Shown: in pieces, positions 1 through 64,000 of the stretch
Layout of the letters: each line of letters starts with the position of its first letter
Position numbering within the stretch: position 1 is the first letter of the stretch
Assembly: GCF_016863135.1 (NCBI RefSeq)
Contig: NZ_BOOH01000049.1
Coordinates: 1 to 64,000, forward strand
Length of the DNA: 64,000 nt
Reading direction: 5' to 3'
DNA from: Planobispora longispora
Lineage (GTDB): Bacteria; Actinomycetota; Actinomycetes; Streptosporangiales; Streptosporangiaceae
Translations under genes and position numbers: made by a program
Notes under the pieces: generated by a model
Database searches by the model: none
What the model was told of the DNA's origin: nothing
What the model saw: the letters and a program-made list of their open reading frames with translations, nothing else

Positions 1-25
1 GCGCCGTACCAGCGCAGACGTAGGG

Positions 26-964
26 TCAGGAGTCGACGAAGCTCTGCGGGACCATCACGCGCAGGCCGTTGGGGACGGTCCTGATCGTGATGGGGGTGCG
101 CAGGCGGACCTCGCCGTCGACGTCGGCGGCCATCGGGGGGTCGGTCTCCAGGTAGATCTCGGTGCCGATGACGAACGGGCCGCCCGCCAGGCTGCGCCAG
201 CGGCCGGTGCTGGCCCGGACCAGGGTCTCCAGCAGCAGCCGCAGGCGCTTGCCCGAGCCGAGCTGGTAGGCGACCAGCATGCCGTCGTCGATGCTGATGT
301 CGCGCGCGACCTGCCAGCCGCCGTGGAAGCGGCCGTTGGCGATGTTGAGCTGGTGGGTGAGCAGCTCGTGGCGCTTGCCGTTCACCGTGAGGAACGCCCG
401 GAACGGCCGGTGGCCGGGGAGGATGGTCAGGGCGGTGAGCGGGTAGACGGCCCGGCCGAGGACGCGCTTGAGCCAGGGCTTGACCGTCCCGGCGACCTCG
501 ACCGAGACGCCGAAGCTGGTCAGGTTGGCGAACTCCCGGTCGCCCGCGATGCCCAGGTCGATGTCGGCGACCTTGCCGGTGCGGAAGACCCGGATCGCCC
601 CGGCCAGGTCCAGCGGCAGGCCGAGGCTGCGGGCGAAGTTGTTGGTGGTTCCCAGCGGGAGCACCCCGAGGGCGACGTCGCGGTGGGCGACGTGCTTGAC
701 GGCGGCGCTGAGCGTGCCGTCGCCCCCGCCCACGACGAGCAGGTCGGGCTTGGCGTCCAGGGCCGTGTCCAAGGTGGCGCGCAGGCGCTTGGGGTCGTCC
801 ACCGGGAAGACGCCGACCAGGTCGAAGCCCTCGGACCGGAGCGTGCTGATCACCCGCGGGTAGCGGTGACGGCCGCGCCGGGACCGCGTGTTGACCACCA
901 CGCACACCCTGCGCTCACTCTGGATCGCCGCGGTGTGCTCGGCCTTGCTGCGAAGCTCGCTCAC
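26..964 (-). CDS. Diacylglycerol/lipid kinase family protein (DAGK catalytic domain)
   Basis: This 312-residue protein is a soluble ATP-dependent lipid kinase of the DAGK/YegS/BmrU family, which phosphorylates diacylglycerol or a related lipid at the inner membrane face. The glycine-rich nucleotide loop VVGGGDGTLSAAV lies at residues 77-89 and the second family motif PLGTTNNFARS at about 103-113. A later DVDGEVRL block matches the conserved C-terminal substrate-domain motif. The length is normal for the family. The GTG start follows an AAGGTGAA ribosome site. The gene is followed on its 3' side only by 25 bases of window. The lipid substrate cannot be told from sequence; sphingosine or phosphatidylglycerol are alternatives. 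Confidence 0.88.
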   Translation of the reverse strand: MSELRSKAEHTAAIQSERRVCVVVNTRSRRGRHRYPRVISTLRSEGFDLVGVFPVDDPKRLRATLDTALDAKPDLLVVGGGDGTLSAAVKHVAHRDVALGVLPLGTTNNFARSLGLPLDLAGAIRVFRTGKVADIDLGIAGDREFANLTSFGVSVEVAGTVKPWLKRVLGRAVYPLTALTILPGHRPFRAFLTVNGKRHELLTHQLNIANGRFHGGWQVARDISIDDGMLVAYQLGSGKRLRLLLETLVRASTGRWRSLAGGPFVIGTEIYLETDPPMAADVDGEVRLRTPITIRTVPNGLRVMVPQSFVDS

Positions 965-1002
965 ACTTCACCTTTTCATGGAGATGTTCCCGGTAAATGG
1001 TA

Positions 1003-1032
1003 GAGCCCCGCCGTCAGTCGACGGCGGGGCTC
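1003..1032 (-). terminator. Rho-independent-type terminator hairpin after the M6 protease gene
   Basis: A perfect 13-bp inverted repeat (arm GAGCCCCGCCGTC) closes a four-base AGTC loop. It sits about 70 bases after the stop codon of the M6 protease gene and before the lipid kinase gene, so the two minus-strand genes are probably separate units. No clear T-run follows, which is usual in actinomycetes. Confidence 0.7.
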
Positions 1033-1099
1033 CACCCCTGTCCGATCATGTCCCGGACACCGGGTCAGGCTCCGTGCGGGCCGGGATCGGCGCCGGGGG

Positions 1100-3883
1100 T
1101 CACTTCGCGGGCGGGGTGACCTGGACGATGACGCCGAGGTTCGCCGGGAGCGGCGCGATCAGCTTGATCTGCACGCCCAGCGCCTTGCCCTCGTCACCGG
1201 GGTTGCCGGAGCCGAGGATGTGGCCGCCGCCGATGTCCGTGCCGTACATCTCGGTGGCGGGGGTGCCGTCGGGGTTGACGACCCGCGTGCTGTACGGCTG
1301 GGCGCCCTTGGACGGCACGACCGCCGAGGCGTCGCGGTGACGGTAGAACAGGCTGCCGTCGCGGACCTCCAGACCCGGGTACCAGGTCTTGGCGTCGCTG
1401 AAGGTCTTCACGCCGGGCAGCGCCGGGAACTTGGTGCAGTACTCGGTGAACGGCTCACCCTCGATGCACTCGGTGAACGGGTACGTCTTGCCGAAGGTGA
1501 AGGCCGCGTTGGAGGACTGCGGGCGCGAGGGGAGGTTCTTCAGCGCCGACGGGTCCTTCGCCGCCGCCTCGCCGGTCCGGCGGAGCGGCTCGTAGTGCGA
1601 GTCGACCACGAGGATCTCGCCCTTGGGGCCGACCGAGGGCAGCTCGAAGGTGTGGGCGTCGCCGTCGTTCTCCGGGTAGGCCGCGTCGCGGTACCAGACC
1701 AGCAGGCCGGGCGCGTTGTACTTGAGCTTCTCCACCTTCCAGGCGTTCTCGTGCGCCCAGGTGGTGTCGTAGGCGTACTGCAGGCCCTTGTCGAAGCCGT
1801 CGAAGGTGCGCCACTCGGCCAGGTAGTACTGGGCGCTCTGCAGGCTGCCGCTGTGGATGTTCCAGCCGATGCCGGAGGTGTCGGTGAAGGTGCCCTTGAC
1901 GGCGGTCCAGCCGTTCTCGCCGCCCTCGACGTCGTCGCTCCACACCGTGGCGCCGCCGGCGGTGACGGAGAAGTCGTCGGAGAACCAGCCGGTCTCCTCG
2001 GTGCCGGCGTCGGTGGCGTAGCGCAGCCGCAGCTGGACGGTCTGGCCGGCGAACGGGGCCAGGTCCACGTAGTCGTGGCGCCAGCCGCTGGTCGCCCCGG
2101 TCAGGCCGTACTTCTTGTCGCCGTAGTCGTGCATCCGGCCGTTGGGGTCGGCGTAGCCGTCGTCGGTGGAGACCAGGGCGCCGGACTCGTCGTAGATCTT
2201 CTGCTCGGTCCAGGTGGTTCCGCCGTCGGTGGAGATCTCGACGAAGCCGTAGTCCCAGTCGGCCTCGATGGCGTACTGGTTCCACATCCAGAACCGGGCG
2301 TCGTCGCCGGCCGGGACCTGGATGGTCCGGGTCAGCTTGACGTCGGCCCAGCTCTGGTCGTTGCCCGACCACCACATCTTGCCGCCGCTGTGCGGGACCG
2401 CCATCACGACGGTCTTGTCCGGGAGGTTGACGCGGACGCCGTCGGCGGTGTGCTTGGGCGTGCGGGAGGCCTGGCCGACGGTCAGGGCCTTCTTGCGGTC
2501 ACCCGGGTTGAGGATCTCCGGGTCGGCCCAGCCCATCACCCACTTGGCGTACAGACCCATGTGGGTCGGCATCGACTGGATGAGCGGGCCGGCGTGCGAA
2601 CCGGAGGACATCAGGTCCCAGAAGTCCACGCTGGTGTCGCCGCCGCCGGTGGCGTCGTAGAAGTCCGGCAGGCCCAGGTCGTGCCCGTACTCGTGGGCGA
2701 AGATGCCGACCCCGGAGTCCTCCGGCTGCACGATGTAGTTGGAGATCTTCTTGTCGGTGCCGGGGACGGTGTAGCCGCCGGCCACCGCGCTGGAGTGGGC
2801 CCAGATGGCGTAGGTGCCCTCGGCTCCGCCGCCGCCGGACTTGTCGGCGCCGGCGTGCACGAGCACGAGGTGGTCGATCACGCCGTCCGGCTCGAGGAAG
2901 TTGCCGTCGCCGTCGGCGTCGGAGACGTCCTCGACGTCGTAGTCGGCCCAGGGGAAGTCCGGCTGCTGCTGGGCCAGCACGTTGACCGCGTCGATGGGGA
3001 GCGCGCCGGGGCCCGCCGGGTTGTCGGGGTGGCCGGCCATGTCCTGCGGCCGGGTGCCGCAGCGGCCGGCGCCGTACCAGGCCTCCGAGTGCGGGACCTT
3101 GATCCAGCCGATCGCCTGACCGGTGACGGTGTAGGCGCCCTTGGACATCTCCTCGTACATCTTCTTCATGGTGTAGCCGGAGATGTCGATGCCCTTCTTA
3201 CCGTCCCGGGGGTCGGTGAGGTCCGTCCGGACGCGCTGGGTGATCCCCTTGTCCGAGTAGAGCATCTTGTTGTAGTGATCCGGGCTGAAGTCCGGAACCC
3301 ACATGGTGTTGTTGTCCTTGCCCGCGCCGGAGCTGGCGGGGTTGGGGATGTTGTTGTGCAGCGGGCCGTTGAGCTTGGTGCCCGGCGGCTCGGTCACGCA
3401 GTCGTTGACGTCGTCGATCGACTTGGGCCGGCTGAACCCGGAGAAGTCGTCGTTGGCGTTCTCGTTGAACTCGACCAGGAGCGTCAGCAGCTTCGCCTGC
3501 TGGGTCTGGCCCGCCTTCTTGAAGATGAAGTCGAAGGGGTTCTTGCCCGTCCTGATCGCCCGGCTCTCGCGTGAGGAGAGAACCTTGGCGGCGACCGGGT
3601 TGCCCTCGGCGAACTTGCGGTCGATCTCCTGGGCGTGGGCGAGCCCCGACCGCGAGCGCTTGGCCGTCCCGGGCTGGAACCGCTCGTCGGTCGTGGTGGT
3701 GTCGCCCTGGACGTACGGAGGCGCGTAGTTGATGTAGTAGTCGCTCGCCGTCGGGACGTACCGTGCTGCCGAATCGTCGGCCTGGGCCGACGCGCCGCTC
3801 ACGGACAGCCCCGTGGCGGCCAGCCCGAGCACGGGCACGAGCGCGAGCAGGCGCCTACCGGCGCCTCTGCCTCTGCTGGACAA
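1100..3883 (-). CDS. Secreted immune inhibitor A-type metalloprotease (peptidase M6)
   Basis: A 927-residue exported zinc protease. The N-terminus reads as a Sec signal peptide: arginine-rich start, hydrophobic core LLALVPVLGLAATGLSV, then an ASAQA-type cleavage region near residue 35. A propeptide-like region of about 100 residues follows. The zinc motif HEYGHDLGLPD (HExxHxxGxxD) is at about residues 397-407, followed by a DFWDLMSSGSH segment typical of M6. C-terminal beta-rich segments resemble the jelly-roll part of immune inhibitor A. I place the start at the TTG at 3883 because a GGGAGGG ribosome site lies nine bases ahead and the signal peptide begins there; the upstream GTG at 3934 would put 17 unlikely residues before it. 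Role: extracellular protein degradation. Confidence 0.9.
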   Translation of the reverse strand: MSSRGRGAGRRLLALVPVLGLAATGLSVSGASAQADDSAARYVPTASDYYINYAPPYVQGDTTTTDERFQPGTAKRSRSGLAHAQEIDRKFAEGNPVAAKVLSSRESRAIRTGKNPFDFIFKKAGQTQQAKLLTLLVEFNENANDDFSGFSRPKSIDDVNDCVTEPPGTKLNGPLHNNIPNPASSGAGKDNNTMWVPDFSPDHYNKMLYSDKGITQRVRTDLTDPRDGKKGIDISGYTMKKMYEEMSKGAYTVTGQAIGWIKVPHSEAWYGAGRCGTRPQDMAGHPDNPAGPGALPIDAVNVLAQQQPDFPWADYDVEDVSDADGDGNFLEPDGVIDHLVLVHAGADKSGGGGAEGTYAIWAHSSAVAGGYTVPGTDKKISNYIVQPEDSGVGIFAHEYGHDLGLPDFYDATGGGDTSVDFWDLMSSGSHAGPLIQSMPTHMGLYAKWVMGWADPEILNPGDRKKALTVGQASRTPKHTADGVRVNLPDKTVVMAVPHSGGKMWWSGNDQSWADVKLTRTIQVPAGDDARFWMWNQYAIEADWDYGFVEISTDGGTTWTEQKIYDESGALVSTDDGYADPNGRMHDYGDKKYGLTGATSGWRHDYVDLAPFAGQTVQLRLRYATDAGTEETGWFSDDFSVTAGGATVWSDDVEGGENGWTAVKGTFTDTSGIGWNIHSGSLQSAQYYLAEWRTFDGFDKGLQYAYDTTWAHENAWKVEKLKYNAPGLLVWYRDAAYPENDGDAHTFELPSVGPKGEILVVDSHYEPLRRTGEAAAKDPSALKNLPSRPQSSNAAFTFGKTYPFTECIEGEPFTEYCTKFPALPGVKTFSDAKTWYPGLEVRDGSLFYRHRDASAVVPSKGAQPYSTRVVNPDGTPATEMYGTDIGGGHILGSGNPGDEGKALGVQIKLIAPLPANLGVIVQVTPPAK

Positions 3884-3981
3884 CGGAATTACCCTCCCTG
3901 CCCGGGTTCGCCGGGCGCGGACGTTCCCCGGCACGCCGGTATGAGCGCACCGTGCGGGACGTTAGAGGAGAAGGTAAAGGA

Positions 3982-4010
3982 GAAGTAAAGACGCCGACTT
4001 ATGTTGTCAA
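3982..4010 (-). promoter_or_regulatory. Promoter-like region of the M6 protease gene with direct repeat
   Basis: Reading leftward there is a consensus -35 TTGACA (complement of 4005-4010), 17 bases of spacer and a poor -10 TACTTC. Immediately downstream the minus strand carries two near-identical 11-12-base units, TTTACTTCTCC and TTTACCTTCTCC (complement of about 3965-3990), a possible regulator site. The position, about 100 bases ahead of the protease start, fits. Confidence 0.45.
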
Positions 4011-4069
4011 AGTGTGATCAATCGTTTATGTCGGAGGGTGGGCGAATTTAGGCGTTCAGCCTGGCGTCG

Positions 4070-4081
4070 TACAGTCCCTGT
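4070..4081 (+). promoter_or_regulatory. -10 element for a leaderless glcD-like mRNA
   Basis: TACAGT (TANNNT type) ends six bases before the GTG start at 4082 and no ribosome site precedes that GTG. This is the spacing seen for leaderless transcripts, which are common in actinobacteria. Confidence 0.45.
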
Positions 4082-5443
4082 GTGACCGCTATCGATGAGC
4101 TCATCACCGCTCTCGGCCCCGAGAAGGTGCTGACCGACCCCGACGTGACGGACTCCTACGCCCGCGACCGGACCTTCCTCGAACCCGGCAGGCCGCTGGC
4201 CGCCGTGCTCGCCGGGGGCCGCGACGACGTGGTCGCCGTCATGCGATGGGCGAGCGCCCACCGGGTGCCGGTGGTGCCGCGCGGGGCCGGCACCGGCCTG
4301 GCCGGCGGGGCGACGGCCGTCGAGGGGTGCGTGGTGCTGGCGCTGCACCGGATGGCGGCGATCAGGGAGCTGTCGCCCGCCGACGAGATCGCCGTGGTGG
4401 AACCCGGCGTCATCACGGCGGATCTGGACCGGGCGGCCCGCGAGTTCGGGCTGATGTACGCCCCCGACCCCTCCTCCTACGAGATCTCCACGATCGGCGG
4501 GAACCTGGCCACCAACGCGGGCGGGCTGCGCTGCGTGAAGTACGGCGTGACCCGCGACTCGGCACTCGGGCTGGAGGTCGTGCTGGCCGACGGGCGGATC
4601 CTGAACACCGGCAGGCGGACCGTCAAGGGCGTGACCGGCTACGACCTGACCGGGCTGTTCGTCGGCTCGGAGGGCACGCTCGGGGTGATCACGGCGGCCA
4701 CCGTACGGCTGCGCCGGGCCCCGCTGGCCTACCCCGCGACGATCGCGGCGGAGTTCGGCTCGCTGCGGGACGCGGCGGCGGCCGTGGCGGCGATCATCGC
4801 GGACGGCTGCCAGCCCTCGCTGCTGGAGATGCTCGACCGGGCCACCCTCAAGGCCATCGACGACTGGAAGAACATCGGCCTGGAGCCGTCCGTGCAGGCG
4901 ATGCTGATCGCCCAGTCCGACGCCGTGGACGGGCAGGCGGTGGCCGAGCGGATGCGCGGGCTGTGCGAGGGCAACGGGGCGTCGTTCGTCGCGGTCTCGG
5001 CCGGCCGGGAGGAGGCCGAGGAGCTGATCGGCCTGCGGCGCCTGGCCTACCACGCCAAGGAGCGGCTCGGCGCGTGCCTGGTGGAGGACGTGTGCGTGCC
5101 GCGCTCGGCGCTCCCGGACATGATCTCCGCCATCGAGGACATCGCCGCCCGGCACGAGGTGCTGATCTGCACCGTGGCCCACGCCGGGGACGGCAACCTG
5201 CACCCGGTCTTCGTCTTCGACCGGGGGCTGCCGGAGCCGCCGCCGCAGGTGTGGGCCGCGGCCGACGAGGTCTTCCGCGAGACGCTGCGCCGGGGCGGCA
5301 CCCTCACCGGGGAGCACGGCGTCGGGCTGCTGAAGCAGCGCTGGCTGGCGCTGGAGACGGGACCGGTCACCGAGGAGATCCACCGGGGCCTCAAGCGGGT
5401 GTTCGACCCGCTGGGCATCCTGAATCCGGGCAAGGCCGTCTGA
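4082..5443 (+). CDS. FAD-linked oxidase, glycolate oxidase GlcD / D-lactate dehydrogenase family
   Basis: This 453-residue flavoenzyme oxidises a 2-hydroxy acid such as glycolate or D-lactate. The N-terminal PCMH-type FAD domain has PRGAGTGLAGGA at about residues 67-78 and PDPSSYEISTIGGNLATNAGG, which surrounds the flavin. TGYDLTGLFVGSEGTLGVI follows at about 195-215. The C-terminal FAD-oxidase domain carries VAHAGDGNLHP and GTLTGEHGVG, the catalytic/metal motifs of the family. Length is typical for GlcD. No GlcE or GlcF partner genes are adjacent, so it may act alone like single-subunit D-lactate dehydrogenases. The GTG start has no ribosome site and is probably leaderless. The exact substrate is unknown. 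Confidence 0.9.
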   Translation: MTAIDELITALGPEKVLTDPDVTDSYARDRTFLEPGRPLAAVLAGGRDDVVAVMRWASAHRVPVVPRGAGTGLAGGATAVEGCVVLALHRMAAIRELSPADEIAVVEPGVITADLDRAAREFGLMYAPDPSSYEISTIGGNLATNAGGLRCVKYGVTRDSALGLEVVLADGRILNTGRRTVKGVTGYDLTGLFVGSEGTLGVITAATVRLRRAPLAYPATIAAEFGSLRDAAAAVAAIIADGCQPSLLEMLDRATLKAIDDWKNIGLEPSVQAMLIAQSDAVDGQAVAERMRGLCEGNGASFVAVSAGREEAEELIGLRRLAYHAKERLGACLVEDVCVPRSALPDMISAIEDIAARHEVLICTVAHAGDGNLHPVFVFDRGLPEPPPQVWAAADEVFRETLRRGGTLTGEHGVGLLKQRWLALETGPVTEEIHRGLKRVFDPLGILNPGKAV

Positions 5444-5558
5444 CGCCCGGCGGGCTGGATGGGGCGAGACCGTTATCAACCGATCGTCCACACCTCAGCC
5501 CACGCTGGTAGCGTGCTGCCCCACGTGACCGAATTTTGCATGTTTGCCGGGGGGTAAC

Positions 5559-7400
5559 GTGGTACAGCCGCTCGCGGCGGGGGATCCTCAGCGGTTGGGC
5601 GCCTTCGAGCTGACCGGCCGGCTCGGGGAGGGCGGCCAGGGTGTCGTCTATCTGGGGCGGGGGCCCCAGGGCGAGCAGGTCGCCGTCAAGCTCCTCCATC
5701 ACGGACTCACGGCGGACCCCGACGCGCGCACCCGTTTCCTCCGGGAGGTGGCGGTCGCCCAGCGGGTGGCCCGGTTCTGCACCGCGCCGGTCCTGCACGC
5801 CGATCTCGAGGGCAGCCAGCCGTACATCGTCAGCGAGTACGTGCCGGGCCCGTCCCTGCGCCAGCTCGTCGACCGGGAGGGCCCGCGGCGGGGCGCCGCG
5901 CTGGAACGGCTGGCCGTCAGCACCGCCACCGCACTGGCGGCGATCCACCGCGCCGGGATCCTGCACCGGGACTTCAAGCCCGCCAACGTGCTGATGGGCC
6001 CCGAGGGCCCGGTCGTGATCGACTTCGGTATCGCCAGGGCCCTGGACGCCCCCGGCGTGACCGCGACCGGGATGGCCATGGGGACGCCCTCCTACCTGGC
6101 GCCCGAGCAGCTCGGCGGGGGCGAGGTGACGCCCGCGGCCGACGTGTTCGCCTGGGGCGTCACGATGGTCTTCGCCGCCACCGGCGCGCCCGCCTTCGGC
6201 CAGGACTCCATCCCCGTGGTCATGAACCGCATCCTGACCGTGGAGCCGGAGCTGGGCGGCCTGGAAGGGCCGCTGCGCGGCCTGGTCGCGGCCTGCCTGT
6301 CCAAGGACCCGGCGGCGCGGCCGACCGCCGAGCAGCTCGTCTCCCACCTCATGGCCGGCACGGCCCCCGCCGCCCCGGCCCTGCGGGACGCGTCCACCCT
6401 GCCGTCCGCCCCCGGCCTCGTCCCCGCCCCCGGCCCCGTCCCCGCCCCCGGCCCCGTCCCCGCCCCCGGCCCCGCGTCCGCGCCCGGCCCCGCGCGGCGG
6501 AAGCCGGCGCGCGGGTCGCGCCGCCCGACGGGCCTGCTGCTGGCCGCGGCGGCGGGAGCGGCCGCGCTCGCCGTGTCCGCCGGGACCGTGGTCGTCATCC
6601 AGAACACCGGCAGCGCCTCGGCCGCGCGGTCCCCCGCGCCGGAGGCGTCCGCACACCGGCAGGAGCAGCGGTCCGAGACCCCCGACCCGCAGCTCGTCCC
6701 CGACGATCCGCCCGCCGCGGAGACCTCCGCCGGCCCCGGTGAGGAGAACCCCGGACCGGAGGAGAGCTCCCTGGTGGCCCTCCAGCCCACGCGTGACGTC
6801 GAGCCCCAGCCGGAACCCCGGCCGGAGTCCGGGCCCGAGTCGTCCGAGCACGCGTCCAAGCCGGGGTCGAGCCACCGCCCGACGAAGAAGGCGCCGGACC
6901 CGGAGCCCTCCGGATCCGGGGACGGGCTGCTGGACCCGAGCGACGCGCCGTCGCAGAGCCCGACGAGCGACCCGCCGAGCCCGACGGCCAGGCCCACCAC
7001 CGCCAAGCCCACCGTCAAGCCGACGGTGAAGCCCACCGTGAAACCCACCGTCAAGCCGACGCCCACGCCGAAGCCGAACCCGTACAGGGCGGCGGCGCTG
7101 TGCGGGTCGGGGTTCAAGCAGATCAACGCCCGCGCCCTCGGCGCCCGCGCGACCGTCCACCTCCTCTACAACGCCGCGACCGGGAAGAACTGCGTCGTCA
7201 CCATGTCCAAGTACGTGGTCCCCCAGAAGATCAAGATGAACGCGGTCATCCAGGTGCAGGGCGGCGCGACGGCGAGCAACCCGGGCGCTTTCACCGCCTA
7301 CGCGGGCCCGGTCCGGCTCGCCGCCGCCAAGAAGTGCATCATCTGGGGCGGCACGTACGGCACGGTGACCTGGAAGAGCGGCTGGAGCCACTGCGGCTGA
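5559..7400 (+). CDS. Membrane Ser/Thr protein kinase with extracellular SapA-like C-terminal domain
   Basis: A PknB-type (Hanks) kinase of about 613 residues. The kinase domain begins with GRLGEGGQGVVYLG. It has the VAVK lysine, catalytic loop HRDFKPANVLM, DFGIA and SYLAPEQ. A Pro/Ala linker with repeated VPAPGP units follows, then one membrane helix (GLLLAAAAGAAALAVSAGTV). Outside the cell lies a long Ser/Pro/Glu-rich stalk with KPTV repeats. The last ~100 residues (from about CGSGFKQINARALG to WSHCG) contain four cysteines and match the spore-associated protein A pattern (KNCVV, FTAYAGPV, KCIIWGGTYG). I take the GTG at 5559, behind a CCGGGGGG stretch, over the TTG at 5544. The cell-surface domain probably acts as sensor; its ligand is unknown. 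Confidence 0.9.
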   Translation: MVQPLAAGDPQRLGAFELTGRLGEGGQGVVYLGRGPQGEQVAVKLLHHGLTADPDARTRFLREVAVAQRVARFCTAPVLHADLEGSQPYIVSEYVPGPSLRQLVDREGPRRGAALERLAVSTATALAAIHRAGILHRDFKPANVLMGPEGPVVIDFGIARALDAPGVTATGMAMGTPSYLAPEQLGGGEVTPAADVFAWGVTMVFAATGAPAFGQDSIPVVMNRILTVEPELGGLEGPLRGLVAACLSKDPAARPTAEQLVSHLMAGTAPAAPALRDASTLPSAPGLVPAPGPVPAPGPVPAPGPASAPGPARRKPARGSRRPTGLLLAAAAGAAALAVSAGTVVVIQNTGSASAARSPAPEASAHRQEQRSETPDPQLVPDDPPAAETSAGPGEENPGPEESSLVALQPTRDVEPQPEPRPESGPESSEHASKPGSSHRPTKKAPDPEPSGSGDGLLDPSDAPSQSPTSDPPSPTARPTTAKPTVKPTVKPTVKPTVKPTPTPKPNPYRAAALCGSGFKQINARALGARATVHLLYNAATGKNCVVTMSKYVVPQKIKMNAVIQVQGGATASNPGAFTAYAGPVRLAAAKKCIIWGGTYGTVTWKSGWSHCG

Positions 7401-7410
7401 CCCCGGCCGT

Positions 7411-7446
7411 CCGGCGGCCCGGTTCCGTGCCCCGGACCGCCGCCGG
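7411..7446 (+). terminator. Possible terminator hairpin after the kinase gene
   Basis: A GC-rich imperfect inverted repeat (CCGGCGGCCCGG against CCGGACCGCCGCCGG, with a bulge) begins 11 bases after the kinase stop and ends about 40 bases before the carboxylase operon. Confidence 0.4.
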
Positions 7447-7487
7447 GTGGAGAATCCGAAGGACATGCGCTGGCAAGGGAGACGTTC

Positions 7488-9071
7488 GTGAGCCGGTTGG
7501 AAACCTCCTCGGGCGACTACCCGGCCCGGCGTGAGGCGATGCTCGCCAAACTGGCCGAGCTGGAGGCCGAGCAGGCCAAGGCGGTCGCGGGCGGCGGCGA
7601 GAAGTACGTCGAGCGTCACCGGCGGCGCGGCAAGCTGCTCGCCCGCGAGCGGATCGAGCTGCTCCTCGACCCCGACTCGGCGTTCCTGGAGCTGTCGCCG
7701 CTGGCCGGGTGGGGCAGCGACTTCCCGGTCGGGGCGAGCGTGGTCACCGGCATCGGGGTGGTCGAGGGCGTCGAGTGCGTGATCGTCGCCAACGATCCGA
7801 CCGTGCGGGGCGGCGCGTCCAACCCGTGGACCCTGCGCAAGACGCTCCGGGCCGCCGACATCGCGCTGGAGAACCGGCTGCCGCTGGTCAACCTGGTCGA
7901 GTCGGGCGGGGCCGACCTGCCGACGCAGAAGGAGATCTTCATCCCGGGCGGCCGGATCTTCCGCGACCTGACCCGCCTGTCGGCCGCCGGGATCCCGACG
8001 ATCGCCCTGGTGTTCGGCAACTCCACCGCCGGGGGCGCCTACGTGCCCGGGATGAGCGACCACGTGGTCATGGTGCGGGAACGCGCGAAGGTCTTCCTGG
8101 GCGGCCCGCCGCTGGTGAAGATGGCCACCGGCGAGGAGGCCGACGACGAGTCGCTGGGCGGCGCGGAGATGCACGCCCGCGTCTCCGGGCTGGCCGACTA
8201 CCTGGCGGCCGACGAGCACGACGCGCTCCGGATCGGGCGGCGGATCGTCCGCGGCCTCAACTGGGTCAAGCGCGGGCACGCGGCGGGCGCCGCGCGCGAT
8301 CCCCTGTACGACGAGGACGAGCTGCTCGGGATCGTCCCGGAGGACCTGCGGATCCCGTTCGACCCGCGCGAGGTGATCGCGCGGGTCGTGGACGGCAGCG
8401 TGTTCGACGAGTTCAAGCCGCTGTACGGCGCCAGCCTGGTGACCGGGTGGGCGCGCCTGCACGGCTACCCGGTCGGGATCCTGGCCAACGCGCGGGGAGT
8501 CCTCTTCAGCGAGGAGGCCCAGAAAGCGGCGCAGTTCATCCAGCTGGCCAACCAGGCACGCACGCCGCTGATCTTCCTGCAGAACACGACCGGCTACATG
8601 GTCGGCCAGGAGTACGAGCAGGGCGGCATCATCAAGCACGGCGCCATGATGATCAACGCGGTCTCCAACTCGACGGTCCCGCACCTCACGGTCGTCATGG
8701 GGGCGTCGTACGGCGCGGGCAACTACGGCATGTGCGGCCGGGCCTACGCCCCCCGGTTCCTGTTCTCCTGGCCGAGCGCGAAGTCGGCCGTCATGGGGCC
8801 CGCGCAGCTGGCCGGGGTGCTGTCCATCGTGGGCCGGGCCGCGGCGCAGGCACGCGGGCAGGTCTACGACGAGGAGGCCGACGCGGCGATGCGCGCGATG
8901 GTGGAGGCGCAGATCGAGGCCGAGTCCCTGCCGTTCTTCCTGTCCGGGCGGCTCTACGACGACGGGGTCATCGACCCCCGCGACACCCGCACCGTCCTGG
9001 GCCTGTGCCTGTCCGCCGTCAACAGCGCCCCCGCCCCGGAGCCCGCGGGCTTCGGCGTCTTCCGGATGTGA
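7488..9071 (+). CDS. Acyl-CoA carboxylase beta subunit (carboxyltransferase), geranyl/methylcrotonyl-CoA type
   Basis: A 527-residue carboxyltransferase that moves carboxylate from carboxybiotin to an acyl-CoA. Family blocks are visible: [16 protein letters not shown] near the N-terminus, [11 protein letters not shown], the oxyanion segment [30 protein letters not shown], and in the second half [26 protein letters not shown] and [15 protein letters not shown]. The C-terminus [12 protein letters not shown]...GFGVFRM is typical of the methylcrotonyl/geranyl-CoA carboxylase branch rather than propionyl-CoA carboxylase. The GTG start has a GGGAGA ribosome site. It is first in an operon with the biotin subunit, a crotonase and an AtuA protein, an arrangement like the atu pathway, so geranyl-CoA or another methyl-branched enoyl-CoA is the likely substrate (inference). 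Confidence 0.9.
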
Positions 9072-9079
9072 CCGCCCCC

Positions 9080-11053
9080 ATGATCACTCGTCTGCTCGTC
9101 GCGAACCGGGGCGAGATCGCCCGCCGCGTCTTCCGCACCTGCCGCGCCCTCGGCATCGAGACGGTCGCGGTCTTCTCGGACGCCGACGACGGCGCGCCGC
9201 ACGCCGCCGAGGCCGACCACGCCGTACGGCTCCCCGGGGCCCGGCCCGCCGACACCTACCTGTCGATCGAGAAGATCGTCGAGGCCGCCCGGCGCGGCGG
9301 CGCGGACGCCGTCCATCCCGGCTACGGCTTCCTGTCGGAGAACGCCGCGTTCGCCCGCGCCGTCCTCGACGCCGGCCTGACCTGGGTGGGCCCGGACCCC
9401 GCGGCCATCGCCGCCATGGGTTCCAAGATCGAGGCCAAGTCCCTGATGGCCGCCGCCGGAGTGCCCACCCTCCCCAGCCTCGCCGTCCCCGCCGCCGCCG
9501 GCGCCGTGGGCGCGGCCGGGGACTGGCCGTACCCGCTGCTGGTCAAGGCGTCGGCGGGCGGCGGGGGCCGGGGCATGCGGGTCGTCCGTACGCCCGGCGA
9601 GCTCGGCCGGGAGATCGAGGCGGCGCGGCGGGAGGCCGAGGCGGCCTTCGGCGACGGGACGGTCTTCGTCGAGCCGCTGCTGGAGCGCGCCCGGCACATC
9701 GAGGTGCAGATCCTGGCCGACGCGCACGGGACGGTCTGGGCGCTGGGCGAGCGGGAGTGCTCGATCCAGCGGCGGCACCAGAAGGTGGTCGAGGAGACGC
9801 CCTCCCCCGGCGTCTCCCCGGAGCTGCGCGCCCGGTTGTGCGAGGCGGCCGTCCGGGCGGCCCGCGCCATCGGATACATCGGCGCGGGCACCGTCGAGTT
9901 CCTGGTGAAGGACGACACCGTCGCCTTCCTGGAGATGAACACCCGCCTGCAGGTCGAGCACCCGGTCACCGAGTGCGTCCACCGGGTCGACCTGGTCGAG
10001 CTCCAGCTCCGGATCGCCGAGGGTGAGCCCCTGCCCCCGGCTCCCCCGGAGCCGGGGGGTCACGCCATCGAGGTGCGCCTGTACGCCGAGGATCCCGCCC
10101 GCGACTGGCTCCCGCAGAGCGGCGTCCTGCACCGCTTCGACGTCCCCGGCGTGGACGCCCGCTTCTCCCCCGTCACCCACGGCCTCCGGCTGGACTCCGG
10201 CGTCGAGGACGGCTCCGAGATCGGCGTCCACTACGACCCGATGCTCGCCAAGGTCGTCGCGCACGGCGTGAACCGCGCCGACGCCGCCCGCAGGCTCGCC
10301 GCCGCCCTCGCCCGGGCGCGCGTCCACGGCCCCGTCACCAACCGGGACCTGCTGGTGGCGGTCCTGCGTCACCCGTCCTTCCTGGCGGGCGAGACCCACA
10401 CGGGTTTCCTGGACGAGCACGCCCCCGCCGCCTCCCCCTCCGGGGAGTACGGCCTCTCCGCGCTCGCCGCCGCCCTCGCGGAGGCCGCCGCCAACCGGGC
10501 GGCGGCGACCGTGCAGGCCGGGCTGCCCAGCGGGTGGCGCAACGTGCCGTCCCAGCCGCAGCGGGTCTCCTTCCAGGTCGACGGCGGGACGGGCGCGGAC
10601 GTGTGCGCGGTCGCCTACCGCCTCACCCGGGACGGCCTGCGGGCCGACGGCTTCCCGGGCACCGTCCTGGTCGGCGCCACGCCCGGGACCGTGGTGCTGG
10701 AGACCTCCGGCGTGCGGCGCCGCTTCTCGGTCGCCCGCCACGACGGCGTGACGTACGTGGACTCCCCGCTCGGCGCGGTACGGCTCACGCCCCTGCCGCG
10801 CCTGCCCGAACCGGTCGAGACACTGGCCCCGGGCTCCCTGCTGGCCCCGATGCCCGGTACCGTGCTGCGCGTCGAGGTGAAGTCCGGGGAACCGGTCGCC
10901 GCGGGCCAGGTGGTCGTGGTGCTGGAGGCCATGAAGATGGAACATCGGATCATCGCGCCCGCCGGGGGCACGGTGGCGGAGCTGAACGCGACGCCGGGCC
11001 GCCAGGTCGAGGCGGGGGCCGTACTGGCCGTGATCGAGGAAGAACAGGCATGA
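9080..11053 (+). CDS. Acyl-CoA carboxylase alpha subunit (biotin carboxylase plus biotin carrier)
   Basis: About 657 residues. The N-terminal biotin carboxylase domain starts MITRLLVANRGEIARRVF, carries the ATP-grasp loop KASAGGGGRGMRVV near residues 155-170, the ERECSIQRRHQKVVEE block and [15 protein letters not shown] linker domain follows, then a C-terminal biotinyl domain with the lysine motif EAMKMEH about 40 residues from the end. Together with the preceding beta subunit it forms an ATP-dependent acyl-CoA carboxylase. The ATG at 9080 gives the standard N-terminus. A GTG at 9068 overlapping the upstream stop (GTGA) is an alternative and would couple translation. The same GTGA junction occurs in the second carboxylase operon at 42550. 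The domain order is normal and complete. Confidence 0.9.
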   Translation: MITRLLVANRGEIARRVFRTCRALGIETVAVFSDADDGAPHAAEADHAVRLPGARPADTYLSIEKIVEAARRGGADAVHPGYGFLSENAAFARAVLDAGLTWVGPDPAAIAAMGSKIEAKSLMAAAGVPTLPSLAVPAAAGAVGAAGDWPYPLLVKASAGGGGRGMRVVRTPGELGREIEAARREAEAAFGDGTVFVEPLLERARHIEVQILADAHGTVWALGERECSIQRRHQKVVEETPSPGVSPELRARLCEAAVRAARAIGYIGAGTVEFLVKDDTVAFLEMNTRLQVEHPVTECVHRVDLVELQLRIAEGEPLPPAPPEPGGHAIEVRLYAEDPARDWLPQSGVLHRFDVPGVDARFSPVTHGLRLDSGVEDGSEIGVHYDPMLAKVVAHGVNRADAARRLAAALARARVHGPVTNRDLLVAVLRHPSFLAGETHTGFLDEHAPAASPSGEYGLSALAAALAEAAANRAAATVQAGLPSGWRNVPSQPQRVSFQVDGGTGADVCAVAYRLTRDGLRADGFPGTVLVGATPGTVVLETSGVRRRFSVARHDGVTYVDSPLGAVRLTPLPRLPEPVETLAPGSLLAPMPGTVLRVEVKSGEPVAAGQVVVVLEAMKMEHRIIAPAGGTVAELNATPGRQVEAGAVLAVIEEEQA

Positions 11054-11102
11054 ACGCCGCGCGGAGGCAGGGAGCCTCACCCGCGAGGCGCCGAGGAGCG
11101 GA

Positions 11103-11936
11103 GTGGGTCAGGTGAGCAGAGACGGTGGCTGGCCGGTGGAGCGGCTGGTGCACAAGGAGGTGTCCGGCGGGGTCGCCACCATCACGCTGGACTCCCCGCG
11201 CAACCGGAACGCGCTGTCGGTGCGGTTGCTGGGCGATCTCGAGGACCGGCTCAACTGGGCGCTGGCCGAGGAGAGCGTCCGGGTGATCGTGCTCACCGGG
11301 ACCGGGCCGGTGTTCTGCGCCGGAGCGGATCTGAAGGAGCAGCGCGTCGAGCCGGGCGAGGCGCACGAGGCGCCGGTGACCGCGTCGTTCCCGGAGATCA
11401 TGAGCATGATCTGGAACAGCCCCAAGCCGGTCGTCTGCCGGTTGAACGGCACGGCGCGCGCCGGAGGGCTCGGTCTGGTCGCGGCCTGCGACTTCGCGAT
11501 CGCCCCCGACTCGGCGTCGTTCGCGTTCACCGAGGTACGGCTGGGCGTGGTACCCGCGATGATCTCGGTGACCGTGCTGCGGCGGCTCGACCCGCGCGCC
11601 GCCGCCGAGTACCTGATGACCGGGGAGACCTTCGACGCCGCCCGCGCCCAGGAGATCGGCCTGCTGACCCGCGCCGTACCGGCCGGGGAGCTGGACGCCA
11701 CGGTCGCCCACTACGCGGGCATGCTGCTGCGCGGCGGTCCCGAGGCGCTGGCGCTGACCAAGCAGCTGATCCGGCAGGTGCCGGGGCTCACGGTCGAGGA
11801 GGGCATGCGGCGGATGGCCGAGCTGTCCGCCCAGCGGTTCACCTCGGCCGAGGGCCAGGAGGGCATCGCCGCGTTCATGGAGAAGCGCCCGCCCTCCTGG
11901 ATCCCGTCCCGGGAGGAGACCGCGGCCCCCGGGTGA
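11103..11936 (+). CDS. Enoyl-CoA hydratase/isomerase family protein (AtuE/LiuC-like crotonase)
   Basis: A 277-residue crotonase-fold enzyme. FCAGADLKE supplies the first oxyanion-hole segment and NGTARAGGLGLVAACDFAIAP the second. The catalytic glutamate of FTEVRLGVVPA is present. The other classic glutamate (GGGCE in ordinary enoyl-CoA hydratases) is replaced by leucine in AGGLGL, as I recall for methylglutaconyl- and isohexenylglutaconyl-CoA hydratases. This and the operon context suggest it hydrates the carboxylated product of the two preceding genes. It could also complete leucine degradation, since the operon at 38-44 kb has no hydratase. GTG at 11103 follows GAGGAG; GTG at 11112 is an alternative start. 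Confidence 0.85.
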   Translation: MGQVSRDGGWPVERLVHKEVSGGVATITLDSPRNRNALSVRLLGDLEDRLNWALAEESVRVIVLTGTGPVFCAGADLKEQRVEPGEAHEAPVTASFPEIMSMIWNSPKPVVCRLNGTARAGGLGLVAACDFAIAPDSASFAFTEVRLGVVPAMISVTVLRRLDPRAAAEYLMTGETFDAARAQEIGLLTRAVPAGELDATVAHYAGMLLRGGPEALALTKQLIRQVPGLTVEEGMRRMAELSAQRFTSAEGQEGIAAFMEKRPPSWIPSREETAAPG

Positions 11937-11994
11937 GCCGTCCCGCGAAGACCGCACGGCACCGTCCCGCGACCACCCGGCCGAAGGAGGCCCG

Positions 11995-13827
11995 ATGCTC
12001 CGCATCGCCAACTGTTCCGGCTTCTACGGCGACCGGCTCTCGGCCGCGCGGGAGATGGTCGAGGGCGGGCCGATCGACGTGCTCACCGGTGACTGGCTCG
12101 CCGAGCTGACCATGCTCATCCTCGCCGGGAACCGGCTGAAAGGCCGGCCCGGATACGCGCCGACGTTCCTGAAGCAGCTGGAGCAGGTCCTGGGGACCTG
12201 CGCGGACCGGAACATCAAGATCGTCGCCAATGCCGGCGGGCTGGACCCCGAGGGGTGCGCCGCGGCGGTGTCCGCGCTGGCCGACCGGCTCGGCCTGACG
12301 GTGCGGGTCGCCCACGTGACCGGGGACGACCTGCTCGGCGGAGGACCCGGCGAGTCGGGAGGCTCCGCGCCTTCCGGAGAACGGCCCTGGCGGGACGTCC
12401 TGGGCGAGGCGGTGAACGCGGACACCGGGGAGAAGCTGCCGGCGGCCCCCCTGACCGCCAACGCCTATCTGGGCGGCCGGCCGATCGCGACCGCCCTGTC
12501 CGCCGGGGCGGACGTGGTGGTGACCGGGCGCGTCACCGACGCGGCGCTGGTCACCGGGCCCGGCATCTGGCGGTACGGCTGGCGCCCGGACGACTACGAC
12601 GCGCTGGCCGGGTCGGTGGTCGCCGGGCACGTCATCGAGTGCGGCTGTCAGGCGACCGGCGGCAACTACGCCTTCTTCGGCGAGGCGCCGGACCTCGCCC
12701 ACTGCGGTTTCCCGCTGGTGGAACTGGAGGCCGACGGGTCCAGCGTGGTCACCAAGCATCCCGGGACCGGCGGCCTGGTCTCGGTCGGCACGGTCACGGC
12801 CCAGCTGCTGTACGAGATCGGCTCCCCCCGTTACCTCGGTCCCGACGCGGTGGCCCGGTTCGACACGATCCGGCTGGAGCAGCAGGGGCCCGATCGCGTC
12901 CGGATCTCCGGCGTGCGCGGGGAGGCCCCGCCGGACACGCTCAAGGTCGCGGTCAACTACCTCGGGGGCTACCGCAACACCATGACCCTGGTCCTGACCG
13001 GCCTGGACATCGAGGCCAAGGCCCGCCTCGCCCAGGACGCCGTCTGGGCCCGCGTTCCCCGGGACGCCTTCGAGCAGGTCCACACCGAGCTCACCCCCCT
13101 CGGGGACGCCGCCCTGCTCCGGATCACGGTGATGGACTCCGACCGCGCGAAGGCCGGTCGCCGGTTCTCCTCCGCCGTGGTCGAGACCGGCCTGGCGAGC
13201 TATCCGGGCTTCTACGGGCTGACCCCTCCGGGCGACGCCTCGCCGTACGGCGTCTACTGGCCCGTCCTGGTCCCCGCCGCCTCCGTCTCCCCCCGCGTCC
13301 ACCTCGACGGCCGCGAACTCCCCGCCGCCACCGACCCCCTCCCCCCGGCGTCCGCCATCACCGAACGACCCGGCACCGTCCCCGCCTCCACCGGGCAGAC
13401 CGCCTCCTCCTCCGCCACCACCGACCCCCTCCTCCCGGCGCCGGGTCGGCGGGAGGGGGAACGGCGCGGGGCGGCGCCCGTGGACGGCGACCCGCCGGTC
13501 GTCCGGGCCCCGCTGGGGGCGATCATGGGGGCGCGTTCCGGGGACAAGGGCGGCAACGCCAATCTCGGCGTCTGGGTCCGGACGGCCGAGCAGTTCGCGT
13601 GGCTGGCCGGCCATCTGACGGTCGAACGGATCAGGGAGCTGCTCCCCGCGACCGCCGGGCTGAAGATCGAGCGTTTCGAGCTGCCCAACCTGCTCGCCCT
13701 CAACTTCGTCGTCCACGGCCTGCTGGGACGGGGCGTCGCCGCCAGCCCCCGGCTCGACGCCCAGGCCAAGGCTCTCGGCGAGGAGCTGCGCGCCAGGAGC
13801 GCACTGATCCCCCAGCGGTTCCTCTGA
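11995..13827 (+). CDS. AtuA-family acyclic terpene utilisation protein (DUF1446)
   Basis: A 610-residue protein. The N-terminal ~440 residues are the DUF1446/AtuA domain: IANCSGFYGDRLSAA at the start, then DVLTGDWLAELTM, IVANAGGLDPEGCA and VTGRVTDAALV. The C-terminal ~110 residues (from about PLGAIMGARSGDKGGNANLGVWVR) form the AtuA-like ferredoxin-fold domain, often a separate protein elsewhere. Between them lies a low-complexity Ser/Thr/Pro linker of about 55 residues that looks poorly conserved. AtuA is needed for growth on citronellol and geraniol in Pseudomonas, but its reaction is unknown. Last gene of the carboxylase operon; the ATG has GAAGGAGG ahead of it. Confidence 0.88.
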   Translation: MLRIANCSGFYGDRLSAAREMVEGGPIDVLTGDWLAELTMLILAGNRLKGRPGYAPTFLKQLEQVLGTCADRNIKIVANAGGLDPEGCAAAVSALADRLGLTVRVAHVTGDDLLGGGPGESGGSAPSGERPWRDVLGEAVNADTGEKLPAAPLTANAYLGGRPIATALSAGADVVVTGRVTDAALVTGPGIWRYGWRPDDYDALAGSVVAGHVIECGCQATGGNYAFFGEAPDLAHCGFPLVELEADGSSVVTKHPGTGGLVSVGTVTAQLLYEIGSPRYLGPDAVARFDTIRLEQQGPDRVRISGVRGEAPPDTLKVAVNYLGGYRNTMTLVLTGLDIEAKARLAQDAVWARVPRDAFEQVHTELTPLGDAALLRITVMDSDRAKAGRRFSSAVVETGLASYPGFYGLTPPGDASPYGVYWPVLVPAASVSPRVHLDGRELPAATDPLPPASAITERPGTVPASTGQTASSSATTDPLLPAPGRREGERRGAAPVDGDPPVVRAPLGAIMGARSGDKGGNANLGVWVRTAEQFAWLAGHLTVERIRELLPATAGLKIERFELPNLLALNFVVHGLLGRGVAASPRLDAQAKALGEELRARSALIPQRFL

Positions 13828-13894
13828 CCTCACGCCTCACATACGGACATGAGGTCATATCAGGCAACAAATCCCCCGAAAAGGATGGGTGCAA

Positions 13895-13910
13895 TTTAAC
13901 GATTGTTAGC
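13895..13910 (+). promoter_or_regulatory. Sequence resembling the leucine-operon TetR box
   Basis: TTTAACGATTGTTAGC aligns without gaps to the boxes around the TetR gene at 44.2 kb (about NTTAAYGRTNRCTAAC), agreeing at about 13 of 16 positions. It lies between the end of the AtuA-family gene and the small gene at 13982, in a stretch of unusually low GC. Binding is inferred only. Confidence 0.3.
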
Positions 13911-13930
13911 GTCCGACCCCTCGCACCCTC

Positions 13931-13949
13931 TAATATTGCGCGCAATTGC
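13931..13949 (+). promoter_or_regulatory. -10-like element with overlapping palindromes ahead of the XRE cluster
   Basis: TAATAT (13931-13936) overlaps the perfect palindrome ATTGCGCGCAAT (13935-13946), which runs into GCAATTGC (13942-13949). The group lies 33 to 51 bases before the small gene at 13982, where a promoter and operator would be expected. GCAATTGC recurs at 15130 before the other small partner gene. Confidence 0.4.
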
Positions 13950-13981
13950 AAGCCGATGTTGGATCGGGGAAGGAAGCAGTC

Positions 13982-14188
13982 ATGCGTTTGCGGTTTCTCG
14001 GCTCCACGTCGGAGGCGGGCGCCTGCCCCTCCCTCTACGAGACCGACCGGGGCACCATCGTCGTCCAGGGGCTCCATGTCACGGACACCGAGGCCCTGTC
14101 CGATCTCCTTCACGTCCTGGACGGGGAAATCGCGGTCGAGGTCCCCCGGGAACTCCTGGTGGACATCGCCCGCGAGGTGCTGCGATAA
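13982..14188 (+). CDS. Small hypothetical protein, partner of the XRE regulator
   Basis: A 68-residue soluble protein of unknown function. It starts MRLRFLGSTSEAGACPSLYET and has RGTIVVQGLHV in the middle and EIAVEVPRELLVDIAREVL at the end. Small proteins of this pattern occur next to XRE/DUF5753 regulators in actinomycetes, where such small partners are thought to modulate or be controlled by the regulator. The ATG at 13982 follows GGGGAAGGAAG, a good ribosome site, so I prefer it to an in-frame upstream ATG at 13946. No catalytic motif is seen. Confidence 0.7.
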   Translation: MRLRFLGSTSEAGACPSLYETDRGTIVVQGLHVTDTEALSDLLHVLDGEIAVEVPRELLVDIAREVLR

Positions 14189-14272
14189 ATATTGATCACG
14201 ATTAGGGCCGTCCCTATGGCCTGATCCACGCCTGCGGGTCTACTCTCGTGCGGCACCGTACGGGAGGTCGCG

Positions 14273-15145
14273 TTGAGTGGGTTCCAGCAGGCCAGGGCAG
14301 ACCTCGGCATGCAGCTCAGGCAGCTGCGGGAGACCGCCCGGCTCTCGGGCAAGGATCTCGCCGAACGCCTCGGATGGCAGGCCTCCAAGGTCTCCCGGCT
14401 CGAGAACGCCCGGCAGACCCCGACCGAGGACGACATCGCCCAGTGGGGCCGGGTCACCGGCGCCTCCCCCGAGCTCGTCGAGGAACTGGCCGAACAGCTC
14501 GACGCCCTGATGGAACGGCAGGACTCCTGGAGACAGCGGCACCGCAGCGGCCTGGCCGCCCTCCAGGAGGACATCCGCGACCTGGAGGCGCGGACCACGA
14601 CGTTCCGCGTGTTCGAGCCGGGCGTGGTCATCGGCCTGCTGCAGACCACCGAGTACGCCCGGAGCATCTTCACCAGGATCAAACGCCTCTACAACGCGCC
14701 CGACGAGATCGACGCGGCCATCCTGGTCCGCATGCGGCGCCAGGAGATCCTCTACGACCAGCGCAAACGCTTCCGCTTCATTCTTCCCGAGGCGGTTCTG
14801 CGCTACCGGCTGGCCCCGCTCGACGTGATGCGCGGCCAGCTCGACCGGCTGCTGGCGGTGACCGCGCTGCCGAACGTGGAATTCGGCGTGGTGCCTTTCG
14901 AGGCGACTCTCCCGTCCGCCCTTCTCAACGGTTTCTGGATTTACGACCAGGACCACGTCGCGGTGCCGACCCGGACGCGGGACCTGATCCTGCGCGACCC
15001 GGAGGACATCACCTTCTACGAGCGGGCTTTCGACGAGTTCTGCGAGGTCGCGGTTTTCCACGGGGAGGCCAGGGCGGTCATCATGCGGGTGCTCGACGAT
15101 TTTTCTCGACAATCGAGAGACGAGTCTCCGCAATTGCTTGATTAA
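14273..15145 (+). CDS. XRE-family helix-turn-helix regulator with DUF5753 domain
   Basis: A 290-residue DNA-binding protein. Residues ~8-65 form the Cro/C1-type helix-turn-helix: LRQLRETARLSGKDLAERLGWQ with recognition helix ASKVSRLENARQTP. Residues ~100-280 match DUF5753 (FRVFEPGVVIGLLQTTEYAR, ALPNVEFGVVPF, DPEDITFYERAF), the C-terminal part of WhiJ-type developmental regulators. The TTG start has GGGAGG seven bases ahead. It lies between two small genes on the same strand (13982 and 15192), the usual context of this family. In Streptomyces such triads influence development and antibiotic production; the target here is unknown, but the shared GCAATTGC sites on both sides are candidates. Confidence 0.9.
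   Translation: MSGFQQARADLGMQLRQLRETARLSGKDLAERLGWQASKVSRLENARQTPTEDDIAQWGRVTGASPELVEELAEQLDALMERQDSWRQRHRSGLAALQEDIRDLEARTTTFRVFEPGVVIGLLQTTEYARSIFTRIKRLYNAPDEIDAAILVRMRRQEILYDQRKRFRFILPEAVLRYRLAPLDVMRGQLDRLLAVTALPNVEFGVVPFEATLPSALLNGFWIYDQDHVAVPTRTRDLILRDPEDITFYERAFDEFCEVAVFHGEARAVIMRVLDDFSRQSRDESPQLLD
15130..15137. promoter_or_regulatory. Second GCAATTGC palindrome in the XRE cluster
   Basis: GCAATTGC lies inside the last codons of the XRE gene, 55 bases ahead of the small gene at 15192. With flanks, CGCAATTGCTTG here and CGCAATTGCAAG at 13941 agree at 10 of 12 positions. Confidence 0.35.
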
Positions 15146-15191
15146 GCACCCAAGATCGTGCAATCCTCATCCGAGACGGAGGTGACGCACG

Positions 15192-15452
15192 ATGCTGGAC
15201 ACGCTGTCTTGCCTGGAGAGATTCGCCACGGCGATCCGTTCGCACGCCGATCTGTCCGTGCAGAGCATGTCCTTCGGTGATCCCGCCTACGTGCGCGTGC
15301 GCAACCGCTTCAGCGAGACCCTCATCGAGACCGTGACGTGCTCGCCCGACGGCGGCTTCATCACCTCCTGGGGTTACCGCCTCGGCAGCGCCGACAACAT
15401 CGAGGACGCCGCGGCGCGCCTGGCCTTCCTGCTCGCCGCTCTCCCCGCCTGA
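15192..15452 (+). CDS. Small hypothetical protein downstream of the XRE regulator
   Basis: An 86-residue protein of unknown function. It has no signal peptide or membrane helix. The sequence alternates helix-like ends (LERFATAIRSHADLS; DNIEDAAARLAFLLAAL) around a beta-like centre (SFGDPAYVRVRNRFSETLIETV, GGFITSWGYRLG). It does not show the tryptophan/serine pattern of DUF397, the more common partner of DUF5753 regulators. The ATG follows GACGGAGGTG, a strong ribosome site. The position 46 bases after the XRE gene suggests a shared regulatory unit. Confidence 0.75.
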   Translation: MLDTLSCLERFATAIRSHADLSVQSMSFGDPAYVRVRNRFSETLIETVTCSPDGGFITSWGYRLGSADNIEDAAARLAFLLAALPA

Positions 15453-15534
15453 GTCCCCGGCCCCCTGAGCCCCCGAGCCTCCGGGCGCCGCCCGCTTCCG
15501 GGCCCGCGAACCGGCGATCCCCTCCGCCGTACGG

Positions 15535-16182
15535 CTACGGGGCGGCCTCGGCGGGGAAGGCGGACCGCTCCAGGCCGACCTCCCGGGCCGCGGCGACGCG
15601 CGCGTGCTCCAGCAGCCGGTCACGGGACATGTTGCCGGCCTCCAGGGTGTAGCGGATGGCCAGGCCGTCGAGCATGCCGTCGAGGCGTTCGGCCGCGCCC
15701 TGCGGGTCGTCGCAGACGAACTCGCCCGCGGCCACCCCCATGGCGATCACGTCCCTGAGGATCTCGATCCAGGCGCCCTCGAACTGCAGCAGGATGGTCC
15801 GGACGTGCTCCTCGCGCATCCCGACCGCCCAGGCGTCGAGCCAGAGGATCCAGCCCTGGTCGTCCCGGGAGGCGGGGATGCACAGGCGCAGGATGTGGTC
15901 CAGCCGCTCCACCGCGCTCTCCGGACCGTCGGCGATCTCGCGCAGCCGCTGGATCTCCGCCTCGCTCGTGCTGCGGAGCATCTCGGTGATGAGATCGTCC
16001 TTGGTGGCGAAGTGATAGTGGATCAGCCCGCCGCTCACATTGGTCGCCTTCGCGATGTCGGCCACGCGGGTGCTGGCCAGCCCCCGCTCCAGGACGACCT
16101 TCCGGGCGGCTTCGAGCAACTCGGCCCGCCGCTGGTCTGCCTGGTCGGCGCGACTGCCGCGCGATCCTCCTCCGCTGTGCAC
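15535..16182 (-). CDS. TetR/AcrR-family transcriptional regulator
   Basis: A 215-residue repressor-type protein. The N-terminal helix-turn-helix spans about residues 18-62 (RRAELLEAARKVVLERG, then VADIAKATNVSGGLIHYHFATKDDLI). The C-terminal ligand domain resembles the BetI/TetR_C_6 type (RDDQGWILWLDAWAVGMRE). The gene ends against the small gene at 15452 (82-base convergent gap, no strong hairpin seen). The only usable start is the GTG at 16182, which has no ribosome site but a TAGTCT element six bases ahead, so it is probably leaderless. The adjacent glycosyltransferase gene is on the same strand upstream; whether it is a target is unknown. Confidence 0.85.
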   Translation of the reverse strand: MHSGGGSRGSRADQADQRRAELLEAARKVVLERGLASTRVADIAKATNVSGGLIHYHFATKDDLITEMLRSTSEAEIQRLREIADGPESAVERLDHILRLCIPASRDDQGWILWLDAWAVGMREEHVRTILLQFEGAWIEILRDVIAMGVAAGEFVCDDPQGAAERLDGMLDGLAIRYTLEAGNMSRDRLLEHARVAAAREVGLERSAFPAEAAP

Positions 16183-16194
16183 GGCGCAAGACTA
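16183..16194 (-). promoter_or_regulatory. -10 element of the TetR gene (leaderless)
   Basis: On the minus strand TAGTCT (TANNNT) is followed by six bases and the GTG start, the geometry expected when transcription begins at the start codon. Confidence 0.4.
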
Positions 16195-16273
16195 CAGCAG
16201 CGCACCCTTCCGCCCCCCGTCGCAAGGTTGATCGGCTGTGCGACCGGTGACACGAGGGGACGGAAGGGACTCG

Positions 16274-18355
16274 TCAGCCGCAGCGGTAGAGGGACTGCCC
16301 GCTCTCCCGCCCGCCGTACTCCGACGGGGAGACCACGCCGCAGTTGGCCTGGACCCACGCGCTCACTTCGGAGTCGCCGCCGCCTCCGGGACCGCCCCGG
16401 CCGCCGCCGGGCATCACGTACGCGAGCTCGCCCGCCGAGACCAGCTCCCGCAGCCGGGCCACGGTCATCGCGGGGTCGCTCCCGGTGAAACCGCCCATCG
16501 CGATGACGGGCAGGCCGGTCGAGAGGATGATCGACGAGGCGCTCTGCGCGCTGCCCACCGCCACCAGCCAGGTCGCGCCGCCCCGGTTCGCCTTCAGGTA
16601 CTCGACCATCTGCTCGCTCACGGTCCCGCCGGGACCGCCCCGCATCGAGCCGCGGGCGCCGTCCGCGAACCCGCCGTCCGCCGGGGCGCCGTCCCCCTGA
16701 GGTCGCTCCGCCGTACCGGACGCGCCGTCCGCACCGTCCTGCCGCGTCCCACCGGGGAAAGCCCCGCCGGGAAAGCCCTCCCGGGTCCCGTCCGGCGTCC
16801 CGCCGGGGCCGCGCATGCCGCCGAAGCCGCCGCTCCCGGCCGGGCCCGCGGTCGGGTTGGTGCCGTTGACGGCCGAGCCCAGCGGGGTCAGGGCGTAGGC
16901 GGCGGGCCCGGCGAGCCCGGCGACCAGCCCGGCCACCAGGGCGACGGCGGCGATCCGCAGCTTCACCCGCCGCCCGATCCGCGCCGCGACCAGCGCCGCA
17001 GCGGCTGCCACGCTCGCTCCGGCCACCGCCCAGGCCAGCCAGGGCACGAACTCGGGGGTACGGCGCAGCACCGTGAACGCCCACGCCCCGGTGGCCGCGA
17101 TCCCCACCGGCAGCACCCACGCCCAGGCACGGGACTCCCGGTAGGCCCGCCACATCAGCACCCCGCCGATTCCGGTGAGGGCGGCGACGGCCGGGGCCAT
17201 CGCGGTGGAGTAATAGGGGTGGAACGTTCCACTGGAGAAGCTGAACACCACGTAGTGCACGGCCAGCCAGCCGCCCCACAGCCACAGGGCCACGCTCGCC
17301 CCGCGCGAATCCCCGCGGGCCGCCGGGGCGTCGTCCCCGGATGCCGCGGACGCCTCGGCCGGTCGGGGTCGGCGGGCGGTCAGGACGAGGCCGCAGACCA
17401 GAGCGAGGACCGCGAAGGGCAGGAGCCAGGAGATCTGCCCGGCCATGACGTCGTTGAAGAGGCGTCCCGCACCGGCCTCGCCGCCGAACCCTCCGCCGCG
17501 CCCCCCGCCGCCGAAGATCCGGCCGAGGCCGTTGTAGCCGATGACCAGGTCCCAGACGGAGTTGTCGGTGCTGCCGCCGATGTAGGGACGGTCGGAAGCG
17601 GGCCACAGGTCGACGATCAGCATCCACCACCCGCTGGAGACCGCCAGGGCCGCGCCCGCCGCGAGCAGCCGGCCGAACCGCCGGAGCACCGTGCCCGGGG
17701 CCATGGCCAGGTAGACCGGCGCGAGGGCGGGGACCACCAGGTACGCCTGGAGCATCTTGGTGGTGAAGGCCAGGCCGACGAAGACCGCGGAGATCACCAG
17801 GCTGCGGGTCCGGCCGTCGCGCACGGCCTGCAGGCAGAACCATCCGGCCAGCACCAGCAGCAGCACCAGGAGGGTGTCGGGGTTGTTGTCCCGGTTGATG
17901 GCGACGGTGATCGGGGTCAGCGTCATCACCAGCGCGGCCACCAGCCCGGCGGCGTGTCCCGCCGTCCCCGGCAGCGAGCGCCGTACGGCCGAGTGGACCA
18001 CGGCGACGGCCGCGACGCCCGCGGCGGCCTGGGGCAGGAGCATGCTCCACGTCCCGAACCCGAAGATCCTGGCCGACAGCGCCATCACCCACAGCGCCAT
18101 GGGCGGCTTGTCCACGGTGATGAACGATCCCGCGTCCAGGGAGCCGAAGAAGAACGCCTTCCAGCTCTGGGCGCCGGACAGGACGGCGGCGGCGTAGTAG
18201 TCGTTGGCGTGGCCGTTGTTCCCGAGCGCCCAGGTGTAGAGCACCGCGGCCAGCGCCAGGACCGCCCAGAACGCCGGGCGGGCCCAGCGCGGGGCCGCGG
18301 AGGCCGGGGCCGGGGCCGGGGACGGGGCCGGGGCCGGGGAGATAGGGGCGGTCAT
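16274..18355 (-). CDS. Membrane glycosyltransferase, GT39/ArnT-like
   Basis: A 693-residue polytopic membrane protein using a lipid-linked sugar donor. After an Ala/Pro-rich cytosolic start comes a helix (FWAVLALAAVLYTWALG), then the external loop SLDAGSFITVDKPPMALWVM, whose acidic residue before the KPP motif is the family's catalytic signature. About ten further hydrophobic segments follow. The C-terminal third is a Gly/Ser-rich extracellular part (FGGMRGPGG region) ending in a small folded domain (GATWLVAVGSAQSASSIILSTGLPVIAMGGFTGSDP). Its ATG overlaps the stop of the preceding gene by ATGA, so both are translationally coupled. Together they would make a polyprenyl-phosphate sugar and transfer it to a cell-surface acceptor. 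Confidence 0.85.
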   Translation of the reverse strand: MTAPISPAPAPSPAPAPASAAPRWARPAFWAVLALAAVLYTWALGNNGHANDYYAAAVLSGAQSWKAFFFGSLDAGSFITVDKPPMALWVMALSARIFGFGTWSMLLPQAAAGVAAVAVVHSAVRRSLPGTAGHAAGLVAALVMTLTPITVAINRDNNPDTLLVLLLVLAGWFCLQAVRDGRTRSLVISAVFVGLAFTTKMLQAYLVVPALAPVYLAMAPGTVLRRFGRLLAAGAALAVSSGWWMLIVDLWPASDRPYIGGSTDNSVWDLVIGYNGLGRIFGGGGRGGGFGGEAGAGRLFNDVMAGQISWLLPFAVLALVCGLVLTARRPRPAEASAASGDDAPAARGDSRGASVALWLWGGWLAVHYVVFSFSSGTFHPYYSTAMAPAVAALTGIGGVLMWRAYRESRAWAWVLPVGIAATGAWAFTVLRRTPEFVPWLAWAVAGASVAAAAALVAARIGRRVKLRIAAVALVAGLVAGLAGPAAYALTPLGSAVNGTNPTAGPAGSGGFGGMRGPGGTPDGTREGFPGGAFPGGTRQDGADGASGTAERPQGDGAPADGGFADGARGSMRGGPGGTVSEQMVEYLKANRGGATWLVAVGSAQSASSIILSTGLPVIAMGGFTGSDPAMTVARLRELVSAGELAYVMPGGGRGGPGGGGDSEVSAWVQANCGVVSPSEYGGRESGQSLYRCG

Positions 18356-19548
18356 CGCGCGGGCCCCTTCACCCGGCGCGGGTTGAAGACCCAGCCGCGC
18401 AGCAGCAGGAAGCGCACCAGGGTGGCCAGGGCGTTGGCGGCGATGACCGCGGCGACCTCGGCGGCCGTGGACGCGCCGGGGGCCAGCGAGTTCAGCAGGG
18501 CCAGCCCTCCGGTGCTCAGCGCCAGGCCGATGAGGAAGGCCAGGCCGCCTTCGAGCTGCTGGCGCAGGGCTCCCGCGCGGCCGGTGACGCCGAAGGTGAA
18601 GCGCCGGTTGGCCGCGGTGTTGGCGACCGCGGTGATGAACAGGGCCAGGGCGTTGGCCATCACGGCGGGCGTCAGCAGCCGCAGGAACATGAACAGGCCC
18701 AGGTGGGCCAGGGTGCTGATCACGCCGATGACCGCGAAGCTGGGCAGCTGGCGGGCCATGCCGGCCGGGAGCCGGGCGTCGCGCACGCGCGGCGGGATCG
18801 GGATCCCCGCCGGACCCGAGAGGGTCTTGCGCGCCACACGGGCCATGCCCTTCAGGTCGTCCTTGATGGTCTTGACGATGTCCACCCGGCTGTCGGGATC
18901 GTCCACCCAGTCCACCGGGACCTCGTGGATGCGCAGCCCGTGCCGCTCGGCGAGCAGCAGCAGCTCGGTGTCGAAGAACCACTCCTCGTCCTCGACCGCC
19001 GGGAGCAGCGCCTGGGCGATCTCCGTACGGACCGCCTTGAACCCGCACTGGGCGTCGGAGAAGCCCGCGCCCATCGTGGAACGGAGCAGCAGGTTGTAGG
19101 TGCGGGAGATGAACTCCCGTCTGGGCCCGCGCACCACGTTCGCGTTCCGGGACAGGCGGGTGCCGATGGCCAGGTCGCTGTGGCCGGACAGCAGCGGGGC
19201 CACCAGCGGCAGGAACGCGTCCAGGTCGGTGGACAGGTCCACGTCCATGTAACTGACCACGTCGGCGTCGCTGCCGGACCAGACCCGGCGCAGCGCCCGG
19301 CCCCGCCCCTTGGCCTCCAGGTGGACGGCCCGCACGTGCGGCAGCCGCTCGCTCAGCTCCACGGCGATCGGCCAGGTCGCGTCGGTGCTGGCGTTGTCGG
19401 CGATCGTGATGCGGAAGCCGTACGGGAACGTGGTGGCGAGGTAGGAGTGCAGGCGCCGGACGCTCTCGGCGAGCACCCGCTGCTCGTTGTGGACCGGGAT
19501 CACAACCTCGACCAGCCGAGTGCGTGCCGGCGCCGTCAGCTGGTTCAT
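18352..19548 (-). CDS. Fused GT2 polyprenyl-phosphate glycosyltransferase and GtrA membrane protein
   Basis: A 398-residue bifunctional protein. Residues ~10-235 form a DPM1-like GT2 domain: VEVVIPVHNEQRVL, ADNASTDATW, the DxD motif SYMDVDLSTD, and DAQCGFKAVR. It would transfer a sugar from a nucleotide donor to a polyprenyl phosphate. Residues ~265-385 are a GtrA domain with four membrane helices (FAVIGVISTLAHLGLFMFL and ANRRFTFG), thought to flip or deliver the lipid-linked sugar. The ATG has GGGGAGCAGA ahead of it. It is first in a two-gene unit with the GT39 enzyme, which is the expected acceptor-side partner. The sugar identity is unknown. Confidence 0.9.
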   Translation of the reverse strand: MNQLTAPARTRLVEVVIPVHNEQRVLAESVRRLHSYLATTFPYGFRITIADNASTDATWPIAVELSERLPHVRAVHLEAKGRGRALRRVWSGSDADVVSYMDVDLSTDLDAFLPLVAPLLSGHSDLAIGTRLSRNANVVRGPRREFISRTYNLLLRSTMGAGFSDAQCGFKAVRTEIAQALLPAVEDEEWFFDTELLLLAERHGLRIHEVPVDWVDDPDSRVDIVKTIKDDLKGMARVARKTLSGPAGIPIPPRVRDARLPAGMARQLPSFAVIGVISTLAHLGLFMFLRLLTPAVMANALALFITAVANTAANRRFTFGVTGRAGALRQQLEGGLAFLIGLALSTGGLALLNSLAPGASTAAEVAAVIAANALATLVRFLLLRGWVFNPRRVKGPAR

Positions 19549-19847
19549 TCTGCTCCCCGTGGATCGTGGCTCTGATCTGTCATGGCCTCAGGTTCGGCAA
19601 GCGGTCTTGGGCGATCCTAAGGCGATCATTAACACAGGGTGAGAAAACCGAGATTTCCTGATTTATCACTCGATCCGGGGAGCCCTGACGGCCGGAGGGC
19701 TCCCGGCGATCACACCCGCCCCGGCTCCATGACCGGGCCGACCCCGGTGAGGCGCTCGGACACCTGCCGCAGGCGGGCTTGAGTGCGGATGTCGTGCGAG
19801 GCGGAGCTTGAGGCGACACGGACGGGGAGCCCTTGAACCGGAACAAG

Positions 19848-19903
19848 CGTCCCGTTTAATATGCGGGACGGACGTCCCGGTTGTCTGCCGGGAACGCGGG
19901 ACG
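19848..19903. repeat. Cluster of four CGTCCCG inverted elements in a 409-base gene-free region
   Basis: CGTCCCG occurs at 19848-19854 and 19873-19879 and its complement at 19864-19870 and 19897-19903, making two facing pairs. The first pair encloses TTTAATATG, which includes a -10-like TAATAT. The second forms a stronger stem (TCCCGG...CCGGGA). The rest of 19549-19957, between the glycosyltransferase start and the histidine kinase stop, shows no gene; near 19620-19640 the direct repeat GATCGCC/GATCCT lies just ahead of the glycosyltransferase ribosome site. Confidence 0.5.
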
Positions 19904-19957
19904 CGATCAACCCGCCGTGGCCGTACCTCGCCCGCGCCCTTCCCCCCCACCGGCGTG

Positions 19958-21487
19958 TCAGCGCGCGACCGCGGAGCCGGGCAGGCTCTCCGGGGCGACG
20001 GCCCCCGGAAGCCGCAGCCGGGCCAGGGCGCCCCCGCCCGGGGCGTTCTCCAGGACGGCCTCTCCCCCGGCGTCCCGTACGGCCTGCGCCACGATGGCCA
20101 GGCCCAGCCCGGACCCGGGCATGCCGCGGGCCGAGGACGACCGCCAGAAGCGGTCGAACACGTAGGACAGCTCGTCCCGCGCGATGCCGGGTCCGTGATC
20201 GCGGACGGTCAGCTCGCCGTCGCGGAGCCGGACGACCACGGGGCCCCGCCCACCGGGACCGCCGTCCCCCGCGCCCTCGTCCGCCGCGCTCTCCCCCGTC
20301 GAGCCGCCAGCCGAGCCGCCGGCCGGACCGTCGGCCGGGGCCCCGGAGAACTTCACCGCGTTGTCGAGCAGGTTGACCACGGCGCGCTCCAGGGCGGCCT
20401 GGTCTCCCCGGACGTACCAGGGCCGGAGGTCGACCTCGATCGGGATGCTCCCCGCGCGCAGCCTGGCCCGGTTCACCGCGGACTCGACCACCTCGTGGAA
20501 GGCGACCTCGGTGTGCGGCCCGTGCTCCTCCTCGCCGCGGGCCAGCTGGAGCAGGTCCCCGATCAGCGTGGACATCTCCTCGAACTGCGCCTTGAGGCTG
20601 CCCAGCAGCCGGTGCCGGGCGGCCGGGGCCAGCGGCCGGCCGGTGTTCTCGCTGCGCAGCAGCAGGTCGACGTTCGTCCGCAGGCTGGTGAGCGGCGTGC
20701 GCAGCTCGTGCCCCGCGTCGGCGATCAGCCGGCGCTGCCGCTCGCGGGACCCGGCCAGCGCGGCGGTCATCGCGTTGAAGGAGGTGCCGAGCCTGACGAT
20801 CTCGTCGGTGCCCTCGACCGGGATCCGGGTGCCGAGGTCCTCGGTCCTGGCGATGTGCTCCACCGCCCCGGTCAACCGCTCCACCGGCCGCAGCGTCGTA
20901 CGGGCGATGAGCCTGCCGGCCGTCGCGGCGCCCACCACGCCGAGCCCGGCGACCCCGGCGAGGATCCCGGCCAGCCCGGTCAGCGTGGTCTTGAACTCTC
21001 CCAGCTCGCGGGCCTCCATCACCGCGTAGCCCGACCCGATGGAGCGGGTCGTCACCCGCACCTCGGCCCCGTCCGCGGTCACCCCGTCCCGGCGCGCGCG
21101 CGTGCCCTTCGGCGCCTTCGCCAGGGCGAGGTCCTCCGCGACGACCTTGATGGCGGTGTCGCCGACGGCGCACACCGTCCCCTGCGCGTCGACCAGCTGG
21201 ATCGGCGGGAAGTTCGGCGGCAGCCCGGGCGGGAGAGCCCGGTCGTCCGCCCGCGGGCGGACGCCGTCCGGCACGGGGACGTCGCCGATCGCGGCGTCCC
21301 CGAGGCAGTGGCCGGCGACCCACTCGATCTGCCCTCGCCTGGAGCCCTCCAGGGAACGGTCCACCTGGTCCAGCAGCGCCTTGCGCACGATGAACCAGCA
21401 GGCCCCCGCGCACACCGCGATCGCCACGGCCACGGCCACCGCGACCAGCACGGTCAGCCGCGAGCGCAGGGAGCGGCGGCCCCTCAC
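19958..21487 (-). CDS. Sensor histidine kinase with HAMP domain
   Basis: A 509-residue OmpR-type sensor. A membrane helix ([24 protein letters not shown]) near residues 11-34 is followed by an external sensor region of about 145 residues. A second helix ([22 protein letters not shown]) leads into HAMP. The phosphoacceptor box [15 protein letters not shown] places the histidine at about residue 260. The ATPase domain has [10 protein letters not shown] (N box), [12 protein letters not shown] (G1), VFDRFWRSS (F) and GSGLGLAIV (G2), with a Gly/Ala-rich insert between N and G1. Its GTG overlaps the response-regulator stop (GTGA), giving coupled translation. The stimulus cannot be read from the sensor region. 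Confidence 0.92.
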
Positions 21488-22191
21488 GGGGTGTTCCGCA
21501 ACACGTAACCGACGCCGCGGACGGTGTGGATCAGCCGCGAGAACCCGGAGACCTCGGTCTTGCGGCGCAGGTACATGATGTAGACGTCCAGGGAGTTGGA
21601 CGACGGCTCGAAGTCGAAGCCCCACACCTCGCTGAGGATCTGCTCGCGGGCGAGCACCTGGCGGGGGTGGACCATGAACAGCTCCAGCAGCAGATACTCG
21701 GTCCGGGTGAGCTCCAGCGGGACGCCCGCCCGGGTGACCTCCCGGGCCGCGACGTCCATCCGCAGGTCGCCGAAGGCCAGCACGTCGGACTCCTCCGACG
21801 CCGGGGCGGCCATGGCGCCGCGCCGCAGCAGCGCCCGCACCCGGGCCAGCAGCTCGTCCAGCTCGAACGGCTTGACCAGGTAGTCGTCGGCCCCCGCGTC
21901 CAGCCCCGACACCCGGTCGCCCACGGCGTCGCGGGCGGTCAGCATGAGCACCGGCACCCGGTTCCCCGCGGCGCGGAGCCTGCGGCAGGCGGTCAGCCCG
22001 TCCAGCCGGGGCATCATCACATCGAGCAGCACCAGCTCGTACGGCTCCCGCTCCAGGGCCTCCAGCGCGGCCTGCCCGTCGACGGCCAGGCCGACCCGGT
22101 ACCCCTCGAACTCCAGGCTGTTCTGCAGCGCTTCCCTGAGCGCGGGCTCGTCGTCCACGACCAGCACACGCGCCGTCTCGCCCTCACCCAT
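21484..22191 (-). CDS. OmpR-family response regulator
   Basis: A 235-residue two-domain regulator. The receiver has the acidic pocket VVDDEP at 11-16, phosphoacceptor D57 in LVLLDVMMP, the T of MLTARD at about 85 and K107 in LVKPFE. The winged-helix DNA-binding domain starts near residue 140 ([28 protein letters not shown]) and ends with [11 protein letters not shown]-type and [11 protein letters not shown] blocks. The sequence is complete. I choose the ATG at 22191 behind GGTGGGGG; the ATG at 22215 would add eight residues and lies within the inverted repeat at 22210-22230, a likely autoregulatory site. It is co-transcribed with the sensor kinase. Confidence 0.92.
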
Positions 22192-22209
22192 GCCCCCACC
22201 GTAAGCACC

Positions 22210-22230
22210 CTTCATGAGAGCCTCATGAAG
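22210..22230. promoter_or_regulatory. Perfect inverted repeat ahead of the response regulator
   Basis: CTTCATGAG, three bases, then CTCATGAAG: a perfect 9-bp dyad 19 bases upstream of the response-regulator start. Position and shape suit a dimeric OmpR-type regulator controlling its own operon. Confidence 0.5.
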
Positions 22231-22304
22231 GGCCCCGTGCGTTTCCCTGAGAACGCTCACCTGGAATATGCACGGACGCGTGACGTCCCCGGCCGCCCGG
22301 ATGT

Positions 22305-23825
22305 TCAGGCCCCGCCCAGCACCGCCATGGCGGCGTTGTGACCGGGGATGCCGCTGACGCCGCCGCCGCGGCGGGCGCCCGCCCCGCACAGCAGGATCCG
22401 CTCGTGGCCGGTCTCCACGCCCCACGCGCCGGGCTCGCCGAACGGCCACGACAGGTCGCGGTGGAAGATGTGCCCGCCGGGCAGGCCCGCCTCGTCCTCC
22501 AGGTCCACGGGGGTCTTGGCCTCCAGGCAGAGGCTGCCGTCCGGGGCGCGCAGCAGGCAGTCCTCGATCGGCTCGGCGAGGACCGCTTCCATCGAGGCGA
22601 GGGTCGCGCGCAGCGCCCTCTCGCGGGAGGCGGCGGGGTCTTCGCGGAACAGGCGGGCGGGCATGTGCAGGCCGAACAGCGTCATCGTCTGCGCCCCGGC
22701 CGCGCGCAGGTCCGGCCCCAGGATCGACGGGTCCGTCAGCGAGTGGCAGTAGACCTCGGCCGGGGGCAGAGCCGGGATCTCCCCCCGCGCGGCCTCGGCG
22801 TGCGCGCGGGCCAGCTGGTCGCGGCCCTCGTTGATGTGGAAGGTCCCGCTGAAGGCCGCCGCCGGGTCGACGTCCGGATCCTTCAACCGGGGCAGCCGGG
22901 ACAGCACCATGTTGACCTTGAGCTGGGCGCCCTCGGGCACGGTTTCCTCCGCGCCCAGCAGCCGGGCCAGTACGGCGGGCGGCACGTTGGCCAGCACCCG
23001 CTCCCCGGTGACCGCGTGCTCCCCGGCCGCGTCGCGGAAGACGACCTCGCCCGACGGGTCGACCGCCACGGCCTCGGCGCCGGTCGCGATCTCGGCCCCG
23101 GCCGCCCGCGCGGCGTCCGCCAGGGCTCCGGAGACCGCGCCCATGCCGCCGACCGGGACGTTCCAGTCCCCGGTGCCGTCGCCGATCACGTGGTAGAGGA
23201 AGCACCGGTTGGCCAGCAGGTCGTCGCCGCACGGGTCGGCGAAGGTGCCGATGAGAGCGTCGGTGAGCACGACGCCGCGCACGGTGTCGTCGGCGAACCG
23301 CTCGTCCACGACCTCGCCGATCGGCCGCTCGAACAGCTCCCGCCAGGCCTCGCGGCCCACCAGGCCGCGCATCGCCGTACGGTCCGCGAGGGGTTCCAGC
23401 AGCGTCGGCGCGACCGCCGCCGCCACCCGCGCGGTCATCGCGTAGAACCGGCGCCAGGCGTCGAGGTCGGCGGTGCCGCCGGTGACCCGGGCGAACGACG
23501 CGGCGGTGCGGGCGGCGTCGTCGTTGTCCACCAGCAGCCCGGTCCCGCCCACCGGCGTGTAGGAGGCGTACCGGCGGCGGCGCAGCTCCACGCCGAGCCC
23601 CAGATCTTTGACGATCTTGGATGGCAGCAGGCTGACCAGGTAGGAGTAGCGCGAGAGCCGGGCGTCCACCCCGGGGAAGGCCCGGGCCGAGACGGCCAGG
23701 CCCCCGGTGTGGTCCAGGCGTTCCAGGACGAGGACCCGGCGGCCGGCGCGGGCGAGGTAGGCGGCGGCGACCAGGCCGTTGTGGCCGCCTCCGATGATCA
23801 CAGCGTCATAGCGGGAACGGAGCAT
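22305..23825 (-). CDS. FAD-dependent oxidoreductase, phytoene-dehydrogenase/CrtI-like
   Basis: A 506-residue flavoprotein. The N-terminal Rossmann motif [29 protein letters not shown] occupies residues ~7-35. The C-terminus has the second FAD block [23 protein letters not shown]. The middle carries [24 protein letters not shown], the region that forms the substrate cavity in phytoene desaturase and retinol-saturase relatives. No other carotenoid gene is near, so the substrate is not evident and an amine-oxidase-like or lipid role is equally possible. Start chosen at ATG 23825; no strong ribosome site precedes it. About 110 bases separate it from the response-regulator operon on the same strand. 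Confidence 0.85.
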
Positions 23826-23873
23826 GGCGACATCCAGGGTGAGACGTACGGGGAGCCGGAGGGAGCCCGTGGG

Positions 23874-23936
23874 TCAGAGCCCGGTCTGCCAGTGCGGCTC
23901 GGGGCAGAGCACGCCTGGCGTCTCGATCGCCGCCAT
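23874..23936 (-). CDS. Possible 20-residue ORF ahead of the oxidoreductase gene
   Basis: A short ATG-to-TGA frame ending 48 bases before the oxidoreductase start. Its product would carry the motif GVLCPEPHWQ. The upstream GGGGTAGGGT is only a weak ribosome site, and a frame this short can occur by chance. It is recorded because nothing else explains this stretch; a leader-peptide role is conjecture. Confidence 0.2.
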   Translation of the reverse strand: MAAIETPGVLCPEPHWQTGL

Positions 23937-23975
23937 GCCCGGCACCCTACCCCGGCACGGCCGGCGGTTCCACAG

Positions 23976-24881
23976 TCACCGGGGTGAGGCGGCGAGGCTG
24001 ATGGCCAGCAGGGTCGCGGCGGGGCCGGTGGGAGTGCGTCCCCTACGCCAGATCGCGTGCAGGCGGCGCTCCAGATCGATGCCCTGGGTGGCCACCTCGA
24101 CCAGGCGACCGGTGGCCAGCTCCGCCTCGACGGCGTAGCCGCTGAGCACCGCCGGGGCGGCGCCCTCGCCCGCGGCGCCCTTGACCGCCGCGTTCGAGCC
24201 GAGCTCCAGCCGGGGGGCCGCCGCGTCGTGACCGGCCAGCGCCCGGTCCAGGGTCTCGCGCGTGCCGGACCCCCGCTCCCGGACCACCAGCGGGGTCGCG
24301 GCCAGCTCGGCGGCGAGCAGCGGGGTGCGGCGGCGCTCCCACCGATGGCCCGGCGCGACCACCACCACCAGGCGGTCGGTGGCCACCACCCGGGAGGCCA
24401 GCCCCTGCGGCACCGACGGCCCCTCCACGAACCCCAGCTCGATCCCCCCGACCTCCTCGCCGACCAGCCGGGCCACCTCCGCCGAGTTCTGCACGTCCAG
24501 CCCGACCTGCACCTGCGGCTCGCGGCTCTGCAACTCCCCCAGCCAGCGCGGCAGCAGGTACTCGGCCACGGTCATGCTGGCCGCGATGTGCAGGTGCGCC
24601 GCCCGTGCGTGCCGTACGGCCTGCGCCCCGCGCATCAGCTCCTCCGCCGCCGCCAGCACCTGCGCCGCCCAGGCCACGATCATCGTCCCCTGCGAGGTGA
24701 GCGTGGAGCCGCGGGGCGTGCGCTCCAGCAGCGACAGGCCGAGGCGGCGCTCCAGGAGCGCGATCCGCTTGCTCGCGGAGGGCTGGGCGATGCCCGCGGC
24801 CCGGGCGGCCTGTCCGAGACTGCCCAGGCGGTCGACGTCGACGAGCAGGCGGAGGGATTCCAGATCGGGCAGGCTAGTCAT
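23976..24881 (-). CDS. LysR-family regulator, divergent from a YeiH-type exporter
   Basis: A 301-residue LysR-type regulator. The helix-turn-helix spans residues ~8-65 (LRLLVDVDRLGSLGQAARAAGIAQPSASKRIALLERRLGL in family register). The effector domain begins near residue 95 (HLHIAASMTVAEYLLPRWLGEL) and resembles CysL/YeiE-type proteins. The closest neighbour, transcribed away, is a YeiH/UPF0324 membrane protein, the same pairing as yeiE-yeiH in enterobacteria, where the system concerns sulfite/sulfate stress. A perfect dyad overlaps its own start codon and should be its binding site. The effector is not known. Confidence 0.88.
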   Translation of the reverse strand: MTSLPDLESLRLLVDVDRLGSLGQAARAAGIAQPSASKRIALLERRLGLSLLERTPRGSTLTSQGTMIVAWAAQVLAAAEELMRGAQAVRHARAAHLHIAASMTVAEYLLPRWLGELQSREPQVQVGLDVQNSAEVARLVGEEVGGIELGFVEGPSVPQGLASRVVATDRLVVVVAPGHRWERRRTPLLAAELAATPLVVRERGSGTRETLDRALAGHDAAAPRLELGSNAAVKGAAGEGAAPAVLSGYAVEAELATGRLVEVATQGIDLERRLHAIWRRGRTPTGPAATLLAISLAASPR

Positions 24882-24897
24882 AGCCCTAGGCTATGAC
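24877..24897. promoter_or_regulatory. LysR-type box overlapping the lysR start codon
   Basis: GTCATAGCC, spacer CTA, then GGCTATGAC form a perfect 9-bp dyad. It contains a T-N11-A core (T24881 to A24893) as in LysR boxes, and it covers the ATG of the regulator at 24879-24881. It sits between lysR and the exporter gene. Confidence 0.6.
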
Positions 24898-25080
24898 CTG
24901 AGAGGGAGATGGCGTCTACCGGGCATGCGTCTCCCCGCGAACACTGCGCTCATGAGCGCTTTTCCCCCTTCCCGCCATCCGTGGCGGTGGCCGTCCCCTG
25001 CGGCACGGGCATGGGCTCGGGGGCGCCTGCCCAGCTGCTTCTCTCGCGGTACGGCGCCGCTTCCCTCACCGGCGGAAGGC

Positions 25081-26298
25081 ATGTCGCGGTCCCGACGCCT
25101 TTACGTTGTAGATTTACTTCTCCCGCTCGTTCCGGGAACGGTCCTGGTGGCGGCGGCCGTCACCGCCGCGTTCTGGGTGAGCCGCACCCTGCCCGGGGTG
25201 AGCCCGGCGGCGGCCGCGGTGGCCGGCGGGATCGCCCTGGCCAACCTCGGCGGCCTGCGCGACTCCTTCCGCCCCGGCCTGCGCCTGGCGAGCCGCCGGA
25301 TGCTGCGCCTGGCGATCGTGCTCCTGGGACTGCAGATCGCGCTGCCGGAGGTCCTGGCCCTCGGCGGGCGGACGCTGGCCCTGGTCGCCGTGGCGACCGG
25401 GGTCACCTTCGCGGTGACGCGGTGGGCCGGGCCGCGGCTCGGGGTGGACGCGCGCAGGTCGCTGCTCATCGCGACCGGCGTGTCCGTCTGCGGGGCCGCG
25501 GCGATCGCCGCGATGCACGAGGTCGCCGGGAGCGACGACGACGACGCGGCGAGCGCGGTCGGCGTGGTCGTCCTGTACGGCAGCGCCGCGATCGTCGTGC
25601 TCCCCGCTCTCGGCGGTCTGCTGGACCTGTCGCCCCACCAGCTCGGCCTCTGGGCCGGGGCTGCGGTGCACGAGGTGGCGCAGGTCGCGGCGATCGGCGC
25701 GGCGGCCGGGACGGGGGTCCTGGCGGGCGCGGTGGTGGTCAAGCTGGCCCGGGTGCTCCTGCTGGCGCCGATAGTGGCGCTGACCTCGGCGGGCCTGCGC
25801 CGCGCCGCCACCCGTCAGGCGCGCCGGGCGGCACTCGCACGGACCGGGGAGTCACGGGGAGCGGCCGACGCGCGGGGGGAGCGGACGCGGGAAACGGCGG
25901 GTATGCGGGCGGAGCAGACGCGGGAAACGGCGGGTATGCGGGCGGAGCGGACGCGGGAAACGGCGGGTATGCGGGCGGAGCAGACGCGGCAGGCGGCGGA
26001 CACGCGGGCGGAGCAGACGCGGCAGGCGGGGGCCGGGCGGCGGCCGCCGGCGGTGCCGCCGTTCGTCGCGGCGTTCGTGGCGATGGTCGCCCTGCGCGCC
26101 ACCGGCGCGGTCCCGGAGGCGATCACCCGGCCGCTCCCCGAGGTGACGGGGGTCCTGCTGGCCGCGGCGCTGTTCGCGCTGGGCGCCGGGGTCGACCTGA
26201 GGCGGCTGCTCCGCGGCGGGCGGGCGCTCCTGCTCGGCGGGGTCGCCACCGCCGTCATCGGCGTCATCTCACTACTCGGGGTCCTCGCCATCGGCTGA
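25081..26298 (+). CDS. YeiH/UPF0324-family putative sulfate exporter with a repeat-expanded loop
   Basis: A polytopic membrane protein of about 405 residues with ten or so hydrophobic segments. Family blocks include VAGGIALANLGGL, RLAIVLLGLQIALPEVLALGG, LLIATGVSVCGAAAIAA, HEVAQVAAIGAAAG and VKLARVLLLAP. Between the helices ending at LRRAA and the one starting PPFVAAFVAMVALRATG lies a cytosolic insert of about 75 residues made largely of 11-residue repeats. I start at the ATG at 25081 behind GGCGGAAGG, where homology begins; ATGs at 24925 and 24952 would add an unconserved leader. YeiH relatives are suggested to export sulfate or sulfur compounds, but transport has not been firmly shown. Confidence 0.82.
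   Translation: MSRSRRLYVVDLLLPLVPGTVLVAAAVTAAFWVSRTLPGVSPAAAAVAGGIALANLGGLRDSFRPGLRLASRRMLRLAIVLLGLQIALPEVLALGGRTLALVAVATGVTFAVTRWAGPRLGVDARRSLLIATGVSVCGAAAIAAMHEVAGSDDDDAASAVGVVVLYGSAAIVVLPALGGLLDLSPHQLGLWAGAAVHEVAQVAAIGAAAGTGVLAGAVVVKLARVLLLAPIVALTSAGLRRAATRQARRAALARTGESRGAADARGERTRETAGMRAEQTRETAGMRAERTRETAGMRAEQTRQAADTRAEQTRQAGAGRRPPAVPPFVAAFVAMVALRATGAVPEAITRPLPEVTGVLLAAALFALGAGVDLRRLLRGGRALLLGGVATAVIGVISLLGVLAIG
25879..26040 (+). repeat. Five in-frame 33-bp tandem repeats inside the exporter gene
   Basis: Units start at 25879, 25912, 25945, 25978 and 26011 and encode E(R/Q)TRETAGMRA three times, then EQTRQAADTRA and a degenerate EQTRQAGAGR. The first three units are almost identical at the DNA level, which implies recent duplication. 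The product is a charged, probably helical cytosolic loop. Confidence 0.85.
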
Positions 26299-26343
26299 TC
26301 TTCCGATGGACTCTTCGCGAGCCGGAACCTTAGCGTGCTCTTT

Positions 26344-26376
26344 TTAGAACGAAGATCTCTGTTTACACCGTTCTAA
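26344..26376. promoter_or_regulatory. Inverted repeat operator candidate ahead of psuG
   Basis: TTAGAACG (26344-26351) and CGTTCTAA (26369-26376) are perfect complements with 17 bases between them. They lie in AT-rich DNA 45 to 77 bases before the psuG start, the expected place for a promoter and operator. Confidence 0.5.
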
Positions 26377-26420
26377 TCAGGCAAGCATACGGTCCTGACC
26401 CGAGGAGACAGAACCAGCCC

Positions 26421-27359
26421 ATGCGTACCACCCAGCAGTCGATCGGCACGCTTCTCCGTCCGTCCCAGGAGGTGTCAGCAGCTCTGGCGCAGAGCGCGCC
26501 GGTCGTGGCGCTGGAGTCCACGATCATCTCGCACGGCCTCCCGCAGCCGCGCAATCTCGAGGTCGCGCTCGAACTGGAGGAGATCGTCCGCGAGGCCGGA
26601 GCGGTCCCGGCGACGATCGCGGTGCTGGACGGGGTGGCGCGCATCGGCCTGGAGGCGGGCGAGCTCAAGCGGATCTCCACCGAGCCGGGCCTGCGCAAGC
26701 TGGGCTTCCGCGACCTGCCCGCCGCGACGGCGCTGCGGGCCAGCGGCGCGACCACGGTCTCGGCGACCTCGTTCCTGGCCGCGCGGGCGGGCATCCGGGT
26801 CTTCGCCACCGGCGGTCTCGGCGGCGTGCACCGGGGGTGGGCCGACAGCCAGGACGAGTCGGCCGACCTCGACATGCTCAGCCGTACCCGCGTCACCGTC
26901 GTCTGCGCGGGCGTGAAGTCGATCCTGGACGTCCCCGCCACCCTGCAGCGGCTGGAGACGCGCGGCGTCACCGTCGTCGGCTTCCGCACCGACGAGTTCC
27001 CCGGCTTCTACCTGCACAGCTCCGGCGAGCGGCTCGACTGGCGGATCGAGACGCCCGGCGAGGCCGCCGAGGTCATGCGGGCCCAGGACGCACTGGGCGG
27101 CCCGGAGACCGCGCTGATCGTGGCCAATCCGGTGCCGCTGGCCGAGCAACTGGACCCCGCCCTGCACGACCGGGTCCTCTCCGAGGCGCTGGCCGCCGCG
27201 GAGAGGAGGAAGGTCACCGGTCAGGCCATCACTCCGTTCCTCCTGGACTACCTGGTGCGCGGCACCGGCGGCGCCTCCCTCGAGGCGAATCTGGCTGCCG
27301 TCCGTGGAAATACCCACATTGCGGGACAGATCGCGACATCATGGAGCGAGGAAAGCTGA
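26421..27359 (+). CDS. psuG: Pseudouridine-5'-phosphate glycosidase
   Basis: A 312-residue enzyme that splits pseudouridine 5'-phosphate to uracil and ribose 5-phosphate. Family motifs are clear: VVALESTIISHGLPQPRN near residue 30, GVARIGLEAGEL, ATGGLGGVHRGWADSQDESADLDML at about 133-157 (metal and catalytic region), VVCAGVKSILDVPATLQRLETRGVTVVGFRTDEFPGFY, and NPVPLAEQ. Length matches E. coli PsuG. The ATG is preceded by GAGGAGACAG. It is followed by a PfkB sugar kinase seven bases downstream, the standard psuG-psuK pairing for salvage of pseudouridine from degraded RNA. Confidence 0.95.
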   Translation: MRTTQQSIGTLLRPSQEVSAALAQSAPVVALESTIISHGLPQPRNLEVALELEEIVREAGAVPATIAVLDGVARIGLEAGELKRISTEPGLRKLGFRDLPAATALRASGATTVSATSFLAARAGIRVFATGGLGGVHRGWADSQDESADLDMLSRTRVTVVCAGVKSILDVPATLQRLETRGVTVVGFRTDEFPGFYLHSSGERLDWRIETPGEAAEVMRAQDALGGPETALIVANPVPLAEQLDPALHDRVLSEALAAAERRKVTGQAITPFLLDYLVRGTGGASLEANLAAVRGNTHIAGQIATSWSEES

Positions 27360-27366
27360 GGCACCC

Positions 27367-28317
27367 GTGACCGAAATGGGCCTGCTGGTCATCGGCGACG
27401 TCGTCACCGATGTCGTCGCGCTTCACGGTGGACCGGGCCTGGCCGGTCTGGAGATCGGGACGGACACCGCCGCCGACATCGCGCTGCGTCCGGGCGGCTC
27501 GGGGGCCAACACCGCCTCGTGGGCCGCCCGCCTGGGCGCAGACGCCCGGATCCTCACCAGGGTCGGCTCCGACACCAGCGAGTGGCACGGCGCGGAGCTG
27601 CGCCGCAGCGGGGTCCGGCCGCACCTGCGGGTGGATCCCGAGCGGCCGACCGCCGTGGTGATCGCCATGGTGGACGTGACCGGGGAGCGGTCCATGCTCA
27701 CCAACCGGGGCGCGGGCGGGCACATCGGAATCGACGACTGGGACGAGGACCTGCTCGACGGGGTGGCCCACCTGCACCTGTCGGGATACACGCTGTTCGC
27801 CGAGCCTGGCCTGCGGCTGTCCCGGCTGGCCCTGGCCGAGGCGGCCCGGCGCGGGGTGACGACCAGCGTGGACCCCGCCTCCACCGGTTTCCTGCGGGCG
27901 TTCGGGCCCGAGCGGTTCGTCCTGGAGACCCGGGCCGCCCGGATCCTCATCCCGAACCGGGACGAGGCCCTGTTCCTGACCGGCGAGACCTCCGTCGAGC
28001 GGGCGGCCGAGCTGCTCAGCCTCGCGTACGGCGCGGCGGCGGTGAAACTCGGTCCCGGGGGCGCGCTGATGGCCCGCCACGGACGTGTCGTCTCCCGGGT
28101 CCCCGGGCTGCCCGCCGAGGTCGTCGACTCCACCGGGGCCGGCGACGCCTTCGCCGCCGGGCTGCTGACCGCCCTGCTGACCGGGGCGGACGACGAGACC
28201 GCGCTCGCCGCGGGATGCCGGGCCGGAGCCGAGGCCGTTACAGTCATAGGGGGTCGTCCGCGTATCCTTCAGTCGGATTTGGGTTCCAACCAGCTTTACC
28301 CTCTTACTACCAATTGA
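27367..28317 (+). CDS. psuK: PfkB-family carbohydrate kinase, likely pseudouridine kinase
   Basis: A 316-residue ribokinase-fold enzyme. The N-terminal sugar motif GGSGANTASWAARLGADARI lies at about residues 42-60. The C-terminal signature VVDSTGAGDAFAAGLLTALL carries the catalytic aspartate. LVIGDVVTDVV opens the protein. The GTG at 27367, seven bases after the psuG stop and behind GAGG, is the natural start. Next to psuG, it most likely phosphorylates pseudouridine to the glycosidase substrate, although other PfkB kinases cannot be excluded on sequence alone. Confidence 0.82.
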   Translation: MTEMGLLVIGDVVTDVVALHGGPGLAGLEIGTDTAADIALRPGGSGANTASWAARLGADARILTRVGSDTSEWHGAELRRSGVRPHLRVDPERPTAVVIAMVDVTGERSMLTNRGAGGHIGIDDWDEDLLDGVAHLHLSGYTLFAEPGLRLSRLALAEAARRGVTTSVDPASTGFLRAFGPERFVLETRAARILIPNRDEALFLTGETSVERAAELLSLAYGAAAVKLGPGGALMARHGRVVSRVPGLPAEVVDSTGAGDAFAAGLLTALLTGADDETALAAGCRAGAEAVTVIGGRPRILQSDLGSNQLYPLTTN

Positions 28318-28381
28318 TAGCTTGCGGCGTAGGCTGCACCATTAGCCACATGCGTCACTTTGGGGAGGTTGCGGTCCGCCG

Positions 28382-30172
28382 ATGGATGCCGAGTCATCGA
28401 TCTGCCTGAGTGATCTGGTCCCGGCCCTGCGCTGGAGCCGGCAGCAGCAGGTCGCCGAAGCCCTCGCCGACCCCCGCCTGCCCGCGGGCTGGTGGTCCTC
28501 CGTCACCCTGCCCAAAGCCCTCGGCACCGCCGGCCTGGACTGGATCTGCGATCGCCTGGCCCGGCTCTCGGTGTCCCGCTGGGACCACCTGCCGCTGAGC
28601 GACGTCCTGCCCGCGCTGCACGTGCACACGGTCGACCCCGCCCTCCCCGGCTGGTCCGAGCCCGCGCGCTCGGCCATCACCGGGCTGGGCGGCTGGTCCC
28701 GGCTGCGCCGCCTGACCGCCGGAGACCTCACCGGGCCCTCCGTGCCCGCCTCCCCCGAGGTCCTGGTCACCGCGATGTTCCGGGAGGTGCTCAGCCAGAT
28801 CCCGCAGGCCGCCGAGCAGCACGCCCCGGCCGCGGCCGCCGCGCAGACCGCGCCCGCCACGCCCGCCGCCGTGAGCGCGCCCGCGCAGGCCGTCCCGGCC
28901 GCGCCCGGCACCCCCGCCCCGCCCGTCTCCCCCGGCGTCGCGCCCGGCACCCCCGCCCCGCCCGTCTCCCCCGGCGTCGCGCCCGGTGTCCCCGTCGCGC
29001 CCGGCATCGCAGCCGCCGCGCCCGCCGCGCCCGCCACCCGGCCCTTCCCCGCCGTCGCCGAGCCCCAGGCGCCGCCGGCCCCGGTCCAGCAGCCCGCGCC
29101 GCCCGCCGCCCCGGCCCAGCCCGATCTCAGCGAATACCCGCTGGTCCGCCTGGTGGACACCATGTTCCGCGACTGGGACCCGCTGGAGCGCGCGGTCGCC
29201 GTGGACCGCCTGTTCGCCGTCGACCCGATCAGCCTGCGCGCCCTCGCCCACAAGCTGAACGCCGACCTCAGCGCCCTGTCGGCGGCCCAGCGCGCCGCCG
29301 AGGAGCGCGTCCTGCTCTGGCTGCGCTCGTCGGAGTCCGCCCCGCTCACCGGCCACATGTTCGGCCTCACCGAGTGGCTGGGCGCCGCCGCCACCCAGGA
29401 ACAGCTGATCGGCGCCGACCCCGCCCACCCCGTCGAGGTCCCCACGCTCCGCACCCCGCTCTGGCGGGTCCTGGTCACCCTGATGCCCGACCGGAGGCTC
29501 CAGGACGGCTGGCTCGTCGTCGGCGACCTGACCGGCCTGCGTGAGCGCACCCGGCAGCTGATGGCGGCCAAACCGGCCGACGCCGACATCGTCGTGCTGA
29601 TGGAGCACCAGCTCGGCATCCGCACCCACTCCGCCCAGGCCTGGCTGGACGCGCTCGCCGCGGCCACGAAGCCCGAGACCGCCGATCCGGCCGCCGAGAC
29701 CACCCGGCAGCTGCCCCGCCGTACACCCGGCGCGAACGGCCACCACCGCGGCGGTCAGCCGGTCCCCCAGGTCAGCACCAGCTCGATCGACCCGCGGGCC
29801 GCCCTGGCCACGCTCTCCGCGCTGTCGGGCAACAGCCGCCCGCATCTGATCACCAGCCAGCGCGCCCCGATGCCCCCGCCGACCAACCCGGCCACCGATC
29901 CCAGCCGCTGGCAGCGGATCGAGGTGACCAGCGAGCACCTGCGGGGCGCCCCGGTGGCCGTCCCGGAGGGGTACGCGACCCAGCTGGGCATGCGGCCCGG
30001 CACCCTGCTCTCGGTGACGGGCCCCGGCGACAACGCGGTGGTCCTCGTCTGGCGGGACCACCCGGTCTTCGACTCGCTCCAGCCCGTGCTGATGCGCCTG
30101 AACGCCCGCCCGGGCGACCAGGTCTACGTGACCGTGGACGGTTACCGCCTGGACGCCCAGCTGCCCAGCTGA
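28382..30172 (+). CDS. Hypothetical protein with Ala/Pro repeat linker
   Basis: A 596-residue protein that I do not recognise. The N-terminal ~140 residues are folded (RQQQVAEALADPRLPAGWW, LPKALGTAGLDWICDRLARL, and a helical segment around ITGLGGWSRLRRLTAGDLTG that faintly recalls helix-hairpin-helix domains). Residues ~145-245 are an Ala/Pro-rich linker containing an exact 39-bp duplication. The central domain (~250-430) is helical (LVRLVDTMFRDWDPLERAVAVDRLF, LRALAHKLNADLSALSAAQRAAEERVLLWL) with some look of a sigma-factor region 3/4 but no clear match. A C-terminal domain of ~80 residues begins WQRIEVTSEHLRGAPVAVPEG. No signal peptide or membrane helix. The ATG has GGGGAGG 13 bases ahead, a long spacing. 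Confidence 0.72.
   Translation: MDAESSICLSDLVPALRWSRQQQVAEALADPRLPAGWWSSVTLPKALGTAGLDWICDRLARLSVSRWDHLPLSDVLPALHVHTVDPALPGWSEPARSAITGLGGWSRLRRLTAGDLTGPSVPASPEVLVTAMFREVLSQIPQAAEQHAPAAAAAQTAPATPAAVSAPAQAVPAAPGTPAPPVSPGVAPGTPAPPVSPGVAPGVPVAPGIAAAAPAAPATRPFPAVAEPQAPPAPVQQPAPPAAPAQPDLSEYPLVRLVDTMFRDWDPLERAVAVDRLFAVDPISLRALAHKLNADLSALSAAQRAAEERVLLWLRSSESAPLTGHMFGLTEWLGAAATQEQLIGADPAHPVEVPTLRTPLWRVLVTLMPDRRLQDGWLVVGDLTGLRERTRQLMAAKPADADIVVLMEHQLGIRTHSAQAWLDALAAATKPETADPAAETTRQLPRRTPGANGHHRGGQPVPQVSTSSIDPRAALATLSALSGNSRPHLITSQRAPMPPPTNPATDPSRWQRIEVTSEHLRGAPVAVPEGYATQLGMRPGTLLSVTGPGDNAVVLVWRDHPVFDSLQPVLMRLNARPGDQVYVTVDGYRLDAQLPS
28907..28984 (+). repeat. Exact 39-bp tandem duplication in the Ala/Pro linker
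   Basis: 28907-28945 and 28946-28984 are identical and encode GTPAPPVSPGVAP twice. A decayed third copy follows. The repeat is in frame and only lengthens the linker. Confidence 0.85.
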
Positions 30173-30182
30173 CGTCCGGCGT

Positions 30183-30194
30183 TAGGGTGGGCCC
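30183..30194 (+). promoter_or_regulatory. -10 element of the methyltransferase gene (leaderless)
   Basis: TAGGGT (TANNNT) is followed by six bases and the GTG at 30195, with no ribosome site. The gap to the preceding gene is only 22 bases. Confidence 0.35.
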
Positions 30195-30971
30195 GTGACC
30201 AGATCATCCGCCTTCGGGAACATCGACCCGGAGACCTTCTCGCGGCGGGCCTCGTCGTTCGGCGGCCAGGCGGCCGCCTACGCCCGGGAGCGGCCCGGCT
30301 ACCCCGACGCCGCCGTGCGCTGGGCCCTCGAACCGGTCTCCGGCCGCACGCCGCCGCGCGTGCTCGATCTGGGGGCCGGGACGGGGAAGCTCACCGAGTC
30401 GCTGGTCCGGCTCGGCGCCGACGTCGTCGCGGTGGAGCCCGACCCGGCGATGCTCGCCCAGTTCCGGTCCGCGCTGCCCGAGGTCGGGGCGCTGCCCGGG
30501 ACCGCGGAGGAGATCCCCCTGCCGGACGGCTCCGTCGACGCCGTCCTGGTCGGGCAGGCGATGCACTGGTTCGACCTCGACCGGGCGCTGCCGGAGATCC
30601 GCCGGGTCCTCGGCCCGGGCGGCGTGCTGGGCGGGTTGTGGAACCTCGACGACGACCGGGTCCCCTGGGTCAGGGGGCTGAAGGAGATCGCGACGAGCAC
30701 GGTGTCGTTCCGGCAGTGGGATCCCGGGAGCGACCGCCTCGAGGGGCGGGGCTTCCGCGTGGTCGAGCGGGCCGAGTTCCCGCACGGCCAGCGCAGGACC
30801 GCCGAGTCGATGGCGGCGACGATCGCCACCCACTCCCACGTGCTCACGCTCCCCGAGACCGAGCGCGCGGAACTGATGGCCCGGGTCGTCGGCTACCTGC
30901 GCTCCGTCCCGGAGACCGCCGACGGCGAGTTCGAGCTCCCCATCGTCACGGTGACGGTCCGCGCCTTCTGA
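30195..30971 (+). CDS. Class I SAM-dependent methyltransferase
   Basis: A 258-residue protein of the Methyltransf_11 type. The SAM motif RVLDLGAGTGKLTESL is at about residues 55-70. The acidic loop VVAVEPDPAMLAQF and the post-motif VDAVLVGQAMHWFDLDRALPEIRRVLGPGGVL follow in order. Proteins of this pattern (with QAMHWFD) methylate small molecules, but the substrate is unknown. It starts with GTG 22 bases after the hypothetical gene and may be transcribed both with it and from its own leaderless start. It converges with the cellulase gene across a strong terminator. Confidence 0.85.
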   Translation: MTRSSAFGNIDPETFSRRASSFGGQAAAYARERPGYPDAAVRWALEPVSGRTPPRVLDLGAGTGKLTESLVRLGADVVAVEPDPAMLAQFRSALPEVGALPGTAEEIPLPDGSVDAVLVGQAMHWFDLDRALPEIRRVLGPGGVLGGLWNLDDDRVPWVRGLKEIATSTVSFRQWDPGSDRLEGRGFRVVERAEFPHGQRRTAESMAATIATHSHVLTLPETERAELMARVVGYLRSVPETADGEFELPIVTVTVRAF

Positions 30972-31118
30972 CCCCCGCGCCTCCCGGCCGCCCGCTTCTG
31001 ACCCCTCGTCTTCTGACCTCCCTGGCCTTCCGCCCCCCACGTCTTCCGGCCTTCCACGGCGGGACCTCCCCATACCTCCCGGCCTTCCACGGCCCGGCAC
31101 TCCCGCGACCGGGACGCG

Positions 31119-31163
31119 GTACGGCCCGCGCCCCGGCATCAGGACGCCGGGCGCGGGCCGTAC
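31119..31163. terminator. Bidirectional terminator between converging genes
   Basis: A 19-base arm at 31119-31137 pairs with 31146-31163 (18 bp plus one bulged base) around an eight-base loop. It lies between the converging methyltransferase and cellulase genes, 16 bases from the cellulase stop codon. The stretch 30972-31118 has CCTTCCGGCCTTCC-like repeats and no gene. Confidence 0.8.
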
Positions 31164-31179
31164 GGGATCACCGGGGAGG

Positions 31180-32655
<1,476 letters not shown>

Positions 32656-32721
32656 TCACAGGACGGCCTTCGGACCGCCGACCCGCCCGGCGCGCCGCGC
32701 CGCCCGCGCGCGGAGGCGGCC

Positions 32722-33897
32722 TCACCAGGCGGCGTGCGGGTCGCCCCTGCCCGGTCGTTCTCCGCCCGTGAGCGGCACCGGCACGGTCGAGCCGTCGGCG
32801 AGGTCGACCCGGAAGCCCTGCCACCCGTGCGTGCAGAGCAGGTGCCCGCCGGTGCCGTCGAGGCTGAAACGCAGGGTCGCCGACGCCCCGGGCGGCATCG
32901 GAACCCGGGCGAGGGTCTGCGGTTCCCCGCCGCCGGCCGGGACGCGCTCGATGGTGTGGCCGGCCGAGTAGACCAGGACGTCGCCGTGGGTGTAGGCCAC
33001 CGAGTGCAGGAGCGGGACGCCGCCGGCCGGGCGGACGAGGCGGGCGGCGGCGAGCAGGTCGGTGTCCTGCCGTTCGAGGTCGAGGACGCCGACGCCCCAG
33101 CCCATCACCACCAGCGCGATCCGCCGCCCGTCCGGAGCCCAGGAGAGACCGCTCACCACAGGTGAGACGCGCGTGCTCCAGTCGCGGCGCAGTCCGGTGG
33201 CGACGTCGACGACGGAGACCTTCGCCCCGCCTCCGACGACCGTGGTCGCATAGGCGATCCTGGTGCCGTCCGGGCTCACGGCGAGGGCGTGCCCCGGGGC
33301 CGACGCGTCGCCCTCGAACCCGGGGACGGGCACCGGCGCGCCCGGCCGCCCGTCATCGCCGAGGGTGACGCGGAAGAGCCGGATGGGAGAGTCCGGCCCG
33401 GTCCACCCCGAGAGCACGAAGGTGCGGTTGTCGGGCGCCGCCGCCAGGAGCTGCCACGAGGACCGCACCCCCTCCGGCAGCGGGATCTCGGCGACGAACC
33501 TTCCGGTCCCGGCGTCGTGCACGGCGGGTCGCACCGGGGTGAAGACCGCCTCCTTGGAACCTTGCGGGAAGCGTGCGAGCGGAGCCCTCGCGGTGACGAT
33601 GAAGCGCGGCGGGCCCGTCACGGGCAGGGGTGAGGAGGTCGCCGCGGGCGAGGGCAGGGAGGTCTCCAAGGGCTGCGACGGCGGCGCGGCGTCCGGTTCC
33701 GACGGATGCCCTCCCGTGGCGTGCGGGGAGGGCGGCGCGGGCAGCGGTGAGGACGAGACCGTCGTCACGGCCGTGGGAGACGTCCGCCCGTCGAGCCGGA
33801 CCCGCTCGGCGGCACGCCCGCCGCCGTCGTCACCGCAGGCCCCGGCCAGGATGAGGACGAGCGCTCCGGCCACGGTGACGCCTACGCGTGAGGGCAT
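32722..33897 (-). CDS. Putative lipoprotein with beta-propeller (TolB/WD40-like) repeats
   Basis: A 391-residue exported protein. The N-terminus is a lipoprotein-type signal (VGVTVAGALVLILAGACGDD) with the acceptor cysteine at about residue 22. A Ser/Thr/Pro-rich stretch of about 75 residues follows. The remainder has repeated beta blades with motifs such as HALAVSPDGTRIAYAT, SGLSWAPDGRRIALVVMG and HSVAYTHGDVLVYSAG, like TolB or PD40 propellers. It is probably anchored to the outer face of the membrane; its ligand or partner is unknown. The ATG at 33897 begins the signal sequence. Neighbours give no functional hint. Confidence 0.72.
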   Translation of the reverse strand: MPSRVGVTVAGALVLILAGACGDDGGGRAAERVRLDGRTSPTAVTTVSSSPLPAPPSPHATGGHPSEPDAAPPSQPLETSLPSPAATSSPLPVTGPPRFIVTARAPLARFPQGSKEAVFTPVRPAVHDAGTGRFVAEIPLPEGVRSSWQLLAAAPDNRTFVLSGWTGPDSPIRLFRVTLGDDGRPGAPVPVPGFEGDASAPGHALAVSPDGTRIAYATTVVGGGAKVSVVDVATGLRRDWSTRVSPVVSGLSWAPDGRRIALVVMGWGVGVLDLERQDTDLLAAARLVRPAGGVPLLHSVAYTHGDVLVYSAGHTIERVPAGGGEPQTLARVPMPPGASATLRFSLDGTGGHLLCTHGWQGFRVDLADGSTVPVPLTGGERPGRGDPHAAW

Positions 33898-33966
33898 TAA
33901 TTGATCATCTTCCGCCGCCGGGCCGGACGTCAAGATCCAATCCCGGCCGAGACCGCTCCCGCACGA

Positions 33967-34806
33967 TCAGGCGGCGGGGCTCGGGAGGGGGCGGAGGACG
34001 GCGAGGACCGCGGCGGGGTCGTCGGCGAACAGGCGGATCTGGGTGACCTCGGTGCTCTCCCCGAGGGGGCGGATGACGGTGAGGGGTTCCGTCAGCTCCA
34101 CGACCACGTTCGTCTGGGAGGAGACCGCCACGCCCAGCCGCCCGTCCTGCACGCTCACCATGCCGGACTCGTTGTAGTTGCGCGCCGTCCGCGCCGAGGA
34201 GATCAGCTCGCGGGGGACGCGCACGTCGAGGTAGACGCCGTAGCGGACGCGCAGTCCCGCGGGCGAGACGACGTGGGGCCGGGTGACGCAGGCCGCGGCG
34301 AGCGCCAGGGCGTACAGGATCCCGTAGAGGTCGAGCACCAGCACCGCGATCCGCAGCCCGTCCGGCGCCTCCAGCGCCCGCAGGAGTATCTCCAGGCCCA
34401 CCGTCTCCACGACCATCGCGAACGTGAACATCGTCCACATCGTGGACTGCCCGCCCCAGTACGGCACCGCGGCGTCGCCGGGCGACACGCCGACCCGGCG
34501 GCGCGCGACCCACTGGAGGAGGCTGAGCGCGCTCTTCAGCTCGAACTCCATGATCCTGCGCACCTTCACGGGGACCAGCAGGTGCAGGGTCGCCCGCAGC
34601 GCCGCCCGCCGGTCCGCGCCGCCGCGGCGCTCGGCCCGGAACAGCCGCCAGGCGACCGCCGTCTCCAGGACGAACACCGCCGCCACGAGCGTCTCGGCCG
34701 CCACGATCACCGGGAGGGGAAGCGACACCCCCGACAGCAGCAGGACCGCGATCAGCAGTTCGGCGGGCAGGACGGCGAACATCGCGGCACGGGCGACCTT
34801 GAGCAT
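33967..34806 (-). CDS. Hypothetical integral membrane protein coupled to a MerR regulator
   Basis: A 279-residue membrane protein of unknown function. The N-terminal half has four or so hydrophobic segments (AAMFAVLPAELLIAVLLLSG; LPVIVAAETLVAAVFVLETAVAW; MFTFAMVVETVGLEILL; IAVLVLDLYGILYALALAAACV) separated by a basic cytosolic loop (VPVKVRRIMEFELKSALSLLQW). The C-terminal ~90 residues look like a soluble beta-rich domain (GVYLDVRVPRELI, VVVELTEPLTVIRP). Its ATG shares one base with the MerR stop codon (TGATG), so the two are co-translated, and it is probably the function governed by that regulator. Confidence 0.72.
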   Translation of the reverse strand: MLKVARAAMFAVLPAELLIAVLLLSGVSLPLPVIVAAETLVAAVFVLETAVAWRLFRAERRGGADRRAALRATLHLLVPVKVRRIMEFELKSALSLLQWVARRRVGVSPGDAAVPYWGGQSTMWTMFTFAMVVETVGLEILLRALEAPDGLRIAVLVLDLYGILYALALAAACVTRPHVVSPAGLRVRYGVYLDVRVPRELISSARTARNYNESGMVSVQDGRLGVAVSSQTNVVVELTEPLTVIRPLGESTEVTQIRLFADDPAAVLAVLRPLPSPAA

Positions 34807-35609
34807 CAGACACTCTCCTCGAGGATGACCATGGCCTGCAGGAAGACCTCGACCTGCGCGGGGGACAACTCGGCGGACAGCGCCTCCAGCCACGCCCCGC
34901 CATCGGCGTCGCGCGGGCCGGGCTGAGGCGTGGCGGCGCCGGCCGGGGATCTGAGATCGCCGGGCATGTGCTCGACCATCGCCGCCGCCATCTCCCGGGG
35001 GATGTGGGCGGCCAGGTCGGCGGCGAGCGCGGGGACGCGGGGATCGTCGGAACCGGCGCCGGCCAGCTCGTCCAGGCGCGCGTACAGCGCGTGCACCCGG
35101 GCCAGGGCCTCCGGCTCGGTGAGCGGGCGCATCACCTCCAGCAGCCACTCCCGCTCGGCGGGGCCGGCCGTGGTGTCCATCAGCGCCAGCAGCTCCCGGT
35201 CGATCGCGGCGAACGCCGAGCCCCCGGCGGACAGGTCGCGCAGCGCCGCCGCCACGTCCGGGGAGACCGTCGAGTCGGGATGCAGGTCCGCCTCCGCCAG
35301 CAGCACGGCCAGCCGGGCCCGCCGCAACGCGATCGCCTCCTGCTGCCTGGCCAGGTCGGCGTCCAGCTCCGCCAGCACCTCGCGCAGCTCCTTGCCCCGG
35401 TCGTCGGCGAGCACGTCGCGGATCTCGTCCAGGGACAGGCCCAGCTCGGCCAGTCTCCGCACCCGCGCCAGCATGACCGCGTCCCGGAGCCGGTACTCCC
35501 GGTAGCCGTTGGACAGCCGTACCGGCTCGGGGAGGAGACCCAGGTGGTGGTAGTGGCGCACGGTCCGGGTGGACACCCCGACCAGCGCGGCGAGTTCGCC
35601 GATCCGCAT
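34806..35609 (-). CDS. MerR-family transcriptional regulator
   Basis: A 267-residue regulator. The N-terminal winged helix is typical: MRIGELAALVGVSTRTVRHYHHLGLLPEP, then GYREYRLRDAVMLARVRRLAELGLSLDEI. A coiled helix (LREVLAELDADLARQQEAIALRRARLAVLLAEA) provides dimerisation. The C-terminal effector domain of about 150 residues is larger than in metal sensors and lacks a clear cysteine ligand set, so it probably senses an organic ligand. The ATG is the first residue of the family motif. It overlaps the membrane protein gene by one base. Confidence 0.88.
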   Translation of the reverse strand: MRIGELAALVGVSTRTVRHYHHLGLLPEPVRLSNGYREYRLRDAVMLARVRRLAELGLSLDEIRDVLADDRGKELREVLAELDADLARQQEAIALRRARLAVLLAEADLHPDSTVSPDVAAALRDLSAGGSAFAAIDRELLALMDTTAGPAEREWLLEVMRPLTEPEALARVHALYARLDELAGAGSDDPRVPALAADLAAHIPREMAAAMVEHMPGDLRSPAGAATPQPGPRDADGGAWLEALSAELSPAQVEVFLQAMVILEESV

Positions 35610-35631
35610 GCCCCCATTAGAAACGTTGACG

Positions 35632-36525
35632 CTACGGCAAGGTCAAACCGGCCGCGGGATGCCTGACCTCGTGCTCCGTCCGGGAGCCGCACCGGGCGAG
35701 CTCCTCCTCGGAGAGCACGAGACCGGCCGCGGCGGCCGAGTCGCGGATCGACCCGGGCCGGCTGGCGCCGGGGATCGGGATGACCACCGGCGACAGCGAC
35801 AGCAGCCAGGCCAGGCACACGCGCTGGGGGCTCACGCCGCGCTCGCGGGCGATCTCGTGGAACGGCGTCCGGGGACCCGGGCTCGCGAAGGGGCCGTCCA
35901 GCGAGCTGCGGGAGACGCCGCCGAGCGGGCTCCACGGCAGGAACGCCAGCCCGAGCCCGGCGCAGAGCCGCAGCTGCGGTTCGTCGTCGCGCACGGCCGG
36001 CGAGAAACGGTTCTGCACGGACACCAGCCGGTCGCCGAGGATCTCCCGGGCGAGCAGGATCTGTTCCACGGTCACGTTGGACACGCCCGCCATCCGGATC
36101 TTGCCCTCGTCCAGCAGGTCGCGCAGGGCGCCGACGGAGTCCTCCCACGGCACCGCCGGGTCGGGTTTGTGGAGCTGGTAGAGGTCGACGGCCTCGACGC
36201 CGAGCCGCCGCAGCGAGCCCTCGCAGGCCCGCTTGAGGTGGCCGGGGGCGCCGTTCACGGTCCAGGAGCCGTCGCCCGGCCGCCCGCGCCCGCCCTTGGT
36301 GGCGATCATGACCTCGCGGGCGAAGGGCGCGAGCAGCTCCTCGTTGTGGCCCGTCTCGCCGGCGTGCCAGTGGTAGGAGTCGGCGGTGTCGATCAGCGTG
36401 ACCCCGGCGTCGAGCGCGGCGCGGACGGTCTCCAGCGCCCGCTCCCTGTCCGGGCGGCCCTCGATCGACAGCGGCATGGCGCCCAGCCCGATGGGACTCA
36501 CCCCGACATTTCCGATCATGCGCAT
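35632..36525 (-). CDS. Aldo/keto reductase family oxidoreductase
   Basis: A 297-residue NADPH-dependent reductase with the TIM-barrel catalytic set visible: D and Y in LIDTADSYHWH (~45-55), K in VMIATKGGRG (~76), and H in DLYQLHKPDP (~117). NADP-binding blocks GVSNVTVEQI, PLGG and PIPGASRPGSI follow. It overlaps the preceding epimerase gene by ten bases. Two ATGs fit: 36525, or 36519, which makes an ATGA overlap. It forms a two-gene unit with that epimerase, divergent from a LysR gene, so both probably act on a sugar or carbonyl substrate under LysR control. Confidence 0.9.
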   Translation of the reverse strand: MRMIGNVGVSPIGLGAMPLSIEGRPDRERALETVRAALDAGVTLIDTADSYHWHAGETGHNEELLAPFAREVMIATKGGRGRPGDGSWTVNGAPGHLKRACEGSLRRLGVEAVDLYQLHKPDPAVPWEDSVGALRDLLDEGKIRMAGVSNVTVEQILLAREILGDRLVSVQNRFSPAVRDDEPQLRLCAGLGLAFLPWSPLGGVSRSSLDGPFASPGPRTPFHEIARERGVSPQRVCLAWLLSLSPVVIPIPGASRPGSIRDSAAAAGLVLSEEELARCGSRTEHEVRHPAAGLTLP

Positions 36526-37358
36526 GCCACGGCCTCCGGCAGCCAGTCCTCGACGCGGGAGAAGCGGAAGCCGAGCCCGGTGGCGCGGCCGTTGTCCATC
36601 GCGTAGTAGCGGTCGAAGGAGTAGGGCGACTCACCGGCCTGGTAGACCGGTGAGCCGCCCACCTGGGCGGCGATCGCCTCGCACAGGGCGTACACGTCGA
36701 GCTCACCGTGTGAGCAGGCGTTCACCGGGCCGGTGAAGCGGGCCCGCGCGGCCCACTCCAGCACCTCGGCGATCTCCCTGTCGCCGATGAAGCTCGCCGG
36801 TTTCGCGGCCGGGTGAACGCCTATCGGACGCCCCCGGCCGATGCGCTCCACGTAGTGGGCCAGCCGCCCGGTGAAGTCCCGCCCGCCGAGCACGTGGCCG
36901 CTGCGCACGCTGACGAAGTCGAACACGGGGTCCCGGGCGAACACCGCCTCGGCCTGCCGCTTGCCCTCGCCGTACGGCAGGCCGTCGCTGCTCCGCCGTA
37001 CGGGCCAGGACAGCGGGTCCACGCTCTCCTCGGCCGCGGGCCGCGCGTGGTCCAGGTCGGCGTAGACCTCGACGGTGGAGGTCATGACGTACCTGCCGGT
37101 CCGGCCGCCGAACACCTCGCGGGCGATCCGCGCCTGCTCGGGGGTGTAGCACGCCTGGTCGACGACCACGTCGAAGGTCCGGCCGCCCAGGGCTTCCAGC
37201 AGCGACCCGCGGGAGTCCCGGTCGGCGACCAGGTGCCGGGCGCCGGCCGGGGGCCTCGACCCGCGGGTGATCACCGTGACGTCGGCGGAGGCCGACAGGG
37301 ATCGCACGAGGTGGCGGCCGAAGTAACGGCTGCCGCCGATGACGCAAACGTTTCTCAT
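36516..37358 (-). CDS. NAD-dependent epimerase/dehydratase-like protein
   Basis: A 280-residue extended short-chain dehydrogenase. The nucleotide motif CVIGGSRYFGRHLVRSL opens the protein at residues ~5-21 (GGxxxxG form). DVVVDQACYTPEQ and YVMTSTVEVYAD give the core strands. The usual YxxxK is represented by YGEGKRQAE at about residue 128. Later PASFIGDREIAEVLEWAA and PVNACSHGELDVYALCEAI are typical of atypical epimerases. It is first of two genes with an aldo/keto reductase. Its substrate is unknown. Only 72 bases separate it from the divergent LysR start, and that gap is filled with symmetric repeats. Confidence 0.85.
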   Translation of the reverse strand: MRNVCVIGGSRYFGRHLVRSLSASADVTVITRGSRPPAGARHLVADRDSRGSLLEALGGRTFDVVVDQACYTPEQARIAREVFGGRTGRYVMTSTVEVYADLDHARPAAEESVDPLSWPVRRSSDGLPYGEGKRQAEAVFARDPVFDFVSVRSGHVLGGRDFTGRLAHYVERIGRGRPIGVHPAAKPASFIGDREIAEVLEWAARARFTGPVNACSHGELDVYALCEAIAAQVGGSPVYQAGESPYSFDRYYAMDNGRATGLGFRFSRVEDWLPEAVACA

Positions 37359-37381
37359 GGGGCACCAGCCTGCTCGCCCGG

Positions 37382-37422
37382 CGCTTTAAGCAGAAGTAGT
37401 AACCTGCTTAACTCGCTTTAAG
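37382..37422. promoter_or_regulatory. LysR operator region between epimerase and lysR genes
   Basis: An inverted repeat TTAAGCAG (37386-37393) / CTGCTTAA (37404-37411) lies inside a direct repeat of CGCTTTAAG at 37382-37390 and 37414-37422. The direct copies start 32 bases apart, three helical turns, so a tetrameric LysR protein could bind all on one face. The second copy overlaps the lysR ribosome site. Confidence 0.55.
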
Positions 37423-37430
37423 GAGAACTG

Positions 37431-38321
37431 ATGATCGATGTCGCCCGCCTGCGCGTCCTGCGGGAGGTCGCCCGGCACGGCAGCTTCAGCGGGGCCGCCG
37501 CGGCGCTGCTGTTCACCCCCTCGGCGGTCTCCCAGCACATCTCCGCCCTGGAGCGGACCCTCGGCGTCCCGGTGGTCGAGCGCAGCACCCGCGGCGTGAC
37601 GCTCACCGAGTCCGGGCGGCTGCTCGTGGAGTCAGCCGACACGATCTTCGCCGAGCTGCGGCACGCCCGCGAGCGGATCGACCGGCTGGCGACCGGGCGC
37701 ACCAGGCTGACCGTCGCCACCTTCACCAGCGGCGGCCGCCGGCTGCTGCCGGACGCGCTCCGCCGGTTCGTCGCCGGGCATCCGGAGGTCGAGGTCAACG
37801 TCGTGGAGGCCGAGCCCGAGGAGAGCCTGCCCATGGTCCGCGAGGGGCGGGCCGATCTCGCCCTGGCCTACCACTTCGACGGGCCGCTCCCGTCGGCCGG
37901 CGGCCTGGAGTGGACGCCGGTGATGGAGGACCCGATGTCGGCCGCGCTGCCCGCCGGGCATCCGCTCGCCGGTCGGGAGAGCGTCGATCTCGCCGAACTG
38001 GCCGCCGACCCGTGGGTCATCGGCTGCAGCAAGACCGAGGCGTTCCTGCGCAGGTACGCGGCGCAGGCCGGGTTCGAGCTGAAGGTGGCGGGCAGCACCA
38101 CCGACTACTTCTTCGCGCAGGCGCTCGTGGCCTCCGGGCTGGGGGTCGGCCTCATCCCCCGGCTCGGTCTGGATCCCTCGGCGGCCGACGCCGTCCTGGT
38201 GCCGGTCAGCCCGCCGCGTCCGGCCCGGTACGTGGGGATCGCCGTCGCGGGAACGCGCCGCTCACCGCTGGCCGACGCCGTCGGCGAGGCGCTGCGGCAG
38301 GCCGCCGCGGCCGTACGGTGA
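37431..38321 (+). CDS. LysR-family transcriptional regulator
   Basis: A 296-residue LysR-type regulator. The helix-turn-helix covers residues ~3-62 (LRVLREVARHGSFSGAAAALLFTPSAVSQHISALERTLG). The effector domain starts near residue 88 (RLTVATFTSGGRRLLPDALRRF) with the usual two lobes. The ATG has AAGGAG seven bases ahead. It is divergent from the epimerase-aldo/keto reductase pair and is their likely regulator, acting at the repeats in the 72-base gap. It converges with the acyl-CoA dehydrogenase gene. Confidence 0.9.
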   Translation: MIDVARLRVLREVARHGSFSGAAAALLFTPSAVSQHISALERTLGVPVVERSTRGVTLTESGRLLVESADTIFAELRHARERIDRLATGRTRLTVATFTSGGRRLLPDALRRFVAGHPEVEVNVVEAEPEESLPMVREGRADLALAYHFDGPLPSAGGLEWTPVMEDPMSAALPAGHPLAGRESVDLAELAADPWVIGCSKTEAFLRRYAAQAGFELKVAGSTTDYFFAQALVASGLGVGLIPRLGLDPSAADAVLVPVSPPRPARYVGIAVAGTRRSPLADAVGEALRQAAAAVR

Positions 38322-38367
38322 GCGCGCCGGCGTCGACGCCGCCCTCATCGGCCCGCCCGTCTCCGGG

Positions 38368-39522
38368 TCAGAGGTCGCCGAGGCCGAGCTGGCGGGCGAT
38401 CAGCATGCGCTGGACCTCGCTCGTGCCCTCGCCGACCTCCAGGATCTTGGCGTCCCGGTAGAAGCGGCCCACCGGGTACTCGTTCATGAAGCCGTACCCG
38501 CCGAAGATCTGGGTGGCGTCGCGGGCGTTGTCCATCGCGGCGTTGGAGGAGACCAGCTTGGCGATGGCCGCCTCCTTCTTGAACGGCTCGCCGGCCAGCA
38601 TCTTCTCCGCCGCGTGGTAGTAGGCCAGGCGGGCGGTGTGGGTGCGGACCTCCATGTCGGCGATCTTGAACTGGATGGCCTGGTAGTGGCCGATCGGGTG
38701 GCCGAACGCCTGGCGCTCGCGCACGTAGCGCAGGCACTCGTCCACGCAGCCCTGGGCCAGGCCGACCGAGAGCGCCGCGATCGCGATGCGGCCCTCGTCG
38801 AGGGTCTGCAGGAACTGCGCGTAGCCCCGGCCGCGCTCGCCGAGCAGGTTCTCGGCGGGCACCCGGCAGTCGGTGAAGGCCAGCTCGCGGGTGTCGGAGC
38901 AGTTCCAGCCGACCTTGGAGTACTTCTTGGCGACGGTGAACCCGGGCGTGCCCGCCGGGACCAGGATCGTGGAGATCTCGGGGCGGCCGTCGGCGCGCCG
39001 CCCGGTGATCGCGGCCACGCCGACGACGCCGGTGATGTCGGTGCCGGAGTTGGTGATGAACGCCTTCGAGCCGTTGATCACCCACTCGTTCCCGTCGAGC
39101 ACGGCCGTGGTGCGCATGCCGCCCGGCACGTCGGAGCCGCCGCCCGGCTCGGTCAGGCCGAAGGCGCCCAGCATCTCGCCGGTGGTCAGCTTCGGCAGCC
39201 ACTCGGCGCGCTGCTCGGCCGTGCCGAACCGGTAGATCGGCATGGCGCCCAGCGACACCGCGGCCTCCACCGTGATCGAGACGCTGGAGTCGACCCGGGC
39301 CAGTTCCTCCAGGGCCAGGCAGAGCGCGAAGTAGTCGCCGCCCATGCCGCCGTACTCCTCCGGGATGGGCAGGCCGAACAGGCCCATCTGGCCCATCTGG
39401 CGGACGATGTCGTAGGGGAACTCCTCGCGCTCGTACAGGTCGCCGATCACCGGGGCCACCACGTCGCGGGCGAACGCCTCGACGGTCTTGCGCAGGTCTT
39501 CGTACTCTTCGGTCAGCTTCAT
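38368..39522 (-). CDS. Acyl-CoA dehydrogenase (leucine/isovaleryl-CoA pathway)
   Basis: A 384-residue FAD enzyme that introduces the alpha-beta double bond in an acyl-CoA. Family signatures are LGAFGLTEPGGGSD (~120-133, FAD contact), GSKAFITNSGTDITG, and C-terminal QIFGGYGFMNEYPVGRFYRDAKILEVGEGTSEVQRML, whose EG-T segment holds the catalytic glutamate in most members. Context with HMG-CoA lyase and methylcrotonyl-CoA carboxylase makes isovaleryl-CoA the best substrate guess. Sequence alone does not separate it from short/branched-chain enzymes. It is the last gene of the four-gene minus-strand operon, 12 bases after the lyase gene. Confidence 0.9.
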   Translation of the reverse strand: MKLTEEYEDLRKTVEAFARDVVAPVIGDLYEREEFPYDIVRQMGQMGLFGLPIPEEYGGMGGDYFALCLALEELARVDSSVSITVEAAVSLGAMPIYRFGTAEQRAEWLPKLTTGEMLGAFGLTEPGGGSDVPGGMRTTAVLDGNEWVINGSKAFITNSGTDITGVVGVAAITGRRADGRPEISTILVPAGTPGFTVAKKYSKVGWNCSDTRELAFTDCRVPAENLLGERGRGYAQFLQTLDEGRIAIAALSVGLAQGCVDECLRYVRERQAFGHPIGHYQAIQFKIADMEVRTHTARLAYYHAAEKMLAGEPFKKEAAIAKLVSSNAAMDNARDATQIFGGYGFMNEYPVGRFYRDAKILEVGEGTSEVQRMLIARQLGLGDL

Positions 39523-39534
39523 GGGTTCGAACTC

Positions 39535-40452
39535 CTAGGAGAGGGCCTGGACGACCCGGGAGGGACTGGGGCGGCCGAGCCGGGCGGCCAGCCAGGCGCT
39601 GGTCTCCACCAGCGCGTCGAGGTTCAGGCCGGTCTCCACGCCGAGGCCGTGCAGCATCCAGACCAGGTCCTCGGTGGCGAGGTTGCCGGTGGCGCTCTCG
39701 GCGTACGGGCAGCCGCCGATCCCGCCGGTGGAGGCGTCCACCACGGTGACGCCCGCGCGCAGCGCCGCCAGCGTGTTGGCCAGGGCCTGGCCGTAGGTGT
39801 CGTGGAAGTGCACCGCCAGCCGGTCGGGGCCGCCGAACGCCTCGATCAGGGCGGTCACGTGCCCGGGGGTGCCGACGCCGATGGTGTCGCCGAGCGAGAG
39901 CTCGTAGCAGCCGAGGTCGAGCAGCCTGCGCCCGACCTCGACGACCTGGGCGACCGGGGTCGGCCCCTCCCAGGGGTCGCCGAAGCACATCGAGACGTAC
40001 GCCCTGACCTTCAGCCCGTGCTCCAGCGCCCGCGCGACGACCGGCGCGAACATCTCGAACTGCGAGTCGAGCGAGCGGTTGAGGTTCTTGGCGGCGAACG
40101 TCTCGGTGGCGCTGCCGAAGATCGCGATCTCGGTGACGCCGTGTTCGAGCGCCCGGTCGAGCCCGCGCTCGTTGGGCACGAGCACCGGGTAGCGGACCCC
40201 GGGGACCCGCTCCATCGACGTCAGCAGCTCGGCGGCGTCGGCCAGCTGCGGCACCCACTTCGGGTGGACGAAGCTCGTCGCCTCGATCACCCGGTGCCCG
40301 GCCGCCGCCAGACGGGCCACGAACTCGGCCTTGACCTCGACGGGGATCACCGCGGACTCGTTCTGCAGCCCGTCGCGCGGCCCGACCTCGTAGACCGTGA
40401 CCCGCTCCGGCAGGCCCTCCATCCGGTACGGCTTGCGCGTCACGCCTTCCAT
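39535..40452 (-). CDS. Hydroxymethylglutaryl-CoA lyase
   Basis: A 305-residue HMGL-like TIM-barrel enzyme that cleaves HMG-CoA to acetyl-CoA and acetoacetate, the last step of leucine breakdown. EVGPRDGLQNE (~22-32) carries the metal-binding aspartate and catalytic arginine, SFVHPKWVPQLADA the next block, LSLGDTIGVGTP a barrel strand, and AVHFHDTYGQALAN the HxH metal ligands. VDASTGGIGGCPYAESATGNLATEDL supplies the catalytic cysteine loop. I keep the ATG at 40452 because GGAGG precedes it; an internal ATG at 40422 is close to the usual family N-terminus. It sits between the carboxylase alpha subunit and the dehydrogenase. Confidence 0.95.
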   Translation of the reverse strand: MEGVTRKPYRMEGLPERVTVYEVGPRDGLQNESAVIPVEVKAEFVARLAAAGHRVIEATSFVHPKWVPQLADAAELLTSMERVPGVRYPVLVPNERGLDRALEHGVTEIAIFGSATETFAAKNLNRSLDSQFEMFAPVVARALEHGLKVRAYVSMCFGDPWEGPTPVAQVVEVGRRLLDLGCYELSLGDTIGVGTPGHVTALIEAFGGPDRLAVHFHDTYGQALANTLAALRAGVTVVDASTGGIGGCPYAESATGNLATEDLVWMLHGLGVETGLNLDALVETSAWLAARLGRPSPSRVVQALS

Positions 40453-40507
40453 CCGGCCCTCCGTCCGATCCCTCGTCCGGTACGGCTCCCGCCGCGCGTC
40501 CCGGCCA

Positions 40508-42502
40508 TCACGCCTCCCCGTCCCGCCGGACGACGGCCAGGACCGCGTCCATGTCGACCGCCTGCCCGGCGCGGACCGGCAGTTCGGCGACCACGCCCGC
40601 GACGAGGGCGGTCACGGTGTGCTCCATCTTCATCGCCTCGACGATGACCAGCGGCTGGCCCTCCTCGACGCGGTCCCCGGCCGCCGCCTTCACCACGAGC
40701 ACGGTGCCGGGCATCGGGCTGCGGACCACGCCGTCCCCGGCCCCGGCCGCGCCCGCCCGGTCCCCGGGGTCGCCCAGGTGGTGACGGGTGAGCGCCCAGG
40801 CCTTCCCGTCGCGGCCGAGCCAGACCGCGTCGCCGTCGCGGGCGACCGCGTAGCGCCGCCGTACCCCGTCGAGGGTGACGAGCAGCGCCGACCCGTCTTC
40901 CTCCAGCCGCGCCCGTACGGTCCTGCCCGCTCCGGGTTCCGTGCCGTCTGCGCTCTCACCCGCGGGCAGCAGGACCTCGGCGCCGGAGGCGGGCAGCCCG
41001 CGCACGCCGATCCCGGCCACGCCGTCGCGGCTCTCCAGGCGCCAGGCGGTCCAGGCCGCCGGGGAGCCGGGCCGCCAGCCGTCGGGGACGTCCCACGGGT
41101 CGGCCGGGGCGGCGGGCGCCCGCTCGTGCTGGAGGAGCAGGGCCGCGGCGGCCAGGACGTCCTCGGGGGTCGAGGCGCCGGGGACCAGCTCGTCGAGGCG
41201 GCGCTCGACGAGGCCGGTGTCGAGGTCGCCGGCGACCACCTCAGGGTGGGTGACCAGCGCGCGGAGGAAGGCGATGTTCGTCGTCACGCCCAGGACGGTC
41301 GTCGCGGCGAGGGCGTCGTCGAGGGTGCGCAGCGCGCTCGCGCGGTCGGGGCCCCAGGCGATGACCTTCGACAGCATGGGGTCGTAGTCACTGCCGACCG
41401 TCCCCCCGACCGCGAGGCTGGAGTCGACGCGGACCTCGGGGGCGGCGGGTTCCTGGAGGGCGAGGATGCGGCCGCCGGTGGGCAGGAAGCCGCGGGCGGG
41501 GTCCTCGGCGTAGACGCGGGCCTCGACGGAGTGGCCGCGGAGCCGCACCTCGTCCTGGGCGAGCGGGAGCGGCTCGCCCGCCGCCACCCGCAGCTGGAGC
41601 TCCACCAGGTCCAGGCCGGTGACCATCTCGGTGACCGGGTGCTCGACCTGCAGGCGGGTGTTCATCTCCATGAAGTAGTAGTCGGCCGTGGAGCCCTGGA
41701 CGATGAACTCCACCGTCCCGGCGCCGACGTAGCCGACGGACCGGGCCGCCTCCACCGCGGCGGCGCCCATCCGGGCCCGGGTCCCGGCGTCGAGGAGCGG
41801 CGAGGGCGCCTCCTCGATGATCTTCTGGTGGCGGCGCTGCAGGCTGCACTCGCGCTCACCCAGGTGGATGACGTTGCCGTGGGCGTCGGCCAGGACCTGG
41901 ATCTCGATGTGCCGGGGGTTCTCCACGAACCGCTCGACCAGCAGGGTCGCGTCGCCGAACGCGGCGGCGGCCGTACGGCGGGCGGACTCCAGCGCGTCCG
42001 GCAGCTCGGCGGCGGAGCGGACCAGCACCATGCCCTTGCCGCCGCCGCCCGCCGACGGCTTGATCAGCGCGGGGAAGCCGATGTCGGCGGTGAGCAGGTC
42101 GTCGTCCGGCTCGGCCGCGCCGGGGACCACCGGCACCCCGGCCGCCGCGACGGTCGCCTTGGCGCGGATCTTGTCGCCCATGGCCTCGATGGCCTCCGGC
42201 GGCGGCCCGACGAAGACCAGGCCGGCCTCGGCGCAGCGCCGGGCGAAGGCGGTGTTCTCCGCCAGGAAGCCGTACCCGGGGTGGACGGCCTGCGCGCCGG
42301 TGGCCGCGGCGGCCTCGATGACGGCCTCGATGTCGAGGTAGCCGCCGGCGAGCCGGACCGCGACGTCGGCCTCGCGGGCGTGCCGGGCCCCGGCGTCGGC
42401 GTCGCTGCAGACGGCGACGGAGCGCACGCCCAGTCGCCGGAGGGTGCGGATGATCCGCAGGGCGATCTCGCCCCGGTTGGCGATGAGGACGGTGTGGAAC
42501 AT
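40508..42502 (-). CDS. Methylcrotonyl-CoA carboxylase alpha subunit (biotin carboxylase and carrier)
   Basis: About 664 residues, the usual length. The biotin carboxylase domain begins [31 protein letters not shown], with ATP-grasp loop [35 protein letters not shown] and [15 protein letters not shown] ~90-residue linking domain follows, then the biotinyl domain with EAMKMEH near residue 625. It joins the beta subunit encoded just upstream. The ATG at 42502 gives the standard N-terminus but has a poor ribosome site; ATG 42541, or GTG 42553 overlapping the beta-subunit stop, are real alternatives that would add 13-17 residues. Confidence 0.9.
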
Positions 42503-42549
42503 CGCAGGTGAGCCCGGCAGGTGTGTCGTGGTCAGTGTCATGGTCGCGA

Positions 42550-44157
42550 TCACATCCGGAAGACGCCGTAGCCGACGGGGTCGAGGGGGGCGTTGGCCGA
42601 GGCGGACAGGGCCAGGCCCAGGACGGTGCGGGTGTCGAGCGGATCGATGACGCCGTCGTCCCACAGGCGGGCGGTGGAGTAGTAGGGGTTGCCCTGGTCC
42701 TCGTACTGCTCGCGGATGGGCCGCTTGAACTCCTCTTCCTCCTGCGCGCTCCAGGCGTCGCCGAGCTGGTCGCGGCGGACGGTGGCCAGCACGGTGGCGG
42801 CCTGCTCGCCGCCCATCACCGAGATGCGGGCGTTGGGCCACATCCACAGGAAGCGGGGCGAGTAGGCGCGCCCGGCCATGGCGTAGTTGCCCGCGCCGAA
42901 GGAGCCGCCGATGACGACGGTGAACTTGGGCACCCGGGCGCAGGAGACGGCGGTGACCATCTTGGCGCCGTGCTTGGCGATGCCCCCGGCCTCGTAGGCC
43001 CTGCCGACCATGAAGCCGCTGATGTTCTGCAGGAAGACCAGCGGGATGGAGCGGCGGTCGCACAGCTCGATGAAGTGCGCGCCCTTGAGCGCGGACTCGG
43101 CGAACAGGATGCCGTTGTTGGCGATGATCCCGACCGGGTGGCCGTGGATGCGGGCGAAGCCGGTGACGAGGGTGGAGCCGTACTCGGCCTTGAACTCGCC
43201 GAACCGGCTGCCGTCGACGACGCGGGCGATGACCTCGTGGACGTCGTACGGCGTGCGGGTGTCGGCGGGGACGATCCCGTACAGGTCGCGGGGGTCGTGC
43301 GCGGGCTCCTCCGAGGGCGCGCGCTCCCACGGCGCGGGCGGCCGGGGGCCGAGGGTCGAGACGATGTCGCGGACGATCCGCAGCGCGTGGGCGTCGTCCT
43401 CGGCCAGGTGGTCGGTGACGCCGCTGACCCGGGCGTGCAGGTCGCCGCCGCCCAGCTCCTCGGCGCTGACCTCCTCGCCGGTGGCGGCCTTCACCAGCGG
43501 CGGGCCGCCCAGGAAGATCGTGCCCTGGTTCCGCACGATGACGGCCTCGTCGCTCATCGCCGGGACGTAGGCGCCGCCCGCCGTGCAGGAGCCGAGGACC
43601 GCGGCGATCTGCGGGATGCCCCGCGCCGACATGGTCGCCTGGTTGTAGAAGATCCGGCCGAAGTGCTCTCGGTCCGGGAAGACCTCGTCCTGCCGGGGCA
43701 GGAACGCGCCGCCGGAGTCGACGAGGTAGACGCACGGCAGATTGTTGCGGAGGGCGACCTCCTGGGCCCGCAGGTGCTTCTTGACCGTGATCGGGTAGTA
43801 GGTGCCGCCCTTGACGGTGGCGTCGTTGGCGACGACCACGCACTCGCGCCCGGAGATCCGGCCGACGCCGGTGATGATCCCGGCGGCGGGGGCCTCGTCG
43901 CCGTACAGGCCGGTGGCGGCCAGCTGGGACAGCTCCAGGAACCGGGAGCCCGGGTCGAGCAGGGTGTCGACGCGGTCGCGGGGAAGGAGCTTCCCGCGCG
44001 AGACGTGCCGGGCCCGCGACTTCTCCGGGCCGCCCAGCGCGGCGGCCGCGACCCGCTCGCGCAGGTCGGCGACGAGCCGCTCGTTGGTCTCGGCGTTGGC
44101 CTTGAACGCCTCGCCGCCCGGGTCGCAGGTGCTCCGCAGCACCGGCCAGCCACCCAT
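42550..44157 (-). CDS. Methylcrotonyl-CoA carboxylase beta subunit (carboxyltransferase)
   Basis: A 535-residue carboxyltransferase. Blocks include [119 protein letters not shown] and [16 protein letters not shown]; the [14 protein letters not shown] form is typical of methylcrotonyl-CoA carboxylase. The ATG at 44157 has GGAGGGGG seven bases ahead, which decides it over the GTG at 44172. It is the first gene of the leucine-degradation operon, facing the TetR gene across two shared operator boxes. Confidence 0.93.
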
Positions 44158-44188
44158 GTGAGCCCCCTCCACCCGGCTCCGTTGCCGG

Positions 44189-44206
44189 GGTTAACGGTCA
44201 CTAACC
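44189..44206. promoter_or_regulatory. TetR box 1 of the leucine-degradation operon
   Basis: GGTTAACGGTCACTAACC, a dyad of GGTTA and TAACC around eight bases, lies 32 bases ahead of the carboxylase start. It shares GTTA-N8-TAAC with box 2. Confidence 0.65.
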
Positions 44207-44217
44207 CTGCCGTGGAT

Positions 44218-44233
44218 GTTAGTCATCATTAAC
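44218..44233. promoter_or_regulatory. TetR box 2, over the tetR promoter
   Basis: GTTAGTCATCATTAAC (GTTA-N8-TAAC) lies 29 bases after box 1 start to start. It overlaps where the -35 of tetR should be: a -10-like TACCAT sits at 44243-44248, seven bases before the GTG, suggesting a leaderless, autoregulated tetR message. Confidence 0.65.
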
Positions 44234-44255
44234 GTAACCGTCTACCATTCGAGAG

Positions 44256-44846
44256 GTGACGACTGCCCAGACCCCTACCCGCAATCGCGGGTCACGTCGC
44301 ATGGAGATCCTGGAGGCCGCCGCGAGGCTGTTCGCGGCACGCGGCTTCCACGGTGTCTCCATCGAGGACATCGGCGCGGCCGTCGGCACCTCGGGCCCCG
44401 CCCTGTACCGGCACTTCAGCGGCAAGGAGGCGCTGCTGAGCGAGATGCTGCTGGACATCAGCGAGCGGCTGCACGCCTCGGCGGCCGCCCGGGTCACCGC
44501 GGCCCCGGACGCCGAGCACGCCCTGGACGCCCTGCTGACCGGCCAGATCGAGTTCGCGCTCGGCCACCCGGCGCTGATCACCGTGCACGACCGCGAGCTC
44601 GGCAACGTCCCCGAGCCGGCCCGCCGGCAGATCCGCCGGCTCCAGCGCCTGTACGTCGAGGAGTGGGTCACGGTGCTGAGCGAGCTCCACCCCGGCTGCC
44701 CGCCGCCCCGGCTGCGCGCCGCCACCCACGCGGTCTTCGGACTGCTCAACTCCACCCCGCACAGCGCGGGCGAGCTTCCCCCCGAGGCGATGGCCCCCCT
44801 GCTGCGCGCGATGGCCCGCGCCGCGTTCACCGAGGCCGGAAATTAA
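44256..44846 (+). CDS. TetR-family regulator of the leucine-degradation operon
   Basis: A 196-residue regulator. Helix-turn-helix residues ~16-60: RMEILEAAARLFAARGFHGVSIEDIGAAVGTSGPALYRHFSGKEALLSEML. The C-terminal ligand domain resembles the TetR_C group found beside acyl-CoA degradation genes (LITVHDRELGNVPEPARRQIRRLQRLYVEEWV). It is divergent from the carboxylase operon across a 98-base gap with two dyads, so it is most likely its repressor, released by an acyl-CoA (inference from context). The GTG has only GAGAG directly ahead and a TACCAT -10 at the distance of a leaderless start. Confidence 0.88.
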   Translation: MTTAQTPTRNRGSRRMEILEAAARLFAARGFHGVSIEDIGAAVGTSGPALYRHFSGKEALLSEMLLDISERLHASAAARVTAAPDAEHALDALLTGQIEFALGHPALITVHDRELGNVPEPARRQIRRLQRLYVEEWVTVLSELHPGCPPPRLRAATHAVFGLLNSTPHSAGELPPEAMAPLLRAMARAAFTEAGN

Positions 44847-44857
44847 CGACTGCTAAC
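44842..44857. promoter_or_regulatory. Third TetR-like box overlapping the tetR stop codon
   Basis: ATTAACGACTGCTAAC fits the box pattern (seven of eight half-site bases) and aligns with boxes 1 and 2 when all are read in one orientation: about NTTAAYGRTNRCTAAC. It includes the tetR TAA. Confidence 0.45.
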
Positions 44858-44860
44858 AAA

Positions 44861-44887
44861 AGGTGCGCGCCGGACCGGCGCGCACCT
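44861..44887. terminator. Strong hairpin between tetR and the octapeptide unit
   Basis: AGGTGCGCGCCGG and its exact complement meet around a single base: a 13-bp perfect dyad. It lies after the tetR stop on the plus strand and 25 bases after the last octapeptide stop on the minus strand, so it can end both transcripts. Confidence 0.75.
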
Positions 44888-44912
44888 GGATGCACATAGT
44901 TAAGGGTCAGAC

Positions 44913-44939
44913 TCAAGCCCAGTCCAAGGTACGCCGCAT
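44913..44939 (-). CDS. Octapeptide ORF A (MRRTLDWA)
   Basis: A 27-base reading frame coding MRRTLDWA and a TGA stop. It is preceded at five bases by GGAAAGGAGG, nearly the full complement of the 16S rRNA 3' end, which is far stronger than the ribosome sites of most genes in this window. It is third and last of three tandem copies. The palindrome CACCGCGGTG (44971-44980) precedes its ribosome site. Function unknown; no larger gene follows before the terminator at 44861-44887. Confidence 0.62.
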   Translation of the reverse strand: MRRTLDWA

Positions 44940-45002
44940 GACGCCCTCCTTTCCATCGGCTCCGCACCGCCACCGCGGTGACCCGCCAGGACGAACAGCA
45001 CC

Positions 45003-45029
45003 TCAGGTCCAGTGGAACTCACGCTTCAT
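45003..45029 (-). CDS. Octapeptide ORF B (MKREFHWT)
   Basis: A 27-base frame coding MKREFHWT with TGA stop, behind GGAAAGGAGGG at the same spacing as its neighbours. Compared with ORFs A and C all positions differ conservatively except M1, R3 and W7 (K2 for R, F5 for L, H6 for D). That pattern suggests selection on peptide character rather than a recent DNA copy. A 6-bp hairpin (CGCTGC/GCAGCG, 45052-45068) lies upstream. Function unknown. Confidence 0.62.
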   Translation of the reverse strand: MKREFHWT

Positions 45030-45089
45030 GACACCCTCCTTTCCAGATCCACGCTGCCGACCGCAGCGCCCCGGCACGATCGTCAAGGC

Positions 45090-45116
45090 TCAGGTCCAGT
45101 CCAGACTGCGTCGCAT
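45090..45116 (-). CDS. Octapeptide ORF C (MRRSLDWT)
   Basis: First of the three tandem 27-base frames; codes MRRSLDWT, then TGA. The ribosome site is GGAAGGGAGG at five to six bases. A 6-bp hairpin with four-base loop (AGCCAC/GTGGCT, 45138-45153) precedes it, and a promoter-like region lies at 45163-45192. Start-to-start distance to ORF B is 87 bases and from B to A 90 bases. The nearest possible transporter is the MFS gene divergent at 45541. I know no named family with this exact peptide pattern. Confidence 0.62.
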   Translation of the reverse strand: MRRSLDWT

Positions 45117-45162
45117 GACGCCTCCCTTCCGGCGTGCAGCCACCGCCGTGGCTGTCGCGATG

Positions 45163-45192
45163 ATCGTAAGCAATCAATAGAGATTGCTCTAT
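45163..45192 (-). promoter_or_regulatory. Promoter-like region of the octapeptide unit
   Basis: Reading leftward, TACGAT (complement of 45163-45168) is a fair -10. The -35 position is covered by the dyad ATAGAG-ATTG-CTCTAT (45177-45192), a possible operator. Transcription from here would reach ORF C after about 40 bases. The DNA from 45160 to 45210 is much richer in A/T than its surroundings. Confidence 0.4.
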
Positions 45193-45427
45193 ATACGGAC
45201 ATACAGAGGGACCGATATTCACCCCAGCAGGCCGTATGGTCCAGACGCCCGTCATCCACACGCGGATCACCATGATCGCTTTACAGCAGGTCGTCGACAT
45301 GTCAAATCAGCGCGAACAGTTTTTCGAACGTTCCACGCCCGTGCGCACGCTTCTCCGGCCGGGACCGAAGTTAACAGGGCGGCAACAGAGGCTCTCGCGG
45401 CCAAAATTACGGTTGTGTCCGAAACCT

Positions 45428-45447
45428 CTATATGTCTCCCCATATAG
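45428..45447. promoter_or_regulatory. Inverted repeat in the upstream region of the MFS gene
   Basis: CTATATG and CATATAG, perfect complements around six bases, lie about 95 bases ahead of the MFS start, with a TATGAT hexamer at 45460-45465. The stretch 45200-45427 shows no gene that I can support. Confidence 0.4.
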
Positions 45448-45540
45448 GGATTAATCGCCTATGATCATCGGCTGCCGCGGCTCTCGCCCGGCGGGTCCAA
45501 GTCATGCCCGACGTTCCCGTACGCTGGAGATCACACGCCG

Positions 45541-46857
45541 ATGGCGGAGAAAGCACAGCAGGTCACCGACGCGTCGGCGGCGGACGGCACCACCGACGAC
45601 GTGGCGGATCGCCCCGCCACCTTCCGGGAGGTCTTCGGCGTCGCCGAGTACCGCTACCTCTTCGCCTCGGCGATCCTGTCCTGGATCGGTGACTACTTCG
45701 CCCGGGTGGCGGTCGCCTATCTGATCTTCAGTGACACCGGCTCGGTGCTGCTGTCCGCGGCGGGCTTCGCCGTCAGCTTCCTGCCCTGGGTTGCCGGAGG
45801 ACCCATCCTGGCCGCGCTCGCGGAGCGGTACCCGTACCGGCGCGTGATGATCCTGTGCGACGTCGCCCGGACGGCGCTGATCGCGCTGATGGCCGTGCCC
45901 GGCGTGCCGCTGCCCGCGCTGCTCCTGCTGCTCCTGGCCGCCTCGGTCCTCACCCCGCCGTTCCAGGCCGCCCGCTCGGCCCTGCTGGCGCAGGTGCTGA
46001 CCGGGGACCGGTACGTCGTGGGCCTGTCCCTGCAGAACATCGCCGGCCAGACCGCGCAGGTCGCCGGTTACGCGGTCGGCGGGGTCATCACCGCCGTCGA
46101 CGCCCGGGTGGCCCTGCTCCTCAACGCGGCCTCGTTCGCCGCCTCGGCGCTGCTGCTCCGGTACGGCGTGCGCCCCCGCCCGGCGGCGGCGACCGCGACC
46201 GCCCGCGCCTCCCTGCTGAGGGAGACCGCAGACGGCGCGCGGGTGGTCTTCGGGCACCGGGTGATGCGGCCGATCGCGCTCGTGGCGTTCAGCATGGTCG
46301 CGATTGTGATCGTCCCCGAGGGGCTGGCCGTCGCCTGGGCGGCCGATCTCGGCGGAGGGTCCCGGGCGGCGGGCCTGCTCATGGCGGCGCTCCCGGTCGG
46401 CAGCGCCGTCGGCGCCGTGGTGATCGGCCGCATGATGACGCCGGAGCGGCGGATAAGGCTCATCAGGCTGTTCCTTCTGGCCGGGCCCCTGCTCCTGGTG
46501 CCCGCGCTGCTGTCCCCGCCGCTCGCCGCGGTGTTCCTCATGATGCTGGGAGCCGGGATCGCCGGCACGGTGATCGTGCCGCTGAACGGCCTGTTCGTGC
46601 AGGTGCTGCCCAGCGCCTTCCGCGCCCGCGCCTTCGGGCTCATGCAGGGCGGCATGCAGATCACGCACGCGGTCGCGGTGCTCGCCGCCGGGGCGCTCGC
46701 CGAGGCGTTCTCCGTGGCGACGGTCGTCGGGATCTGGTCGCTGTGCGGCCTGGCCCTGATGACGGTGGCGGTGACGAGGTGGCCGTCGAAGGAGGTCATC
46801 GACACCGAGGTCGCACGCGCTGCGGAGCTCAACCGCCCGGCGCCGGCCTCCGGCTGA
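45541..46857 (+). CDS. MFS transporter, drug-exporter-like
   Basis: A 438-residue permease with twelve predicted helices. After a polar N-terminus comes FREVFGVAEYRYLFASAILSWIGDYFARVAVAYLIF, then the loop motif LAERYPYRRVMILCDVART (motif A position). The second half starts near VMRPIALVAFSMVAIVIVPEG. It belongs to the MFS group related to macrolide/enterobactin exporters (EntS/MefA type). It faces the three octapeptide ORFs and might export them or their product, but that is only positional. It is followed on the same strand by an ABC exporter pair with its own control region. Confidence 0.88.
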   Translation: MAEKAQQVTDASAADGTTDDVADRPATFREVFGVAEYRYLFASAILSWIGDYFARVAVAYLIFSDTGSVLLSAAGFAVSFLPWVAGGPILAALAERYPYRRVMILCDVARTALIALMAVPGVPLPALLLLLLAASVLTPPFQAARSALLAQVLTGDRYVVGLSLQNIAGQTAQVAGYAVGGVITAVDARVALLLNAASFAASALLLRYGVRPRPAAATATARASLLRETADGARVVFGHRVMRPIALVAFSMVAIVIVPEGLAVAWAADLGGGSRAAGLLMAALPVGSAVGAVVIGRMMTPERRIRLIRLFLLAGPLLLVPALLSPPLAAVFLMMLGAGIAGTVIVPLNGLFVQVLPSAFRARAFGLMQGGMQITHAVAVLAAGALAEAFSVATVVGIWSLCGLALMTVAVTRWPSKEVIDTEVARAAELNRPAPASG

Positions 46858-46896
46858 GACGGGAGAACGCCGGCCGGCCGGATATCCGCCCTCATA

Positions 46897-46925
46897 AAAG
46901 ATATATCTTTACTATATCTAGATAT
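46897..46925. promoter_or_regulatory. Paired AT-rich palindromes ahead of the ABC exporter
   Basis: AAAGATATATCTTT (46897-46910) and ATATCTAGATAT (46914-46925) are both perfect palindromes within an island of A/T-rich DNA, 87 bases before the ATP-binding gene. They look like operator half-sites over a promoter; PadR or TetR regulators often control such exporters, but no regulator gene is adjacent. Confidence 0.55.
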
Positions 46926-47011
46926 TCAGTATATTTCGCCCTAGGGGCAATGAGAAGACGGAATCACGCCTGCGGCGGAGAATCGGACACGACGCGCGGA
47001 GGGCGGTGGCG

Positions 47012-47986
47012 ATGGCTGAAGCGGCAGTGGCGGTCAAGGGTCTCACGAAGACGTTCGGGAAGATCGAGGCCGTCAAGGGAATCGACTTCGAGGTGGCGCC
47101 CGGAGAGGTGTTCGGCTTCCTCGGGCCGAACGGCGCGGGCAAGACCACCACGATCAGCATGCTCTGCACGCTCGCCGACCCCACCGGCGGCTCGGCCACG
47201 GTGGCCGGGCACGACGTGGTCCGCGAGCGCGACGAGGTGCGGCGCAACATCGGGCTGGTCTTCCAGGATCCGACGCTGGACGGATATCTGACCGCCGAGC
47301 AGAACCTCAAATTCCACGCCGAGCTGTACGGCGTGCCCAAGGCGCTGGTGGACGACCGCATCGAGCAGGTGATGGAGATGGTCGCCCTGTGGGACCGCAA
47401 GGGCGACAAGGTCCAGAACTTCTCCGGCGGCATGAAGCGCCGGCTGGAGATCGCCCGGGGACTGCTGCACTCCCCCCGGGTGCTGTTCCTGGACGAGCCC
47501 ACCGTCGGGCTCGACCCGCAGACCCGCTCCGCCATCTGGGGCTACATCAACCGGCTCCGGCACGCCGAGGACATCACGATCTTCATGACCACCCACTACA
47601 TGGACGAGGCCGAGTTCTGCGACCGGATCGCGATCATCGACCACGGGGAGATCGTCGTGATCGACTCCCCCGAGGCGCTCAAGGCGAGCGTCGGCGAGGA
47701 CCGCGTCCAGATCCAGACCGCCGACGACGAGGCCGCGATCGCCGCGCTGGGCGAGCGCTTCGGGCTGGAGGCCGCGATCCGCGAGGGCCAGGTGACGTTC
47801 GCGGTCGCCTCGGGCGAGCAGTTCGTGCCCCGGCTCTTCGCCGAGCTGGGCGTGCCGATCCGCTCGGTGAGCGTGTCGCGGCCCTCCCTCGACGACGTGT
47901 TCATGTCCTACACCGGATCGACCATCCGCGACGCCGAGGCCGAGAACTCGATGAACGCCTGGATGCGGGTCATGGCCCGCCGCTGA
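47012..47986 (+). CDS. ABC transporter ATP-binding protein, DrrA-like
   Basis: A 324-residue ATPase of the daunorubicin-resistance type. Walker A GPNGAGKTT is at residues 38-46, signature NFSGGMKRRLEIARGL at about 134-149, Walker B VLFLDEPTVGLDP at about 155-167, and the H-loop in MTTHYMDEAEFCDRI. The ~80-residue C-terminal extension after the ATPase core is characteristic of DrrA proteins. The ATG at 47012 has GGAGGG eight bases ahead, better than the GTG at 47006. The permease follows 30 bases downstream; together they form an efflux pump for a small molecule that is not identified. Confidence 0.92.
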   Translation: MAEAAVAVKGLTKTFGKIEAVKGIDFEVAPGEVFGFLGPNGAGKTTTISMLCTLADPTGGSATVAGHDVVRERDEVRRNIGLVFQDPTLDGYLTAEQNLKFHAELYGVPKALVDDRIEQVMEMVALWDRKGDKVQNFSGGMKRRLEIARGLLHSPRVLFLDEPTVGLDPQTRSAIWGYINRLRHAEDITIFMTTHYMDEAEFCDRIAIIDHGEIVVIDSPEALKASVGEDRVQIQTADDEAAIAALGERFGLEAAIREGQVTFAVASGEQFVPRLFAELGVPIRSVSVSRPSLDDVFMSYTGSTIRDAEAENSMNAWMRVMARR

Positions 47987-48016
47987 GCGGCCCGCACGGA
48001 TACCTCAAGGAGGCAG

Positions 48017-48874
48017 ATGATGGCCACCGACGTGGTGGGCGTGCGCATCCCGCTGCGCAGCACCGGGCACGACGTGCGCGCGGTCAAGGTCGTGCTCCAC
48101 CGGGAGATGCTGCGGTTCGTCAACGACCGCACCCGCATGCTCTCGATGCTCGTGCAGCCGGTGCTCTGGCTGTTCGTGATGGGCACCGGGTTCGGCACGC
48201 TGGCCCAGGGGGCGATCCCGGGGATCGACTACCGCACGTTCATGTACCCCGGCATGATCGCGATGACGGTCATCATGACCGCGATGTTCTCGGCCGGGTC
48301 CATCGTGTGGGACCGCGAGTTCGGCTTCCTGCGGGAGATGCTGGTCGCCCCGGTCAGCCGGGGGGCGATCGTGGTGGGCAAGTGCCTGGGCGGGGCGCTG
48401 GTCGCGGTCGGGCAGGGCGTCATCATCCTGGCCCTGGCGGGCGCCGTCGGCGTGCCGTACGACCCGCTGCTGATGGTGACGCTGCTGGCGGAGATGTTCC
48501 TGGCGGCGTTCACCATCACCGCGTTCGGCGTCACGCTCGCCGCGCGGATGAAGAACATGCAGACCTTCTTCGGCCTGATGCAGATGGCCATCATGCCGAT
48601 GATGTTCCTGTCCGGCGCGATGTTCCCGCTGGGGAACCTGCCCTCCTGGCTGCACGTCCTGACCACGGTGAACCCGCTCACCTACGCGGTGGACCCGATG
48701 CGCCAGGCGGTCTTCTCCCGCCTGGACGTGCCGCCCCACGTGGACGCCACGCTCAATCCCGGCGTGAGCTGGTTCGGCTGGCAGGTCCCGGTCGCGCTGG
48801 AGCTCGGCCTGGTCGCCCTCATCGGCGCCGCCCTGCTGGGGGTGGCGGTCGCCCAGTTCCGCAGGAGCGAGTGA
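48017..48874 (+). CDS. ABC-2 type transporter permease, DrrB-like
   Basis: A 285-residue integral membrane protein with six helices (MLSMLVQPVLWLFVMGTGFGTL; MYPGMIAMTVIMTAMFSAG; VAVGQGVIILALAGAVG; and so on). The family block LNPLTYAVDPMRQ appears as VNPLTYAVDPMRQAVF near residue 220. It pairs with the preceding ATPase. Two ATGs are adjacent; that at 48020, six bases after GGAGG, is slightly better placed than 48017. Substrate unknown. Confidence 0.9.
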   Translation: MMATDVVGVRIPLRSTGHDVRAVKVVLHREMLRFVNDRTRMLSMLVQPVLWLFVMGTGFGTLAQGAIPGIDYRTFMYPGMIAMTVIMTAMFSAGSIVWDREFGFLREMLVAPVSRGAIVVGKCLGGALVAVGQGVIILALAGAVGVPYDPLLMVTLLAEMFLAAFTITAFGVTLAARMKNMQTFFGLMQMAIMPMMFLSGAMFPLGNLPSWLHVLTTVNPLTYAVDPMRQAVFSRLDVPPHVDATLNPGVSWFGWQVPVALELGLVALIGAALLGVAVAQFRRSE

Positions 48875-48909
48875 CGGCCCGGATGCTCGGCACCCGGGCC
48901 GTCGTTCCG

Positions 48910-48940
48910 GCCGGGCCCGCCCTCGGGAAGCGGGCCCGGC
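48910..48940. terminator. Terminator between the ABC exporter and the converging secreted-protein gene
   Basis: A perfect 11-bp stem (GCCGGGCCCGC) with a nine-base loop lies 36 bases after the permease stop and 54 bases from the stop of the converging gene. Confidence 0.7.
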
Positions 48941-48993
48941 GGCTCGTCTGCCCCGACCCGGGTCAGGACCCGCTCAGGTCGGCGCCGACCGGA

Positions 48994-50100
48994 TCAGCGC
49001 TTGACGCGGACGTAGTCACTCCGGCTGGAGTCGCCGTAGAAGTCCTCGTCGCCCCTGAAGACGAACTTCCAGTAACCGGAGCGGTAGGCCTTGGCCTTGG
49101 TGTAGAGCTTGCCGCTCCCGGTGGACCAGGTGTTCTTCACGAAGTACCACTTGTCGGAGTACTTGGGCTTGAAGTACAGCCCGACCTTGGCGTGGTGGCC
49201 GTCCCAGCCCCAGTCGTCGCGGACCTGGAGCTTGCCGGTGAACTTCAGGTACTTGCCGTACCGGACCGGCTCCGGCGAGGCGTTGAACTTGACGACCCGG
49301 CTGGCCTCGCGCTCGGGCTCCGGCTCGCGGACCGTCACGTGGACGGCGTGGCTGCCGGCGCCCTTGACGCCCTTGGCCCCCTCGAACACCGCACGCCAGT
49401 GACCGGAGGCCCGCGCCTCGAGGTCGGCGGCGAAGCGGCCGTCGTGGCCGGTCCAGTCGGAGGTCACGTGCTCCCAGCGGGACGAGCCGTCGGCCCGGAA
49501 CAGGATGTGGACCCGCTGGTCCTTGTAGGCGGCCCAGCCCTTGTCGGTCTCGACCTGCAGGTGGCCGCGGACGTGGATCGTGTCGCCCTCGTCCACGGAG
49601 CCGGGCCAGACGCGGAAGTCGGTGATCCGGCTGTAGACGAACTTCGGCGGCTCCTTGACGTCGACGCGGTCGGTGTCGCTCGTCGACGGCTTCGCGGTCG
49701 CGGTGCCCGCGAAGTCCGCCCGCCACCAGCCGGTGACCTCGGCCGTCACCGTGGCCTTGAACAGGCCGTCCTTACCGGTCTTGACCTTGACGATCTGCTT
49801 GAAGGCATCCGTGCCCTTGGCCCGGAAAGTGATCGCCACCTCCTGGTCGGCCAGGCCCTTCCAGCCGCCGTCCTCCCGGAGCAACTGGCCGGAGACCTCG
49901 AGGCTCTTGCCCTTGAGGACGTCGTCGGGGGTGGCGTCGAAGTCGACGATCTTGGTGGCGGCCGCGGTTCTGGTCTCCGCGCCGACGGTGGCGGGAGCCG
50001 ACGAAGGGGCTCCTGCGGCGGCCGTCGCGGTCGGGGCCAGAGCCAGGGCTCCGGCTCCGATGGCCACCGCGACGACGATGGATCGGGTGCGTTGCAACAT
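48994..50100 (-). CDS. Secreted protein with three Ig-like beta domains
   Basis: About 368 residues. A Sec signal peptide (LQRTRSIVVAVAIGAGALALAPTATAAAG) is followed by three homologous ~100-residue beta domains. Each opens with a KIVDFDATPDDVLKGKSLEVSGQL-type strand pair (RITDFRVWPGSVDEGDTIHVRGHL; RVVKFNASPEPVRYGKYLKFTGKL) and ends with SGHWRAVFEG-type sequence (TGWWRADFAG; SGYWKFVFRGDED). No catalytic residues or wall anchor are seen, so it is probably a structural or binding surface protein. The ATG at 50100 lies 12 bases after GGGAGG; the ATG at 50112 immediately abuts that site and seems too close. Confidence 0.8.
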   Translation of the reverse strand: MLQRTRSIVVAVAIGAGALALAPTATAAAGAPSSAPATVGAETRTAAATKIVDFDATPDDVLKGKSLEVSGQLLREDGGWKGLADQEVAITFRAKGTDAFKQIVKVKTGKDGLFKATVTAEVTGWWRADFAGTATAKPSTSDTDRVDVKEPPKFVYSRITDFRVWPGSVDEGDTIHVRGHLQVETDKGWAAYKDQRVHILFRADGSSRWEHVTSDWTGHDGRFAADLEARASGHWRAVFEGAKGVKGAGSHAVHVTVREPEPEREASRVVKFNASPEPVRYGKYLKFTGKLQVRDDWGWDGHHAKVGLYFKPKYSDKWYFVKNTWSTGSGKLYTKAKAYRSGYWKFVFRGDEDFYGDSSRSDYVRVKR

Positions 50101-50189
50101 GCGGGTGTCCATCCTCCCGGTTGCGTGAACGCGGCGTGAGGGTGCCGCGTAAGGGTTCTCCCAAGTAGACGTCTATAGAGCGTTAAACG

Positions 50190-50223
50190 TTGACAGGTCT
50201 GACAAACAGTTATTAATAACTGT
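50190..50223 (+). promoter_or_regulatory. Promoter with palindromic operator ahead of the E1 gene
   Basis: Consensus -35 TTGACA (50190-50195) is followed at 16-18 bases by an A/T -10 (ATTAAT/TAATAA). The -10 lies inside the perfect 18-bp palindrome ACAGTTATTAATAACTGT (50206-50223). A protein bound there would block this promoter. It lies in the 221-base gap between divergent genes. Confidence 0.6.
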
Positions 50224-50308
50224 CGAATAGGAGCGGTCCACTTACCCCGGCGGATGAACGCGGCCGACCAATGCGGTGAAGGACGGCGACGAGACGGGCT
50301 CGCGGAGA

Positions 50309-50321
50309 CATAATCGAGCTT
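50309..50321 (+). promoter_or_regulatory. Second, leaderless promoter element of the E1 gene
   Basis: CATAAT (five of six consensus bases) ends seven bases before the GTG start at 50322, which has no ribosome site. Confidence 0.5.
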
Positions 50322-52532
50322 GTGGTGCGCGACGCTGTTGAGACCAACTTCGCCGAGGCGGTGGCGGCCCTGACGCCGGGAACCCCCCGCGATCCGGCCC
50401 TGCCGGTGCGCGAGGGGACGACGCTGACCGGAGCGCGCTGCCGGGAGCTGTTCGACTTCCAGCTCGGCAGCCGGTTGCTGGACATCGCCGCACGCCGGCT
50501 GCGCGAGCAGGGCGAAGGCTTCTACACCATCGGCTCGGCGGGCCACGAGGGCAACGCGGCCGTCGCCGCGGCGCTGCGCGTCACCGACCCCGCCCTGCTG
50601 CACTACCGCTCCGGCGCCTTCTACCTGGCCAGGTCCGCGATGGCCGGGCGGCTGCCCGAGGAGGGCCTGCGCGACGTGCTGCTCGGACTGGTGGCCGCGG
50701 CCGAGGAACCGATCGCGGGCGGCCGGCACAAGGTCTTCGGCCACCCGGACCTGGCGGTGATCCCGCAGACCTCCACGATCGCCAGCCACCTGCCGCGCGC
50801 GGCGGGCGTGGCCTTCGCCGTCGAGCGCGCGCGCCAGCTCGGCGTGGCGAGCCCGTGGCCGGACGACGCGATCGCGGTGTGCAGCTTCGGCGACGCCTCG
50901 GCCAACCACGCCAGCGCCCTGTCCGGCCTCAACACCGCCGCCTACGGCTCCTACCAGGGCCTGGGGATGCCCGTCCTGTTCGTGTGCGAGGACAACGGGC
51001 TGGGCATCAGCGTGCGGACCCCGAGCGGCTGGGTGGAGGCCGCCCGACACTCCCTGCTGGAGTACTTCGAAGCCGACGGCTGCGACCTGGCCGACGTGTA
51101 CGACGTGGCGCGGGCCGCCGCCGAGCACGTCCGCGCGCACCGCGCCCCGGCCCTCCTGCGCGTCGGCACCGTCCGGCTGATGGGGCACGCGGGCTCCGAT
51201 GTGGAGCTGTCCTACCGGACCAAGCGGGAGATCGGCGCCGACCTCGAACGCGACCCGCTGGTGTCGACCGCCCGGCTGCTCGTCGAGGCCGGCCTGACCA
51301 CTCCCGAGGAGGTGCTCGCCCGCTACGACACGACGCGCGAGCACGTGCTCAAGATGGCCATGGAGAGCTCCCGCCGGCCGCGCCTGACCTCCGCCGCCGA
51401 CATCATGGAGCCGCTGGCCCCCCGGACCCCGGAGACCGTCGCCCCGGCCAGCGCGGTCGCCGCCGCCTCCCGGGAGAAGGCGTTCGGCGGGCGCCTGCCC
51501 GAGCACGAGGGCCTGCTCACCCTCTCCCAGGCGATCAACCGGACCCTGGCCGACACCCTGGCCGCCCACCCCGACGTGCTGGTCTTCGGCGAGGACGTCG
51601 CCCGCAAGGGCGGCGTCTACGGCGTCACCCGGGGCCTGCAGAAGCGCTTCGGCGCGGGCCGGGTGTTCGACACCCTCCTGGACGAGCAGGCCGTACTCGG
51701 CCTGGCCCTCGGCTCCGGCCTGTCCGGGCTGGTGCCGGTCCCCGAGATCCAGTATCTCGCCTATCTGCACAACGCGCTGGACCAGATCCGCGGCGAGGCC
51801 GCGACCCTCCCCTTCTTCTCCCGCGCCGCCTTCCGCAACCCGATGGTGGTGCGCGTGGCCGCATACGCCTACCAGAAGGGGTTCGGCGGCCACTTCCACA
51901 ACGACAACTCCGTGGCCGCGCTGCGCGACATCCCGGGCCTGGTCGTCGCCTCGCCGGCCCGGCCCGACGACGCCGCCGCCATGCTGCGCACCTGTCTGGC
52001 CGCCGCCCGCGTCGACGGCAGCGTCTGCGTCTTCCTCGAGCCGATCGCCCTCTACACCACCCGCGACATGTTCGAGGAGGGCGACAACGGCTGGCTGGCG
52101 CCGTACGTCCCGCCCTCCCGCTGGGCGGAGACCCACGTCCCCATCGGCCGTGCCCGCAGCTACGGCGACGGCCGCGACCTGACCATCGTGACCTTCGGCA
52201 ACGGCCTGCGGATGAGCCTGCGGGCCGCCGTCAAGCTCACCGCCGAGGGCCACGGCTGCCGGGTCCTCGACCTGCGCTGGCTGTCCCCGCTGCCGGTGGA
52301 AGACCTGCTGCACGCGGCCGAGCTGACCGGCAAGGTGCTGATCGCCGACGAGACCCGCCGCTCCGGCGGCGTCTCGGAGGGCATCGTCGCCGAGCTGCTG
52401 GACGCCGGCTTCACCGGCCGGATCGCCCGGGTGACCTCCTGCGACAGCTTCGTCCCCCTGGGCGACGCCGCCAAGCACGTGCTGCTGTCGGAGGACGAGA
52501 TCGAGGAAGCCGCCCGCAAACTCCTCGGCTGA
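50322..52532 (+). CDS. 2-oxo acid dehydrogenase E1, fused alpha-beta (branched-chain type)
   Basis: A 736-residue thiamine-diphosphate enzyme joining what are usually two subunits. The alpha part (~1-375) has YTIGSAGHEGNAAVAAAL and the ThDP motif CSFGDASANHASALSGLN. The beta part (~390-736) begins LTLSQAINRTLADTLAAHPDVLVFGEDVARKGGVYGVTRGL and includes YQKGFGGHFHNDNSVAALRDIPGLVV. A short Ala-rich linker joins them. It decarboxylates a 2-oxo acid, probably one from branched amino acids, producing acyl-CoA with E2 and E3, which are not in the window. This would feed the nearby leucine operon. Start is a GTG, probably leaderless. Confidence 0.88.
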   Translation: MVRDAVETNFAEAVAALTPGTPRDPALPVREGTTLTGARCRELFDFQLGSRLLDIAARRLREQGEGFYTIGSAGHEGNAAVAAALRVTDPALLHYRSGAFYLARSAMAGRLPEEGLRDVLLGLVAAAEEPIAGGRHKVFGHPDLAVIPQTSTIASHLPRAAGVAFAVERARQLGVASPWPDDAIAVCSFGDASANHASALSGLNTAAYGSYQGLGMPVLFVCEDNGLGISVRTPSGWVEAARHSLLEYFEADGCDLADVYDVARAAAEHVRAHRAPALLRVGTVRLMGHAGSDVELSYRTKREIGADLERDPLVSTARLLVEAGLTTPEEVLARYDTTREHVLKMAMESSRRPRLTSAADIMEPLAPRTPETVAPASAVAAASREKAFGGRLPEHEGLLTLSQAINRTLADTLAAHPDVLVFGEDVARKGGVYGVTRGLQKRFGAGRVFDTLLDEQAVLGLALGSGLSGLVPVPEIQYLAYLHNALDQIRGEAATLPFFSRAAFRNPMVVRVAAYAYQKGFGGHFHNDNSVAALRDIPGLVVASPARPDDAAAMLRTCLAAARVDGSVCVFLEPIALYTTRDMFEEGDNGWLAPYVPPSRWAETHVPIGRARSYGDGRDLTIVTFGNGLRMSLRAAVKLTAEGHGCRVLDLRWLSPLPVEDLLHAAELTGKVLIADETRRSGGVSEGIVAELLDAGFTGRIARVTSCDSFVPLGDAAKHVLLSEDEIEEAARKLLG

Positions 52533-52539
52533 GCCACCG

Positions 52540-52587
52540 CGGCGGGTCCCGTCCCCGCGCCGAAGGCGTCCGGGGCGGGACCCGCCG
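52540..52587 (+). terminator. Long terminator hairpin after the E1 gene
   Basis: CGGCGGGTCCCG (52540-52551) pairs exactly with 52576-52587, and an inner CCCCG/CGGGG extends the stem. It starts seven bases after the stop codon. Confidence 0.75.
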
Positions 52588-52692
52588 TCATCCTCCCGGA
52601 GAGTTCGGCGTTCCCCCGCGGTCGCCATCAGACTGGATGTCGTGGGACGCTTTGCTCCGGCGTTCCGGAACCTCCGTGGGGAGAGTCGATCC

Positions 52693-53406
52693 TTGACCGA
52701 AGTGTGGGTGACCCTGACCACGGCCCAGCCCAAACCGTCCGGCTGGGTCGTGCTGCTGTCCGCGCTCGCGGCGCTGGCCGTGGTGGGGTGGTCCACCTCG
52801 TGGCAGATCTCCCGCGGGCTGGTCACCATCGCGCACGAGGGCGGGCACGCTCTGATGGCGCTGCTCACCCGGCGCAAGCTCCAGGGCATCCGCCTGCACT
52901 CCGACACCTCGGGCGTGACGCTCACCCGGGGCAGGCCGACCGGACCCGGCATGATCCTGACGGCCGCCGCGGGGTACGTCGCGCCGTCGCTGCTGGGCCT
53001 GGGCGGGGCCTGGCTGACCTCCGCGGGTTACGTCGCCGTGCTCATCGCCGTCGTGATCGTGCTGCTGATCTGCATGCTGCTGCTGATCCGCAACCTGTTC
53101 GGGGTGGTGAGCCTGCTGGCCACCGGCGGGGCGATCACCGCGCTGACCTGGTACGCCCCGCCGGACGTGGACGCGATCATCGCCTACCTGGCGGTCTGGT
53201 TCCTGCTGTTCGGCGGGATCCGGCCGATCCTGGAGCTGCGGCGCAAGCGCAGGTACGGCGGGGTGCCCGACTCCGACGCCGACCAGCTCGCCCGGCTGAC
53301 CTTCCTGCCCGCCGGGATCTGGGTGGTGCTGTTCCTGCTCGTCGCGCTCGCGTCCCTGGCGGGCGGCGCCTACCTGCTGGTCCCGCTGCCCCGCGGCCTG
53401 TTCTGA
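52693..53406 (+). CDS. M50-family membrane metalloprotease-like protein
   Basis: A 237-residue integral membrane protein with the zinc motif HEGGH (residues 48-52, HExxH form) at the end of a hydrophobic segment, as in site-2-protease-type M50 peptidases. Five or six membrane helices follow, including WLTSAGYVAVLIAVVIVLLICMLLLI. The third zinc ligand is not obvious, so activity is not certain. I place the start at TTG 52693, eight bases after GGGGAG, giving MTEVWVTLTTAQPKPSGW, rather than the GTG at 52642, which lacks a ribosome site. Members can cleave membrane-bound regulators or simply be HExxH membrane proteins. Confidence 0.75.
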   Translation: MTEVWVTLTTAQPKPSGWVVLLSALAALAVVGWSTSWQISRGLVTIAHEGGHALMALLTRRKLQGIRLHSDTSGVTLTRGRPTGPGMILTAAAGYVAPSLLGLGGAWLTSAGYVAVLIAVVIVLLICMLLLIRNLFGVVSLLATGGAITALTWYAPPDVDAIIAYLAVWFLLFGGIRPILELRRKRRYGGVPDSDADQLARLTFLPAGIWVVLFLLVALASLAGGAYLLVPLPRGLF

Positions 53407-53477
53407 GGCTCTTCCGCCGGCCCGCCCGGTCTGATCGCCCTGGGCGGATCCGGGACGGGATTGTCGGGCGCAGGCCG

Positions 53478-53490
53478 TACGGTATAGCGC
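53478..53490 (+). promoter_or_regulatory. -10 element ahead of the SMC operon (leaderless)
   Basis: TACGGT (TANNNT) ends seven bases before the GTG at 53491. No ribosome site precedes that GTG, and no convincing -35 is seen. Confidence 0.35.
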
Positions 53491-54708
53491 GTGCCAGAGA
53501 CCAACCACGAGATCACGCTCGACTCCGCGCTGGGCGAGGAGGCCGTGCTCGCGACCTACCGCCGGATGTTCGCCGCGCTCGCGCGCGACAGCGGCGCGGT
53601 CGTGGACGACCCCGTCCTGGTCGACATCGCCGAGACCCTGTTCGCGGCCTTCGCCGAGGCCGGGGAGGAGTGGCTGACCCACGAGCAGATGCGGCACGTC
53701 TGCCGGGCCTACTCCCCCGACATGTTCGAGAACCGCCTGCGGGTGCTCAAGGGCCTCGGCGCGATCCGCGAGGTGTTCCCCAAGCCCAACCAGCTCCGCT
53801 ACCGGGCGTCGTTCACCAGCGTGGTGGGGCTGATGTTCATCCGGCGGATGATGGACGACGGCGGCCAGTCGGAGATGCACCGGCTGCTGGCGCTGGAAGA
53901 CCTCAACGTCGCCGACCCGCGCACGACCATGGAGGAGGCGCGCGCCAGCGCGCAGAACCTGGCGCGGGCGTTCCGCCTGTGGGCGCTGGAGCTGGTCACG
54001 CTGACCGGCGGCACCATCGAGGAGCTGCGCGAGCAGGCCCCCAAGCTCTGGGGCACCGAGGAGATCGCCCGCCGGGCGCAGAACCTGCACGGCACGATCC
54101 TGAACCGCTGGCCCGACCTCGACCGCACCTGCACCGAGCTGCGCTCCGCGATCTACGCCTACAGCGACGCCTCCCGCCGCGCGGCCGGGCGGCTGGCCGA
54201 CTCCGCGGGCACCACGCGCAACCTGACGCTGCTGCCCGCCGAGACCTGGCGGACCTTCGCCCAGACCGCGAGCAAGGAGCGGCTGGCCGCGGTGCTCGAC
54301 GGCTTCGTCTTCGACGCCCCCGCGCCGTGGCACGACCCGGCGGCGATCGTCCGGGCGGTCGACGAGAGCCCGCGTCCCGCGCCCGTCCAGCCCACTCCCC
54401 CGCGCTCGGCCCTGCCCGACCCCGGCCCGGCCGACTCCTACGACGCGGCCTCCGACGGGCTCGACCGGCTGGCCTCCGTCGCCGAGGGCGCGCTCGGCAC
54501 GCGGACCTCGGCCCGGCTGGAGGAGCTGCTCACCGCCGACGGCGAGTGGGTCTCCGCCCGCCGCCTCCTGGCCGACCTGGTCTCGATCGATCTGCGCCCC
54601 GAGTCGCCCTACCGGCTGCGCTGGAGCGACGGCCTGACCGCCGGCCCCGGCGCCGAGCCGGCCTGGCTCTCCCACGGCGTGCTGGAGAGGACCGACCGTG
54701 AGGCCTGA
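53491..54708 (+). CDS. Accessory protein 1 of an SMC-like ATPase operon
   Basis: A 405-residue, mostly helical soluble protein. Residues ~1-115 contain HEQMRHVCRAYSPDMFENRLRVLKGLGAIREVFPKPNQLRYRASF, which reads like a winged-helix unit. A helical middle (ASAQNLARAFRLWALELVTLTGGTIEEL; LHGTILNRWPDLDRTCTELRSAIYAYSDASRRAAGRL) follows, then a proline-rich linker near 290-315 and a small C-terminal domain (TSARLEELLTADGEWVSARRLLADLVSI). I do not recognise the family with certainty. As first gene before a second helical/winged protein and an SMC ATPase, it fits the kleisin position (MukF/JetA). It overlaps the next gene by 11 bases. Confidence 0.78.
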   Translation: MPETNHEITLDSALGEEAVLATYRRMFAALARDSGAVVDDPVLVDIAETLFAAFAEAGEEWLTHEQMRHVCRAYSPDMFENRLRVLKGLGAIREVFPKPNQLRYRASFTSVVGLMFIRRMMDDGGQSEMHRLLALEDLNVADPRTTMEEARASAQNLARAFRLWALELVTLTGGTIEELREQAPKLWGTEEIARRAQNLHGTILNRWPDLDRTCTELRSAIYAYSDASRRAAGRLADSAGTTRNLTLLPAETWRTFAQTASKERLAAVLDGFVFDAPAPWHDPAAIVRAVDESPRPAPVQPTPPRSALPDPGPADSYDAASDGLDRLASVAEGALGTRTSARLEELLTADGEWVSARRLLADLVSIDLRPESPYRLRWSDGLTAGPGAEPAWLSHGVLERTDREA

Positions 54709-55939
54709 GGTGACACCGGTGTCCGAGGTGACACCGGTGTCCGAGGTGAGACCGGCCTCCGAGGTGACGACCGAGCTCGCGCACGTGCGGGCCCGGGCGG
54801 CCGGCCCGCTCGCCCTGGAGGCGGACGCCCCCGCCCCGCGGGGCATGATCCGGCTGGCGCGCGGCGACGGCTCCGGCTTCGCGCTGCCCGCCTGGCCCGA
54901 CGGCGCGACCCCCGCGGTCCTGGAGGAATACCAGGTCGCGCCGGTCCAGGTGGAACGGTCCGGGGAGACCCGGCGGGTGCTGGCCGCCGCGCTGAAGTGC
55001 TGCTGGAGCGACCTGACCGCCGATCCCTGGCCGGGCGCGCCCGCGCCGGTGGACGACGTGCTCGCCGCCTACCGGGCGCTCATCGGCCGGGGCGACGATC
55101 TCATGCGCAACTGGGCGGTGGGCGCGCTGCGCCGGCTGCACGACTCCGCCTGGCTGGTGGTCGGCGACGGTCTGGTACGGCTCGGCCCCCGGTGCGCCTC
55201 CTGGCCCGCGGAGTCGCACGCGCAGCTGCGGGAGCTGGTGCGCCGCCTGCCCGCCCCGGGCGCGGAGGCGGCCGGGCTCGACGTACTGCCCACCGCGGGC
55301 GCCGCCGGGACCGCCGCGAGCGTCACGGTGCCCGAGGCGGTGGACGACGACGTGCTCGGCCCGCTCGACGAGCGCCGGCGGGCGGAGGTCGTCGCCGCCT
55401 TCATGGCGGTGGAGCACGCCGCCGAGCCGGTGCACGAGGCCCGTTTCCCCGCGCTGCGCGACCCGGCGCTCCGCCGCGTGCTCGCCGAGCTGCTCCAGCG
55501 GCGCGGGCGGGTCCTCGTCCCGGGGCGGGAGGTCTGGACCTCGGGCTACGCCGACGACGTGGCGGCCGAGGCGGGCACGGCCCCCGGCGAGGCCGAGCGC
55601 GCCGTCCTGACGCTGGTGCTGATCCACTCGGTGGCGATCCCGCGCGCCGAGGGCGTGCTGCCCGCCGACAGCTGGTCCTCGCCGTTCCCCACCCAGGTGG
55701 AGGAGTTGCGGCGGCACACCATGATGCCGATCGGCGAGCTGGAGGCCGCGCTGCGGGCCCTGCGTCACGCGGGGCTGCTGACCCAGGTGAAGGCCGGGGA
55801 GGAGGCGGGCGGCTACGTGCCGGGCCCGCAGTTCCACCGGCTGACCGGCCGGGCCCGGCGGCGCCTGCAGGAGGAGCTGATCCTCGCCGCCGGTCCGAAC
55901 ACCCCGCTGGCGGCGGCCGTACGGGCCAAGCGCCGGTGA
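54698..55939 (+). CDS. Accessory protein 2 of the SMC-like ATPase operon
   Basis: A 413-residue soluble protein. It opens with three 6-residue repeats (EVTPVS type) of probably no structure. The N-terminal half includes GMIRLARGDGSGFALPAWPDGATPAVLEEYQVAPVQVE-type beta sequence and RALIGRGDDLMRNWAVGALRRLHDSAWLVVGDGLVRLGP. The C-terminal half has helical/winged stretches (RAEVVAAFMAVEHAAEPVHEARFPALRDPALRRVLAELLQRRGRVLVP; IGELEAALRALRHAGLLTQVKAGEEAGGYVPGPQFHRLT). The last is winged-helix-like, as expected of a KITE (MukE/JetB) partner. Family not firmly recognised. GTG start overlaps the preceding gene. Confidence 0.76.
   Translation: MRPEVTPVSEVTPVSEVRPASEVTTELAHVRARAAGPLALEADAPAPRGMIRLARGDGSGFALPAWPDGATPAVLEEYQVAPVQVERSGETRRVLAAALKCCWSDLTADPWPGAPAPVDDVLAAYRALIGRGDDLMRNWAVGALRRLHDSAWLVVGDGLVRLGPRCASWPAESHAQLRELVRRLPAPGAEAAGLDVLPTAGAAGTAASVTVPEAVDDDVLGPLDERRRAEVVAAFMAVEHAAEPVHEARFPALRDPALRRVLAELLQRRGRVLVPGREVWTSGYADDVAAEAGTAPGEAERAVLTLVLIHSVAIPRAEGVLPADSWSSPFPTQVEELRRHTMMPIGELEAALRALRHAGLLTQVKAGEEAGGYVPGPQFHRLTGRARRRLQEELILAAGPNTPLAAAVRAKRR
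54707..54760 (+). repeat. Three 18-bp repeats containing twin palindromes at the start of accessory gene 2
   Basis: GAGGTGACACCGGTGTCC occurs at 54707-54724 and 54725-54742, with a diverged third copy to 54760. Each of the first two holds the perfect palindrome GACACCGGTGTC (54712-54723 and 54730-54741), 18 bases apart. Each copy also presents GAGGTG, that is, an alternative GTG start. Confidence 0.75.
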
Positions 55940-56040
55940 ACCCCGCGGACGGCGGAACCCACGCGGAGAGCACATCGACAGCCACGGCGGAGACCGCACC
56001 CAGTGCCGCGCCGAGGGCTCCGGAGGAAGGAACGACAGGG

Positions 56041-59000
56041 TTGACCCAGCAGCCGAGCCAGACGGACCGCGGGGACCAGGCGAGCCTGGTGGCGGTGGAC
56101 GCGCGGACGGGCGCGCCCAGCGAGAACGTGGTCGGCGACCGGGTTCTGATCGCCGTGCAGGCGGTCAACATCTCCCGGCTGTCCACGCATCCGGTGCCGA
56201 TCGTGCCGGGCACGCTGATCGTGGTCGCCGGCGCGGGGCCGAAGGACTCCAACGGCGCGGGCAAGTCCTCGTTCATCGCGATGATCACGGCACTGCTCGG
56301 CGACGAGCAGTGGCGCTTCGCCTCCGGCGCGAAGGCCGTCTCCGAGCTGCTGTTCAACGCCGAGCTCGCGGCCGGGGGCGGCGGGCGCGCCTGGTCCAGC
56401 GCCTCCCACGGCTACATCGTGGGCGTCTTCGCCGGCGCCGGCACGATGGACGACGCGGTGACCGTCTGGCTGCGGGTCAACCAGGAGGCGCCGCATCTGG
56501 AGATCCGGTGGACGCGCGGGGTGCGGGTCGCCGCGGCGTCCTCGGAGGCGGAGCGGGTGGCGCGCGCCGACGAGGTGTGGGCGACCCTGCCGCGCTCGGC
56601 CGGGCGGCGTGACGTGGTCGCGCGCGACCTGACGAGGTTCCTGTACGGCGACCGCGTCCGCTGCGTGTCGTTCCTGTCCACCTCGGTGCGGAGCAAGGTC
56701 GCCACGAACCTGCTCTCCCAGCCGCTCAACGAGATCTCCCCGGAACGGGTCTTCGAGGCGATCGCAGCGCTCACCGGTCTGGACGCCGAGCTCGACCAGG
56801 AGCGGGAGGCCCGGCGCGACGAGCACGCCAAGCGCGTCCGGGCGGGGCGGGCCATGGAGCTGCTCAAGGAGTTCGAGGACGAGTCGCGGACCCTGCTGGA
56901 GACCTTCGACCGCCGGGACCGGGCCAGGGTCGGCCTGGCGGACGCGCTGCGCTGCTGGCGGGGGCGGCTGGCCCGCAGGCTGGCCGACGCGACGCGGCGG
57001 GACGAGGCGCTCGCCTCCGAGCTCGCGCGGTTCCGGCAGGAGGGCGAGCGCGCCGCGGAGGCGATCGAGACGGTCCGCGCGGAGATCGCCACGTTGAAGG
57101 ACGACACGCTGGACCGCGGCCTGGCCGAGGCCCGCGGCGAGCTGGCCGCCCTGCAGGCCCGCGCGGCCAAGCTCGACGCCGACCGGGCCGTGGCGGAGAA
57201 CTCCGCCGACGAGTTGCGCGGTCTGATCCCCGCCCTGGAGGAGCGGCGGCGGCTGGCCGACGGCCGTGACGCCCAGGCCGCCGAGGCCGAGCTGGCGCAG
57301 GCCAGGGTGCGGCTGACCGAGGCGCTGAAGTCCCTGGGCGTGGCCGACCGGGAGGCCGCCGGCGCCGCGGCGGCGCTGGAGGACGCCGAGGGCGGTCCGG
57401 CCGCGGCCCAGCTCAAGGCGCTCGCCACGGCGGGCGTCGGGGCGAGCGGCCTGCTCGACGCGATCGACGTGGCCGAGCAGGCCCGTGACGACGCGGCGGA
57501 CCGGGCAGGGGGCGCGGGCGGCGCGGCGGGCGCGGTCTCTGTGACGGGGAGCCGGGGCTGGCCGCAGGAGCACGCGGTCGTCGTCGACGCGGCCGACCTG
57601 GAGGCGGCGGCGCGGGCGCTGGCCGGGCTTCCCGGGTCGGTCCTGGTCAGCTCGGCCGGGATCACCGTGGTGGGCGCGTTCGAGGCGGTGACCACCGGCC
57701 GGGAGGCCCGGATCAAGGCCGCCGAGGTGCGGCTGCACCGGGCGCGTGACGCGCAGGAGACGGCGGCGGACGCCGTACGGGCCGCCGAGGACGGGGTGGC
57801 CGAGGCCGAGCGGCGGCTGGAGGGCGCCCGGGCGGCCGTGCGGCTGACCGACGTCGAGCGGCGGCTGGCCGAGCGGCGGGCCCGGCTCACCGAGCTGACC
57901 GAGGCGCTGGGCGAGATCACGCCGAAGATCGCCGAGGCCGAGCAGCGGGCGAGCGCGCTGGACTTCCGCGCCCGGACCAGGAACATGGAGATCGAGCGGC
58001 TGGAGGGCCGCCGGGCCCGCCACGAGGCCGAGCGCGACCGGGCCGGAGAGCAGACGGCCCGGATCGCCGCCGACCGCGACGCCCTGCGCCTGGACGCGCT
58101 GGCCCGCGAGTGGGGCGGGACGGCCGAGGGCGCGCGCGAGTGGCTGGACGCGCTGGGCGACGACGAGCGCCCGCTGACCGCCGAGGAGTGGTGGCGGGCG
58201 GCCGAGCGCCGCCTGGACGAGGCCCTGCGCGCCACCTTCCCCGCCGAGGACGAGGAGATGCCCGAGGAGCTCCGTTTCCTCCTGCGGGAGCGGGCCGAGC
58301 CGGGCGCGGGCCGGACCGCCCGGGAGCAGGCGACGTTCCCCGGCGTGTGCGGGGCGCTCTCGTCCTACCTGCGCGCCCAGGAGGAGTACGAACGCCACCA
58401 GCGCCGCCAGATCGAGGCCCAGCTCGCCACCCGGCAGCGAGACCTGTCCGCCGCCGCCAGGGGCGCCGAGGAGGCCGCCCAGTCCACCGCCGTGCACCGT
58501 GCGGCGCTGACCGCGGCGATCAAGGCGCGGCTGACCCGGGTGGCCGAGGAGTTCGAGAAGCTGGACACCTCCTACGGCGGGTACGGCGCGACGCTGGAGT
58601 TCCCGGTCCCGCCCGCGCCCGCCGACCCGGAGCAGCGCTGGGCGTGGCGGGTCGTCCCGAAGTGGCGCCGGGGCGAGGGCCAGGGCTTCGTGCCGTACAA
58701 CCGGCGGGCCAACACCGCGCTGATGGACGAGAAGGCGGTGAAGCTGGTCTGCGCGGCGGCGATCGCCTCCTCCGGCGGCGGGCACCTCTGCCTGGTCCTG
58801 GACGAGCTGGGCCGCAACCTCGGCAAGGAGCACCGGCGCGAGGCCGTGGCGCTGTTCCGCCGGATCGGCGAGACCTACGGGATCACGGTGATCGGCGCGC
58901 TCCAGGACGACATGGAGCCCTACGCGGTGGACGCCTGCGGGCAGTACGTCAAGCTGCGCCGCTCCTCCGACGCCATGCCGTACAACGAGCCGCCGGTGAT

Positions 59001-59061
59001 CATCGGCCATGACCGCCACGCCGACCGGGTGCGCGCCCTCGCCTCGGCGGTGAGCCGGTAG
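56041..59061 (+). CDS. SMC/MukB-like ATPase with long coiled coils
   Basis: A 1006-residue ATPase. The N-terminal head (~25-230) holds Walker A in GAGPKDSNGAGKSSFIAMI (~64-82). Two long coiled-coil arms (~240-480 and ~570-830) flank a hinge-like segment (GWPQEHAVVVDAADLEAAARAL...GITVVGAFEAV). The C-terminal head (~890-1006) has VPYNRRANTALMDEKAVKLVC, a GGG-type signature and Walker B HLCLVLDELGRNLG. This is the SMC plan and resembles the MukB/MksB/JetC branch. I start at TTG 56041 behind GGAGGAAGG. The in-frame GTG at 55936 overlaps the upstream stop (GTGA), but the codons between have clearly lower third-position GC than the genes, so that stretch is probably not coding. DNA loop extrusion or defence against plasmids is inferred. 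Confidence 0.84.
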   Translation: MTQQPSQTDRGDQASLVAVDARTGAPSENVVGDRVLIAVQAVNISRLSTHPVPIVPGTLIVVAGAGPKDSNGAGKSSFIAMITALLGDEQWRFASGAKAVSELLFNAELAAGGGGRAWSSASHGYIVGVFAGAGTMDDAVTVWLRVNQEAPHLEIRWTRGVRVAAASSEAERVARADEVWATLPRSAGRRDVVARDLTRFLYGDRVRCVSFLSTSVRSKVATNLLSQPLNEISPERVFEAIAALTGLDAELDQEREARRDEHAKRVRAGRAMELLKEFEDESRTLLETFDRRDRARVGLADALRCWRGRLARRLADATRRDEALASELARFRQEGERAAEAIETVRAEIATLKDDTLDRGLAEARGELAALQARAAKLDADRAVAENSADELRGLIPALEERRRLADGRDAQAAEAELAQARVRLTEALKSLGVADREAAGAAAALEDAEGGPAAAQLKALATAGVGASGLLDAIDVAEQARDDAADRAGGAGGAAGAVSVTGSRGWPQEHAVVVDAADLEAAARALAGLPGSVLVSSAGITVVGAFEAVTTGREARIKAAEVRLHRARDAQETAADAVRAAEDGVAEAERRLEGARAAVRLTDVERRLAERRARLTELTEALGEITPKIAEAEQRASALDFRARTRNMEIERLEGRRARHEAERDRAGEQTARIAADRDALRLDALAREWGGTAEGAREWLDALGDDERPLTAEEWWRAAERRLDEALRATFPAEDEEMPEELRFLLRERAEPGAGRTAREQATFPGVCGALSSYLRAQEEYERHQRRQIEAQLATRQRDLSAAARGAEEAAQSTAVHRAALTAAIKARLTRVAEEFEKLDTSYGGYGATLEFPVPPAPADPEQRWAWRVVPKWRRGEGQGFVPYNRRANTALMDEKAVKLVCAAAIASSGGGHLCLVLDELGRNLGKEHRREAVALFRRIGETYGITVIGALQDDMEPYAVDACGQYVKLRRSSDAMPYNEPPVIIGHDRHADRVRALASAVSR

Positions 59062-59073
59062 GACGGGCGGTCT

Positions 59074-60540
59074 TCAGGTGCTGGTCAGGGAGGTGGGTTC
59101 CAGGGGCGGCGCGCCGGACGTCACCGGCGGGTCCGCCCGCACGACGCGGTCGCGCCCGGCCTCCTTGGCCGCGTAGAGGGCCTTGTCGGTGCGGCGCAGC
59201 AGCTCCAGCGGGCTCTCCCGGCCGTCCCAGCGGGCCAGGCCCGCCGAGAAGGTCTGCTTCTCCGGGGTGACCAGGCGCAGCGCCGACAGCAGGTGCTCGG
59301 CGCCGTCCAGGTCCCGGCCGGGCATCAGCAGCACGAACTCCTCGCCGCCGTAGCGGGCCAGCATGTCACCGGAGGACAGCACCAGGCTCCACGCGGTGGC
59401 GGCCCCGGCCAGCAGCTCGTCGCCGGCCTGGTGGCCGTAGGTGTCGTTGAAGCGCTTGAAGCGGTCCAGGTCCAGCAGCGCCAGGGTCAGCGGGGTGCCG
59501 CCGCGGGCGGCGCGGTCGTACTCGCGGGCGAGCTGGGCGTCCAGGGTGCGGCGGTTGGGCAGGCCGGTGAGGGTGTCGGTGCGGGCGATCTCGTCCAGCC
59601 GCCGCGCCTGCTCCTGCATGCGCCGGAGCATCGCGGCCATGCGGACGACCACCAGGACGAACAGAATGGCGGAGGTGATCGCCACGGCCCAGGTGCTCGG
59701 CTCCACTCCGGCGACGAGCTGCACGATCAGGGTGCCGGGGGCGAGCAGGACCACCGCGGTGAGGACGAGCAACCGCCGGGTGGTCAGGGAGGGGGCCGCC
59801 TCCGGGGTGGGGCGGAGCAGGTCGGCGGCGGAGGGATGCAGCGCCGCCGCGCCCCAGAGCAGGTACGCCGTCAGGAAGGGCACGACGCCCAGCGACACGC
59901 TGAACCCCTGCGGGTCCTCCACCAGGACGAAGGCCACGTCACCCGCGAGCACGCAGACCAGCGCCATCGTGATCATCCGGAAGGAGGGGGTGCGTGGGCC
60001 TGCGGTGGTCACCAGCCGCACGAGCCCGGCGAGCAGCAGGATGTCGGCGACGGGATATCCCAGCAGGATCGCCTGGGTGAGGACCGGCCCCGGGCTGCCG
60101 AGCTGGGGATCGATCAGCAGGACCCAGTACGGCAACGCCAGGCCGACGACGAGGATGGCGCTGTCCAGCCGGGACTCCCGGTCGGCGGGAGAGCGCCGGT
60201 GCCGGGCGAGGATGTGCAGGGCGGTCGCGACGATGGGGTATTCCAGCAGGTAGAGCCCGTCCGCCGGAGAGGGGAAGGGATTCACCTCGGCGATGTGCTC
60301 GTAGTAGACCCACAGGCTGTCGCCGAGGACGGCCATGAGCACGCCCGTTCCCATCAGCGCCCAGGGAAGGGAGATCGAGCTGCGGAAGCGGGCGGCCGAC
60401 ATCAGCATGACCGTCACACCGGACAGGCCGATCAGGACGTACACCACGTCTCTGGACATGCCATACGGCAGCAGCATGAACACTCCCAGGACGGCGAAGC
60501 CGCCAAGGAGATAGACACGCCAAGCGCGAGAACTGTCCAT
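59074..60540 (-). CDS. Diguanylate cyclase with multi-pass membrane sensor (GGDEF)
   Basis: A 488-residue protein making cyclic di-GMP from two GTP. About ten hydrophobic segments cover residues ~8-310 (YLLGGFAVLGVFMLLPYG; WALMGTGVLMAVLGDSLWVYY; LLVLTAVVLLAPGTLIVQLVAG). The GGDEF domain starts at DEIARTDTLTGLPNRRTLDA (~325); its active loop is RYGGEEFVLLM and the substrate motif LLDLDRFKRFNDTYGHQAGDELL. The inhibitory RxxD motif ahead of GGEEF is not evident. No EAL domain. The ATG at 60540 follows GGAGCGGC; the codon at 60567 is upstream of that ribosome site. In filamentous actinomycetes c-di-GMP holds back sporulation, so this may tie to development. Confidence 0.92.
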   Translation of the reverse strand: MDSSRAWRVYLLGGFAVLGVFMLLPYGMSRDVVYVLIGLSGVTVMLMSAARFRSSISLPWALMGTGVLMAVLGDSLWVYYEHIAEVNPFPSPADGLYLLEYPIVATALHILARHRRSPADRESRLDSAILVVGLALPYWVLLIDPQLGSPGPVLTQAILLGYPVADILLLAGLVRLVTTAGPRTPSFRMITMALVCVLAGDVAFVLVEDPQGFSVSLGVVPFLTAYLLWGAAALHPSAADLLRPTPEAAPSLTTRRLLVLTAVVLLAPGTLIVQLVAGVEPSTWAVAITSAILFVLVVVRMAAMLRRMQEQARRLDEIARTDTLTGLPNRRTLDAQLAREYDRAARGGTPLTLALLDLDRFKRFNDTYGHQAGDELLAGAATAWSLVLSSGDMLARYGGEEFVLLMPGRDLDGAEHLLSALRLVTPEKQTFSAGLARWDGRESPLELLRRTDKALYAAKEAGRDRVVRADPPVTSGAPPLEPTSLTST

Positions 60541-60674
60541 GCCGCTCCATCGGCGGATCGCAAACAATCCTTAGAGTAGGCGAATTGTTACACGATGTGT
60601 GATTTGCCGCCACATCCGCATCCCCTGCGACAACGGGAGATCCCGGGCCCGGAGAGCGCCGGCGGCCCTCCGGA

Positions 60675-63600
60675 TCACTGGCGGATGGACGAGCCGTGGC
60701 GTTCCTTGCGGATCTGGAGCTGAGCGGGGATCCGGGTGCGCAGCTCGCCCACATGGCTGACGATCCCGACGGCCCGTCCGCCGTCGCGCAGGCCGTCCAG
60801 GATGTCGAGGACCCCGTCCAGGGTGTCCTCGTCGAGCGTGCCGAACCCCTCGTCCACGAACAGCGTGCCGAGCTCCACTCCCCCGGCCTCGGCGGTGACC
60901 ACGTCGGCCAGGCCGAGGGCGAGCGCCAGCGAGGTGATGAAGCCCTCCCCGCCGGACAGGGTCGCGGGGTCGCGGTCCACCCCGGTCCAGCCGTCGAGGA
61001 CGCGCAGCCCGAGCCCGCCGCCGGATCTGCTCCGGTCGCCCGCCGCCCGCCTGAGATCGTGTTCCAGGAGGTAGCGCCCGCCCGACATGTGGTCCAGCCG
61101 CTCGTTGGCCGAGTCGACCACCTGCCGGAGCCGCTCGCCGAGCACGTAGGACGACAGCCGCATGCTCCACCGGTTGTCGGAGGAGTTTCCGCTGGTCAGA
61201 GCGGCGAGCCGGTCGGCCAGGCGGTGGCGTTCGGCGGCGGGCCGCCAGCGGCCCAGGCATCCGGCCAGCTCGGCGCGGAGCGCCGCCAGCCGGTCGCGGC
61301 GGCCCTCGGCGCGGTTCCGGGTGGACAGGAAGGCGGCGTGCGCGGTGTCGGCGGCGTCCCGGGCCGCCTCCAGCGCGGCCAGGTCGGGTTCGGGCTCCGC
61401 GGCGGCGGCGATCAGCTCCGGATCGGCCAGCTGGGCGTCGACGGCGGCGCGCTCCCGGTCGAGCGCGCGGAGGCGTTCGGCCTTGTCCGCCTGCTCGGCG
61501 GCCGGCCGGACCGCCGCGCGAGCGTCCTCGACCCCGAGGAATCCCGCCTCGGCGGCCGCCGCCCCGGCCCGCGCCAGGGCCGCCTCCAGCTCGGCCGCGG
61601 CGGCCCGCTCCTGCCGGGCGGCCTCGGCGGCCTCCCGGAGCAGTTCGGCCTCGTCGGCCAGCCGCTCCAGCCGGGCGGCCAGCGTCGGGTCCTCCCCCCG
61701 GGCCGCGTCGAGGCGCGCGGCCGTCCGGTCGGCCTCGGCGGTGAGCCGCTCCACGTTCGCGCGGCGCGCGGACAGGTCCACCGCGAGCCCGCGTGAGCGC
61801 TCCTGCAGGTCCTTGAGCTCGGCGACGAGGCCTCCCAGCTCGGTTTCGAGCGCGGGAACGGCGCCGGCCGCCTCCCGCAGCCCGTCCAGGATCCGCTCCG
61901 CCTCCCGGAGGTCCTCGGCGGCCCGGACGGCGCTCAGCGCGCGGGGCTCTCCCTGCGCGTCTCCGGCGGCCGGCTCGTCCCCGCCGAGTGACTCATCCCC
62001 GCCGACCGGCTCGTCCGCCGGGCCGCGGCCGATCGTGTCGCGGTCGATGCCGTGCCTGGTGGCCGCCTCCCGGTGCAGCGCGGAGATCTCCTCCACCCGC
62101 GCCGCGGCCGCCAGGGCGAGAGCGAGGGCGGCGGCCTCGGCGGCGAGGCGGTCGCGGCGGGCCCGGACGGTGGGGTCGGCGCCGCGGGCCTCGTCGAGGC
62201 GGGACTCCAGCCGGGCCTGCTCGGCCCGCGCGCCGATCCTGCGCGCCTGTCCCTCGGCCAGGCGCCGGTCGATCTCCCCGGCGCGCCCCTTCACCGCCTC
62301 CAATTCGGCGGCGGCCCGGTCCAGGTCGGCGGCGAGCCCGGGCTCGGCCTCGGCCGCGGAGAGCAGGGCGGCGAGTTCCCCCCGGGCCGCGTCGAGCGCC
62401 TCCCCGGCCTCCGGGGCGGCGAGATCGCCGGCGACGGCGACGGCCTCGTCCAGCTGGGATGCCAGGGCGGCGACCGCGCTCTCGGCGGCCTGACGCCGGT
62501 CGGTGGCCGCGTCGTAGTCGCTCTGGGCGGCGCGTTCGTCGTCGGCGGTGGGCGCGGCCTCCGCCGGGGAGGCCGGGGCGGGGTGGTCGGGCGAACCGCA
62601 GACCGCGCACGCCTCCCCCGGGACGAGCCCGGCGGCGAGTTCGGCCGCCATCCCGTCGATGCGGGCCTGCCGGATGTGCTGGAGCCGGTCGCGGAGGTCC
62701 TGGGCACGGTCGACGGCCCCGGACCTGGCGGCGCGCGCCGCCTCAAGGTCGGCGCGGAGCGCGTCCCGCCGCCGGGCGGACTCCAGCACGACGGCGGCGG
62801 CGTCGGCGGCGGCCTGGGCCGCCGGGATCCCGGCCGCCTCGGCCCGGACGGCCGCCAGCCGGGCAGACGCCTCGGCGAGCGCGGCGGGCAACTCCCGCTG
62901 GGCCCCGGCGAGCGCGGCCTCCTGTTCGGTCAGGCCGTGAAGGTCCGCGTCGAGGACGGCGAGCTCGGCGTCCAGCTCCGCGAGGCGCGCCTCGTCGGCG
63001 CGGAGCCCTTCCAGCCCGGCCAGGGCGTCACGGCGCTCCCGCTCCCGGGAGCCCAGCGCCTCCCGCAGCTCGGCCACGTCCCCGGGGACATCCGGATCCC
63101 AGCCCTCGATTCCCTCCCGGAGTTCGGCCGCGTCCCTGAGCGCGCCCGAATCCCGGCTCCCGGCCGCTTCCCGGTCCCCGGTCCCCTCCCCGGGGGCATC
63201 CGGGCCCCGCCCCTCGGGCCCGGCCGCGTCCGTCGCCGGGTTCTGGGGGGCACGTCCCTGCTCCAGGACGGAGAGCCGTTCCGTCAGCTCCCGCCGGGCG
63301 GCGTCCAGGTCGGCGGCCAGGCGGTCGCGGTTCTCGACCGCCCGGAGCCGGGCGGCCGCGGTCTCCCTGGCCGCCTCGGCCGCGGGAAGCCGGGCGGCGT
63401 CCAGCCGGGCGGAGGTGAGGCGGGCGTCCAGCCCGTCGCGGAGGGCGGGCAGGATCTCCAAGCGGGTCTCGACCCCGGCCTGCTCCACGGTCCGCCGGGT
63501 GATCTCCTGCTCCTCCAGCACGCGCTCGCGGAGGATCTCGCCCAGTCGCGTCTCCTCGGCGCGCAGCTCGCCCAGCCGGGTGATCTCATCTCGCCGGTCG

Positions 63601-64000
63601 CGCTCCAGCGCGGCGAGCAGGTCCGGGCCGACGCTCCGCTCCTCGGCGGACCCGAGAGCGCCGTCCGGGCCGCGGCCCGGCCCGGCGGGACGGCCGGGAC
63701 CGGCGACCCGGTCTTCTCCCCCGGCCGCGGGGGCGGCCCCGCGCAGCAGCGGGAGGGCGCGGGAGCGCGCGTCGGCGGCCAGGTTGCGGGTCTTGGCCGC
63801 CGTCTCGGCCCGTTGCCCGGCCTCCTGGATCAGGGGCAGCACCCGGTCGGCCCGGGCCGCCTCGGCGAGGATCGCCTCCAGGTCGGCCCGCTCCTCGGCG
63901 CGCTCCTCCAGCGCCCGGCTCCGCGTCAGCGCCTCGGCGTGGCGCCGCCTCCGGTCGGCCAGCGCGACGCCGTCCTCCAGCCGCCTGCGCGCCTCCAGCA
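60675..64000 (-). CDS. sbcC: SbcC-type DNA repair ATPase/exonuclease subunit (3' part, 5' end outside the window)
   Basis: About 1108 residues are present and the frame stays open to the right edge, so the N-terminal head with Walker A is missing. What is visible: coiled-coil arms rich in Ala, Arg and Glu; a zinc-hook motif GEACAVCGSPDHPAP (CxxC) near the middle; a second arm; then the C-terminal head with signature LSGGEGFITSLALALGLAD and Walker B GTLFVDEGFGTLDEDTLDGVLDIL. SbcC with the nuclease SbcD (not in the window) processes hairpins and double-strand ends. The arms are somewhat expanded by low-complexity stretches (GPEGRGPDAPGEGTGDREAAGSRDSG region). The 134 bases to the next gene hold no supported feature. 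Confidence 0.92.
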   Translation of the reverse strand, partial: LEARRRLEDGVALADRRRRHAEALTRSRALEERAEERADLEAILAEAARADRVLPLIQEAGQRAETAAKTRNLAADARSRALPLLRGAAPAAGGEDRVAGPGRPAGPGRGPDGALGSAEERSVGPDLLAALERDRRDEITRLGELRAEETRLGEILRERVLEEQEITRRTVEQAGVETRLEILPALRDGLDARLTSARLDAARLPAAEAARETAAARLRAVENRDRLAADLDAARRELTERLSVLEQGRAPQNPATDAAGPEGRGPDAPGEGTGDREAAGSRDSGALRDAAELREGIEGWDPDVPGDVAELREALGSRERERRDALAGLEGLRADEARLAELDAELAVLDADLHGLTEQEAALAGAQRELPAALAEASARLAAVRAEAAGIPAAQAAADAAAVVLESARRRDALRADLEAARAARSGAVDRAQDLRDRLQHIRQARIDGMAAELAAGLVPGEACAVCGSPDHPAPASPAEAAPTADDERAAQSDYDAATDRRQAAESAVAALASQLDEAVAVAGDLAAPEAGEALDAARGELAALLSAAEAEPGLAADLDRAAAELEAVKGRAGEIDRRLAEGQARRIGARAEQARLESRLDEARGADPTVRARRDRLAAEAAALALALAAAARVEEISALHREAATRHGIDRDTIGRGPADEPVGGDESLGGDEPAAGDAQGEPRALSAVRAAEDLREAERILDGLREAAGAVPALETELGGLVAELKDLQERSRGLAVDLSARRANVERLTAEADRTAARLDAARGEDPTLAARLERLADEAELLREAAEAARQERAAAAELEAALARAGAAAAEAGFLGVEDARAAVRPAAEQADKAERLRALDRERAAVDAQLADPELIAAAAEPEPDLAALEAARDAADTAHAAFLSTRNRAEGRRDRLAALRAELAGCLGRWRPAAERHRLADRLAALTSGNSSDNRWSMRLSSYVLGERLRQVVDSANERLDHMSGGRYLLEHDLRRAAGDRSRSGGGLGLRVLDGWTGVDRDPATLSGGEGFITSLALALGLADVVTAEAGGVELGTLFVDEGFGTLDEDTLDGVLDILDGLRDGGRAVGIVSHVGELRTRIPAQLQIRKERHGSSIRQ

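Follow-up and report, generated by a model that had tools for sequence, protein, structure and literature searches.

Tandem octapeptide mini-genes of Planobispora longispora and an actinobacterial family of tryptophan-containing mini-genes beside transporter and diguanylate cyclase genes

Three tandem octapeptide genes of Planobispora longispora can be placed in a family of very short tryptophan-containing genes, named W mini-genes here, which can be found by model, protein and pattern searches in several actinobacterial families. That the family is coding appears practically certain; the same can be said with scarcely less assurance of the three copies in the window (i.e., the whole stretch of 64,000 nucleotides analyzed, positions 1 to 64,000 of contig NZ_BOOH01000049.1), and their unit very probably belongs to the family as a divergent member. 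Both coding and the association of such arrays with a transporter and a cyclase gene in a cassette are well supported; export of the peptides and their sensing are what we infer from the neighboring genes. The explanation that fits best overall, to which we give slightly less than even weight on the basis of sequence comparison, is that of a tiny exported signal peptide with an output in c-di-GMP. No published description of the family was found in a literature search that left aside most subscription journals and all preprints.

The mini-genes of the window and their signals

A first-pass annotation, made from the letters of the window, had drawn attention to three related 27-nt ORFs on the minus strand with start-to-start distances of 87 and 90 nt, and these are borne out (Table 1). 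The near-perfect Shine-Dalgarno sites claimed with them are also present, the spacing to the ATG being 4, 5 and 5 bases rather than five to six, and the 13-bp hairpin placed after the last ORF consists of two perfect 13-nt arms (44861-44873 and 44875-44887) followed by TTTTG, the sole terminator-like site in a scan of positions 44200-45600. Regarding the small dyad attributed to each module, folding gives no indication of it (z-scores of -1.31, 1.17 and 0.55 for the modules and -1.14 for the whole unit), and the supposed promoter-like region before the first ORF shows no sigma-70-like site in a scan of 44200-45600; a palindrome with one mismatch is found there instead. No Rfam family matches in the window at gathering score.

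Table 1. Mini-gene unit of the window and adjoining features
Feature	Position	Strand	Basis and remarks
Mini-gene A, MRRSLDWT*	45090..45116	-	27-nt ORF, family-model match; ATG CGA CGC AGT CTG GAC TGG ACC TGA
Mini-gene B, MKREFHWT*	45003..45029	-	27-nt ORF, family-model match; ATG AAG CGT GAG TTC CAC TGG ACC TGA
Mini-gene C, MRRTLDWA*	44913..44939	-	27-nt ORF, family-model match; ATG CGG CGT ACC TTG GAC TGG GCT TGA
Shine-Dalgarno site of A, GGAAGGGAGG	45121..45130	-	Sequence; ends 4 bases before ATG
Shine-Dalgarno site of B, GGAAAGGAGG	45035..45044	-	Sequence; ends 5 bases before ATG
Shine-Dalgarno site of C, GGAAAGGAGG	44945..44954	-	Sequence; ends 5 bases before ATG
Terminator-like hairpin 3' of mini-gene C	44861..44887	-	Terminator scan and repeat search
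Palindrome CTCTGTATGTCCGTATATAGAG, one mismatch, before mini-gene A	45187..45208	.	Sequence; possible operator or promoter region
Palindrome CTATATGGGGAGACATATAG, MFS side	45428..45447	.	Half-sites resemble those of the palindrome at 45187..45208; possible shared operator
MFS transporter gene (MFS_1; best NCBIfam model TIGR00900, below cut-off)	45541..46857	+	Putative partner, in divergent orientation to the mini-genes
TetR-family gene converging on the hairpin	44256..44846	+	Start 44256 or 44301; neighbor

The repeats form a 44-nt direct-repeat family in which the copies are 73% and 77% identical to the one taken as reference. Their motif pattern has three matches in the window and none in 100 shuffles, a comparison that is partly circular since the pattern was drawn from these copies, and no match in the rest of the 8.84-Mb genome. 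Mini-genes A and C differ by three synonymous (CGA/CGG, CGC/CGT, CTG/TTG) and two conservative (S/T, T/A) codon changes.

Regarding the surroundings, the MFS gene lies 589 nt from the middle of the array in divergent orientation. In G001, a species of the same genus, the palindrome before the mini-genes is perfect (CTCTATATGTCCATATATAGAG), and the related half-sites on the mini-gene and MFS sides are hints of a joint control of both. TetR_N, the domain of the convergent neighbor, is found in only 2 of 122 neighbor proteins across loci. A membrane GGDEF cyclase gene is absent within 10 kb of the window array; the source genome carries one with its own mini-gene (MLRGVTWI) elsewhere, on contig C44.

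The W mini-gene family and selection on its peptides

W mini-genes are defined here by a strong Shine-Dalgarno site, 7-10 codons starting with M-R or M-K, a penultimate Trp and a stop, all of which are present in the three window copies. In the family as a whole the start is usually M-R, Trp is usually penultimate, the stop is mostly UGA and the genes are often in tandem, with a spacing of 64-138 nt into which the 87 and 90 nt of the window fall. A pattern with Thr or Ala fixed at position 8 recovered one genome among 100 relatives, namely the source genome itself, and, in a collection with one genome per species, one locus of Nonomuraea jiangxiensis (MRRDFDWA) with a second copy 85 nt further that has a GTG start, (V)RRDYDWG; a looser pattern matched in 2 of 341 family genomes. 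Viral contigs gave no match, nor did plasmids in a DNA search.

A first sequence-only model, built on the five modules of the window and N. jiangxiensis and applied to 338 same-family genomes, detected a single copy (MRRDVVWG) at the syntenic place in G001, MRRDFEWS elsewhere in the Nonomuraea genome, MRRDHEWV in G243 and some matches of lower score, 8 of the 16 matched genomes being dropped by eye for an incomplete ribosome site and ORF. With a second model, run on 394 genomes of the class, tandem decapeptides were found in G008 (MRIRRDIIWQ, MRVRHDLIWT, MRIRRDIVWT) and G228 (MRIRREIEWG, MRIRRDIEWG), together with MLRGVTWT and, in another family, MRGVNWV twice. Here 23 of the 33 matched genomes were dropped, 21 of them by eye for an incomplete ribosome site or ORF and two (G399, G661) uninspected, and some members must have escaped, since scoring was limited to at most 15 first-look candidates per genome. 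The plasmid collection yielded M(V)RGVTWT adjoining a cyclase in Nonomuraea gerenzanensis (NZ_LT559118.1), and plasmid p1 of Pseudonocardia sp. DSM 110487 (NZ_CP080522.1) has three copies of MRNHNW, in which Trp is last, by the GGDEF protein WP_255622856.1. The gene table of the latter plasmid, known to be incomplete, lists the cyclase and none of the three adjoining mini-genes; genes of seven codons escape annotation.

Other forms also occur. In fused forms the W unit is repeated within one ORF with AP linkers, as in L113 (1228-1296, MSKDYTWGAPDFVWHAPDYIWM), L112 (1246-1293, MRNIVIWNAPDIVWQ) and L011 (about 1517-1564, MNRDFDWSAPEHEWL). Three different Trp mini-ORFs (MSHRTQWEWG, MRTWEW and MRKRTWDW; L195, 7917-8173), and perhaps a fourth (MPQESIRGWDWGRA), lie upstream of an MFS gene in G028, and MRQGNYWG is located at the 3' end of an opposite-strand MFS gene, divergent from a GGDEF gene (L069, 5328-5354).

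The proposal that the window ORFs are true coding genes is supported by their relatives in other genomes, in which the reading frame, the length, the first residues, the Trp and the ribosome site are all retained. Frameshifted or stop-containing homologs were looked for, and the single syntenic homolog (G001) is intact; in a distant MFS-linked relative (L110, from G041) the entire mini-ORF stretch is absent, not frameshifted. Codon changes were counted on minimum spanning trees for 30 arrays: 34 were synonymous and 16 non-synonymous, against an expected synonymous fraction of 0.19 (p 7.6e-14). This excess resides in the 26 cyclase-linked arrays (30 synonymous vs. 4 non-synonymous), in which Ser is encoded by both AGC and TCC, in contrast to the four arrays without a cyclase (L004, L023, L104, L106; 4 vs. 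12), which are near the neutral expectation. The window array lies outside the tree count because the script required R, L, S or A as second residue and copies within 150 nt. The synonymous bias suggested as a check is thus clear beside the cyclase, and the pairwise comparison of the window copies (4 synonymous to 11 non-synonymous codon pairs) would not by itself show coding. As it is the cyclase arrays that give the purifying signal, coding in the window is argued from kinship with them, together with frame, length, Trp, ribosome sites and the intact ORF of G001.

It had also been envisaged that the repeats might be mere RNA elements. However, RNA structure as the conserved feature can be ruled out from the fold z-scores of the modules and of 18 arrays including that of the window, the latter folding on average worse than shuffles (mean z +1.6, with no array below -2). 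An exception is the strong hairpin (z -5.52) 3' of the N. jiangxiensis pair (L004, 6783-6870). Between copies, 59-66% of the spacer sites differ. Given that changes beside the cyclase are almost only synonymous and that the array RNA is no more prone to folding than its shuffles, it is the peptide that is preserved. On this comparative evidence the family and a selection acting at the peptide level are firm.

Transporter and cyclase genes beside the arrays

The cassette is defined here as a TIGR00900-like MFS gene, a mini-gene array and a gene for a membrane GGDEF diguanylate cyclase. It is firm in the family f21, where arrays of up to 13 genes for heptapeptides such as MRDNTWT, MRDTTWS and MRGNSWD lie between the MFS and cyclase genes, in divergent orientation to the cyclase and convergent orientation to the MFS gene; other families have parts of it. 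The window unit has the adjacent MFS gene and no adjacent cyclase gene.

Twenty loci were found by mini-gene sequence alone, of which 11 show MFS similarity, 9 a membrane GGDEF protein and 3 both, so that an MFS and/or cyclase gene is found at 17 of the 20. Pairs are within 0.6 kb save at G073:C104, where the "MFS" is weak, lies 1.7 kb away beyond the cyclase, matches in pieces (76 bits) and has no Pfam match. The three loci with neither partner are G225:C50, G242:C9 and G210:C57, the last of which adjoins an EamA transporter gene.

A search with the cyclase in 148 genomes of the class gave 49 matches in 37 genomes, 48 of which were used for the neighborhood count, one contig-end fragment being left out. 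Divergent W mini-genes lie within about 1 kb upstream of the cyclase in 26 of these 48 matches (86 mini-genes in total), and none was found on the cyclase's own strand (0/48); dinucleotide shuffles contained one in 13 of 2400 cases. The arrays reached in this way include 8 copies of MRDNTWT, 8 of MRDNNWN and 5 of MRDNTWS, and up to 13 copies in G469 (MRDTTWR followed by 12 MRDTTWS). MFS similarity within 1.5 kb occurs at 17 of the 26 cyclases with mini-genes (two of them weak, 76 and 49 bits) vs. none of the 22 others (Fisher p 1.2e-6, uncorrected for relatedness). These 22 homologs are devoid of a mini-gene by the rule used, L174 having the variant VRNTHWTRA. Homologs whose similarity is confined to the GGDEF part (L154, L155, L159, L192-L194) have no mini-genes and represent a weak control, because their upstream region may fall inside a longer gene. 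Within f21, all 14 cyclase matches have mini-genes and 12 have an MFS gene on the far side.

An independent check was provided by a pattern blind to neighbors, MRxxxWx with a ribosome site, in 394 genomes of the class. It gave 122 matches (each G513 copy counted twice) in 51 of the 394 genomes vs. 6 reversed-pattern matches in 6 genomes; 80 of the 122 are in f21 (16 of 22 f21 genomes), and many single matches elsewhere look like chance. Sixteen pattern-picked places were inspected, including every multi-copy array in genomes outside the earlier set. All 11 arrays with both flanks available (L238-L248, from 7 genomes) show an MFS gene, the array on the opposite strand and a cyclase. As for the other five places, L249 (at a contig end) and L250 have a cyclase, L252 has only a weak GGDEF match, and L251 (at a contig edge) and L253 have neither an MFS nor a cyclase flank. 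Over 122 neighbor proteins from 32 loci, many of which were found via MFS or cyclase genes themselves, GGDEF (23), MFS_1 (22) and MFS_3 (13) prevail among the 25 commonest of 105 families, other families occurring three times at most.

A general tie of mini-genes to the MFS subfamily of the window was considered and rejected: only 3 of its 30 best matches (L074-L103) have real-looking W mini-ORFs, namely the window, G001 and L078 (MRDQWT). Matches to the MFS protein of L058 likewise have strict mini-genes at 3 of 30 loci, all previously found, and variant mini-ORFs can be found at L109, L112 and L113 among the ten loci L107-L116. Because the closest homologs of the window MFS protein outside the genus, L076 (70%) and L077 (52%), have no mini-gene, the link in the window is either young or loose.

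In the MFS proteins scanned, TIGR00900 is the best match, below cut-off. The MFS tree, with a warning about long branches, shows the mini-linked proteins clustered (8 label changes vs. 17 in shuffles, none of 500 being as low) and not in one clade, the window protein grouping with that of G001 and two homologs without mini-genes. The cyclases have a GGDEF domain (GGEEF in the sequences inspected) preceded by several hydrophobic stretches, and their N-terminal part matched no solved structure by sequence. In their tree, a group with MR[GA]NSWD peptides is separated from one with MRDN[TN]W[TSN] peptides (support 85/98 and 94/94). A functional link between the mini-genes and the MFS protein is probable.

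Possible functions and nearest known systems

In the reading preferred here, each repeat is a complete mini-gene with a strong ribosome site, 7-10 codons and a stop. Having such genes in tandem increases the output of a single short Trp peptide or, in the case of the window, supplies several variants. The MFS protein, judging from the adjoining gene, may export the peptide, which could then be sensed by the cyclase, through its multi-helix N-terminal part, or by a receptor elsewhere; the membrane cyclase suggests a change in c-di-GMP as the output. An exported signal read through c-di-GMP in this manner is a tentative proposal, short of even confidence, and slightly more tentative still is that of a new class of peptide signaling in which heptapeptide arrays without leader or processing would be combined with dedicated MFS export and a membrane cyclase as the reader setting c-di-GMP in actinobacteria. 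If true, paralogous cassettes with different peptides in one genome (such as MRGNSWD and MRDTTWS, in G487 and G559) would each form a channel of their own, and the window unit, with its transporter gene divergent from three octapeptide genes and perhaps sharing an operator with them, would have branched off and diversified, retaining the transporter but not the cyclase next to it. A conserved transporter/peptide-array/cyclase cassette would link short peptides with c-di-GMP in a new way, and it supplies a rule at sequence level by which more genes of this kind can be found; the idea is directly testable with synthetic peptides, because these are known to the residue. Among the candidate functions listed in the first-pass annotation, signaling fits best, and ribosome-stalling peptides fit only the loci where a mini-ORF precedes the MFS gene.

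For these loci (L058, L059, L067, L068, L112, L113 and L195, with the mini-ORFs on the strand of the MFS gene), the reading as leader peptides stands, in which translation of the mini-ORF would sense an antibiotic or tryptophan and control the transporter in cis by ribosome-mediated attenuation, uORF control by antibiotics being known (PMC12121999). By eye, stems after the stop can be seen in L012 and L112/L113, and G041 (L110) has retained its MFS gene without the mini-ORF stretch found in G156 and G157. However, no terminator-like site was detected by a scan after the L113 mini-ORF, and the peptides of L112 and L113 (MRNIVIWNAPDIVWQ, MSKDYTWGAPDFVWHAPDYIWM) differ at most residues outside W/APD in otherwise similar surroundings. 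In the window there is no gene to control, because a terminator and a convergent TetR gene follow; f21 arrays have an orientation at odds with a leader of either neighbor, and neither up to 13 copies nor conservation of the whole peptide is expected of a stall site. Such leader peptides are an unlikely explanation for the family as a whole. In the comparison of L110 with L113, G041 lacks about 240 nt before the MFS gene that comprise mini-ORF and spacer, the MFS proteins being nearly identical.

Somewhat less probable is that the whole ORFs are precursors of a small modified or antimicrobial peptide of the microcin C type, exported by the MFS protein. The seven-codon length, the strong Shine-Dalgarno site and the transporter resemble mccA and mccC (PMC6495379), and seven orthologous f21 arrays have a ThiF plus nitroreductase gene in their vicinity. 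However, the latter gene was found at 7 of the 39 sources searched and not in the window, for which reason it was rejected as a core part; no maturation-enzyme family figures among the 25 commonest of the 105 neighbor families, a ranking that leaves off families occurring once, so that the earlier suggestion of a modified-peptide precursor finds no backing there. In addition, the C-terminal residue varies (T, S, D, N, A, G, I, V), and the link to the cyclase would be unexplained. At the seven f21 loci concerned (L164, L165, L167, L178, L179, L182, L183), the ThiF plus nitroreductase gene is accompanied by two others, one of 214 residues that matches no Pfam family and one of the GAF-GGDEF-EAL type, a trio absent from the 32 other sources searched.

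It is rather improbable that the peptide is not exported and, as a small regulator, binds the MFS protein or the cyclase within the cell or the membrane: no signal sequence is present, the neighbors are steady and the peptide types group with cyclase clades, but most peptides are short and polar, and a tandem output by a transporter gene suggests export. Finally, the repeats as RNA elements or sinks for ribosomes or tRNA, with an irrelevant peptide, are highly improbable, in that the strong Shine-Dalgarno sites, the single strong hairpin after the N. jiangxiensis pair and the precedent of the lambda bar minigenes, very short ORFs that can tie up tRNA, have to be set against mainly synonymous changes beside the cyclase, a varying last sense codon, no excess structure in 18 arrays and no Rfam match in the window.

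Returning to an exported signal peptide, receptors other than the cyclase can be envisaged. Genes for BTAD, NB-ARC and TPR regulators and AraC-like genes can be found near the decapeptide mini-genes of G228 and G140 (L057, 9422-12583; L059, 9042-12758), and it is speculation that the TPR regulators there might be peptide receptors.

Among the known systems that come close is microcin C, with the seven-codon gene mccA, a strong Shine-Dalgarno site and the exporter MccC. One ribosome can translate ORFs of 2-8 codons repeatedly, with a recycle number of 71 for mccA and less for longer ORFs (PMC6495379), and by analogy this could apply to W mini-genes; repeat translation combined with tandem strong ribosome sites makes the arrays look built for the output of short peptides. 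Precursors of the mccA type have a C-terminal Asn and an adjoining mccB gene (PMC6495379). The window peptides end in T, T and A; MRDNNWN of G450 has a terminal N. W mini-genes further differ from microcin C by their varying last residue, the usually penultimate Trp, the tandem genes and the link to a cyclase, and no gene for an enzyme of the mccB kind recurs beside them. Regarding an MccB-like ThiF, the ThiF protein of L164 has no match in the window, and none was found in the four window neighbors scanned.

Biarylitide precursors have a five-residue consensus and need a P450, a family that is not among the 25 commonest neighbor families in a scan that took in the four nearest window genes. 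Such very short ribosomal precursors are found in actinobacteria and others (PMC12951456). Leader peptides (uORFs) of resistance and efflux genes share with some loci a short ORF before a transporter gene, but the ORFs of the window and of f21 do not lead the neighboring gene, and arrays reach 13 copies. The Gram-positive peptide pheromone systems Agr and Rgg-SHP combine a short peptide, a transporter and a membrane or cytosolic receptor. In contrast with these, W cassettes have no leader or larger precursor, and a diguanylate cyclase, the putative receptor, replaces the kinase or regulator.
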